A DNA stretch of 43,146 bases. It comes from a virus. The translations under genes were made by a program, and so were the position numbers. Positions 1 through 43,146 of the stretch are shown piece after piece; position 1 is the stretch's first letter, and each line of letters opens with the position of its first letter. The notes beneath the pieces were generated by a model. The model was given only the letters and a program-made list of their open reading frames with translations. It did not search any database and was not told the origin of the DNA. The stretch is from the IMG/VR virus record IMGVR_UViG_3300043786_000552, positions 1 to 43,146 of that record; one strand, 5' to 3'.

Positions 1-7659: not shown

Positions 7660-7977
7660 ATGGCTTCTTATGTGCAAAAGGGCGACGTGCTTGATTACAC
7701 GCCCGCCTCTGCTGTCGCCGCTGGCGACGTTGTCGTGATCGGTTCGCTCGTGGGCGTCGCTCCTGTGGCGATTGCCGCCAATGCGATGGGCTCGCTGGCG
7801 ATCGACGGCGTCTGGTCGATGCCATGTGCCACGGGTGCCACCGGCGCCCAGGGCTCGGCGATCAGCTGGTACGCGGTTTCTGGCGTGGCTCATGCCTCGA
7901 CCGGCACCGCGGCTGGCAAGCTCGCCAAGGCCCGCGACGCTGGCGACACGACGGTGCATGTGGTGCTCAACAAGTAG
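7660..7977 (+). CDS. DUF2190-like capsid decoration protein
   Basis: 105 residues, beta-rich. The N-terminal pattern YVQKGDVLDYTPASAVAAGDVV and the later GVWSMPCATG are typical of the DUF2190 family. Those proteins follow the major capsid gene in many phages and are thought to be capsid-stabilising or decoration proteins on the head exterior. A GAGGTGAT Shine-Dalgarno precedes the ATG. The gene is isolated by a hairpin on each side, consistent with an expression level set separately from neighbours. Confidence 0.75.
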   Translation: MASYVQKGDVLDYTPASAVAAGDVVVIGSLVGVAPVAIAANAMGSLAIDGVWSMPCATGATGAQGSAISWYAVSGVAHASTGTAAGKLAKARDAGDTTVHVVLNK

Positions 7978-7998
7978 TGCCCTTCCCAAAACGCGCCC

Positions 7999-8038
7999 GC
8001 CCCGGCAGGTCTTAGCCTTTCGCCTGCCGGGGCCGGGC
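7999..8038 (+). terminator. Hairpin after the decoration gene
   Basis: GCCCCGGCAGG (7999-8009) and CCTGCCGGGGC (8023-8033) pair perfectly over 11 bases around a 13-base loop. Four further pairs (GCCC with GGGC) follow after a one-base bulge. It is a very stable stem without a following U-run, and may be a partial terminator. Confidence 0.5.
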
Positions 8039-8054
8039 GTCGTTGGAGTTTCGC

Positions 8055-8477
8055 ATGGCCGACCTCATCCGCACTGGCGCCGCCTGGCTCACGTCGCAAC
8101 TCAGAAGTGCGGCGGGCACGACCATTGCCTACGTGCGGGGAGCGAACACGGCCACGCTCACGGCCACGGTCGGCCGTAGCGTGTTTGAGAGCCAGGCCCA
8201 GAGCGGCGTGATCGAGCAATGGGAAGCCCGCGACTTCGTCATCACGACGGACGAGCTGCCCTACGGCGAGCCGCAGCGAGGCGACAAGATTTACGAGCAG
8301 TTCGGCACCGTGAGCAACGTCTACGAGGTGGTCACGCCTCGAGGCGTGCCGCTTTGGCATTACGCCGACGCCTTCCAGACTGCGGTGCGGGTTCACTGCA
8401 AGCGTATCGAGACAGATGTCGAATACCTCGTCACCGAGCAGGGTGACGAAATCGTCGTGCCCCTGCAGGTGAACTGA
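8055..8477 (+). CDS. Putative head-tail connector / head closure protein
   Basis: 140 residues, starting MADLIRTG; a GGAG lies six bases before this ATG, and an upstream ATG at 8043 is less likely. The sequence alternates predicted strands ([43 protein letters not shown]), suggesting a small beta-barrel. Head-closure proteins of siphoviruses are such barrels, and this slot after capsid and decoration genes suits that role. I cannot point to a diagnostic motif. The stop overlaps the next ATG (TGATG). Confidence 0.5.
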
Positions 8478-9556
8478 TGCCGATCCAGAAGCGCGTCAGT
8501 GACCTGCCAGCGGTGACCGGCGTTACCGGCGCCGACATGCTCATCATGTCGAGCAGCTCGGCCACGAAGCGCGTCACGGTCTCGCAGATCGGCAGCTACT
8601 TCCAGGCGGCCGGCGTCGCTGGCCCGACGGGTGCGGCTGGCGTTGGCAGCACGGGGCCGCGTGGCGAGGCTGGCGTCACCGGCGCTACTGGCCCGGCAGG
8701 CGTCGGTAGCACGGGGCCGCAGGGTGCGGCGTCTACAGTGCCCGGCCCGACAGGAGCGACGGGCCCGCAAGGCGAGTCGATTGTCGGCCCTACCGGCGCG
8801 GCGTCGACCGTGCCCGGCCCTACTGGCCCGGCAGGAGAAGTCGGCGCCACGGGACCGCAAGGCGACGCTGGAGCAGCGTCAACCGTTACAGGCCCGACAG
8901 GACCGGCTGGCGTTGGTAGCACAGGACCGCAGGGCCAAGCCGGCAGTACCGGCCCGACGGGCGCTCAGGGCGCCGCCGGGGTGGCTGGCGAAGTTGGCGC
9001 CACAGGCCCATCGGGCGAGGTAGGGGCCACGGGACCATCGGGCGAAGTCGGCGCGACCGGACCGTCAGGCGAACTTGGACCTACTGGCGCGCAAGGCATC
9101 CAGGGTGAGGCTGGCCCAACGGGAGCTACAGGCGGCGCTGGCGTGGCCGGCGAAGTCGGAGCTACTGGCCCGGCAGGTGCGGTCGGACCTTCTGGCCCAT
9201 CTGGCGAGGTGGGTGCCACTGGCCCGGCTGGACAAGTCGGCGCGACCGGAAGCACAGGACCGCAGGGCGTGGCCGGCGAGGTCGGACCTACTGGCGCGCA
9301 AGGCGAGGTCGGCGTGACCGGAGCTGCGTCAACAGTGCCGGGACCGACGGGCGCATCAGGCGAGGTCGGAGCCACCGGGCCTACGGGAAGCACGGGTGCC
9401 TCGGGAGAATCAATCGTCGGCCCGACTGGCACGCAGGGTGAGGTTGGCGCGACCGGCAGTGTCGGCGCCACCGGCCCGACAGGCGAATCAATTACCGGCC
9501 CAACCGGGCCCAGTTCAGGAATGAGCAGCGTCGCAGCAGCACTCGTTTTCTCATGA
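8477..9556 (+). CDS. Collagen-like fibre protein 1
   Basis: 359 residues. The first ~50 ([18 protein letters not shown], then [10 protein letters not shown]) form a short globular head like N-terminal attachment regions of phage fibres. From about residue 53 to 350 the chain is almost unbroken Gly-X-Y triplets, mostly [10 protein letters not shown] and G-E-V, ending in a short tail ([11 protein letters not shown]). Collagen-like triplets form trimeric rods in phage tail and head fibres. This is therefore a probable trimeric shaft with the head bound to the virion. Thr is frequent at Y, a position where bacterial collagens can be glycosylated; a glycan cassette lies downstream. Confidence 0.8.
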
Positions 9557-9563
9557 GGTAGAT

Positions 9564-9941
9564 ATGGCAGCCCCCAACATCGTCGGACCGACAACGATCA
9601 CCGCCAAGACGGCGGTGCTTTCCAGTGTCACAGGTGCCACCGGCACCGTGCTGCTGTCCAACGCCGCCAGCAGCGGCAAGGCGTTCCAGATCACGAGTCT
9701 CTACGTGGCAAACGTCGACGGCAGCTCGGCGGCCGACGTTACGATCAAGCTACACGCGGAAGACGATGGCGGCAGCACGGGGCGGGCGATCTGCTCGACG
9801 GTCAGCGTGCCAGCGGACGCGACGGTCATCGTGGTCGACAAAAACGCGCCCGTCTGGCTCGAGGAAGACCGCAGCATCGTGGTCACGCCGTCGGCGAGCA
9901 ATGACCTCGAGTTCGTCTGCAGCTACCTCGAGATTTCCTGA
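9564..9941 (+). CDS. Small beta-rich virion-associated protein
   Basis: 125 residues, beta-strand-rich, with the pattern VLLSNAASSGKAFQITSLYVANVDG followed by a Val/Thr-rich sandwich (ATVIVVDKNAPVWLEEDRSIVV). Small immunoglobulin-like or jelly-roll proteins of this type accompany phage fibres and neck proteins. No family is recognised. A GAGGT ribosome site lies just upstream of the ATG. The function as a structural component is inferred from position. Confidence 0.5.
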   Translation: MAAPNIVGPTTITAKTAVLSSVTGATGTVLLSNAASSGKAFQITSLYVANVDGSSAADVTIKLHAEDDGGSTGRAICSTVSVPADATVIVVDKNAPVWLEEDRSIVVTPSASNDLEFVCSYLEIS

Positions 9942-9966
9942 CCCCACATCACAACGGTAGCGCACC

Positions 9967-10755
9967 ATGTCTATCCGCTCTAACGGCAGCTACATCGGTT
10001 TTTCGCGGACGACCACGCTGTCGCAGGGTTCCGCGTCTGGCATCTGGGATCTGCGAACGGCCGAGCGGCGGCGCCGGGCGAATGCGTGGCCAGGAGATCC
10101 GGTAGACGAGTTTTTTTCGTCGGTCGCCATCCTCCTGCACATGGACGGCAGCGGCAGCACGTTCGTCGACTCAAGCGGAACGCCGAAAACAATTACTGCT
10201 GGCGGCAACGCTACGCAGTCAACTACCGAAAGTAAGTTTGGCGGAAAGTCCCTGTACGTGGATGGCAATGGAGATTCAATTTCCTTTGCTGACGTTGCGC
10301 TGGGCACGGATGCCTTTGCTATTGAAATGTGGTTCAAGTCAAACTCAAGCACGCAGTATGCCCAGTTGATTGGAAATGAGGTTAATGGCGGAGCCGACGG
10401 ATTCACCCTGCTCATCAACAACGACAGTAGCAGCGGCGGCCAGATAACCTTGTATCGGCAAGGCAATTTTGTGCTGTCTAGTTCATCCGGAGACTGGAGC
10501 GATGATGCTTGGCATCATTTAGCGTTAGTGCGATCCGGTTCCACCGTGACTCTATACATCGACGGAACGTCATACGGGTCGGCGACCGACGCTAATTCCT
10601 ACAGCGGAGGCGCCTACTACGTCGGCAGAAACAACGTGTTCTCCGGTCGCGATTTAGTTGCCTACATCGACGAGCTGCGAATCACCAAAGGCTCTGCCCG
10701 TGGCTACACCGGGGCAAGCATTACTGTCCCTACCGCCGCATTCCCAGATCAATGA
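9967..10755 (+). CDS. LamG-like (concanavalin A-fold) fibre protein
   Basis: 262 residues. The N-terminal ~50 residues contain GIWDLRTAERRRRANAWPG, a pattern common at the start of phage fibre and neck proteins and probably a virion anchor. Residues ~55-260 form a LamG-type jelly roll: LLHMDGSGSTFVDSSG, FGGKSLYVDGNGD, AIEMWFKS, DDAWHHLALVRSG, VTLYIDGTSYG and YIDELRITKG are all standard elements. Such domains bind carbohydrates or act as adhesins. From about 10130 on, base composition becomes visibly more AT-rich than neighbours, consistent with a swapped-in receptor-binding domain. Confidence 0.8.
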   Translation: MSIRSNGSYIGFSRTTTLSQGSASGIWDLRTAERRRRANAWPGDPVDEFFSSVAILLHMDGSGSTFVDSSGTPKTITAGGNATQSTTESKFGGKSLYVDGNGDSISFADVALGTDAFAIEMWFKSNSSTQYAQLIGNEVNGGADGFTLLINNDSSSGGQITLYRQGNFVLSSSSGDWSDDAWHHLALVRSGSTVTLYIDGTSYGSATDANSYSGGAYYVGRNNVFSGRDLVAYIDELRITKGSARGYTGASITVPTAAFPDQ

Positions 10756-10880
10756 ACAACGACGCCTTCGCCGCCGCGCTCGTCTTGGCCGCCATCCCGG
10801 TCGGCATGGCGAGCGGTGCGTTCGGCGTCTGGGTTTTCCGCTGGTCCGTGGTGTGGTTTCTCGCCCCCTACTCGCCCTGA
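10752..10880 (+). CDS. Small hydrophobic protein, 42 aa
   Basis: The ATG at 10752 overlaps the preceding TGA (ATGA) and opens a 42-codon frame to TGA at 10878. Residues about 5-38 are almost entirely hydrophobic (ALVLAAIPVGMASG, then FGVWVFRWSVVWFLAP), so one or two membrane helices are likely. It resembles no family I know. Confidence 0.4.
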   Translation: MNNDAFAAALVLAAIPVGMASGAFGVWVFRWSVVWFLAPYSP

Positions 10881-10908
10881 GTTCGCTACACAACAAACAT
10901 AGAGACCA

Positions 10909-12026
<1,118 letters not shown>

Positions 12027-12030
<4 letters not shown>

Positions 12031-12863
12031 GGTGCAAGGCAGGGATGCTGGGGGCGAATCGTGAAATTCCATGGGACCTGCGAACGGCATCATTTAAAAA
12101 AGATTTTTTCGTCGGCAGTCAGTTTGGCCTTCCACGCGCCGTAGCTTTTAAAAATGACGGCACGCGAATGTACGTCACGGGCGAGCAAGGGCCATCTGGC
12201 GCACAGTCTTGGGTCGGTCAGTATGACCTAAGCAGCGCATGGGACATATCCACAGCATCATTTGATGAGGGGTACACCGTTGCGCCAGACGCGGCATATC
12301 CAGTCGGTGTTTTGTTTTCCTCTGACGGAACGAAAATGTTTGTGCTGCACAATCCGCCTTTCGGTTCCACAAAAATCTACGAGTATTCTTTAAGCACTGC
12401 GTGGGACGTAACTTCTTCGTCGGTTGTGCGAAATGTTGCGTTTACTGCAGAAGCATTTTTCTTCCATAGCGACGGGCTTTCGTTGTATGCTGTCAACGAC
12501 ACGAGCTTTACTACTGTCTCGCAATATTCGATGAGCAGTGCGTATGACATAACGACGCTCTCGCTTGTAAATAGCCAAAGTTCCTTTGGGTTGTTAGCAG
12601 TTGATGGGCTGGCGCTTGATGACGATCGTAAAAGCATGTATTTGGCACGCAGCGGCTCTGTTCATCAGTATTCTTTAAGCACGTCAGGCGACGTGACGAC
12701 ATCCTTAGCGCAATACACGTTTTTGGCCAATGAGCCTGGCCAAACCGTAAACGCTGTAAACGGGATTGCCTGGAAGCCAGACGGAACAAAAATGTTTGGT
12801 GCATTTTTTGACTCAACTTTTCCGCCTGCGCAGCGTGAGATCAGGGAATTTTCTATTTCGTAG
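12027..12863 (+). CDS. Beta-propeller repeat adhesin-like protein
   Basis: 278 residues starting at an ATG that overlaps the previous stop (ATGA). Five repeats of about 45-55 residues are visible. Each runs roughly Y-x-L-S-x-A-W-D-[IV]-x-T-x-S, then a hydrophobic strand, then DGTKMFV or [52 protein letters not shown]. This suggests a five-bladed propeller. The DNA is distinctly more AT-rich than the flanking collagen genes, pointing to acquisition. It is probably a receptor-binding or tip protein; no catalytic motif is seen. Confidence 0.65.
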
Positions 12864-12871
12864 GCTAGTCC

Positions 12872-13396
12872 ATGCCACTCACCTTTCCGACCGGGCCATC
12901 GCTTAACGACGAAACCACCACGGGCGGCCGCACCTACCGCTGGAACGGCGAGGCGTGGGAGCTCGTCGGCAGCGGCATTGCAGGGCCTACCGGCCCTACG
13001 GGCGCAGCCTCAACGGTGGCTGGTCCGACAGGGCCGCTTGGCGCCGGCGTCGCCATCGTCGGCAGCGTGACGGGCGTGGGCGACCTGCCAACAGGCTACA
13101 CGGGCGCCGTTGGTGATTCATACATCGTGCAGACGGGCGGCAGCCTCTACGCATGGGATGGCACCGTTTGGAACGACGTTGGAAACATCGTCGGCCCGAC
13201 CGGAAACACCGGACCGCAGGGCGGCACTGGACCGACAGGGGCAGCGTCAACAGTGACGGGGCCGTCCGGAGCCGCCGGAGCGACCGGCCCCACGGGCTTT
13301 GGTGCCACAGGCCCCTCGGGTAGCGTTGGAGCAACTGGTCCAACCGGCCCGGCCGCAGGCGGCTTGCCGGGCGTTGTAGCGTTTCTCCTGTCGTGA
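12872..13396 (+). CDS. Collagen-like fibre protein 3
   Basis: 174 residues. The N-terminus has the fibre-associated pattern FPTGPSLNDETTTGGRTYRWNGEAWELVG. A triplet block, a globular insert (SVTGVGDLPTGYTGAVGDSYIVQTGGSLYAWDGTVWNDVG, split here only for description) and a final Gly-X-Y block follow. It ends GVVAFLLS, like the end of collagen-like protein 1 (AAALVFS). The WNG-AWELVG type unit recurs in many phage tail fibres. Its TGA overlaps the next GTG. Confidence 0.72.
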   Translation: MPLTFPTGPSLNDETTTGGRTYRWNGEAWELVGSGIAGPTGPTGAASTVAGPTGPLGAGVAIVGSVTGVGDLPTGYTGAVGDSYIVQTGGSLYAWDGTVWNDVGNIVGPTGNTGPQGGTGPTGAASTVTGPSGAAGATGPTGFGATGPSGSVGATGPTGPAAGGLPGVVAFLLS

Positions 13397-14526
13397 CCAA
13401 TCAGCAACACCTTCTGTCGCTCGCCGTCAGTGCCTACTACGCCGGCGAGCTCGACGCCGGCCGCCGGGCGTGCGAGCGATTGCTCTCCGAGCCTATGGAT
13501 GCCAACCTCGAGCACCAGGTGCGAGCTAACCGCACGTGGTACACGCAGCCGCTGCACGAACTCGCAAGCTGCCGCTACCAGCGGTTTGACATCGAGCCTG
13601 CGTTTCCCGGCTGGTCGCTGTTCAACCCGACGATCTTGCAGCATCGCGACCGGCTGATCGCCATCGTGCGGTCGTCGAACTACCAGATTGTCGACGGTCG
13701 CTACGTGATGCCCGAGGCGGACGGCAACACCATCCGCACCGAAAACCTTTTAGTCGACCTGCGGCCCGACCTTGCCGTGGAGCGGGTGCGGCAGATCCGA
13801 TATCCCGACTATCCCAAGACTGATTATCCGGTCGACGGGCTGGAAGACTGCCGGCTTCGTAATACCAAAACGGGTATAGGCGTGTCGGCGACGGTCCGAA
13901 ACGTGAGCCCGTTCGACGGACGGTGCCGGATTGCAACGGCGGACCTCGACTACGACGACGCCAGTCTGCACAACTTGCGGGTGCTGGCGGGGCTGCAATG
14001 CCAAGAGCACGAAAAGAACTGGATGCCCATCGAGGCCGGGCCCGGCAAGTATGGCGGATGGTTGTACTCTGCACATCACGACGGCCACGCCGTGACGGTC
14101 GACCATGACCCGGAAGTCGCCGGCGCCTACCAGCTGCGGCGGCGCCAGCCGGCCCCGGTCATTGCCCGAGGCTTCCGTGGCGGCGGCCAGGTGGTCGCGT
14201 TTCGCGATGGCTGGCTCGGGCTGATTCATGAGGTGGCCCATCTGCCAAGCGGCCACAGGGTCTACGAGCATCGCCTGTGCTGGTGGGATGATGGCTTCCG
14301 CCTTGAGCGGTGGTCGCCGGCGTTCGCGTTTCGCGAGCTGCGGGCGATTGAGTTTGCCGCTGGGCTGGCGACGGTCGGCGACAACGTGGTCATGAGTTTC
14401 GGCGTGCGGGATGCCGAAGCGTGGCTCGTGGAAGTGCCGGCCGCTGACGTGGCGAGCCTTCTCGATGACCCTGTCGTTTCGAAACAAACTCGCAAAGACG
14501 CTGGCCGACGCCTGGCGGCCACATGA
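13393..14526 (+). CDS. GH130-like five-bladed propeller enzyme
   Basis: 377 residues; GTG start overlapping the preceding TGA. After a helical N-terminal ~60 residues come FNPTILQHRDRLIAIVRSS, a GLEDCRLRNTKTG segment (Glu-Asp-x-Arg) near 150, GPGKYGGWLYSAHHDG and FRGGGQVVAFRDGWLGLIHE. Repeated strands with an E-D-x-R motif and a later GG(G/S)xx segment resemble GH130 beta-mannoside phosphorylase/GH43-like propellers. This is a family-level inference. It is first of four genes that look like sugar synthesis or modification genes placed between fibres and tail. It might cleave, phosphorolyse or bind glycans. Confidence 0.5.
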   Translation: MTNQQHLLSLAVSAYYAGELDAGRRACERLLSEPMDANLEHQVRANRTWYTQPLHELASCRYQRFDIEPAFPGWSLFNPTILQHRDRLIAIVRSSNYQIVDGRYVMPEADGNTIRTENLLVDLRPDLAVERVRQIRYPDYPKTDYPVDGLEDCRLRNTKTGIGVSATVRNVSPFDGRCRIATADLDYDDASLHNLRVLAGLQCQEHEKNWMPIEAGPGKYGGWLYSAHHDGHAVTVDHDPEVAGAYQLRRRQPAPVIARGFRGGGQVVAFRDGWLGLIHEVAHLPSGHRVYEHRLCWWDDGFRLERWSPAFAFRELRAIEFAAGLATVGDNVVMSFGVRDAEAWLVEVPAADVASLLDDPVVSKQTRKDAGRRLAAT

Positions 14527-15013
14527 CTGGTTTGACCTGAGCCAGCAGGTCGAGAACCACTACTATTACAAAGCGTCTATCTGTGCAGACGTTCGCCCGA
14601 AGCGGGTCATCGAGATCGGCACCCGGTGCGGCTACTCGCTTGTCTCGTTTGCCCTGGCCGCACCCGAGGCGCGTTATCTCTGCCTTGACGGCGCCTGCGA
14701 CGCCGACAGCTTCGACTGCCTCGCGCACTGGCAGAGCGTGGTCGAAAGGTGGGCAATCGACGCCAGCCTGGTCGTGGTCGACACCGCTCACGTGAAGAGC
14801 CTCCCACCGGCCGACTTTGCCCATGTCGACGGCGACCATTCGTTTGCCGGTGCCCTCCGCGATCTGCGGCTGGTCTCTGGATGCAAAACCATACTCGCCG
14901 ACGACACCTGCAATCCCGAGGTGAAGAAGGCGGTGGTGCAGTTCGCGAGCGAGCGGCACCGCCGCGTCGACTGGCACCATGACGGCCTGCGGGAATCGGC
15001 GGTGCTGACATGA
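14465..15013 (+). CDS. Class I SAM methyltransferase (Methyltransf_24-like)
   Basis: 182 residues. Motif I is RVIEIGTRCGYSLVSFAL (about 50-67), followed by an acidic ribose-binding position in YLCLDGACDAD. FAHVDGDHSFAGALRDL is the signature of the Methyltransf_24 group, often found with glycan or antibiotic biosynthesis. The ATG at 14465 lies inside the preceding gene, a 62-base overlap; no later ATG, GTG or TTG fits. Likely a small-molecule or sugar O-methyltransferase. Confidence 0.7.
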   Translation: MTLSFRNKLAKTLADAWRPHDWFDLSQQVENHYYYKASICADVRPKRVIEIGTRCGYSLVSFALAAPEARYLCLDGACDADSFDCLAHWQSVVERWAIDASLVVVDTAHVKSLPPADFAHVDGDHSFAGALRDLRLVSGCKTILADDTCNPEVKKAVVQFASERHRRVDWHHDGLRESAVLT

Positions 15014-15639
15014 CTCTGGAGCAGCAGCTCGAGCAACGCGATGGAATCTGGTGGCCGGCCAGCGACCGCGGGTGCTGGGATTGGATGCACATGGCGAAGG
15101 AACTGCCGCAGCAGGTCATGCGGCACGTGTCGCAGTTTCGCAGCGTGGTGGTTGCCGGAGCCAATGCCGGGTTTTATATCGACCAATACGCATCGCGATT
15201 TTACTCGGTGATCGCCATCGAGCCGGAGCCGCTGAACTTTCTGGCGTTGGTGCGAAACTGCCAGCAGCCAAACGTCATCAAGCTCCAAGCGGCACTTGGC
15301 TGCGACCGCGAATGCGTCGCAATGGATGTTGACCACGCAGGCAATTGCGGCGGCTACTTTTGCCAGCCCGGCGGACTGGTGCCGACGTTGCGAATCGACG
15401 ATCTGGCAGGTTCGGTCGACTGCCTGCACCTGGACGTAGAGGGCTATGAGCTCAAGGCGCTGCAGGGGGCCGAGCAGACGATTGCCGCTCATCGACCCGC
15501 GATTGTGTGCGAGAACATCGGCAACGAGTCACGGTACGGCCACTCGCGCGAAGCGGTTACGCAATGGCTGACGGCACGAGGCTATGTCGTGGCTGAGCGG
15601 TTGCCGCACGACACGATCTTTACCTGGGGGGCAGCGTAA
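15010..15639 (+). CDS. FkbM family methyltransferase
   Basis: 209 residues. VVVAGANAGFYID (about 46-58) is the SAM-binding loop, EPEP the acidic end of strand 2, and LHLDVEGYELKALQGAEQTI the FkbM hallmark (D-V-E-G-x-E). FkbM enzymes methylate hydroxyls of sugars or polyketides and are frequent in surface-glycan clusters. ATG overlaps the previous TGA (ATGA). Together with the upstream methyltransferase and the downstream glycosyltransferase it suggests an O-methylated glycan product. Confidence 0.82.
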   Translation: MTLEQQLEQRDGIWWPASDRGCWDWMHMAKELPQQVMRHVSQFRSVVVAGANAGFYIDQYASRFYSVIAIEPEPLNFLALVRNCQQPNVIKLQAALGCDRECVAMDVDHAGNCGGYFCQPGGLVPTLRIDDLAGSVDCLHLDVEGYELKALQGAEQTIAAHRPAIVCENIGNESRYGHSREAVTQWLTARGYVVAERLPHDTIFTWGAA

Positions 15640-16694
15640 TGAAGATCGCCGTCTACGCTCTGGCGAAGAACGAAGCCAAGCACGCGGCCGACTGGGGCAA
15701 AAGCTGCGCCGATGCCGACGTGCGGATCGTCACCGACACCGGGAGCACCGACGGCACACAGGGCATTCTCACGCAGCTGGGCGTCACGGTCGTGAATGGC
15801 TACGTCTGCCCGTGGCGGTGGGATGACGCCCATAACCTCTCGATGAACCACGTGCCACCCGATGTCGATGTCTGCGTGCGGCTTGACCTTGACGAGCGGC
15901 TTCAGCCCGGCTGGCGGGAAGCCATCGAAAAGGTGTGGGCACCCGAGGTCAACAACCTCCGCTACAAGTACGTCTGGTCCTTTAAGCCCGACGGCTCCCA
16001 GGGCCTCGTCTTCCTGAGCGACCGGGTCCACGCCCGGCAGGGCTTCCGCTGGACGGCGGCCACGCATGAGGGGCTGGTCTGCTGGACGGGCGAGAAGCGG
16101 CAGCGGGTGGCCGACGGCCTCGTCATTCACCATCACCGCGACCAAGGCAAGAAGCACACGACCGACCTGCGGCTGCTCGAGGTGGCGGTCCGCGAGGCGC
16201 CGCACGACGCCCGCACGAAGTGGTACTACGCCCGAGAGCTCGACTATGCCGGGAAGCCCGAGGCGGCAGCAGAGTTTGCCGCCTACCTGCGGATGAGCGG
16301 CGGGCAGGTCACCGAGCGAGCCTACGCGATGCGTCGCCTCTACGCGATGACGGGCGAGGAGATTCACCTCCACCGGGCGGCGGCCGAGGCTGAGAACGAG
16401 CCGGACGCTTGGGAGCGGCTGGCACTGGCTCGCTACCACCAGAAGAACTGGGTCGAGTGTCTGGCCTTCGCTGAGAGCGCTATCGCCTGTACCGAAGTTG
16501 GTACACACGCCACTGACCCCGACGCCATCGGGCGAGCGTATGACCTCGCCAGCGTGGCTGCTTGGGAGCTCGACAATCGGCCACAGGCCCTGCTCTACGG
16601 TGAGCAGGCTATGGAAAGATTGTCCGCAGACGAGCGGATTCGGGCGAACGTCGCCGCGATGCGTCAGATCCTCGCACACACGCAAGCAGCCTAA
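15639..16694 (+). CDS. Family 2 glycosyltransferase with TPR-like C-terminus
   Basis: 351 residues. The GT-A nucleotide-sugar fold is shown by VTDTGSTDGTQ (31-41), VRLDLDERLQPGW (the DxD-type metal site at 83-85) and the acceptor-region segment FRWTAATHEGLVC. From about residue 200 to the end, helical repeats (WYYARELDYAGKPEAAAEFAAYL, then WERLALARYHQKNWVECLAFAESAI) look like tetratricopeptide repeats, a common tail in this subgroup. It probably transfers sugar to a protein or lipid acceptor in the cytoplasm. TAATG coupling to both neighbours. Confidence 0.85.
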   Translation: MKIAVYALAKNEAKHAADWGKSCADADVRIVTDTGSTDGTQGILTQLGVTVVNGYVCPWRWDDAHNLSMNHVPPDVDVCVRLDLDERLQPGWREAIEKVWAPEVNNLRYKYVWSFKPDGSQGLVFLSDRVHARQGFRWTAATHEGLVCWTGEKRQRVADGLVIHHHRDQGKKHTTDLRLLEVAVREAPHDARTKWYYARELDYAGKPEAAAEFAAYLRMSGGQVTERAYAMRRLYAMTGEEIHLHRAAAEAENEPDAWERLALARYHQKNWVECLAFAESAIACTEVGTHATDPDAIGRAYDLASVAAWELDNRPQALLYGEQAMERLSADERIRANVAAMRQILAHTQAA

Positions 16695-17149
16695 TGGCAT
16701 ACCTGCGAGAGATTGCCGACGCACTCGCCGACAGCCTGGATTCGGTCGCTTGGACGCCCGAGACCACGGCGGTCTACCGCCGCAACTGGGCCACCGTCGA
16801 TGTCGACGACATGGCCAACCCGGTCATCTTCGTGACGCCGGGCGGTGCTGACGTGTCGCGGGCGAGCCGCAGCGTCACGCAGACCGACTACTCGGCCGAC
16901 GTGTTTATCGGTCGCCACGTGCAGAGCGATGCCGAGGTCGACGCGATGATTGACCTGGCCGACAGCGTCATGCTCTACATCCGCACGCATTCCTGGCAGG
17001 GCATTACGTGGCCGACCGGCGTGACCAAGCCGCAGGCGTTGAGCATCGAGCTCAACCCGGATGACGCCTTGAACGACCGCAACGTCTGGCGGGCCGTCAT
17101 CACCGTGACATATCGCGTATTTGAGGCGGACGCATTGCCGGAGGAGTGA
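16694..17149 (+). CDS. Putative tail terminator / tail completion protein
   Basis: 151 residues, mixed alpha/beta, beginning with an amphipathic helix (REIADALADSLDS) and containing strands with DYSADVFIGRHV and a C-terminal VWRAVITVTYRVFE. Tail-terminator proteins of about 130-150 residues with the order helix, sheet, helix lie just before the tail-tube gene in siphoviruses, as here. The call comes from position and shape. It follows the glycosyltransferase directly (TAATG). Confidence 0.5.
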   Translation: MAYLREIADALADSLDSVAWTPETTAVYRRNWATVDVDDMANPVIFVTPGGADVSRASRSVTQTDYSADVFIGRHVQSDAEVDAMIDLADSVMLYIRTHSWQGITWPTGVTKPQALSIELNPDDALNDRNVWRAVITVTYRVFEADALPEE

Positions 17150-17814
17150 TGCTTCCTACCAAGGTGCGATTCAAGAGCCTGCTCAACGTGCCGAAGGTGC
17201 GGAAGAAGGTCGAAGAAGCCCGAGACAAGGCTCTCGACCGGGCGGGCTCCATCACCAGGCGGTCGGCTCAAAAGCAGTTCAGCCGCCGCCAGCCGCTGAG
17301 GAAGCCGATCTGGAGGCTGGTCGGAACGCACGAAGGCTACCCACTGGTTTCTATGTCGTTTCAAGACACAAAGCCAGGCAAGGTTACGACGTGGAAGCCG
17401 AAGGAGTTTTTGCGACGCAAGATTTTTTACAGCCCAGACAAGCGTAAGGGCAGCGTGGTCGTCGGGCCTGACGAGAAGGTCAAGACTGTGCAGCAGTTGC
17501 AGGAGTTTGGCGGCAGCGACCCGGTCAAGCTCAAGCTCGTGGCGCCGATCCCGGTCGCAAATATCTACCAGTACAAGGTGCCTGGCTCAATGCTTGGCAA
17601 GCGGCAGGGACGCGACAGCCGCGGGCGGTTTATTTCCAGCCGCCGAGCCTACATCGGCACATGGCACAGCCAAAAGTCTCGCCTCGCCCGCAACCGCAAG
17701 ACCGTGGCGACCGCTCCTGGTCGCGTGCCAGGCGCTGGATTCATGGGCAAAGGCATCGAAGCGGTGAAAGCCAAGATCCCGGCCCAGTTCCGCAACCAGC
17801 TCCGTGGCCCGTAG
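17149..17814 (+). CDS. Basic minor tail / neck protein (HK97 gp10-like position)
   Basis: 221 residues, strongly basic (KVRKKVEEARDKALDR, RRSAQKQFSRRQPLRK, GRDSRGRFISSRR). Small basic proteins of the HK97 gp10/lambda Z type lie next to the tail terminator. Two starts are possible, GTG 17146 and ATG 17149; the GGAGG at 17140-17144 is better spaced for the ATG. The middle segment VVGPDEKVKTVQQLQEFGG is typical of gp10-like proteins. Confidence 0.5.
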   Translation: MLPTKVRFKSLLNVPKVRKKVEEARDKALDRAGSITRRSAQKQFSRRQPLRKPIWRLVGTHEGYPLVSMSFQDTKPGKVTTWKPKEFLRRKIFYSPDKRKGSVVVGPDEKVKTVQQLQEFGGSDPVKLKLVAPIPVANIYQYKVPGSMLGKRQGRDSRGRFISSRRAYIGTWHSQKSRLARNRKTVATAPGRVPGAGFMGKGIEAVKAKIPAQFRNQLRGP

Positions 17815-17826
17815 CCACACCCCCTG
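17812..17826 (+). repeat. 15-bp post-stop repeat, copy 2
   Basis: TAGCCACACCCCCTG starts with the stop codon of the preceding gene, exactly as at 3984-3998. A CGCCGGCGGGCG stretch follows. Its recurrence at two gene ends suggests a functional 3' element, though a 15-mer match alone is near the chance level for the window. Confidence 0.4.
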
Positions 17827-17882
17827 CGGTTGGTCGCCGGCGGGCGCGACACTGACCGGCACCGACCCCGGAGAAAAATCAC

Positions 17883-18215
17883 ATGGCAACCATCGTGCTC
17901 GGCAAGGACGTGACGTATACGGGCATTTCCAACGTCCGCGAAGCCACCATCACGACCACCTACGGCGAAGCCGACATCACGAAGAAGGGCGACACCAGCC
18001 GCAAGATCAAGAAGACGTGGGCCGAGCAGACGCTCGAAGCCACCTGTGTCGACGCCCCTGGCTGTGCGGCCGGGGACGACATCAGCATCACGGTTAATGG
18101 CGGCAACGGCCACAACCTGTCCGGCGTAACGTTTCTGGTTACTAACGTCACGAAGGAAGAGCCGCTCGACGACATCATCACGTACACCGTCTCGGCCACT
18201 CGCGGCGTCAATTAG
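17883..18215 (+). CDS. Tail-tube-like protein, paralogue 1
   Basis: 110 residues, all-beta. The pattern MATIVLGKDVTYTG, then REATITTTYGEADITKKGDTSRK, then EEPLDDIITYTVSATR, matches the neighbouring two genes and resembles small tail-tube subunits that stack in rings along the tail. A GGAG ribosome site precedes the ATG. First of three tandem related genes before the assembly chaperone, the standard location of the major tail protein. Confidence 0.55.
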   Translation: MATIVLGKDVTYTGISNVREATITTTYGEADITKKGDTSRKIKKTWAEQTLEATCVDAPGCAAGDDISITVNGGNGHNLSGVTFLVTNVTKEEPLDDIITYTVSATRGVN

Positions 18216-18239
18216 TAGCAATCACGGAGCATCAATCAC

Positions 18240-18560
18240 ATGGCGATTTCTCTTGGCTATGCCGCCGGAAGCCCGACCGGAGCCAACGGCGCAACTGGCG
18301 TGATCTCGGTCTCCTACACCGAGGAGGTCGAAGCCGTCGACATCACACACCGTGGCGATGGCTCAGGGGGCGTTGGATCGGCGTTTCGCGTGGCGACCGG
18401 CGGATTCGTGACCAAGACGGTCGAGATTGAATGCCTCGACGCTACCAGCGTGATGACCGCTCTGGCCCAGGCCGGCAGCGGTTTTGCGGTCGTCAATGTC
18501 ACCGAAAACCAGCCGCTCGACGGCCCGGTCACGTTCACCGTCACGGCCCGCGAGGTCTAG
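18240..18560 (+). CDS. Tail-tube-like protein, paralogue 2
   Basis: 106 residues. It shares with its neighbours the loop DITHRGDG (compare DITKKGDT in paralogue 1), a central ECLDA segment and the end ENQPLDGPVTFTVTAREV. It carries a short extra N-terminal loop (AAGSPTGANGATG). It could be a second tube protein or a hybrid-tube or decoration subunit. A CGGAG site lies upstream. Confidence 0.55.
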   Translation: MAISLGYAAGSPTGANGATGVISVSYTEEVEAVDITHRGDGSGGVGSAFRVATGGFVTKTVEIECLDATSVMTALAQAGSGFAVVNVTENQPLDGPVTFTVTAREV

Positions 18561-18575
18561 TCCGGGGAGGCGGCG

Positions 18576-18923
18576 ATGGCCATCACCCTGGGCAAAGACT
18601 GCACGCTTACCATCGGCGGCAACGCCGTGGTCGGCGTTCGCAATGTGACCGCAGAAGAGAGCGTCACAGAGCAGGAGTTCGTGCCCTACGGCTCCCGGCT
18701 CTCTCACGTCTACCCGACCGCCTACGGCGTCACGGTCTCGCTGGAGACAATCGACGACGGCTACGACTTCGCCACTGCCCTGGAGGCCGGCACCGAGCTC
18801 AACGTGGTGGGCACGGGCTTCGCCTTTACCGGCGTGGTGACGAGCGTCAGCGATTCGCAGCCGTTGGATGGCGTGCGGACGTTTAGCGTCACGATCCGAC
18901 GCACCTACGCAGGACTTAGATAA
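18576..18923 (+). CDS. Tail-tube-like protein, paralogue 3
   Basis: 115 residues starting MAITLGKDCTLTIGG, close to the start of paralogue 1 (MATIVLGKDVTYTG). It ends DSQPLDGVRTFSVTIRR, as in paralogue 2. GGGGAGG ribosome site eight bases before the ATG. The last gene before the chaperone, so it is the best single candidate for the main tube protein. Its TAA overlaps nothing but lies one base from the next ATG. Confidence 0.55.
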   Translation: MAITLGKDCTLTIGGNAVVGVRNVTAEESVTEQEFVPYGSRLSHVYPTAYGVTVSLETIDDGYDFATALEAGTELNVVGTGFAFTGVVTSVSDSQPLDGVRTFSVTIRRTYAGLR

Positions 18924-19462
18924 TGCGAGAGTTTCGCGACGACCAAGGCAGACCGTGGCAGGTGGCGTTGACCGTCGCCGCTGCAATGCGGGTAAAGGAC
19001 AACGTGACCGTCGACATCGAGGGCGAGAAAAAGCCCTTCGACATCGTCGACGTGGCCAGCATCTCGACCACGATGCAGGTGCTGCGTGGTCAGTACACCA
19101 CGCTCGCCGAAGCGTTGTATTTCGTGCTGGTCGCCCAAGTGAACGCCAAGGGGCTTACGAAGGAGCAGTTCCTCGACGGCCTCCGTGGCGACGCTCTCGA
19201 CGCCGGCGCCAAGGCACTGGAAGGCGAGCTCATTGATTTTTTCCCCGAGCGGCTGCGGCGAATGGTGGGCCTGCTGGCAGCCAAGATGGACGAGGCCTCG
19301 GAGGAACTGATGGCCAAGGCCGAGAAGGCGATGGCGGAAGCGACGACGGCCGACCTGCTCGAAGCGTCTGGGATGCCATCTACGAAGCCGCAGGAATCAT
19401 CGGATGCCACCCCGGAGAGTGGACCTTCCGAGAGCTCGTCGCCGCTCGCAACGGCCGCCTAG
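18923..19462 (+). CDS. Tail assembly chaperone, short form (gpG-like)
   Basis: 179 residues. It lies between the tail-tube genes and the tape measure, the invariant position of tail assembly chaperones. The sequence begins MREFRDDQGRPWQVALTVAAA. The middle is helical (YFVLVAQVNAKGLTKEQFLDGL, FFPERLRRMVGLLAAKM). The last ~40 residues are a low-complexity Ser/Pro/Glu tail that looks like termination after a coding frame has moved. A second frame overlaps its 3' half and needs a -1 shift to be read. Confidence 0.7.
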   Translation: MREFRDDQGRPWQVALTVAAAMRVKDNVTVDIEGEKKPFDIVDVASISTTMQVLRGQYTTLAEALYFVLVAQVNAKGLTKEQFLDGLRGDALDAGAKALEGELIDFFPERLRRMVGLLAAKMDEASEELMAKAEKAMAEATTADLLEASGMPSTKPQESSDATPESGPSESSSPLATAA

Positions 19463-19641
19463 AGGCGGAATGGTGGCACACCGCAAACCTGCTCTGCCAG
19501 TTTTACAACGCCAACAAACCGAAAAACAAACCTTCCGCAGACGCGTACAAGTTTCACCCGTTCGCAAAGAAACCTAAGCCTGTCGCACGGCAGGCGACGC
19601 CTGAAGACCTAGCAAGACTGTTCGGAACACCTAATGGCTAG
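19237..19641 (+). CDS. Tail assembly chaperone, -1 frameshift extension (gpT-like)
   Basis: In the -1 frame relative to the chaperone, the sequence is open from 19237 to TAG 19639-19641 and has no ATG, GTG or TTG codon, so it cannot start by itself. It encodes a convincing domain: VWDAIYEAAG, GEWTFRELVAARNGRLEAEWWH, then NANKPKNKPSADAYKFHPFA. The only canonical slippery heptamer in the overlap is T TTT TTC at 19237-19243, directly after the -1 frame's stop. Slipping there gives a fusion of about 239 residues with a Gly-rich linker of some 35 residues. A non-canonical slip nearer 19360 is the alternative. Confidence 0.65.
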   Translation, partial: FFPRAAAANGGPAGSQDGRGLGGTDGQGREGDGGSDDGRPARSVWDAIYEAAGIIGCHPGEWTFRELVAARNGRLEAEWWHTANLLCQFYNANKPKNKPSADAYKFHPFAKKPKPVARQATPEDLARLFGTPNG

Positions 19642-21928
19642 CGCATCTGGAATCCGGCTCGGCAAGGTCTTCGTCGAGATCGGTGCGGACCCGTCGAAGC
19701 TGTTCGGGGCGCTCAACAAGCTCAACAAGCGGATAGGGTCCATCGGCTCGTCGATGGCGAACTTTGGCGGTCGCATGACCGCCCTCGGCGCCGGGCTCGC
19801 CGCACCAATCGGCCTTGCGATCCGTGCCGGCACGTCCTTTGAGAGCGTGCTGAAAAACATCTCGGCGAGCACGGGAGCCACTGCCGGCGATATTGGCCGC
19901 ATCAACGCCGCTGCCATGCAGCTCAGCGAGTCGATGGGCACGGGGCCAACGGCAATCGCTCAGGGCTTCCTCGAGCTGCTCAAGGCCGGTATGCCTCTGG
20001 AGGCGGTACTCAGCGGTGCCGGCAAGGCGGCGCTTGAGTTTGCCAAGGTCGGTGAGCTGTCAGTGGCCGAGGCGGCGGTCGTCATGAGCGACGCCATGAA
20101 CGTCTTCGGCGTCGACGCAGCCGGTGCGGCGAATACGATGTCGGCGGCGGCCGACGCCTCGTCAACGTCGATTCAAGAAATCGCGATGGCTTTCACGCAG
20201 GTCTCGGCAGTCGCCGCTCAGAGCAACCAGGGCATTGACGACGTGGCGGCTGCGTTGGCGCTCATGGCAAACGCTGGCGTCAAGGGCTCCGACGCCGGCA
20301 CGTCGCTCAAGAATATGTTCGCGAAGCTGAAGTCGCCGGTCGATGCGGCGGCCACAGCCCTAGATTCGATTGGCCTGTCGACCAAATCCTTTCGGGATGG
20401 CGGCGAGATGCTGCCGCTGGCCCAGCAGATCGAGGTGCTTCGCAACGCCACGGCCGGGCTGGACCAGGCGACAAAGGACGACGTTTTCCAGCGTGTCTTT
20501 GGCACCGACGCAATCCGTGCGGCTCTGATTCTGACCGAGGCTGGTGCCACGGGCATCGACGGCATGAAGAAGTCGATGGCGGATGCGTTGCCGGTGAGCG
20601 AGAAGTATCGGCAGCTGTCGAGCGGGCTGGCAGGTGTCGGCGAGTCGCTGATGGGCAGCCTGCAACGGCTCGCGATTGCAATTACTGCGGCGCTCGGCCC
20701 GTCTTTGATTGACGCAGGAAAGTTTTTAGGCAACGTCGTCTCCTCAATGGCTGACTTTGCAAAAAACAACGAAGAGCTTGTCCTTGGAATCGGCCGCGGC
20801 GTGGCCGCCTTCATTGCCGTCGGTGCTGCCATTACTGGCGTCGGGCTCGCCCTCTCTGGCGTGTCGGCAGTGCTCGGCATTGCGTTGAATCCGTTGGTGC
20901 TCATCCCGGCCGCAATCGGCTTGGCGGTGGCCGGGCTTATTTCGCTTGGTGACGGCATGGGTGGCTTGGCGTCTACGGCCCAGCAAACCTTTGGCGGCAT
21001 CTACGACGCAATCACGGCCGGCAACCTCGGCATGGCGTTTGAGATTCTGTTAGCCGGCTGGAACGTCGCGTGGGCGAAGGGCAGCGAAGCCCTGCTCAAC
21101 GGAATTGATTACCTGTCGCACGGCATGTACGAAACGCTGGCCCAGGCGTTCACGACCGTATCTGCAGTTGTCATGGGCACCATCGACAACCTAGTCAACG
21201 GCGTGATGTCTGCGTTCGACGCGATGGTCGCCTCGGTGCGGAAATCTTGGAACTGGGTGCAATCATTCATCACCCGCGGCTATGACTTGGCCAAGGAAAA
21301 CCAGAAGGTCGACAACGAGATGGCCGCTCGGGCCCAGGCTCGTCAAGCGGGCCGACCGGGAATCGCCAAGCGGATGGAGACGGGGCAATCGGACTACGAA
21401 GCGGCGAGGGCTGCCCGCGAGGAGACAATGGTGGCGATCCAGCGGCAGCGGGCGTCTGGCTCGGCTGCGGCTCAGGCCAACCTCGACTCCCTTACCCAGC
21501 AGGCTGCCGCCACCAGTGCCGACGTGTCTGCGGCATCGACCCTGCAGGGCGACCTCGGGAGCGTCAAAACAATGGAGCAACTCGGTGCCCTGGGCGGCAC
21601 GCTTACTGACCTGCTTGAGCGTGGCAATCTGACAGCAGACCGCGAGAAGCAACTCATCGACGCCTACAACCAGGCGAGCGAGAAGATTGGCGAGGCGGCG
21701 GCTGCCACGCAGGAAAACGCCAACGCTACCGCCAAGCCAGATCCGGGTGCCATGAAAGAAGCTGCGATGGCAGCAGCGGCCCAACAGAGCGAGGTCGTCG
21801 GGACGTTCTCGTCGGTCGGCCTTGGCGGCATGGGCTTCGGCGGCAACCTGCAGCAGCAGCAGCTCGACAAGCTCGGCGAGATCGCTGAGAACACCAAGAA
21901 CATGGACGGCGCAGCCGCTACCGACTAA
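19634..21928 (+). CDS. Tail tape measure protein (TP901 type)
   Basis: 764 residues. It sets tail length and is ejected with the DNA. The first ~300 residues contain the TP901-type core: GADPSKLFGALNKLNKRIG, MTALGAGLAAPIGLAI, a long Ala-rich helical region with AAVVMSDAMNVFGVDA and VAAALALMANAGVKGSDAGTSLK. Residues about 375-440 are strongly hydrophobic (FIAVGAAITGVGLALSG, GIALNPLVLIPAAIGLAVAG), the membrane-inserting part of tape measures. The C-terminal third is Gln/Ala-rich coiled coil. From the usual ~0.15 nm per residue, a tail near 110 nm would be expected. ATG overlaps the frameshifted chaperone end by eight bases. Confidence 0.92.
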   Translation: MASASGIRLGKVFVEIGADPSKLFGALNKLNKRIGSIGSSMANFGGRMTALGAGLAAPIGLAIRAGTSFESVLKNISASTGATAGDIGRINAAAMQLSESMGTGPTAIAQGFLELLKAGMPLEAVLSGAGKAALEFAKVGELSVAEAAVVMSDAMNVFGVDAAGAANTMSAAADASSTSIQEIAMAFTQVSAVAAQSNQGIDDVAAALALMANAGVKGSDAGTSLKNMFAKLKSPVDAAATALDSIGLSTKSFRDGGEMLPLAQQIEVLRNATAGLDQATKDDVFQRVFGTDAIRAALILTEAGATGIDGMKKSMADALPVSEKYRQLSSGLAGVGESLMGSLQRLAIAITAALGPSLIDAGKFLGNVVSSMADFAKNNEELVLGIGRGVAAFIAVGAAITGVGLALSGVSAVLGIALNPLVLIPAAIGLAVAGLISLGDGMGGLASTAQQTFGGIYDAITAGNLGMAFEILLAGWNVAWAKGSEALLNGIDYLSHGMYETLAQAFTTVSAVVMGTIDNLVNGVMSAFDAMVASVRKSWNWVQSFITRGYDLAKENQKVDNEMAARAQARQAGRPGIAKRMETGQSDYEAARAAREETMVAIQRQRASGSAAAQANLDSLTQQAAATSADVSAASTLQGDLGSVKTMEQLGALGGTLTDLLERGNLTADREKQLIDAYNQASEKIGEAAAATQENANATAKPDPGAMKEAAMAAAAQQSEVVGTFSSVGLGGMGFGGNLQQQQLDKLGEIAENTKNMDGAAATD

Positions 21929-22845
21929 TGCCAGTCACCCAATTCATCGAAACCAGCGAAAGCCGCTCCGCGACCCTGCACCGCAAGGGCAAGCGCGCCG
22001 ACTCGACCGTCACGGTCAACTACCTCGCCTTCGGCACCAGCGTCGACACCGAGGTGCATACCTACGCCAACACGTTTTTCAGCAACAACCGCTTCTACGC
22101 GATTGGCGACTACACCTTCATGGTGGAGCAGTACAGCGTCGAGTACATCGGCGATGAATGCTTCCAGGTCACGGCGACCTACACCAAGACGGGCCAAGAC
22201 AACGAGGAGCAAGAGGCGCCGCTGCGGCGGACGCGGTCATTCGACACCGGCGGCGGCTCGCAGCATCTGACGCAGGGGCTGCCGGTCGGCTCAGGAAATA
22301 CGCTGGACTTTGAGCGACGCTTTCCAGCGACTGGCCCAAACCAATCTGGCGCGATCGGCGTCGACGGGGATAGCGTCGCTGGCGTTGACGTGGTCGTGCC
22401 GCAGCTGCAGTGGACCGAGACATATGACGTGCCCAGCACCTACGTGACGGCGGCCTACATTCGCAGCGTGGCGACGCTCACCGGCACGACGAACACAGCA
22501 GCGTTTCGTGGTTTCTATCCAGGAGAAGTGCTTTTCCTTGGCGCGTCTGGTAATCAAGAGTGGGACGAAGAGAAAGGCGACGGCCCGTGGTCGCTGTCGT
22601 TTAAGTTCACGGCGAGCCCGAATGCAGGACCGACGTACAACGCGGCGACCGGATCGCGGACCGACTCGGTGGAGCCCATCACAGTCGGCAGCATCACCGG
22701 GATTACAAAGCGTGGGCACGAATATCTGTGGGTGCGGTACGAAAGCGATGTCGAGGGCACGTCGCTCTTGAAGAAGCCAAAGATGGTCTACGTCAACAAG
22801 GTCTACCGCGACGGTGACTTCTCCGGCCTTGGTATCGGGAGCTAG
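21928..22845 (+). CDS. Putative distal tail / minor tail protein
   Basis: 305 residues, beta-rich, following the tape measure (TAATG). The N-terminal half has a repeated strand pattern (DSTVTVNYLAFGTSVDTEVHTYANTFF, then YTFMVEQYSVEYIGDECFQVTATYTKTG). The C-terminal half contains GFYPGEVLFLGASGNQEWDEEKGDGPWSLSFKFTAS. This is a good candidate for a distal tail or baseplate hub-type protein by position. I know no matching named family. Confidence 0.45.
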   Translation: MPVTQFIETSESRSATLHRKGKRADSTVTVNYLAFGTSVDTEVHTYANTFFSNNRFYAIGDYTFMVEQYSVEYIGDECFQVTATYTKTGQDNEEQEAPLRRTRSFDTGGGSQHLTQGLPVGSGNTLDFERRFPATGPNQSGAIGVDGDSVAGVDVVVPQLQWTETYDVPSTYVTAAYIRSVATLTGTTNTAAFRGFYPGEVLFLGASGNQEWDEEKGDGPWSLSFKFTASPNAGPTYNAATGSRTDSVEPITVGSITGITKRGHEYLWVRYESDVEGTSLLKKPKMVYVNKVYRDGDFSGLGIGS

Positions 22846-22847
22846 TC

Positions 22848-23534
22848 ATGGCCAAGCCCGACGGACGCATCGAGAAAGGCCAGCGGCTCGGATCGGCGAT
22901 CTCGGCGAGGGCGTGGAACCGGGCGCAGGACGCGGCGGATATTGTGCTGGGGGTAAGGCCGGGGGTGGAGGCTGGTGACGGCATCTGGTCGCACAAGCCA
23001 TACGCATGGGTCTACTGCAAGCCCAGTGTGGCCGTGTCGCGGTGGGGCATTCTGGCGATCACGGGCGTGGAGATCGCCCCTACGGCTACAGACTCAGACG
23101 CCGCGACCATCTCGTTTCAAGACGCCCCTGTCATCACCGCGGGCAACACGTCGGCGACCACTACGGCCTGGTGCGTTGCGGTGGATCCGATCGCTAGTGG
23201 CTCTATCGGCAAGGTGGCCGTGGCCGGTGTGGTGCAGATTAAATCGTCGGACTTCAACAAGGCTGCCGGGGCGCAGTTGCTGTGGAAGGATTCTAATTGG
23301 GCTCTGATCCTCATCGGCGGCGGACTTCGTCTCGGGACCATCTCGGCAACTTGGACCAAGGGCGAGACGGCCACAGTGACTGAGCAAAATGGAGACGGGT
23401 CGGCAAGAACGGACAGCCCAACGTTTACCGCCACCAACTATTTCGCAACGATCACCGTTTCTAGCGGAACAAGGCGCGTGGCGTGCGGCAAGGTTGACGA
23501 CAGGTGGCTATTGATTGCTGCGGAGTGTGCGTGA
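22848..23534 (+). CDS. Putative tail tip structural protein
   Basis: 228 residues. An N-terminal helix (ARAWNRAQDAADIVLG) precedes a beta-rich body with Ala/Thr/Ser-rich strands (TTAWCVAVDPIASGSIGKVAVAGVVQIK) and a final domain of Thr-rich strands. A single ATG with GGGAG upstream; TGATG overlap with the next gene. Likely part of the tail tip by position. Confidence 0.4.
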   Translation: MAKPDGRIEKGQRLGSAISARAWNRAQDAADIVLGVRPGVEAGDGIWSHKPYAWVYCKPSVAVSRWGILAITGVEIAPTATDSDAATISFQDAPVITAGNTSATTTAWCVAVDPIASGSIGKVAVAGVVQIKSSDFNKAAGAQLLWKDSNWALILIGGGLRLGTISATWTKGETATVTEQNGDGSARTDSPTFTATNYFATITVSSGTRRVACGKVDDRWLLIAAECA

Positions 23535-24532
23535 TGCTTGGCAGCCATTGTTCGCCATGCTGCGGACCACCACCATGCACATCGCAGTCTATTGCAGACT
23601 TCTACAATTTGGCTTCCTCGGCCAATGCTGTTGTGGAGATTGCTGGATCCAGCGATGAGAGAGATGGCGCAACAATAACTATTGGAACATATGACTTAGT
23701 TAATGAAGGCGGAGGCCCGCCGGGGAGTCAGGTGGCTTTTATTTACTCCCCTACAGTCTCTCCGGTCGGGACGTTAGAGCTTGCGTTTTCGCCATCAGAA
23801 AGCGCCCTTGAGCAATTTGGGCCGCTATCGCTGCACTTTGCGTTTGTCCGGTATCGCTACGTCAGCCAAGGTCTCAACGTGCTGCTGGATTTTCTGATGC
23901 GGCCATCTTTTTTTGACAACGTTCAGACAGTCGCTTGGCCAGGAAGTTCTTGTCCGGTCGAAGTCAGGCTGCGTGTCTGGCAAAATTACTTCACCTATCG
24001 GCACACCACGGCCACCCTGCTTGGCCCTGCACTTTCAAACCCTAACGGCATGGGCGGGTGCGCATACAATATGTGGCTTACTGATTATGTGAATTACCTT
24101 TTTGAGGATGCGGCATCGCAACCTCCAGCGCATCTGGGTGGATTTGATTACGCATTGCCAAACAATCTGGGGCCAGTTCCAACTCAGCTTGGCTTGCGCG
24201 ATTACTGGCGAAACGATGAACAGGGGCCTTTGGTCCTATCTGGTGACACTAACGAGGTTGTGCTGACTGGCGCTCGGTCGCAGCGATCCACTACAAATCT
24301 TCCACGCTTTGTAAGCGATTCAAGTGCAGGGCAGTGGTTTTCCAATGTTGCTGTCACGCATGTTCCAGAGCCTGGCGTGAATTGCGGGTGGTCAATTTCG
24401 GGCTCTGCAAGCGGAAAACGATTTGCTGCCGTAAACATGTTTGGATTTAACGTAGGGCAGCACTTGGTCACGGCGGCCGAGGACGCTGCTCACTCTGACG
24501 TAACCCCAACAGTGCGATTGTCGTGGGAATGA
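23534..24532 (+). CDS. Cys-rich N-terminal tail tip or fibre protein of lower GC
   Basis: 332 residues starting MLGSHCSPCCGPPPC, a striking cysteine cluster. It may bind metal or form disulfides. The body is beta-rich with many Tyr/Trp/Asn residues (LRVWQNYFTYRHTT, GGCAYNMWLTDYVNYLF), as in receptor-binding domains. From about 23580 the DNA is clearly more AT-rich than the flanks, suggesting recent exchange. The start overlaps the preceding stop; the stop overlaps the next ATG. Confidence 0.45.
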   Translation: MLGSHCSPCCGPPPCTSQSIADFYNLASSANAVVEIAGSSDERDGATITIGTYDLVNEGGGPPGSQVAFIYSPTVSPVGTLELAFSPSESALEQFGPLSLHFAFVRYRYVSQGLNVLLDFLMRPSFFDNVQTVAWPGSSCPVEVRLRVWQNYFTYRHTTATLLGPALSNPNGMGGCAYNMWLTDYVNYLFEDAASQPPAHLGGFDYALPNNLGPVPTQLGLRDYWRNDEQGPLVLSGDTNEVVLTGARSQRSTTNLPRFVSDSSAGQWFSNVAVTHVPEPGVNCGWSISGSASGKRFAAVNMFGFNVGQHLVTAAEDAAHSDVTPTVRLSWE

Positions 24533-24792
24533 AGCTGTGCGTATTTGACGGGCGCCGTTGCATTACCTGCGGCGCGCTGCAGGTGAATCGCCAACAACTC
24601 TGCGGGCAATGGAAGCCCGGACTGGGAGACGTAGTGGCATCCAGCCTTTCTGCCATCGGCATCACGAAGGATCGCGTCAGCAAGCTCGCCGGCGGCGACT
24701 GCGGATGCAATAAACGCCAGGAGGCCCTTAACAAACTGGGCCACAAACTAGGCATCGGTAGCCCCACCCCCTCCGGCCCTGCCGCCACCTAG
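24529..24792 (+). CDS. Small Cys-rich (zinc-binding-like) protein
   Basis: 87 residues from the ATG at 24529 (ATGA overlap). It has CITCGAL and QLCGQW near the N-terminus and DCGCNKRQEALNKLG near the C-terminus. The CxxC plus CxC spacing suggests metal binding. ITKDRVSKLAGGDCGCNKR resembles a pattern I associate with small tail-tip-linked phage proteins, but I cannot name a family. Its gene end contains a 14/15 match to the post-stop repeat found at 3984 and 17812. Confidence 0.45.
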   Translation: MKLCVFDGRRCITCGALQVNRQQLCGQWKPGLGDVVASSLSAIGITKDRVSKLAGGDCGCNKRQEALNKLGHKLGIGSPTPSGPAAT

Positions 24793-24807
24793 CCGAAAAT
24801 CCTCGGC

Positions 24808-25755
24808 ATGGACGCCTTCCGCCAGGCCCTCGCGGCACGCCTCGATTCGCCGCCTTTTCTCCTGCCACCCGTCCGCCACGTTCGCGGGATCGTCATTCCG
24901 GCCGGCGGCAACATCTACAACCGACTTGCGTGGCACCTCGTCCATGCCCTGCGGCAACTCGGCTGCCGGCTGCCCATCCAGATCTGGCACCTGCCGCATG
25001 AAGGCGACATCACGTGGCGGCAGCTGCTCCAGGCCGAGGGCTGCGAGGTCATCGACGCTGGCATCGTGGCTGGCAGCCTGGGCGTGACCGTGCCGGCCGG
25101 CGGCTGGCAGCTCAAGCCGTTTGCCCTGCGGCACTGCGACATGGCCGAGGTCATGCTGCTCGATGCCGACAACGTGCCGGTACGTGACCCTAGTTACCTT
25201 TTCGCGGACACCGGCTACGAGCGACACGGTGCGCTGTTCTGGCCCGACTTGGCACCGCCTCGCAGCCGTGGCCAGTGGGTGCCCGTGGCGGCGTGGCGAA
25301 ACGTCGGGCTCAAGCAGGACAAGGCGGCTCGGCCGTTTGAGTCGGGCCAGATCGTCATCAATCGCCGCCGCAGCTTGGCGGCCCTCGACGTGACGTGCCT
25401 GCTCAACGAGTGGAGCGAGTACGTCTACCAGTGGGTGTACGGCGACAAGGACACGTTTTTGCTCGCGTGGCATCTCTGCGGCCAGCGGTATCACATGCCG
25501 CCCAGGAATCCGGTTTTCCGCGAGCCGGCCATCTGTCAGCACGACAGCAAGGGCGAGCTCGTCTTTCAGCACGCGACGGCCGGCAAGGAAGCCCTCGCCC
25601 GTGGCGACGTGTTGCCCGGTCTCATCAATAGACGCTTCGCCCCGGATGCTGCCGCCGACCTGCGCCGGAAGATGGCGAAACTGCGGGCGGAAGTGGCATC
25701 GCAAAAGTTGACGCCGCAAGTAGAAACGAACGTGGCACCGGAGGCCACGGCGTGA
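24808..25755 (+). CDS. MNN1-like alpha-mannosyltransferase family protein (GT71)
   Basis: 315 residues. GIVIPAGGNIYNRLAWHLVHALR opens a GT-A fold. GGWQLKPFALRHCDMAEVMLLDADNVPVRDP (98-128) contains the acceptor motif and the LDADN metal/nucleotide-binding site. ESGQIVINR and GDKDTFLLAWH follow in the order typical of the MNN1/Mannosyl_trans3 family. Family members transfer sugars such as mannose from nucleotide donors. It begins 15 bases after the tail-tip gene and leads the next operon segment (ATGA overlap with 25752). A second glycosyltransferase in this phage, unrelated to that at 15639. Confidence 0.75.
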   Translation: MDAFRQALAARLDSPPFLLPPVRHVRGIVIPAGGNIYNRLAWHLVHALRQLGCRLPIQIWHLPHEGDITWRQLLQAEGCEVIDAGIVAGSLGVTVPAGGWQLKPFALRHCDMAEVMLLDADNVPVRDPSYLFADTGYERHGALFWPDLAPPRSRGQWVPVAAWRNVGLKQDKAARPFESGQIVINRRRSLAALDVTCLLNEWSEYVYQWVYGDKDTFLLAWHLCGQRYHMPPRNPVFREPAICQHDSKGELVFQHATAGKEALARGDVLPGLINRRFAPDAAADLRRKMAKLRAEVASQKLTPQVETNVAPEATA

Positions 25756-26021
25756 AGCGGCGACGGCGAACGCTCTACATCGGCGAGAAACGATGGAAGC
25801 TCTTGCAGACGCGGCTTCGTGACCGGCGTGGCGATTGCAACATCGAGACCAAGACCATCAGGGTCTGCGAGTCGCTGATTGGGCAGGAGCTGGTCGAGGT
25901 CTTGGTGCACGAAATCGTACACGCACGGGTATGGGATCTCGACGAGACAGCAGTGAGCGACATCGGGCAGGCGGTGGCGTCGGCTCTCGCAAACTGGGGC
26001 CTACTCAACTTGGAGGAGTAA
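25752..26021 (+). CDS. Small SprT-like zinc metallopeptidase
   Basis: 89 residues. HEIVHARVWDLDE (53-65) is a zincin HExxH motif followed by an acidic residue in the right region. A basic N-terminus (MKRRRRTLYIGEKRW) and CNIETKTIRV match the strands preceding the helix in SprT-like and related phage minimal metallopeptidases. The third zinc ligand is not obvious; Glu65 is possible. It could process virion or host proteins. Flanked by ATGA and TAATG overlaps. Confidence 0.6.
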   Translation: MKRRRRTLYIGEKRWKLLQTRLRDRRGDCNIETKTIRVCESLIGQELVEVLVHEIVHARVWDLDETAVSDIGQAVASALANWGLLNLEE

Positions 26022-27019
26022 TGGCGGGCGACCCTATCACGCAGATGGCGAAAGACCTCTGCAAACGCTACCCCGACTATCCGGCCCGCACGTTGGCGAG
26101 GCGTCTGGTTAAGGACAGCAACAGCGCCATCACGCTGGAAGCGGCTCGGTGCCGCATATCTCGCCAGTTTGGCCAATCGCACACGAAGGGCAGGAGAAAC
26201 TACGGCACCGTCAAGCGTGCCGCCCGCAAGCCTGGTCAGGGCGTCGAGATGCCGAAGAGCGTCGCCGAGCCGTGGCTGCCGCAGGTAATCGACGTGGTCG
26301 GCCTGGTCGGCATCATCAGCGACGTTCACATTCCGTATCACTCTGAGCGCGCCCTCGAGGCCGCGGTCTCGCACCTTAAGCAGCTGGGCATCGCCTGCCT
26401 GCTCATCAACGGCGACCTGTGCGACTTCTACAGCATCTCACGCTGGACGAAGAACCCGGCCAAACGCAACTTTGCCGCCGAGCTCAAGGCGTGCCGGCAG
26501 ACCATCGAATGGCTGCGGGACCAGTTCCCAGAGATCCCCATCGTCTTTAAGGCCGGCAACCATGAAGAGCGTTGGGACCATTGGATCTGGCAACATGCGC
26601 CGGAGATAAGCGACGAAGGCGAGATGAGCCTGCCGACCTGGCTCAAGCTGGAAAAGCACGGCGTCGAGTACGTGACTGACCAGCGCCCCGTGATGCTCGG
26701 CAAGCTTCCGGTCTGCCACGGCCACGAGCTACCGAAGGGCTTGGCCGCACCGGTCAACGTCGCCCGCGGTGCATTCCTGCGGACGCTGTCGACGGTGCTG
26801 GTAGGCCATTCTCACCGCACCAGCGGCCACGCCGAAACGGATATGTGGCACGACGAAATCTTCTGTTGGTCGACCGGGTGCCTGTGCGACATGAATCCCG
26901 AGTACGCCCGCGTCAATAAGTGGAACTGGGGATTTGCCACGGTGGAGGTCGCCAAAGACGGCGGCTTCAACGTGGAAAACTATCGCATCAGCGGCAAGGG
27001 CGAGGTGCGATCCTCGTGA
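26021..27019 (+). CDS. Calcineurin-like metallophosphoesterase
   Basis: 332 residues. The catalytic set of the superfamily is complete: ISDVHIPYH (Asp101, His103), INGDLCDF (Asp132), KAGNHEER (Asn180, His181), VCHGHE (His233) and LVGHSHRT (His263, His265). An N-terminal ~75 residues with helices (AKDLCKRYPDYPARTLARRL) and a basic segment may bind nucleic acid. Substrates in phage members include DNA ends and nucleotides. The start is the ATG overlapping the previous TAA. It forms an operon with the SprT-like and DUF1599-like genes. Confidence 0.85.
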   Translation: MAGDPITQMAKDLCKRYPDYPARTLARRLVKDSNSAITLEAARCRISRQFGQSHTKGRRNYGTVKRAARKPGQGVEMPKSVAEPWLPQVIDVVGLVGIISDVHIPYHSERALEAAVSHLKQLGIACLLINGDLCDFYSISRWTKNPAKRNFAAELKACRQTIEWLRDQFPEIPIVFKAGNHEERWDHWIWQHAPEISDEGEMSLPTWLKLEKHGVEYVTDQRPVMLGKLPVCHGHELPKGLAAPVNVARGAFLRTLSTVLVGHSHRTSGHAETDMWHDEIFCWSTGCLCDMNPEYARVNKWNWGFATVEVAKDGGFNVENYRISGKGEVRSS

Positions 27020-27609
27020 CGCTCCCAGCCAACTACCTCGCTGACGTTGAGCGGCGAGCGCGACGATTCCAGGGACAGTGGACCGGCTCAGAGGGTGGGC
27101 TGGCAGCGGACGTGATTCGACTTCTCAAAGAAAGGGCAAAGCTCATGAGCCAACTCGACGTGCTTGACTGCGGGCCGACCGAGACGACGACGACCGAGGG
27201 CATCCCCAGCGACTGGATTCTCAGAGGCGACCGTGAACTGCGGCAGGAGAAGACGCCGCGGCTCAAGGGCGACGGGCTCTTGGCCGCGAAGCCCGACCAG
27301 CTGCGGCCAGGCTCGCTGGCGTTCATGGAGGTCATCGAGGAGATTCGGCAGCTGCACCTCGCCAAGACGCAGGACTACGGCGCCGACAGCGACGCCCTGA
27401 AAAACATCCGAGACGGCGCCGACGTGGTGGGCATCGAGCCGTGGCGGGCTTGCCTGATCCGCATGGCGGACAAGATGACCCGCCTGCGGAGCTACTGCCA
27501 CAACGGCTCAGTGAAGTTCGACGGCGTCGAGGACACGCTGCTCGACATGGCGGCCTATGCGGCCATCGCCCTGGTGCTCTACCGCGAGGCCACACGCCCT
27601 GCCGCCTAG
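27016..27609 (+). CDS. DUF1599/Nmad1-like nucleotide-modification protein
   Basis: 197 residues from GTG 27016 (GTGA overlap). The C-terminal ~90 residues match the DUF1599 pattern: HLAKTQDYGADSDALKNIRDGADVVGIEPWRACLIRMADKMTRLRSY, then GVEDTLLDMAAYAAIALVLYRE. Aravind-type analyses name this domain nucleotide modification associated domain 1. The N-terminal ~100 residues are a separate helical/linker region; an internal ATG (27145) could give a shorter product. Its role in hypermodified DNA or nucleotide salvage is inference. Confidence 0.65.
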   Translation: MTLPANYLADVERRARRFQGQWTGSEGGLAADVIRLLKERAKLMSQLDVLDCGPTETTTTEGIPSDWILRGDRELRQEKTPRLKGDGLLAAKPDQLRPGSLAFMEVIEEIRQLHLAKTQDYGADSDALKNIRDGADVVGIEPWRACLIRMADKMTRLRSYCHNGSVKFDGVEDTLLDMAAYAAIALVLYREATRPAA

Positions 27610-27630
27610 CCCACGGCAGGCGTAGCCTGC
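27598..27630 (+). promoter_or_regulatory. Alternative hairpins before the 27635 gene
   Basis: CCTGCC (27598-27603) can pair with GGCAGG (27615-27620). GCAGGC (27616-27621) can instead pair with GCCTGC (27625-27630) around a three-base loop. The shared bases make the two folds exclusive. The second stem ends four bases before the ATG, so the choice of fold could affect initiation. Confidence 0.35.
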
Positions 27631-27634
27631 GTGA

Positions 27635-28162
27635 ATGGCCGAAACCGTCACCGATGTCGTCTCGGGCACGCTGCGCACTACGCTCACGTGGAACCGCACC
27701 GACACGCAGCAGCTGGGCACCGTCTCCAACAAGAAAACGCAGACGGGCTCCTACACGATTGCCGACGGCAACTCGAGCGGGCAGGCCGACCTGGTCTTCA
27801 CCGACACGCGAACGATCGCCGCCAACACGGTCGAGCAGATCGACCTGCTCAACCTGACGCAGACCACACTTGGCGTCAGCGTGCCGTTTTCGTTTCGGCA
27901 GCTCAACCTCGTGCGCGTGGTCAACAAAGAGACCGCCGCCGGCAAGCGGCTGCTCTTTGGCGTCGACCCCGGCCGCCCGACCAGCGTCTACGCCGCCGAG
28001 GTCGGCCCTGGCTGCGAGTTTGTTTCGGCCAACACGACCGACTCATGGGTGGTCACGAACACCAACTCGACCATCTACATCGCCAATCCAAACAACTCGA
28101 CGCTTACCTATGAGCTGTACCTCTTTGGCAACTCCTCGGCAGTCGGAGGTAGTGGCCTATGA
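27635..28162 (+). CDS. Beta-rich virion-type protein, paralogue A
   Basis: 175 residues, Thr/Asn/Val-rich, all-beta: TVTDVVSGTLRTTLTW, SYTIADGNSSGQADLVFTDTRTIAA, FRQLNLVRVVNKETAAGKRLLFGVD. It aligns with its downstream neighbour along its whole length (TxTW, IADGxGxxQAD, DTxTIAA, VxNKxTAG). Probably a structural or host-attachment component. ATGA overlap with the next gene. Confidence 0.5.
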   Translation: MAETVTDVVSGTLRTTLTWNRTDTQQLGTVSNKKTQTGSYTIADGNSSGQADLVFTDTRTIAANTVEQIDLLNLTQTTLGVSVPFSFRQLNLVRVVNKETAAGKRLLFGVDPGRPTSVYAAEVGPGCEFVSANTTDSWVVTNTNSTIYIANPNNSTLTYELYLFGNSSAVGGSGL

Positions 28163-28653
28163 GTACGTTCAATGTCACCGGTCGCGTGACGATGACGCCG
28201 ACGTGGTCGGAAGACCTCGACCTCACGGCCATCGTCGACAAGACCACGGTTTCGCTCTCGACCGCTCTCGCCGATGGCACGGGCAATGACCAAGCCGACG
28301 CCTACTGGCGGGACACCATCACCATTGCCGCCTCGGCCACGACCAACCTTGACCTGCGGGCGTTGTCTCGGCAACTCATGGGCGGCACGGCCACCGACAC
28401 CTTCAGCAAGGTCAAGATGCTGGCGGTCTACAACAAGGCGACCGCCGGCACCATCTCGGTCGGCGTGAGCGTGACCGACCGCTGGACGGCACTGGCGGCC
28501 GGCTCCATGACGCTCGGGCCGCAGGGCGTCTTTTACGTCACGTACCCAGGCGCTGGCTACTTAACGGCGGCCGGCAACCAGGTGCTGGCCATCACAAACA
28601 ACGGCGCCGCTGCGGCCGACATCGACATCTACATCGTGGGGGTGCACGCATGA
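28159..28653 (+). CDS. Beta-rich virion-type protein, paralogue B
   Basis: 164 residues related to the 27635 product: MTPTWSEDLDLTAI, ALADGTGNDQADAYWRDTITIAASA, FSKVKMLAVYNKATAGTISVGVS, then YLTAAGNQVLAITNNGAAAADIDIYIVG. The pair arose by tandem duplication and later divergence. Lying after the enzyme cluster and before the membrane genes, it may be an accessory virion or host-binding protein. Confidence 0.5.
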   Translation: MSTFNVTGRVTMTPTWSEDLDLTAIVDKTTVSLSTALADGTGNDQADAYWRDTITIAASATTNLDLRALSRQLMGGTATDTFSKVKMLAVYNKATAGTISVGVSVTDRWTALAAGSMTLGPQGVFYVTYPGAGYLTAAGNQVLAITNNGAAAADIDIYIVGVHA

Positions 28654-29021
28654 TTTCTTCACGGCCCATCTCGGCTGCCCGTGACATCAAGACGCTGGGC
28701 GACCAGGTCAAAGCGTTTGTCGTGGCGGCCCGCGAGTCGTCGGAAGACGGCCTGACAATCAGCGAGTTCGCCGAGCTCGCCGTGGCGTTGCTGCGGCTCG
28801 TCATCGCCACGCTCGACACCATCCCGGTCGAGGGCGACCAAAAGAAGCGGTGGGCAGTCGACGCCGTCGCGATGCTCTTTGACGAGACGGCCGACAAGGT
28901 CGTGCCGGTCATCGCGTGGCCGCTCTGGATGATCGTGCGCCCCACCGTGCGGCAGCTGGTGCTGCTGGCGACCGCCGGTGCCATCGAATCTCTTCTGCCA
29001 CTTGTGAGGGCTGCCACATGA
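28650..29021 (+). CDS. Putative holin-region membrane-associated protein
   Basis: 123 residues. A helical N-terminal half (ISEFAELAVALLRLVIATLDTI) is followed by VDAVAMLFDETADKVVPVIAWPLWMIVRPTVRQLVLLATAGAIESLLPLV, hydrophobic enough for one or two membrane helices. It opens a five-gene run of membrane-anchored products (28650-31031), the likely lysis region. A holin or holin-like regulator is possible but unproven. Confidence 0.4.
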   Translation: MISSRPISAARDIKTLGDQVKAFVVAARESSEDGLTISEFAELAVALLRLVIATLDTIPVEGDQKKRWAVDAVAMLFDETADKVVPVIAWPLWMIVRPTVRQLVLLATAGAIESLLPLVRAAT

Positions 29022-29275
29022 CGATTGCCGGTCTCCTCGCCGCTGCGGCGGCCATTCTGTTTTGGCCCAAGGGCAAGCCTTCGCCGGCGCCGATGCCATT
29101 TGAGCCGGTCGACGTGAAGCCACTGCCACCGCGCGTGCCCGGCTTCCTCGAGGCTACGGCCGCTCTAGCCGAGGTCCGCAAGCGGCTCGTGGCCACCGAC
29201 GAGCTCGGCGAGGAAGAGCGGGAAGCCATCGACACGCTGCAGCTGGCACTCACCAGCGGGAGCGACAAGCCATGA
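29018..29275 (+). CDS. Small single-pass membrane protein
   Basis: 85 residues; ATG overlaps the prior TGA. One N-terminal hydrophobic helix (TIAGLLAAAAAILFW) is followed by a Pro-rich spacer (KGKPSPAPMPFEPVDVKPLPPRVPG) and a charged helix. The anchor, proline linker and helix recall i-spanin-like or other envelope proteins; the call is tentative. Confidence 0.45.
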   Translation: MTIAGLLAAAAAILFWPKGKPSPAPMPFEPVDVKPLPPRVPGFLEATAALAEVRKRLVATDELGEEEREAIDTLQLALTSGSDKP

Positions 29276-29724
29276 GCCGACTTCTCATCGCCGCCGGCTT
29301 CGTGCTGCTGGCTGGCATTCTGTGGCTGGCAAGCGGCGACAAGACGCCCCCCCCGGCACCTACGCCCGAGCCGGCCGGTATCTCGCTGCGTGGGCTCTTC
29401 GTGGGCCCGACCGCAGCCGATGACGCGGCCACGCTCGCCGCCCTGTGTGACGAGATCGCCGCCGTCATCGAATGGGACGGCAACCTTCCCGGCCCCCGGC
29501 TAAAGACGGGCATTCAGATGGACGACCTGCGGGTCGCCGCCCGCGAGGGCCGGATGCGTGGCGTCTCAATCGGCGACCGGCAGCCGCACGTGCGCAAGGC
29601 CATTCACGACTACCTCGACGGCGAGATCGGCGTCGGTGGCGGCCCGGTCGACAAGGACCAGCGAGCGAAGTGGGTGACGACATACCGAGCCGTGGCGAGG
29701 GCGTGCGAAGATGCTACGAAGTGA
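29272..29724 (+). CDS. Membrane-anchored hypothetical protein with poly-C tract
   Basis: 150 residues. Signal-anchor LLIAAGFVLLAGILWLA (about 4-20), proline linker (KTPPPAPTPEPAG), then an extracytoplasmic domain of about 110 residues with GIQMDDLRVAAREGR and a C-terminal helix. The linker is encoded partly by a run of eight C (29346-29353), a slippage-prone site that could switch the gene on and off. Overlaps the next gene by 14 bases. Confidence 0.5.
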   Translation: MSRLLIAAGFVLLAGILWLASGDKTPPPAPTPEPAGISLRGLFVGPTAADDAATLAALCDEIAAVIEWDGNLPGPRLKTGIQMDDLRVAAREGRMRGVSIGDRQPHVRKAIHDYLDGEIGVGGGPVDKDQRAKWVTTYRAVARACEDATK

Positions 29725-30793
29725 ACGCGCCCTAGCTGCTGCCATCTTGCTCTTCACGGCGGCCGTGCTGGCCCTCTACTACGCGCCCGTGCCGGCGCCC
29801 AAAGAGAACTTCGGGTACACACCAAATCCAGACGGCGTCAAAGAGTTCCTGGCCGAGCTCGAGCAGCCGCTCTTCGCCCAGGCGGGGGCCGAGGCCATTC
29901 GCGAGGCCAAGGGCGTCGACACGTTTCTCTATCGCAGCATGTACCGCGCTCACCAGGCTAGGTACGGCAAGCAGTGGCGGTGCATCCGGCAACAAATCGG
30001 CGACTGTGTCTCGATGGGCTGGGGCGAACACGCCGCCTATATCGCCCTGTGCATCGACTGGGAGACCGGCCGCATTCCTGAGCCACCGCTGCGAGTCTGC
30101 AGTGAATCCTGCTATGGCGGATCTCGCGTGGAGGCCCGCAACAAGCCCGAAGGCTCGGGCGGGTATAGCGATGGCAGTTACGGCGCCGCCGCGGCCCGCT
30201 GGTATCGCGATTGGGGCGTCGTGTTTCGCGACTCTGTTGCCGGCCACGACCTCGTTGAATACAGCGGCGACCGGGCTTCCCAATGGGGAAATTGGGGCAA
30301 CGGAGGGCAGGGCGACAAGGGCAAGCTGGACATTATCGCAAAGCAGCACCCGGTCAAGTACGTGGCCCTGGTGCGGACGTGGAAGGAAGCTGCGGCGGCC
30401 ATCGAGTCTGGCTACCCGGTCGCCGTCTGCAGCATGAGCGGCTTCGCGTCGAAGTGCGACGAAGACGGCTGGGCCGTGCCGGGCGGCAAGAGCACGACCC
30501 GATGGGCTCATTGCCTCTGCCTTGTGGCAGTTCGCTATGCAAAGAACGGCAGCGTCCGCGACGGCGCCCTGGCAATGAATAGCTGGGGTGCGTGGAACGC
30601 AGGCGGCAAGTGGCCAGCCGATATGCCCGAGGGCTCATTCTGGATTGATGCCGCCACCGTCGACCAAATGCTAAGCGGCGGCGACTCGTTCGCCGTTGGG
30701 TCCGTTGGCGGCTTCGGCTTTCGCGACCTGCACCACGGCAACTGGCTGATGCCATTTCCACCTCGACCGGAGACCGTAGCGAATGGACCGTAA
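29711..30793 (+). CDS. Membrane-anchored papain-fold cysteine peptidase
   Basis: 360 residues. An N-terminal helix (AAAILLFTAAVLALYYA, 9-25) is a signal anchor. The catalytic set of papain-like (C1) peptidases can be followed: Gln95 in RQQIGDC, Cys99 (GDCVSMGWG), His267 (WAHCLCLVAV) and Asn290 in MNSWGAWNAGG. Extra cysteines (91, 114, 130, 134, 240, 249) may form disulfides, implying periplasmic or extracellular action. Placed in the membrane-gene run where endolysins normally lie, it is a candidate peptidoglycan endopeptidase or envelope-protein protease. No conventional lysozyme or amidase was found in the window. Activity is inferred; the triad is seen. Confidence 0.7.
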   Translation: MLRSERALAAAILLFTAAVLALYYAPVPAPKENFGYTPNPDGVKEFLAELEQPLFAQAGAEAIREAKGVDTFLYRSMYRAHQARYGKQWRCIRQQIGDCVSMGWGEHAAYIALCIDWETGRIPEPPLRVCSESCYGGSRVEARNKPEGSGGYSDGSYGAAAARWYRDWGVVFRDSVAGHDLVEYSGDRASQWGNWGNGGQGDKGKLDIIAKQHPVKYVALVRTWKEAAAAIESGYPVAVCSMSGFASKCDEDGWAVPGGKSTTRWAHCLCLVAVRYAKNGSVRDGALAMNSWGAWNAGGKWPADMPEGSFWIDAATVDQMLSGGDSFAVGSVGGFGFRDLHHGNWLMPFPPRPETVANGP

Positions 30794-31031
30794 GACCCTC
30801 CTCGTTTGCTTCGTCTGCCTTTGCATTGGCTGGTACACCGCTGGCGGCAGCGAGCCCGACAAGCCTGCGCCGCTCGACAACCGCCCGGTGCTCAAGTGGA
30901 TCGCCCGCGCCGCCAAGACGCTGTTGTGGGTCTCCCTGATTGCCGAGGAGCCACCGCAGCCCGAGCCACAGCCCGAGCACATCGCCACCAAGGACGGGCA
31001 GCCGCTCCTCGACCACGGCAGGGGGTGGTGA
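30783..31031 (+). CDS. Small membrane protein
   Basis: 82 residues. Hydrophobic N-terminus with two cysteines (TLLVCFVCLCIGWYTAGG, a possible signal or lipoprotein-like segment). A second hydrophobic stretch (VLKWIARAAKTLLWVSLIA) and a Pro/Glu-rich tail follow. It overlaps the peptidase gene by 11 bases and belongs to the lysis-region run. Possible spanin or holin partner. Confidence 0.4.
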   Translation: MDRKTLLVCFVCLCIGWYTAGGSEPDKPAPLDNRPVLKWIARAAKTLLWVSLIAEEPPQPEPQPEHIATKDGQPLLDHGRGW

Positions 31032-31032
31032 A

Positions 31033-31392
31033 ATGTGGCACGCCTTTCTCGCATGGCTCGCCAGTCTCGCCGCCGACCCGGTCGCTCTAGACCGAGAGGC
31101 ACCTCGAGCAGCTGCGGCAGTAGCGGCGGCTTACGCCAGCCTCGCGACCGACGCCAAGCCAGCGCCAACGCCAGAGCCAGGGCCGCAGCCAAAGCCGGGC
31201 GACTGCTGCAACGAGTGCGGCGGCAAAGGCTACATCGTCCACGGCGACGGCCACCGTACCGCCTGCCCATGCCCGTCGACGTGCAAGTGCAAGGCGACGC
31301 TCAATCGGGCGAGCTGTCCTGACGGCCGTTGCCCCGCCCCTGGCGCGTCGCTCGCGCCTGTTCTACCGGCCCGGCCTGCGGGCGGGAGGTAG
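31033..31392 (+). CDS. Cys-rich zinc-binding-like protein
   Basis: 119 residues. A short hydrophobic N-terminus and an Ala/Pro-rich spacer precede CCNECGGKGYIVHGDGHRTACPCPSTCKC, with further cysteines (ASCPDGRC). CxxCxGxG followed by CxC/CxxxC resembles DnaJ-type zinc-finger repeats. An adaptor or metal-binding protein is possible. It starts one base after the previous TGA. Confidence 0.45.
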   Translation: MWHAFLAWLASLAADPVALDREAPRAAAAVAAAYASLATDAKPAPTPEPGPQPKPGDCCNECGGKGYIVHGDGHRTACPCPSTCKCKATLNRASCPDGRCPAPGASLAPVLPARPAGGR

Positions 31393-31394
31393 CG

Positions 31395-31778
31395 GTGAGC
31401 GACGCGCCTGCGGTGGAACATCTCGGCAGCATCCGCGCGACGATTCGACGCTGCATCGGCGAGCCGGCCACGCTGATGCCTGATGTCACCGACGCCATCG
31501 TTGACGCCGTGCTGCGTGTCTGGCCTACCGACTGGGCAGGCTTGCTGGCCAGGTCGAGCAGCTGGCGGGCTGGCGAGACGTTCTACCGTCTGACAATTCT
31601 GGTCAAAGCACGGGCCCGAGAGTACATCGAGTGGCGGTACGGGCTCACCCGCAACGTCGAGACAGCCAACGCCATCCTGCTCGAGCGGGTCGTCGACGAG
31701 GTCGCGATGTTCTGGCTGGAGTCGGCTGAGCACAGGAACGCAATCCGGCAGGCGATTGCAGCGGCGAGGAAGACGTGA
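31395..31778 (+). CDS. Helical hypothetical protein
   Basis: 127 residues from GTG 31395, with AGGT just upstream. Mostly helical (IRATIRRCIGEPATL, VDAVLRVWPTDWAGLLA, FYRLTILVKARAREYIEWRYGL). Its stop overlaps the GTG of the DNA methyltransferase, so the two are probably coupled. No family is recognised; the helical arrangement and basic character would suit a small DNA-binding or recruitment partner. Confidence 0.45.
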   Translation: MSDAPAVEHLGSIRATIRRCIGEPATLMPDVTDAIVDAVLRVWPTDWAGLLARSSSWRAGETFYRLTILVKARAREYIEWRYGLTRNVETANAILLERVVDEVAMFWLESAEHRNAIRQAIAAARKT

Positions 31779-32860
31779 GCAGTGCCGTCGACAGCCTCGG
31801 GCGTTTCACCGGCAAGGGCGGTCGCTGCGACCACGTTGTCAGCCTCGCCGAATGGAAGGCGATGCCGCAGGCAGAGCAGAATGCCGTGGTCGCACAGATT
31901 GCCCAGCGAGCCAGGGCGGATGGCTTCCCGCACTTTCGCCTATCGCGTGCCGACAAGCTCTGCCGGTTTAGCGAACTCACCGCCTACGACCGGTCCGGTT
32001 TAATCGCCAAGGGCATCATTGGCATCAGCACCCACGGGCTCGGCCTGTGCTGGCATTACCACCCGCACCACTGGAGCGTGAAGTGTGGCTGCCAGCGACC
32101 GGTGATGGATGCGTGGGATGACGAAGACCGACTGCGGGCTGCAATCGCCAAGGGCATCCCGCACAACCACCGCACAGGCGGCTACAGCGTCGACGCCGAT
32201 GGACCGTATATGTCGGCCAGCGACCTGCGGAAATCGCTTGGCAGGGCAACCGGCGTGCAGCGGGTCAGCAACTTCCGGCCGACGGCTGCCGCCGCCATCT
32301 ACGACCGCTTTTGCCGCGGTGCGACGTGGGATCCCTGCGGCGGCTGGGGCGGGCGAATGCTTGGAGCGATTGCCAGCAAGCGAGTCGAGCGATACGTCTG
32401 CTGTGAGCCATCGACGCAAACATCACAAGGGCTCAAGGCGATGGCCCGAGACTTGGCCCACCTGACCAGCACAGATTGCAGCGTCGTGAAAAAGCCCGCC
32501 GAGGACTACGAGCCGCCAAGGCGGGAATTTGACCTGGTCTTCACCTCTCCGCCCTATGGCCGCACCGAGGTGTACAGCAACGAGCCAACGCAGTCCTGCC
32601 ATCGGTATCCGCTGATTGCCGCATGGACCGAGGGCTTCCTGCGGCCGATGATTCAGCGGGCCGCCGATGCCCTGACGCCACGCGGCTGGATGCTGTTGAA
32701 CGTCGCCAACACCCGCCAGCACCCGACGCTTGTGGAGGACGTAGAGCGAGTAGCCGGCGAAGAGGGCTTCGACCAGCACGCCGGGCTGCAGCTCGCGATG
32801 TCGAACATTCAACGCGGCGGGCTCAAGACCGAGCCGATTCTTTGCTTCCGGCTACGTTGA
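31775..32860 (+). CDS. Orphan DNA methyltransferase (TSPPY type)
   Basis: 361 residues. Motif I WDPCGGWGGRMLGA (185-198) is the SAM site and LVFTSPPYGRTEVYS (255-268) motif IV, the (D/S)PPY-type catalytic motif of amino-methyltransferases (N4-C or N6-A). The first ~170 residues are an unusual extension rich in Cys/His (GLGLCWHYHPHHWSVKCGC) that could bind zinc or DNA. No restriction endonuclease gene is adjacent, so it is likely an orphan protecting or marking phage DNA. GTG start overlapping the previous stop. It ends the + strand late operon and overlaps a convergent minus-strand gene by 38 bases. Confidence 0.8.
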   Translation: MSSAVDSLGRFTGKGGRCDHVVSLAEWKAMPQAEQNAVVAQIAQRARADGFPHFRLSRADKLCRFSELTAYDRSGLIAKGIIGISTHGLGLCWHYHPHHWSVKCGCQRPVMDAWDDEDRLRAAIAKGIPHNHRTGGYSVDADGPYMSASDLRKSLGRATGVQRVSNFRPTAAAAIYDRFCRGATWDPCGGWGGRMLGAIASKRVERYVCCEPSTQTSQGLKAMARDLAHLTSTDCSVVKKPAEDYEPPRREFDLVFTSPPYGRTEVYSNEPTQSCHRYPLIAAWTEGFLRPMIQRAADALTPRGWMLLNVANTRQHPTLVEDVERVAGEEGFDQHAGLQLAMSNIQRGGLKTEPILCFRLR

Positions 32861-33107
32861 TGCCAGCCCGATTGAGGCTTTGCAGCACCGCATTCACGTT
32901 GCGGTTTACGTCATCGAGCTTCGACTGCTCAAACGACGCCACGCCTTCGCGGATGGCGAGCCGCTCGAGGCGGTCATAGCTGGCCGGCGTGTCAAACCCG
33001 AGCAGCGTGGCCGCGACGGTATCGCGGACGACGGCGGGCGACTTGCGGTAAATCTCCATCGCAGCGATGAGCTGGTCGGCTGGCGTGCTTGGTACTTCCT
33101 GCCACAT
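32823..33107 (-). CDS. Hypothetical protein, minus strand
   Basis: 94 residues. The start MWQEVPSTPADQ is supported by an AGGAG about ten bases upstream on the minus strand; longer in-frame starts lack such a site. Helical and charged, with LLGFDTPASYDRLERLAIREGVASFEQSKLDDVNRN. It converges on the methyltransferase gene and overlaps its end by 38 bases. Together with the next two genes it forms the minus-strand (lysogeny-type) block. Confidence 0.55.
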   Translation of the reverse strand: MWQEVPSTPADQLIAAMEIYRKSPAVVRDTVAATLLGFDTPASYDRLERLAIREGVASFEQSKLDDVNRNVNAVLQSLNRAGINVAGSKESARS

Positions 33108-33235
33108 GGTCTCGTCTCCTCTGATTGGTTTGTGAACCGAGTGCATCTTCGCCATCCATCGGCGCTCGGTCAACCGCAGACGCAGAAAAACTTTTTGCCA
33201 TGCGGACCGGTTGGACCTGTTGGACCAGTGGGTTC

Positions 33236-33457
33236 TTATCCGTGCTCCCACCAGATGCGGAAGTTGACAATTCCGATCCAGACAATCGCCATAAAACTGG
33301 TAAACATTCCAGCTCCTGAGTATGGCTGTGATTCACTGAAAAACGTCAAGCAAATTCCAACTATTAGCGCAATGACGCCAATCACCTTCTGCAGCTTGAG
33401 CGCCTTCTTCGTGTTCTCTGTCGTAACGTGCCCGCGGACATCTTGAGTATCAGCCAT
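33236..33457 (-). CDS. Two-helix membrane protein
   Basis: 73 residues. A charged N-terminus is followed by two hydrophobic helices (LQKVIGVIALIVGICLTFF and GAGMFTSFMAIVWIGIVNFRIWW) around a short polar loop (SESQPYS). An AAGGAG lies 8 bases before the ATG. Being next to the integrase, it may be a lysogenic-conversion or superinfection-exclusion membrane protein; that is inference. Confidence 0.6.
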   Translation of the reverse strand: MADTQDVRGHVTTENTKKALKLQKVIGVIALIVGICLTFFSESQPYSGAGMFTSFMAIVWIGIVNFRIWWEHG

Positions 33458-33523
33458 TTCCGTTCTCCTTGGGTGGTGCCATCACCCTACGGGAGGGCTG
33501 GCGTCAGGAAAACTGAACAACTG

Positions 33524-34438
33524 TCAAGTTCCCGTCACATCGATCTTCGGCAGCCGGTCGAGGGCGGACGGCCCGTGGCCCACGATCCTGGGATCTAAAT
33601 AATGCTTACGGGCGAGGCCGCCCTGGTCGTGATGATCAAGCAGCTCGTGAGCGGCGCCCCCGGCTGCCTGGAAGTACGACGCAGCCGCCTTGCGAAATCC
33701 GTGGAAGCCGCGGCACTTGATGCCGAGGCGATTGCACTGCCGCCGCAGGTGCAGGTAGATCGTGTTCGGCAGCCGCTCCCAGTCCCATATCCGCTCGCCT
33801 GGCGCCCCCTGGTGGCGGGCGAGCAGCAGGAGCAAGTCTGGTGATAGCGGCCGGTCTATGTCTCTCGTCTGCTTCTTGCGGGTCTCGGCGCGAAACCGGA
33901 TTACGCCACGCTGCCAGTCAACGTCGCCCCAAGTGGCGGCCATGACCTCGCCAATCCGGCCGGCTGTTTGCCATAGCGTCAGGTACAAAGTCGTGAAAAA
34001 CCATGACCGAGGCTTCGGCCGGCGACCGGTGACGCCACGAAACGCCTGACAGCTGGATATCAGCTTCTTCACCTCGTCCAGCAGATAGCCCTGCGGGGCC
34101 TTGTCTGGCACCCGGAAAGGCGGCAAGGCCGGAAACTCTACCACGCTGCCGTCGGCCTTCTGGAGTCGTTTCTTGGCCGCCAGCGTCCAAATTGCGACCA
34201 GCTGCGTGCGATCTTTTTTGACTGAGTGTCGGCTGATGGTTGTCCGGCCGAAGACCTTGGCATTGCACCGCTCACGCAAGAAGCGGCTCACGATCAGGTC
34301 GTCCAGGTCGTCGAGGCTTGGCGGGTGGCCGAGGTGATCTTCAAACCGGGCGATCGACTGCAGGTAGAGCGCAACCGTGCGGTCGCAAAGCTGGTGCAGC
34401 GGCGCGTAGCGATCGTGCAAAAAATCCTTGAGCAGCAT
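33524..34438 (-). CDS. int: Tyrosine recombinase integrase
   Basis: 304 residues; start MLLKDFLHD chosen because AGGAG lies eight bases upstream (an upstream ATG at 34483 has no such site). The catalytic residues are all present: Arg161 (TAGRIGEV), Lys188 in the beta-hairpin, His246-x-x-Arg249 (FHGFRK), His269/270 and the nucleophile Tyr280 (RKHYLDP). N-terminal helices (about 10-95) form the core-binding domain. The protein integrates and, with the divergent excisionase-like protein, excises the phage genome by site-specific strand exchange. It shows the phage is temperate. The attachment site is probably near either end of this gene, but I cannot define it. Confidence 0.93.
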   Translation of the reverse strand: MLLKDFLHDRYAPLHQLCDRTVALYLQSIARFEDHLGHPPSLDDLDDLIVSRFLRERCNAKVFGRTTISRHSVKKDRTQLVAIWTLAAKKRLQKADGSVVEFPALPPFRVPDKAPQGYLLDEVKKLISSCQAFRGVTGRRPKPRSWFFTTLYLTLWQTAGRIGEVMAATWGDVDWQRGVIRFRAETRKKQTRDIDRPLSPDLLLLLARHQGAPGERIWDWERLPNTIYLHLRRQCNRLGIKCRGFHGFRKAAASYFQAAGGAAHELLDHHDQGGLARKHYLDPRIVGHGPSALDRLPKIDVTGT

Positions 34439-34495
34439 GGCCGGTCTCCTATGTCCTAGCCGGCCGCAAACTCCTTTCCGCAACCGGTGTCAGCC

Positions 34496-34523
34496 AGTAT
34501 CCACAGTCGGGTACTGTACGCAA
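34496..34523 (-). promoter_or_regulatory. Integrase promoter (minus strand)
   Basis: Read on the minus strand, TTGCGT (34523-34518) and GATACT (34501-34496) are 16 bases apart, pointing toward the integrase. The left arm of the 11-bp inverted motif falls in the spacer and touches the -10, as an operator would. Confidence 0.4.
34500..34510 (-). promoter_or_regulatory. Inverted-repeat operator, left arm
   Basis: TCCACAGTCGG, the exact reverse complement of 34600-34610. Each arm reads CCGACTGTGGA towards its own gene, integrase on the minus strand and excisionase on the plus, followed in both cases after four or so bases by TGG. Probably a regulator or recombination-protein site. Confidence 0.5.
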
Positions 34524-34599
34524 GTCCAGGAGAACCCCGTCCGCTAGACATGACTGATGTGTCGAATGATAGATCGGCGATTGCTAGCGAGTCAATGCA

Positions 34600-34610
34600 C
34601 CGACTGTGGA
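34600..34610 (+). promoter_or_regulatory. Inverted-repeat operator, right arm
   Basis: CCGACTGTGGA, 32 bases before the start of the excisionase-like gene; mate of 34500-34510. The match extends in pattern as CCGACTGTGGA-NNNT-GG in both arms. Confidence 0.5.
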
Positions 34611-34641
34611 CTTTGGGCTTTACGGAAAATAGGCTGACACG

Positions 34642-34869
34642 ATGAGCAAGGGCTTGGACGACTTGTTGTCGGTTTTGGAAGTATCCGAGTTGATCGGATG
34701 CTCAAAGGTCCATATCTGGCGGCTCATCGATTCGGACAAGCTGCCGGCACAAAGAATCGGGAATGCGTGGGCCATAGCCAGGCGGGATGCCATGCAGATC
34801 GAGGTCACGACCCGGGCCCGCATCCATCAGGCCAAAAAGGCCAGCAAGATCACCAAGAAAAGGCGGTGA
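34642..34869 (+). CDS. Excisionase-like HTH protein
   Basis: 75 residues. DDLLSVLEVSELIGCSKVHIWRLIDSDKLPAQRIGNAWAIARRD has the compact winged-helix arrangement of excisionase/MerR-type DNA-binding domains (PF12728 type): turn of helix, recognition helix VHIWRLID, wing AQRIGNAW. The C-terminus is basic (ASKITKKRR). Divergent from the integrase, so probably its recombination directionality factor or a regulator of the int/early switch. Overlap GTGA with a tiny downstream gene. Confidence 0.75.
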   Translation: MSKGLDDLLSVLEVSELIGCSKVHIWRLIDSDKLPAQRIGNAWAIARRDAMQIEVTTRARIHQAKKASKITKKRR

Positions 34870-34985
34870 TTGTTAGTCTTAAAAAAATCTCTCACCTTGC
34901 TCTTGCCAACTTACCGATCGGTACGTTAGAGTTCGCCCGTCGTGGGCTGAGCCCAGTGACACGAAGCAAGGATGCGAAGTCATGA
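34866..34985 (+). CDS. 39-residue small gene
   Basis: GTG at 34866 overlaps the excisionase-like TGA and opens a 39-codon basic peptide (MIVSLKKISHLALANL, then FARRGLSP) ending at 34985, where it overlaps another ATG. The chained overlaps make translation plausible. Function unknown. Confidence 0.35.
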   Translation: MIVSLKKISHLALANLPIGTLEFARRGLSPVTRSKDAKS

Positions 34986-35059
34986 ACACGGAAGTCTGGA
35001 TCGAGATTCTTTTTGTGCTGGTTCGCCTGCTTTCGGCCGGCGTTTTTGGTGCCGTGTAG
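34982..35059 (+). CDS. 25-residue hydrophobic peptide
   Basis: ATG at 34982 (ATGA overlap) opens 25 codons to TAG at 35057. Residues 6-25 are one hydrophobic helix (WIEILFVLVRLLSAGVFGAV), so a mini membrane peptide is possible. Confidence 0.3.
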   Translation: MNTEVWIEILFVLVRLLSAGVFGAV

Positions 35060-35121
35060 TTAACGAACGCTAACAACAATGGACCAAGGTTGTCCTTAAA
35101 AAAACCTCATAAACCCTACTG

Positions 35122-35149
35122 TTGACCTGTACAGCAAGCTGAATACATT
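35122..35149 (+). promoter_or_regulatory. Early sigma70-like promoter
   Basis: TTGACC (35122-35127) and TACATT (35144-35149), 16 bases apart, in the 203-base gap before the gene at 35263. It is the best promoter candidate for the long early operon. The rest of the gap holds an AT-rich stretch around 35085-35120 but no gene I can support. Confidence 0.4.
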
Positions 35150-35262
35150 TTCCCCACCCGGCGTGATGAACACGTGTTCAGCGCCATTGACCGAAGGACG
35201 AGGCGGCAGCGTGGCACGGAAAGCCAAGAGAAACGCGGCCGCCGCAACACGAGGAGCAACGG

Positions 35263-35652
35263 ATGCAGACTTGGAAGGACGTATCGGACACGCTGCTGCG
35301 CAGCTGGCGGGCTCGCGGCTACACCGTCGACGCCGTGCAAAAGCTCACAAAGATCCCGCTCGAGGTGCTGCAAGAGCGGTACTACCGCCTGTACTGCACG
35401 GAGACGGTGGCGGACCCGACGCCGCTGGAAATAAAGCAGCGGTGCGCCGAGATCCAGCGCGAGTGGTCGGACAGCGAGCGGCGGCGGCGGGCGGTCTACA
35501 GCAACGGCGAGTGGACTCCAACCGTCGTACCCGCATCGGTGCTCACGTTGGCTTCCAGCTCCGCGGATGGCTGCACCGCGTGGTACGGGCGCACGCGGCA
35601 CTCTGCCACGTCGTCCGAGTCTACGGCGACCCGAAGAGGGCGGGCGGGATGA
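35263..35652 (+). CDS. Early-region hypothetical protein
   Basis: 129 residues; GAGGAG lies seven bases before the ATG. The first ~90 residues look genuine: a helical domain (VSDTLLRSWRARGYTVDAVQKLTKIPLEVLQERYYRLYC, HTH-like) and PTPLEIKQRCAEIQREWSDSERRRRAV. The final ~40 residues are low-complexity Ser/Thr/Arg and may not be conserved; another frame stays open here as well, so a sequence error or frameshift near 35530 is possible. Function unknown, perhaps a DNA-binding regulator. Confidence 0.5.
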   Translation: MQTWKDVSDTLLRSWRARGYTVDAVQKLTKIPLEVLQERYYRLYCTETVADPTPLEIKQRCAEIQREWSDSERRRRAVYSNGEWTPTVVPASVLTLASSSADGCTAWYGRTRHSATSSESTATRRGRAG

Positions 35653-35891
35653 GCAACGAAGGCAACCTGCACGTCGAGCGTGCTGCAGCCGGTGACCCCA
35701 CGCTGCTGCACGACTCGCTCGGCGTGGCCATTGACGAACTGACCGACATTCGCCGCGAGGTCATCGCGGTGATGGATGCGGCCCCGCCAACGTCGGCGCG
35801 GCCAGGGAGCTTTGCAAAGGTCGAGGAGATGCGACGCCGGGCGGAATCCGGTTGCTCGATCTTCATCGATAAGGACGCCACCAGGAGCTAG
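35649..35891 (+). CDS. Small early hypothetical protein
   Basis: 80 residues; ATGA overlap with the previous gene. Acidic, with a helix HDSLGVAIDELTDIRREVIAVMD and a polar C-terminus. No family is recognised; short early-region genes of this type are usual in phages. Confidence 0.5.
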   Translation: MSNEGNLHVERAAAGDPTLLHDSLGVAIDELTDIRREVIAVMDAAPPTSARPGSFAKVEEMRRRAESGCSIFIDKDATRS

Positions 35892-35897
35892 GGACAG

Positions 35898-36185
35898 ATG
35901 GACATTTTCAACACGCGTGCGTTGGCTGCGGCCAACCGCGAGATTTTTCGGCTGGAAGAGGAGGTCGCAGACCTCAAGGCGGCACGATCTGCGGCGATCG
36001 ACGCCCACCGCATCGTTATCGACGAACACAAGGCCGAGGCCCTGCGGCTCCGGCAGGAGCTGGCGAGAGCCTACGCGGCGCTCAAGACCGCCTACGCGGC
36101 GATCGACTCGCTCGTGCTCAAGGCCGACGGAAACGTGCTCGCAGAAAACTGGTTCACAGTAGCCGGCAGCGATTGCGACAAGTGA
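35898..36185 (+). CDS. Coiled-coil protein
   Basis: 95 residues. Most of the chain is a heptad-patterned helix (REIFRLEEEVADLKAAR, then EALRLRQELARAYAALKTAYAAID). The C-terminus AENWFTVAGSDCDK is non-helical. AGGGACAG lies before the ATG. Likely dimeric; role unknown. It is followed by the GGA-rich leader of csrA. Confidence 0.55.
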   Translation: MDIFNTRALAAANREIFRLEEEVADLKAARSAAIDAHRIVIDEHKAEALRLRQELARAYAALKTAYAAIDSLVLKADGNVLAENWFTVAGSDCDK

Positions 36186-36284
36186 CGGAGCGGTGCCGGC
36201 GACGGATCGTCGGCCGCCACGGATGGTTTCTACCGGCCGCGACCAAGGGATTGCGAGCGGCCGGTCAATGACACGGAGTAGTCG
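36186..36284 (+). promoter_or_regulatory. GGA-rich csrA leader with stem-loop
   Basis: The 99-base gap holds five GGA triplets (36187, 36204, 36221, 36248, 36275), three within ACGGA. ACCGGCCGC (36232-36240) and GCGGCCGGT (36257-36265) form a perfect 9-bp stem whose 16-base loop displays AAGGGAT. The last GGA lies in the Shine-Dalgarno. This is the usual layout of a CsrA-controlled leader, so autoregulation is likely. Confidence 0.5.
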
Positions 36285-36521
36285 ATGCTTTGCCTCTCAC
36301 GGAAGGAGTCTGAGTCGCTGGTCCTGCCAGGTCGCGGCATCGCCGCGGTCAAGGATTGGCTGGACGACCAGATCGAGATCGTAGTGATTGCGATCGAGGG
36401 CGACCGCGTGAAGCTCGGCATCGACTGCCCCGACGAGGTCGATGTTTACCGCCATGAGGTGTGGCGGTCCGTGAAGCGCAAGGAGAAGGAGGAAACACGC
36501 GATGGGAATCTCGATTCGTAA
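36285..36521 (+). CDS. csrA: CsrA-family RNA-binding regulator
   Basis: 78 residues. The N-terminal strand MLCLSRKESESLVL and the later VVIAIEGDRVKLGIDCPDEVDVYRHEVW match CsrA/RsmA (E. coli MLILTRRVGETLMI... and [21 protein letters not shown]), including Leu4, Arg6 and the Arg56 position that contact RNA. An insertion of roughly ten residues (GRGIAAVKDWLDDQ) lengthens the second strand-loop. CsrA dimers bind GGA in mRNA leaders to block or alter translation. Here it sits in the early operon and could act on phage or host mRNAs. It overlaps the downstream ATPase gene by 20 bases. Confidence 0.85.
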   Translation: MLCLSRKESESLVLPGRGIAAVKDWLDDQIEIVVIAIEGDRVKLGIDCPDEVDVYRHEVWRSVKRKEKEETRDGNLDS

Positions 36522-37419
36522 GGCCAAGCGATCGGCCACCAAGCTGCGGCTGTTGCTGACCAGCCCGAGCGGCGGCGGCAAGACCTATTCCGGGCTGCTG
36601 CTGGCCAAGGGCTTGGGCGGCAGGACGGTGGTCATCGACACCGAGGAGGGCAGCAGCGATCTCTATGACCAGCTGCACGACTTCGACGTGGTCGATCTCA
36701 AGCCGCCGTTCACGCCCGAGCGGTACATCGAGGCGATACACGCCTGCGAAGAGGCCGGCTATGACGTAATCGTCATCGACAGCGTGACGCACTGCTGGAG
36801 CGGCAAGGGCGGCTGCCTCGAGCTCGTCGACGACATCGCCAAGGCGAAGTTTCGCGGCAACACGTGGTCGGCTTTCTCGGAAATCACCCCCCGGTGGCGT
36901 GCGTTTGTCGACGCCATCCTTCGATCGTCGGCCCACGTCATCTGCACCGGCCGCAGCAAGACCGAGACCGCCCAGGTCGACGACGGCGGCCGCAAGAAGG
37001 TGACGAAGCTGGGCATGAAGCTCGAAGCCAGAGACGGCCTGGAATACGAGTTCACATGCGTGCTTGACATCATCCACGACGGCCACTATGCGACCGTCAG
37101 CAAGGACCGCACCGGCCTGTTTACCGGCGACCCGAAGCCGATCACCGAGGCGACCGGCAAGCAGCTGGCCGAATGGCTGGCTGGCGGCAAGGCGGTGCCG
37201 GCCGCGGCGTCGCCGCTGCTGCAGAAGATCCGCGACACGATCGCGGCGGCCACGACCGTCAAGAAGCTGGGGGCGATCACTGACCGCATCGACCAGCTGC
37301 TCAGCGAGGGCACGATCGAGACCGACCAGTGGTCGAAGCTGACCGACGAGGTCAACGCCCGCCACGACAAGATCGAGCCGGTTGACGCCGGCCAGGAGGC
37401 CGCCAATGCCGTGGCATGA
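36502..37419 (+). CDS. RecA-like recombination ATPase (Sak4/AAA_24-like)
   Basis: 305 residues. Walker A SPSGGGKTYS (21-30, Lys27), an acidic DTEEGSSDLYD segment after strand 2 and Walker B DVIVIDSVTH (about 90-99) place it among phage RecA-like P-loop ATPases (AAA_24, Sak4). Such proteins anneal or load recombination proteins onto single-stranded DNA and pair with an SSB, which follows two genes later. The C-terminal ~90 residues are an accessory helical tail (KKLGAITDRIDQLLSEG). Probably cytoplasmic, in early replication/recombination. Confidence 0.78.
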   Translation: MGISIRKAKRSATKLRLLLTSPSGGGKTYSGLLLAKGLGGRTVVIDTEEGSSDLYDQLHDFDVVDLKPPFTPERYIEAIHACEEAGYDVIVIDSVTHCWSGKGGCLELVDDIAKAKFRGNTWSAFSEITPRWRAFVDAILRSSAHVICTGRSKTETAQVDDGGRKKVTKLGMKLEARDGLEYEFTCVLDIIHDGHYATVSKDRTGLFTGDPKPITEATGKQLAEWLAGGKAVPAAASPLLQKIRDTIAAATTVKKLGAITDRIDQLLSEGTIETDQWSKLTDEVNARHDKIEPVDAGQEAANAVA

Positions 37420-37621
37420 CGAGGCTCCTTGGACGGCGAAGAAGCGGATGACCGAGGTGGTCGAGAAGATCGGCCGAGTCATCGACGCCTATCGCACGGG
37501 CGACCTGCACTATCGGCAGGCGCTCACCGAGATTGACGAGTTGAGAAGCGGCGCCGGCGGACCGGTGGCCAGGATCGGCGAGACCCACAGACCGGAGGTG
37601 CAGAGCGATGCTGACGTTTGA
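37406..37621 (+). CDS. Small early protein
   Basis: 71 residues; ATG 37406 with a perfect AGGAGG (37394-37399) inside the preceding gene. Charged helical peptide (AKKRMTEVVEKIGRVIDAYRTGDLHYRQALTEIDEL), possibly dimeric. It lies between ATPase and SSB-like genes, overlapping the latter by 14 bases. Role unknown. Confidence 0.55.
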   Translation: MPWHDEAPWTAKKRMTEVVEKIGRVIDAYRTGDLHYRQALTEIDELRSGAGGPVARIGETHRPEVQSDADV

Positions 37622-38093
37622 TTCATGGGCGACCGACGAGAGCAACGGCGAGAAGCCGGCGCAGGCCGATCTGCCGATGGTGCCGGACGGCCGCCACGCT
37701 GGCGAGATCAACTACGTGGCGATCAAGACGGCGAAGTGGGCTGAGAACCAGCTTAACGTCGAGGGCACGTACATCCTGCTCGGCATCGACGTGGCCGGCT
37801 ACAAGCGGGTGTGGGAGAGCGTGCCGGTCGACCGGCGGGCCAAGATCGAGGCGGTCTGCCGTTCGGCCGGCGTGGCCAGGCCGACGCCACCAGACCCGTG
37901 GGACGAAGAGCAGCTAAAGGGCAAGTGGGTCTCGATCGAGACCGTGGTCGGCATCGGCAAGAGCGGCAAGGAGTACGTGCGGGTGGAGCGGTTCCACGGC
38001 GACAAGAAGCCGCTGCCCGATCTGCCGGCGAGGCCAGCGAAGCCGGCGAAGCAGCCGGTTGAGGATCAGTTCCCCGATGACATTCCGTTTTAA
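37608..38093 (+). CDS. SSB-like protein (DUF669-like)
   Basis: 161 residues. MLTFDSWATDESNGEKP, then DGRHAGEINYVAIKTAKWAENQLNVEGTYILLGIDVAGYKRVWESVP, fits the DUF669-type phage ssDNA-binding proteins that accompany Sak4 ATPases. The C-terminus ends in the acidic DQFPDDIPF, the classic SSB tail that recruits partner proteins. GGAGG lies upstream. It should bind single-stranded DNA during replication and recombination. The family name is inferred from the pattern. Confidence 0.65.
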   Translation: MLTFDSWATDESNGEKPAQADLPMVPDGRHAGEINYVAIKTAKWAENQLNVEGTYILLGIDVAGYKRVWESVPVDRRAKIEAVCRSAGVARPTPPDPWDEEQLKGKWVSIETVVGIGKSGKEYVRVERFHGDKKPLPDLPARPAKPAKQPVEDQFPDDIPF

Positions 38094-38104
38094 GGAGGTG
38101 CGAC

Positions 38105-38392
38105 ATGGGACGAGTCTACAAGTGCGAAACGACCAGCACGATCAACGCCCGCGACGGGCTCGGTTGGTACGTGCGGTTTGCCGAGGTCGTGACGCTCAAC
38201 GGCGTGGAGATGGTCAAGGTCGGTCAAAAGGTCTACGTCGACGAGCGTGACACGTGGCACACGAGCGAGGCCGACGCGATGGACGCGATGTCGGCCGAGA
38301 TTGTCGAGCGTGGCGAGCTGCTGCTACGCCAAGCCGAGAAGCTGCGAGACGAGGCGGCGCTCAAGCGTGCGAAGGAGGTGGTGGCAACATGA
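38105..38392 (+). CDS. Early hypothetical protein with strong ribosome site
   Basis: 95 residues. TAAGGAGGTG overlaps the stop of the SSB-like gene, a near-perfect Shine-Dalgarno. A beta-rich N-terminal part (VYKCETTSTINARDGLGWYVRFAEVVTLNGVEMVKVG) and a C-terminal coiled coil follow. Not recognised. It belongs to the replication operon. Confidence 0.5.
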   Translation: MGRVYKCETTSTINARDGLGWYVRFAEVVTLNGVEMVKVGQKVYVDERDTWHTSEADAMDAMSAEIVERGELLLRQAEKLRDEAALKRAKEVVAT

Positions 38393-38604
38393 ACAGACCA
38401 ATCCAAGACCCAGAGGGGTTCAGGCGTTACCTCGAGCAGCTTGCGAAGGACACGCCGGCAGACATTGAGCCGCCGGTCGCCGAGGCGAGACCATGCCCTG
38501 CGCCGGTTCGCCCTGGCTCTCACAACGCCGCCGCGGCTTACCGCCTCGGCTGCGAAGACGAATGGATCGATCGCATGAACGCCAGATACGGAGGCGAATG
38601 GTGA
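38389..38604 (+). CDS. Small early hypothetical protein
   Basis: 71 residues; GAAGGAGGTGG site upstream and ATGA overlap. Polar with a C-terminal helix (AAAYRLGCEDEWIDRMNARYGGEW). The 158 bases after it (38605-38762) hold no gene I can support. Confidence 0.5.
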   Translation: MNRPIQDPEGFRRYLEQLAKDTPADIEPPVAEARPCPAPVRPGSHNAAAAYRLGCEDEWIDRMNARYGGEW

Positions 38605-38762
38605 CACACGCCAGCCCTGGCGGCCGCTGCCGGACATCGGCGGCTACGGGCACCGCAGCGGGCGGTCGGTCAAACACCCGCAGTCTCGGCCACGGCACCT
38701 TACCACCGATGGTGACGAGACCGCCGGCCCGGCGTGACAGGGCCAATACAAGGAGGTGCGAG

Positions 38763-38906
38763 ATGCCAACGAGAACGGTGATTGACAAGGAGCGTGTGCG
38801 GCAGCTGCTCGAGCAAGGGCTGACGCAGGCACAGATCGCCAAGCGGCTCGGGTTTAGCGACAGCACCGTGCACACGGCGGTGAAGAAGATCAAGGAGGAG
38901 CAATGA
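38763..38906 (+). CDS. Small HTH DNA-binding protein
   Basis: 47 residues starting at the ATG preceded by AAGGAGGTGCGAG. RVRQLLEQGLTQAQIAKRLGFSDSTVHTAVKKIKEEQ is a textbook helix-turn-helix of the resolvase/HTH_7-type, with nothing else attached. The same frame is open upstream to about 38601, but the ribosome site fixes this start. Probably a tiny regulator; a small-terminase role is conceivable but it is far from TerL. ATGA overlap with the next gene. Confidence 0.6.
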   Translation: MPTRTVIDKERVRQLLEQGLTQAQIAKRLGFSDSTVHTAVKKIKEEQ

Positions 38907-39223
38907 GCGACTACTACCCACAGGCCGAGGCCGTGCTGCCGCTGTTTATGCCCCCCCCGGCACAGCGTCACAGCGAGACAAGCCGCGCCGCTGCAGCGTC
39001 GTTGACGCCGGCCAAGCTCACGGGCGACCGGCTGCGGATCTATCGCTACCTACGGACGCGGCCCGATGGTGCCACGGACGAGGAGATCGCTGCGGCGCTG
39101 GCGATGGCCGAGAACACAGAACGCCCCCGGCGGGTTGAGTTGCAGAGGGCCGGAATGATTCGCCTGGTCGGGACCAGGGCGACGAAGAGCGGGCGGAAGG
39201 CGAATGTTTGGAGGGTGGCGTGA
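38903..39223 (+). CDS. Winged-helix protein
   Basis: 106 residues. LTGDRLRIYRYLRTRPDGATDEEIAAAL and RPRRVELQRAGMIRLVGTRATKSGRKANVWRVA form a winged helix of the type found in phage replication and regulatory proteins. A run of eight C encodes part of the MPPPAQR segment (38951-38958). TGATG overlap with the next gene. Likely DNA binding. Confidence 0.6.
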   Translation: MSDYYPQAEAVLPLFMPPPAQRHSETSRAAAASLTPAKLTGDRLRIYRYLRTRPDGATDEEIAAALAMAENTERPRRVELQRAGMIRLVGTRATKSGRKANVWRVA

Positions 39224-39822
39224 TGGGCAAGAAAAAAAGTGCTTTATCAGTTGATGATCGCGTTGCGCTTGCGCTTCCGCGATGCACGCTCACGACAACG
39301 TCCCTGACGTTTGACGACTCGGCCACCGAGAAGGACTGGCGCGAGGCTATGGGCCGCCTTGCCAGCGTGGCCGGAGCATCGCAGTGGTGGATTGGCGACG
39401 GTATGAATCACGGCGAGGCGAAGTATGGCGACATCGCCGAGACGGCGGCCGAGCTTGGAAAAAGCTACTCGGCAGTTTCTAAGGCAAAGAGCATAGCGTC
39501 GCAGTTTGAACTTTGCCGCCGGCGGCAAAGTTTGCCCTGGAGTTTTCACGCCGCAGTTGCATCGCTTGAAGAGGACGACCAGGACGAACTCCTCGACTGG
39601 GCCGAGACGCCAGGCGAAGACGGCGAGCTGCCGACACGCAAGCAACTTCGCGAGAAGGTCCGCGAGCGTAAGCCGCCGAAGGAAAAGCCATTCGACGGCG
39701 AGGCGGCTGGCAATCGGCTACGCGATTGGCTCCGCACTGAACTTGATAGGTGGCCTGAATCGCAACGTCGCGAGGCGGCACATTGGATTCGTCAGATCAT
39801 CGAAAAGGAGTACGGACTATGA
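39223..39822 (+). CDS. HTH protein of the GHKL block
   Basis: 199 residues. EAKYGDIAETAAELGKSYSAVSKAKSIASQFELC contains an HTH-like stretch; the C-terminus is basic/charged (REKVRERKPPKEKPFDGE, then ELDRWPESQRREAAHWIRQIIEKEYG). The general plan resembles ParB/KorB-like or plasmid regulators, but I do not assign a family. It starts a lower-GC stretch continuing through the next two genes and is coupled to the GHKL ATPase (ATGA overlap). Confidence 0.5.
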   Translation: MGKKKSALSVDDRVALALPRCTLTTTSLTFDDSATEKDWREAMGRLASVAGASQWWIGDGMNHGEAKYGDIAETAAELGKSYSAVSKAKSIASQFELCRRRQSLPWSFHAAVASLEEDDQDELLDWAETPGEDGELPTRKQLREKVRERKPPKEKPFDGEAAGNRLRDWLRTELDRWPESQRREAAHWIRQIIEKEYGL

Positions 39823-41234
39823 ATCTCGGAAACATTCCGCCCAGCATCCTGCGTTCGATCAACGCCCAACCTATGCAGTGGAAGGTTGCGCTCGGCGAGG
39901 CTTGTGACAACTCGTTTGACAGCGGAGCAAACTGGGTTCGCATCGTATTCCACGGCGAGAAGCAGGTTGAGATCGTGGACGACGGTAACGGCTGCAACAA
40001 CATTGAGGCGATGCTGACAATCGGCAACCACTACCGCCAGGCCAACACTCGCCTCGGTCGGTTTGGCGTCGGCCTAAAGGAACTTGCCTGCTGGCTGTGG
40101 GGCGAGTTGGTTATCCAGACGATCAACGGCGGCGTCATGCGAAAGGCTGCTGTGGACTGGGAGCGTCTCGCAAGGGCGACTGACTGGAACGTGCCAGACC
40201 CTACTGCAAGTCCAGTCGAAGACCCGCAGCAGCGTGGCACGAAGCTGCTATTTCGCAAGACGGTTCGCAACCGGCCGGGAGATTTGGCCGTATTGGCGGA
40301 CGAGCTTGGCTATCTGTTCGCGCCTGCTCTGTGGACTGGAAAGCAGATTGCCATTGAGTCAGGCAAAAAGAAGCTGACGGTTGCGGCATGGAAACTTCCA
40401 GAATTTGAGGGCGACATCGTCCGCGAGTCGTTCCACGTCAACGGCAAGCGAGTTGACCTTACGGCAGGTGTGGTCGCGAGCGATCACGTCAACATCCGCA
40501 AGGGCTTTACGTTCATTCACGAGTTTCGGGTTTTGCTTAACAGCGCTCTGGGGTCGTGCGGGAGGAGCGTCAGCCGGATTTGCGGGACTGTCGTTCTTGG
40601 CCCCGAGTGGAAGCTTGGAAAGAACAAGGACGCCATACAGGACAGCGACGACCAGATGAAGGCACTGGAGCAAGCAATTTACGCCAAGTGCGAAGAGGTG
40701 CTTCGTAGAGGCGAGCGGCAGTCCACCATGCTGCGCAATTCTGCATTTGAGGGCGCTGTAACGACTGCCCTTAGGGGCCTTCTCTCTGCCGCCGTCGATG
40801 ACGACGCGGACCGCAAGGCCAAAAGGAAGGCACCAGAGAACGAGACTGGTCGAGTTGAGCCGACAGGCAAAGGTCGGCGGCACAAGCGTGCCAAGAATCA
40901 GCAGCCAGGACAGACGTTTAAGGGAAAGGCGAATCTCGCAGGTATTCGGTTTGAGTGGGAGTCTCGTTTAGACGGCATGATCGGCAGGGCCGACCTGCCA
41001 GGAAACGTTGTCTACCTTAACGACAACCACAGGCGTCTTGTTCACCACCGTGAAAACGAAAACGTAGACGCGATAGCCGACCTCTGCTGCGTGATCTTGA
41101 GCGAAGAAGTCATCCGCAACAGGGAGTCGTCAAAGCTTCCGATCGTTCGTGACTTCACTGACATTACATCGGCTATTTCTGAAGTTCTGCGACGGCAGCA
41201 AGAGACTGACGACAGGGTTGCTGTTGCAGGCTAA
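39819..41234 (+). CDS. GHKL (Hsp90/MutL/MORC-type) ATPase
   Basis: 471 residues; start MNLGNIPP with AAAGGAG upstream. The Bergerat fold is complete: ALGEACDNSFDSGA (Glu27, Asp30, Asn31), IVDDGNGCNN (DxGxG, 54-58) and GRFGVGLKE (80-88). A middle domain of about 200 residues follows, then a basic linker (KRKAPENETGRVEPTGKGRRHKR). A C-terminal domain with FEWESRLDGMIGRADLPGNVVYLNDNHRRLV completes it. Family members clamp DNA or act as ATP-gated dimers in mismatch repair, chromatin compaction (MORC) or immunity. It is lower in GC than its surroundings and in the early region, so probably a moron with a defence, anti-defence or replication role. ATPase fold certain, role open. Confidence 0.8.
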   Translation: MNLGNIPPSILRSINAQPMQWKVALGEACDNSFDSGANWVRIVFHGEKQVEIVDDGNGCNNIEAMLTIGNHYRQANTRLGRFGVGLKELACWLWGELVIQTINGGVMRKAAVDWERLARATDWNVPDPTASPVEDPQQRGTKLLFRKTVRNRPGDLAVLADELGYLFAPALWTGKQIAIESGKKKLTVAAWKLPEFEGDIVRESFHVNGKRVDLTAGVVASDHVNIRKGFTFIHEFRVLLNSALGSCGRSVSRICGTVVLGPEWKLGKNKDAIQDSDDQMKALEQAIYAKCEEVLRRGERQSTMLRNSAFEGAVTTALRGLLSAAVDDDADRKAKRKAPENETGRVEPTGKGRRHKRAKNQQPGQTFKGKANLAGIRFEWESRLDGMIGRADLPGNVVYLNDNHRRLVHHRENENVDAIADLCCVILSEEVIRNRESSKLPIVRDFTDITSAISEVLRRQQETDDRVAVAG

Positions 41235-41247
41235 AGGAGCATCGATC

Positions 41248-41667
41248 ATGCGCAGACGTGCTGGGAGCGAAAGCCTTTTTTGTCATTGGTTTGGGTTAGT
41301 CGCCGGGCCTCAGATTTATCGAAAGTTTTGCAGCGCATTCCCAAAGCAAGGAAATGGGTGGGCACACGCAAACGAAAACCTTCGTCAAAATGTAATGCAC
41401 TGGACCGGGTTTCGAGATAGACGTAGTGAGACCTGCTCAGCAGGCATGGACGGGCCGCCTCCTGGGCTTTGGGTAAATGCCCAAGAACACACCACGGCAA
41501 TTTTGCACATTGGATTTTTGCGAGAGTTTCCTGTTTTGGTTTTACCAAAGGCAGAGCAAGTCCCGGTTCGCGTGGCTCGATCCAAATTTCAGAGAGAGAT
41601 AGATCGGACAACACCAATCCCGATAGACGCCCTTGCAGCAAAAGTAGGAGGCCGCGATGGCCGGTGA
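41248..41667 (+). CDS. Hypothetical protein of the GHKL block
   Basis: 139 residues; AAAGGAG twelve bases before the ATG. Its DNA is lower in GC than neighbours. It contains aromatic stretches (FCHWFGLVAGPQIYRKFCSAFPKQGNGWAHANENLRQNVMHWTGF) and a C-terminal segment RVARSKFQREIDRTT. No family is recognised. It directly follows the GHKL ATPase and overlaps the replication gene by 11 bases, so it may be its partner. Confidence 0.5.
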   Translation: MRRRAGSESLFCHWFGLVAGPQIYRKFCSAFPKQGNGWAHANENLRQNVMHWTGFRDRRSETCSAGMDGPPPGLWVNAQEHTTAILHIGFLREFPVLVLPKAEQVPVRVARSKFQREIDRTTPIPIDALAAKVGGRDGR

Positions 41668-42502
41668 ATGGATCGCCTACGACCTGGCCCTTCCCGAGAA
41701 GCCCGAGGTGCAGGAGCTCATCGACATCACGGGCGAGCCCGTCGAGGTCGTGATCTACCGAATGCTGCAGCTGTGGGGCTGGGCCAGCCTCCACTGCGCC
41801 GACGGTCGGGCCAAAATGACCCCCCCCAGGCTCTGCCGGGTCTGCGGGGGCACGATCGATTTCTGGCAGGCTGTCGAGTCTGTCGGGTGGCTGAAGTTCG
41901 ACGCGCAGGATGGGACCGTTGCTGTCTCTGGCTGGGATCGCCGGTTCTCTCAATCTGCCAAGGAGCGAGCTGCCGCCCGCAATCGAGCCGCAGAAAGCCG
42001 GGAAAAACACCCGGAACCTGAGGCGCACGCACCCGTGCGCAAAAAGCGCACGCACCCGTGCGCTTCCGGCGCACCAGAGGAGAGGAGAGGAGATAGAGAA
42101 GAAGATCCTCCTCCTCCGCGAGATGCTGCGCAGTTCGAAGCTCTGCGGGCGGCCTGGAACAAGGGCCACGGGCGGCCCTGGAAGCCGCACACGCCGCCCA
42201 AGGGCCGGGAAGGCGTGGCAGACGACCCGCAGTGGCTCAAGGCGGCCCTGGAGGCGATCCCGAGGCTTGCTGGCTGCCGCTACTTCGAGACGCCCGTGAC
42301 GCTGCCGCAGTTCATGGGCGACGGGTTCGTGACAAACGTGCTGGGTGGCCAGTACGACAACGCCAAGGCCACCAAGGGCGGCCGGCCGGCGACACGGGGC
42401 ATCGACGAGCCGGCGCCGCCGCGAGAATGGAAGGGCGACGACCTGGCGAGGTTTGAGGCGACACGAGCCAAGGCGTTGGCCGCGTTACAGGAGGCGTCGT
42501 GA
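41657..42502 (+). CDS. Replication-initiator-like protein
   Basis: 281 residues. WIAYDLALPEKPEVQELIDITGEPVEVVIYRMLQLWGWASLH opens a winged-helix N-terminal domain as in phage replisome organisers. FWQAVESVGWLKFDAQDGTVAVSGWDRRF continues it. A long basic, low-complexity linker (about 100-165) and a C-terminal helical domain with WNKGHGRPWKPH and PQWLKAALEAIPRLAGCRYFETP follow, the latter DnaD/O-like. AGGAGG precedes the ATG. An eight-C tract lies within the N-terminal domain (41820-41827). It probably binds the origin and loads host helicase. Confidence 0.65.
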   Translation: MAGEWIAYDLALPEKPEVQELIDITGEPVEVVIYRMLQLWGWASLHCADGRAKMTPPRLCRVCGGTIDFWQAVESVGWLKFDAQDGTVAVSGWDRRFSQSAKERAAARNRAAESREKHPEPEAHAPVRKKRTHPCASGAPEERRGDREEDPPPPRDAAQFEALRAAWNKGHGRPWKPHTPPKGREGVADDPQWLKAALEAIPRLAGCRYFETPVTLPQFMGDGFVTNVLGGQYDNAKATKGGRPATRGIDEPAPPREWKGDDLARFEATRAKALAALQEAS

Positions 42503-42621
42503 CCGACTACGAAAAAGCGATGCACCGTGCCGAGATCGAGAAGCTGCTGGCCGAGATCGCCAAGATGCAGACGCAGATCGCCGAGCTCACGGCCCAGCTG
42601 CTTGACCAGGAGGGCGACTAA
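42499..42621 (+). CDS. 40-residue coiled-coil peptide
   Basis: GTG 42499 overlaps the previous TGA, with CAGGAGG upstream. Forty residues are one heptad-patterned helix (YEKAMHRAEIEKLLAEIAKMQTQIAELTAQLLDQ). It ends immediately before the next GTG. Probably an oligomerising accessory of the replication genes. Confidence 0.45.
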   Translation: MTDYEKAMHRAEIEKLLAEIAKMQTQIAELTAQLLDQEGD

Positions 42622-42972
42622 GTGGGACGCATGAGCCGGCAGAAGGGAAAGCGTGGCGAGCGCGAAGCCGCCCTCGAGCTCGGCGCCGTCTTCGCGTGCG
42701 ACGCCAGGCGTGGCGTTCAGTACCAAGGCGGGCCAGATTCGCCAGACGTTGTGCTGGCTGGCGTCAACGTCCACGTCGAGGCCAAGCGTGTCGAGTCGCT
42801 GAATCTCTACAAGGCGCTAGAGCAGGCACGCGAAGACGCAGGCGAGAAGTTGCCAATCGTCTGGCATCGACGCAATGGAAAACGCAGCGTCGTCATCGTC
42901 GACACTGAAGACCTTGTCGCGTTGGCTCGCGAAATCGTCGCAGCAAGGGCGCACGCTGTCATGGAATCTTGA
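42622..42972 (+). CDS. Hjc-like PD-(D/E)XK nuclease
   Basis: 116 residues. RQKGKRGEREAALELGAVF (first acidic residue Glu14), GPDSPDVVL (Asp42) and VHVEAKRVESL (Glu53-x-Lys55) are the motif order of Holliday-junction resolvase-like and phage VRR-NUC/Hjc-like enzymes. It probably resolves branched DNA before packaging. GTG start right after the preceding TAA; an ATG at 42631 could give a product three residues shorter. Confidence 0.75.
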   Translation: MGRMSRQKGKRGEREAALELGAVFACDARRGVQYQGGPDSPDVVLAGVNVHVEAKRVESLNLYKALEQAREDAGEKLPIVWHRRNGKRSVVIVDTEDLVALAREIVAARAHAVMES

Positions 42973-43146
42973 TCAAAACATGAAGTGCAGAAAACCCTAC
43001 AAAAATAGGTATTTTCGTAACGTCACGTGCGAAAACGCCTATAAAACAGGCACAAAACGCACCTGCCACGTTGGCAGGCTAGGCACCCCCCCTGGGGGGG
43101 GTGTTGCAAAATGCAAAGGTACTACCGCGATTGTTAGCGCCGGGCC
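42973..43146 (+). other. Hairpin-rich non-coding right end
   Basis: 174 bases without a supportable gene. It holds AAAAT/ATTTT arms (43002-43015), CCTGCCA/TGGCAGG (43062-43078) around a three-base loop, and CACCCCCCC with GGGGGGGTG (43084-43103). TTGCA-AAA-TGCAA arms follow (43104-43116). If the window is circularly permuted, this stretch lies just before TerL and could hold the packaging (cos or pac) site or the operon terminator. Confidence 0.45.
43062..43103 (+). terminator. Tandem GC stem-loops
   Basis: Two adjacent stems: CCTGCCA (43062-43068)/TGGCAGG (43072-43078), and a C7/G7 stem with flanking CA/TG (43084-43103). No U-run follows, so rho-independent termination is uncertain. Confidence 0.4.

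What the first reader, a model, noticed from the sequence alone, without database searches (positions are those of the whole stretch)
39223..41667. Low-GC three-gene block built on a GHKL ATPase
An HTH protein, a complete GHKL ATPase and an unrecognised 139-residue protein form a coupled block of clearly lower GC between replication genes. GHKL ATPases with DNA-clamp behaviour occur in repair, chromatin compaction and immunity. The block could be a mobile anti-phage or counter-defence module, or a replication accessory. This is the strongest candidate here for an undescribed multi-gene system.
Basis: partly seen in the sequence, partly recalled or inferred. Interest (0 to 1): 0.72.

Follow-up and report, generated by a model that had tools for sequence, protein, structure and literature searches.

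The report
Phage DNA-binding adaptor with MORC-like ATPase
Many unrelated phages carry an overlapping gene pair, a DNA-binding adaptor plus a MORC-like clamp ATPase, and the adaptor's own gene often contains a palindrome that looks like its binding site, so the pair looks like an undescribed machine for organising phage DNA; the third gene in the reported block is only a local passenger.

Summary
The sequence observation is right, but the unit is not three genes. Related phages share a two-gene pair plus one DNA site; the 139-residue gene is an ORFan inserted in this phage only. The GHKL ATPase (P0002) belongs to a distinct family found in phages. I collected 27 representatives, and in 24 the gene directly upstream, usually with a 4-nt overlap, encodes a proven or likely DNA-binding protein. 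These adaptors carry different heads (ParB-like, DUF3102-like, LmbU-like, others). A C-terminal two-helix tail is demonstrably shared between the LmbU-like and one ParB-like class.

Inside the adaptor gene lies a 24-bp perfect palindrome (39509-39532), the strongest dyad in the 43 kb. Relatives have different palindromes at the homologous codon, with compensatory changes on both arms. The window's palindrome is centred on CGCCGGCG, the published binding site of LmbU, the adaptor's characterised homologue. The ATPase model matches eukaryotic MORC ATPase modules best.

Best mechanism: the adaptor nucleates at one site in its own gene and loads a MORC-like ATP clamp that organises phage DNA during replication. 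Anatomy is well supported; clamp loading and purpose are inferred. I found no description of it in the open literature held here. The defence reading lacks direct support.

The parts
39223..39822 (+). Adaptor gene (P0001, 199 aa): LmbU/ParB-type HTH DNA-binding protein
   Evidence: NCBIfam LmbU family E 8.7e-19 over residues 26-192, below the curated cut-off; conserved next to GHKL in L001 and L006
39424..39570 (+). HTH core of the adaptor (codons 68-116), fast evolving: 21 of 49 codons non-synonymous against L001
   Evidence: alignment
39509..39532 (.). 24-bp perfect palindrome AACTTTGCCGCCGGCGGCAAAGTT inside the adaptor gene (core CGCCGGCG 39517-39524); predicted adaptor binding/nucleation site
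   Evidence: published LmbU site CGCCGGCG in PMC6510168
39694..39819 (+). Adaptor C-terminal tail (residues 158-199), predicted two helices, near-invariant; proposed dock for the ATPase
   Evidence: last 40 codons 0 non-synonymous and 8 synonymous changes against L001; shared with the ParB-headed L007 partner; helices 159-174 and 179-197 in a low-confidence model
39819..41234 (+). MORC-like GHKL ATPase (P0002, 471 aa)
   Evidence: PF13589 E 4e-16; motifs N31, D54xGxG, GxGVGxK and transducer K270 invariant, E27 near-invariant in the 11-row alignment; best fold matches MORC4, MORC3, SMCHD1, MORC2
40647..40823 (+). Long helix of the ATPase (residues 277-335), then a disordered linker and a small C-terminal domain (about residues 372-462)
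   Evidence: AlphaFold2 model m34babb2979a6, mean pLDDT 77.7
41248..41667 (+). 139-aa ORFan: variable passenger gene, not part of the module
   Evidence: absent from L001, replaced in L006; no homologue found; GC 0.519, GC3 0.45
41657..42502 (+). Replication initiator directly downstream of the pair in the relatives (context)
   Evidence: phrog_2509 E 3.9e-19

Best explanation
The conserved unit is an adaptor gene, an ATPase gene and a palindrome embedded in the adaptor gene. The adaptor is a ParB/LmbU-type HTH protein. It binds, as a dimer, the single palindrome in its own gene, much as a ParB binds parS. Its conserved C-terminal two-helix tail recruits the ATPase encoded next to it. The ATPase is a MORC-like GHKL protein that closes as an ATP-dependent dimeric clamp around DNA and thereby compacts, loops or organises the phage genome from that site during replication or recombination. 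Shown by computation: the pair, the overlap, the site and its co-variation with a fast-evolving HTH, the tail conservation, intact ATPase motifs and the MORC-like fold. Inferred: that the adaptor binds this palindrome, that the tail docks on the ATPase, that the ATPase clamps DNA, and that the purpose is phage DNA organisation.
For: Pairing: in 24 of 27 family representatives the gene directly upstream encodes a proven or likely DNA-binding protein, mostly overlapping the ATPase start by 4 nt. This spans GHKL proteins down to about 21-25% identity and includes Mycobacterium phage Bobby gp95-gp96. Modularity: head class changes at least 6 times on the GHKL tree; the LmbU-headed clade sits beside ParB-headed L007/L008 with 99/96 support. 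A tail profile from the LmbU class finds L007's tail as the top non-self hit among 4,683 ORFs, E 0.005. Site: the palindrome is the best dyad in 43 kb. 13 of 24 adaptor genes score 8 or more against 5.7% of control windows, p 4e-6. Codon-shuffle Fisher p is 7e-13 for all, 3e-7 for one per clade, and 0.98 for the neighbouring GHKL genes. In three close phages 4 pairs changed on both sides, none on one side only, and slid controls collapse. All five DUF3102-class genes have their best dyad at the homologous codon. It occurs once per contig in the three tested. LmbU's experimentally reported site is CGCCGGCG (PMC6510168, PMC10763038), the palindrome's centre. ATPase: MORC-type fold, motifs invariant. 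Setting: replication initiators, Sak4/RecT annealing proteins, exonucleases, helicases and Holliday resolvases nearby. MORC2 and C. elegans MORC-1 clamp or entrap and compact DNA (PMC12216690, PMC8277788).
Against: No biochemistry. Tail homology is statistically shown only between the LmbU class and L007, with weaker signs for L008, L009 and L010; for other classes it is only similarity of form. About a third of adaptor genes (L008, L010, L080, L101, L087, L091, Bobby) have no significant palindrome, and two of the five DUF3102-class dyads (L082, L094) are weak on their own. Three GHKL members (L074, L078, L014) lack an obvious DNA-binding neighbour, and the AKD-type (L080, L101) and L009 partners have no Pfam hit. 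The bare core CGCCGGCG is not enriched beyond composition in the window (16 seen, 12.9 expected from 7-mers); only the extended palindrome is special. MORC similarity is at fold level (TM about 0.44-0.49 to the query), and gyrase/HSP90 folds score nearly as well.
Confidence: 0.5

Rival explanations
1. Silencing or superinfection immunity: the adaptor is an operator-binding repressor that recruits the MORC-like ATPase to shut down its own or a competitor's early genes. The palindrome inside the gene is an operator or roadblock.
For: Fast HTH divergence with conserved tail and co-changing site is what immunity specificity would give; LmbU represses its own gene (PMC6510168); MORCs silence genes; Bobby's pair lies about 3 kb from its immunity repressor gene.
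Against: The site is about 290 bp into the gene and not at a promoter; single copy per genome; the setting is replication/recombination rather than an immunity region in most loci.
Confidence: 0.25
2. Replication-initiation accessory: the pair opens, remodels or licenses the origin together with the downstream initiator.
For: The initiator follows directly in window, L001, L006 and L009; inverted repeats or iterons lie inside the initiator genes; tally of replication proteins.
Against: Many family members are not next to an initiator; no physical link shown; iteron and adaptor-site sequences differ.
Confidence: 0.2
3. Anti-phage defence or counter-defence module: a paraMORC-type ATPase with a sensor protein, comparable to MZA.
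For: Profile comparison with cellular paraMORC-type proteins gives E 7e-27 over the ATPase and transducer regions; weak MzaB and TmtA matches; one distant hit lies in a GHKL + Z1-like + nuclease-like cluster (L004).
Against: No effector or nuclease is conserved with the pair; the family was not found in cellular genomes beyond generic cores; the adaptors and in-gene sites point to the phage's own DNA; the setting is the replication region.
Confidence: 0.12
4. The palindrome is an RNA hairpin controlling translation of the downstream ATPase, not a DNA-binding site.
For: Compensatory changes are also expected for RNA stems; the palindrome lies upstream of a coupled gene.
Against: Symmetry continues through the centre with no loop in the zero-spacer cases; no G-U pairs among the paired cells; the core equals the published LmbU DNA site.
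Confidence: 0.08

Closest known systems
ParABS partition systems (ParB-parS with ParA)
   Same: Sequence-specific HTH adaptor, a palindromic site, and an NTPase encoded beside the adaptor; many adaptors here are ParB-like (11 of 21 match phrog_4715).
   Different: The NTPase is a GHKL fold, not a Walker-type ParA, and lies downstream; the window's adaptor shows no ParB N-terminal domain; partition not shown. The 2025 survey of the ParB fold (PMC12704722) has no occurrence of HSP90 or MORC in a text search.
Eukaryotic MORC ATPases and prokaryotic MORC/paraMORC proteins (PMC2292703)
   Same: GHKL plus transducer module, long helix; MORC4, MORC3, SMCHD1 and MORC2 are among the top fold hits; paraMORC-type proteins match by profile.
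   Different: No CW, nuclease, TIR or HEPN domain found; not in a restriction-modification operon; partnered with a DNA-binding adaptor in phages.
LmbU family regulators (Streptomyces lincolnensis LmbU)
   Same: Homologous over nearly the whole protein; reported site CGCCGGCG is the core of the in-gene palindrome.
   Different: Score below the family cut-off; the two genuine LmbU genes checked have no GHKL motif in the 1.5 kb around them; phage context.
Phage T4 rIIA/rIIB
   Same: A phage gene pair of a GHKL ATPase and a proposed transcription factor (PMC7824862).
   Different: Gene order reversed; rIIA is 725 aa; the profile match covers only 86 columns of the GHKL core (probability 62%); rIIA folds rank far below the best match, a 494-aa protein of Bobby gp96's length.
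MZA defence system (MzaB)
   Same: GHKL core.
   Different: Weak core-only match (20.9 bits against a cut-off of 850); no other Mza gene next to the pair.

Membership tests
GHKL ATPase superfamily, HATPase_c_3 type | Bergerat-fold motifs: N box with E and N, DxGxG, GxGVG, plus a transducer lysine | tested here: met
   N31, D54/G56/G58, G83-G85, K87, K270 invariant and E27 near-invariant; PF13589 above cut-off
MORC/paraMORC | MORC-type GHKL plus S5 fold as nearest structures | tested here: met
   Top Foldseek hits are MORC4, MORC3, SMCHD1 with MORC2 close behind; profile match to cellular paraMORC-type proteins E 7e-27. TM-scores are moderate
MORC/paraMORC | Location in a restriction-modification or nuclease operon (prokaryotic MORCs) | tested here: not met
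   Neighbours are replication and recombination genes; methyltransferases occur near some but are not conserved
MZA (MzaB) | Score above the MzaB equivalog cut-off, with Z1 and other partners | tested here: not met
   20.9 bits against 850; no such partners beside the pair
ParABS | ParA-type Walker ATPase | tested here: not met
   The NTPase of the pair is a GHKL protein
ParABS | Specific palindromic site bound by the adaptor | tested here: inconclusive
   The site is present and co-varies; binding not tested
ParABS | ParB N-terminal CTPase domain in the adaptor | tested here: not met
   Absent in the window adaptor; present in part of the relatives' adaptors
LmbU family | Score above the NF038070 cut-off (125 bits) | tested here: not met
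   68.1 bits, E 8.7e-19: homologous, not a member by the curated rule
LmbU family | Binding site CGCCGGCG | tested here: inconclusive
   The core is present at the palindrome centre in three phages; binding not tested
T4 rIIA/rIIB | Full-length homology of the ATPase to rIIA | tested here: not met
   86 columns only
Reported three-gene system | The three genes co-occur in relatives | tested here: not met
   Third gene missing in L001, replaced in L006, no homologue found

The most novel reading that the evidence does not exclude
A three-component DNA-organising system not described before: a modular ParB-like adaptor, a parS-like site carried inside the adaptor's own gene, and a MORC-type clamp ATPase in place of ParA or SMC. 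The site and the DNA-reading head diverge together between phages while the ATPase-docking tail stays fixed. It would be a phage counterpart of MORC chromatin compaction and a further type of adaptor-site-NTPase cassette.
Probability: 0.4. Interest if true: 0.9.

Novelty: new variant of a known kind. Interest (0 to 1): 0.74.

Why it matters
It gives a concrete molecular setting for MORC-like ATPases in phages: how a GHKL clamp could be addressed to one DNA site. How eukaryotic MORCs are loaded is still poorly understood, and here adaptor, site and ATPase come as one small genetic unit with natural specificity variants. It also shows a protein-coding segment whose amino acids follow DNA symmetry, and it links a family of antibiotic-cluster regulators (LmbU) to phage ParB-like adaptors.

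Tried and rejected
Three-gene unit: rejected, third gene absent from relatives. Homologues of the 139-aa protein: none in Pfam, PHROGs, PADLOC, NCBIfam, viral contigs, phages or plasmids. Bobby gp97 as its counterpart: no similarity. Direct BLASTP of P0001 against Bobby gp95: nothing. rIIA orthology: only the ATPase core aligns. Cellular relatives: the first genome scan found none; the second gave 55 loci, of which the 11 inspected are paraMORC/MzaB-like or MutL. Fold search with the adaptor model: no match, model too weak. Further copies of the palindrome: none. CGCCGGCG as a genome-wide array: not enriched beyond composition. Rfam and tRNA: nothing. A first neighbour script used a wrong frame offset and was redone. 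One genome search failed on its centre handle. L095, L096 and L102-L105 were set aside as other GHKL proteins.

Full report
What was checked. The three ORFs are real and placed as reported: adaptor 39223-39822, GHKL ATPase 39819-41234, 139-aa ORF 41248-41667. The stretch is the lowest-GC 2.4 kb of the window and lies between a Sak4-like annealing gene and a replication initiator. The window is an IMG/VR virus record of 43,146 bp. Its other genes include terminase, portal, head protease and tape measure, so it is a tailed phage.

The unit is a pair. The nearest relatives are L001 (GHKL 90%, adaptor 83% identity) and L006 (72%, 79%). L001 has the replication initiator directly after the ATPase; the 139-aa gene is absent and the flanks join cleanly. 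L006 has an unrelated 77-aa ORF at that place. No homologue of the 139-aa protein was found. It is a passenger.

The family. Successive alignment-based scans of IMG/VR brought 27 representatives of the ATPase family, including Mycobacterium phage Bobby gp96. Two scans of 84,980 cellular genomes gave first nothing, then weak core matches; the 11 inspected are paraMORC/MzaB-like or MutL proteins. The scans pre-filter on short peptides, so absence is not proven. The profile matches cellular paraMORC-type proteins over the GHKL and transducer regions. In BFVD the best structure match is a 494-aa protein, the length of Bobby gp96, over the full length (E 8e-26); the next match is 12 orders of magnitude weaker.

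The partner. In 24 of the 27 representatives the gene immediately upstream encodes a proven or likely DNA-binding protein, usually overlapping the ATPase start as ATGA. Head classes: ParB-like (13), DUF3102-like (5), LmbU-like (3), an AKD-type class (2) and a short HTH-like protein (1). 11 of 21 scanned partners match the PHROG 'ParB-like partition protein'. The AKD-type and short classes are inferred, without Pfam hits. Exceptions are L074/L078 (the upstream gene of L078 is a GNAT acetyltransferase) and L014. On the GHKL tree head class changes at least six times, and the LmbU-headed clade is grouped with ParB-headed L007 and L008 (99/96).

The tail. Between window and L001 the adaptor has 10 identical, 18 synonymous and 21 non-synonymous codons in the HTH core, but 61, 21 and 1 in codons 117-199; the last 40 codons carry 8 synonymous and no non-synonymous change. 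A profile of these tails finds the tail of L007's ParB-headed partner as the first non-self hit among 4,683 ORFs (E 0.005; BLASTP E 2e-5). So a head was exchanged on a kept tail. That the tail docks on the ATPase is inference.

The site. The adaptor gene of the window holds AACTTTGC-CGCCGGCG-GCAAAGTT (39509-39532), the only dyad of score 8.5 or more in 43 kb. L001 has TTAAG-CGCCGGCG-CTTAA and L006 has GTTA-CGCCGGCG-TAAC at the same codons, encoding C-RRR-Q, K-RRR-L and L-RRR-N. Four pairs changed on both sides, none on one side only, and sliding the arms destroys the signal. The protein sequence here follows DNA symmetry. Other adaptor genes have unrelated palindromes at class-specific homologous loops: all five DUF3102-class genes just before a conserved LP motif, and L083/L084/L090 in one loop. 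Against codon shuffles the joint p is 7e-13 (24 genes) or 3e-7 (15, one per clade); the adjacent GHKL genes give 0.98. 13 of 24 reach score 8 against 5.7% of control windows. About a third show none. The palindrome occurs once per contig in the window, L083's contig and L005's contig.

Independent support for the site. The adaptor is homologous to LmbU. LmbU's reported site is the palindrome CGCCGGCG and LmbU represses its own gene (PMC6510168; PMC10763038). This is the centre of the window's palindrome. By my estimate a random palindrome at this GC would have this centre about 1% of the time. The bare octamer is common in the window (16 copies, close to the 12.9 expected from 7-mer composition), but only this copy has extended arms, 8 extra pairs against 0-1.

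The ATPase. The model (pLDDT 77.7, 11 sequences) shows the GHKL domain, transducer, a 59-residue helix, a disordered linker and a small C-terminal domain. Top PDB matches are MORC4, MORC3 and SMCHD1, with MORC2 close behind; TM-scores are moderate and gyrase follows closely. ATP-site residues are conserved, so it is probably an active ATPase. MORC2 acts as a DNA clamp and compacts DNA with ATP (PMC12216690).

Mechanism. Best reading: the adaptor dimer binds its site, the tail brings in the ATPase, ATP closes it on DNA, and phage DNA is organised from there. The setting supports replication or recombination: neighbours include initiators, Sak4 and RecT annealing proteins, exonucleases, DnaB, primase and resolvases. 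Co-divergence of head and site is what plasmid incompatibility or phage immunity specificity would give, so silencing/immunity is the main rival. From my own knowledge, not a tool result: Bacillus subtilis carries a parS inside spo0J, a precedent for a site in the adaptor gene.

Novelty. A search for GHKL, ParB and phage together gives one unrelated paper; HATPase, ParB, bacteriophage and operon gives none. The 2025 survey of ParB folds contains no occurrence of HSP90 or MORC. Most subscription papers and bioRxiv preprints were not searchable. The parts are known; the assembly appears undescribed.

Noticed in passing
window 42023-42068: Two tandem 18-bp inverted repeats GCGCACGCACCCGTGCGC, 23 nt apart, in the middle of the replication initiator gene. 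L006 5868-5922 (different sequence) and L001 5319-5357 have inverted repeats at the matching place, L009 3403-3512 has iterons every 32-34 nt in its initiator gene, and L084 7939-8000 has similar tandem repeats. Looks like a lambda-O-type origin inside the initiator gene.
   Followed up: partly
window 36285-36521; L010 7934-8116; L007 8200-8463: CsrA homologues (PF02599, E 4e-17 to 2e-12) in three of the phages.
   Followed up: partly
window 8477-13350: Collagen-like Gly-X-Y repeats (PF01391 E 1e-30 in 8477-9556), seen also as DNA repeat families out to 13350.
   Followed up: no
L004 3286-8500: Human-gut record labelled bacteriophage carries GHKL + Z1-domain-like + nuclease-like genes beside chromosomal-looking genes; resembles an MZA-type defence cluster and may not be phage.
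   Followed up: no
L012 6705-6724 and 6461-6479: Two further strong dyads inside the GHKL gene of L012 (CGGATATGCCGGCATATCCG and TAATACAGCGGCTGTATTA), possible extra sites.
   Followed up: no
L006 500-2953: Helicase-like and DNA methyltransferase-like genes directly upstream of the pair's wHTH gene in L006, not at that place in the window.
   Followed up: no
window 39223-39822: The LmbU model of NCBIfam covers the adaptor through most of its tail; LmbU's C-terminal domain has no known function (PMC6510168), so LmbU proteins may also dock a partner. The two actinobacterial LmbU loci checked have no GHKL motif nearby.
   Followed up: partly
window 15639-16694: Beta-1,4-glycosyltransferase moron gene (phrog_13126 E 6e-82).
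   Followed up: no
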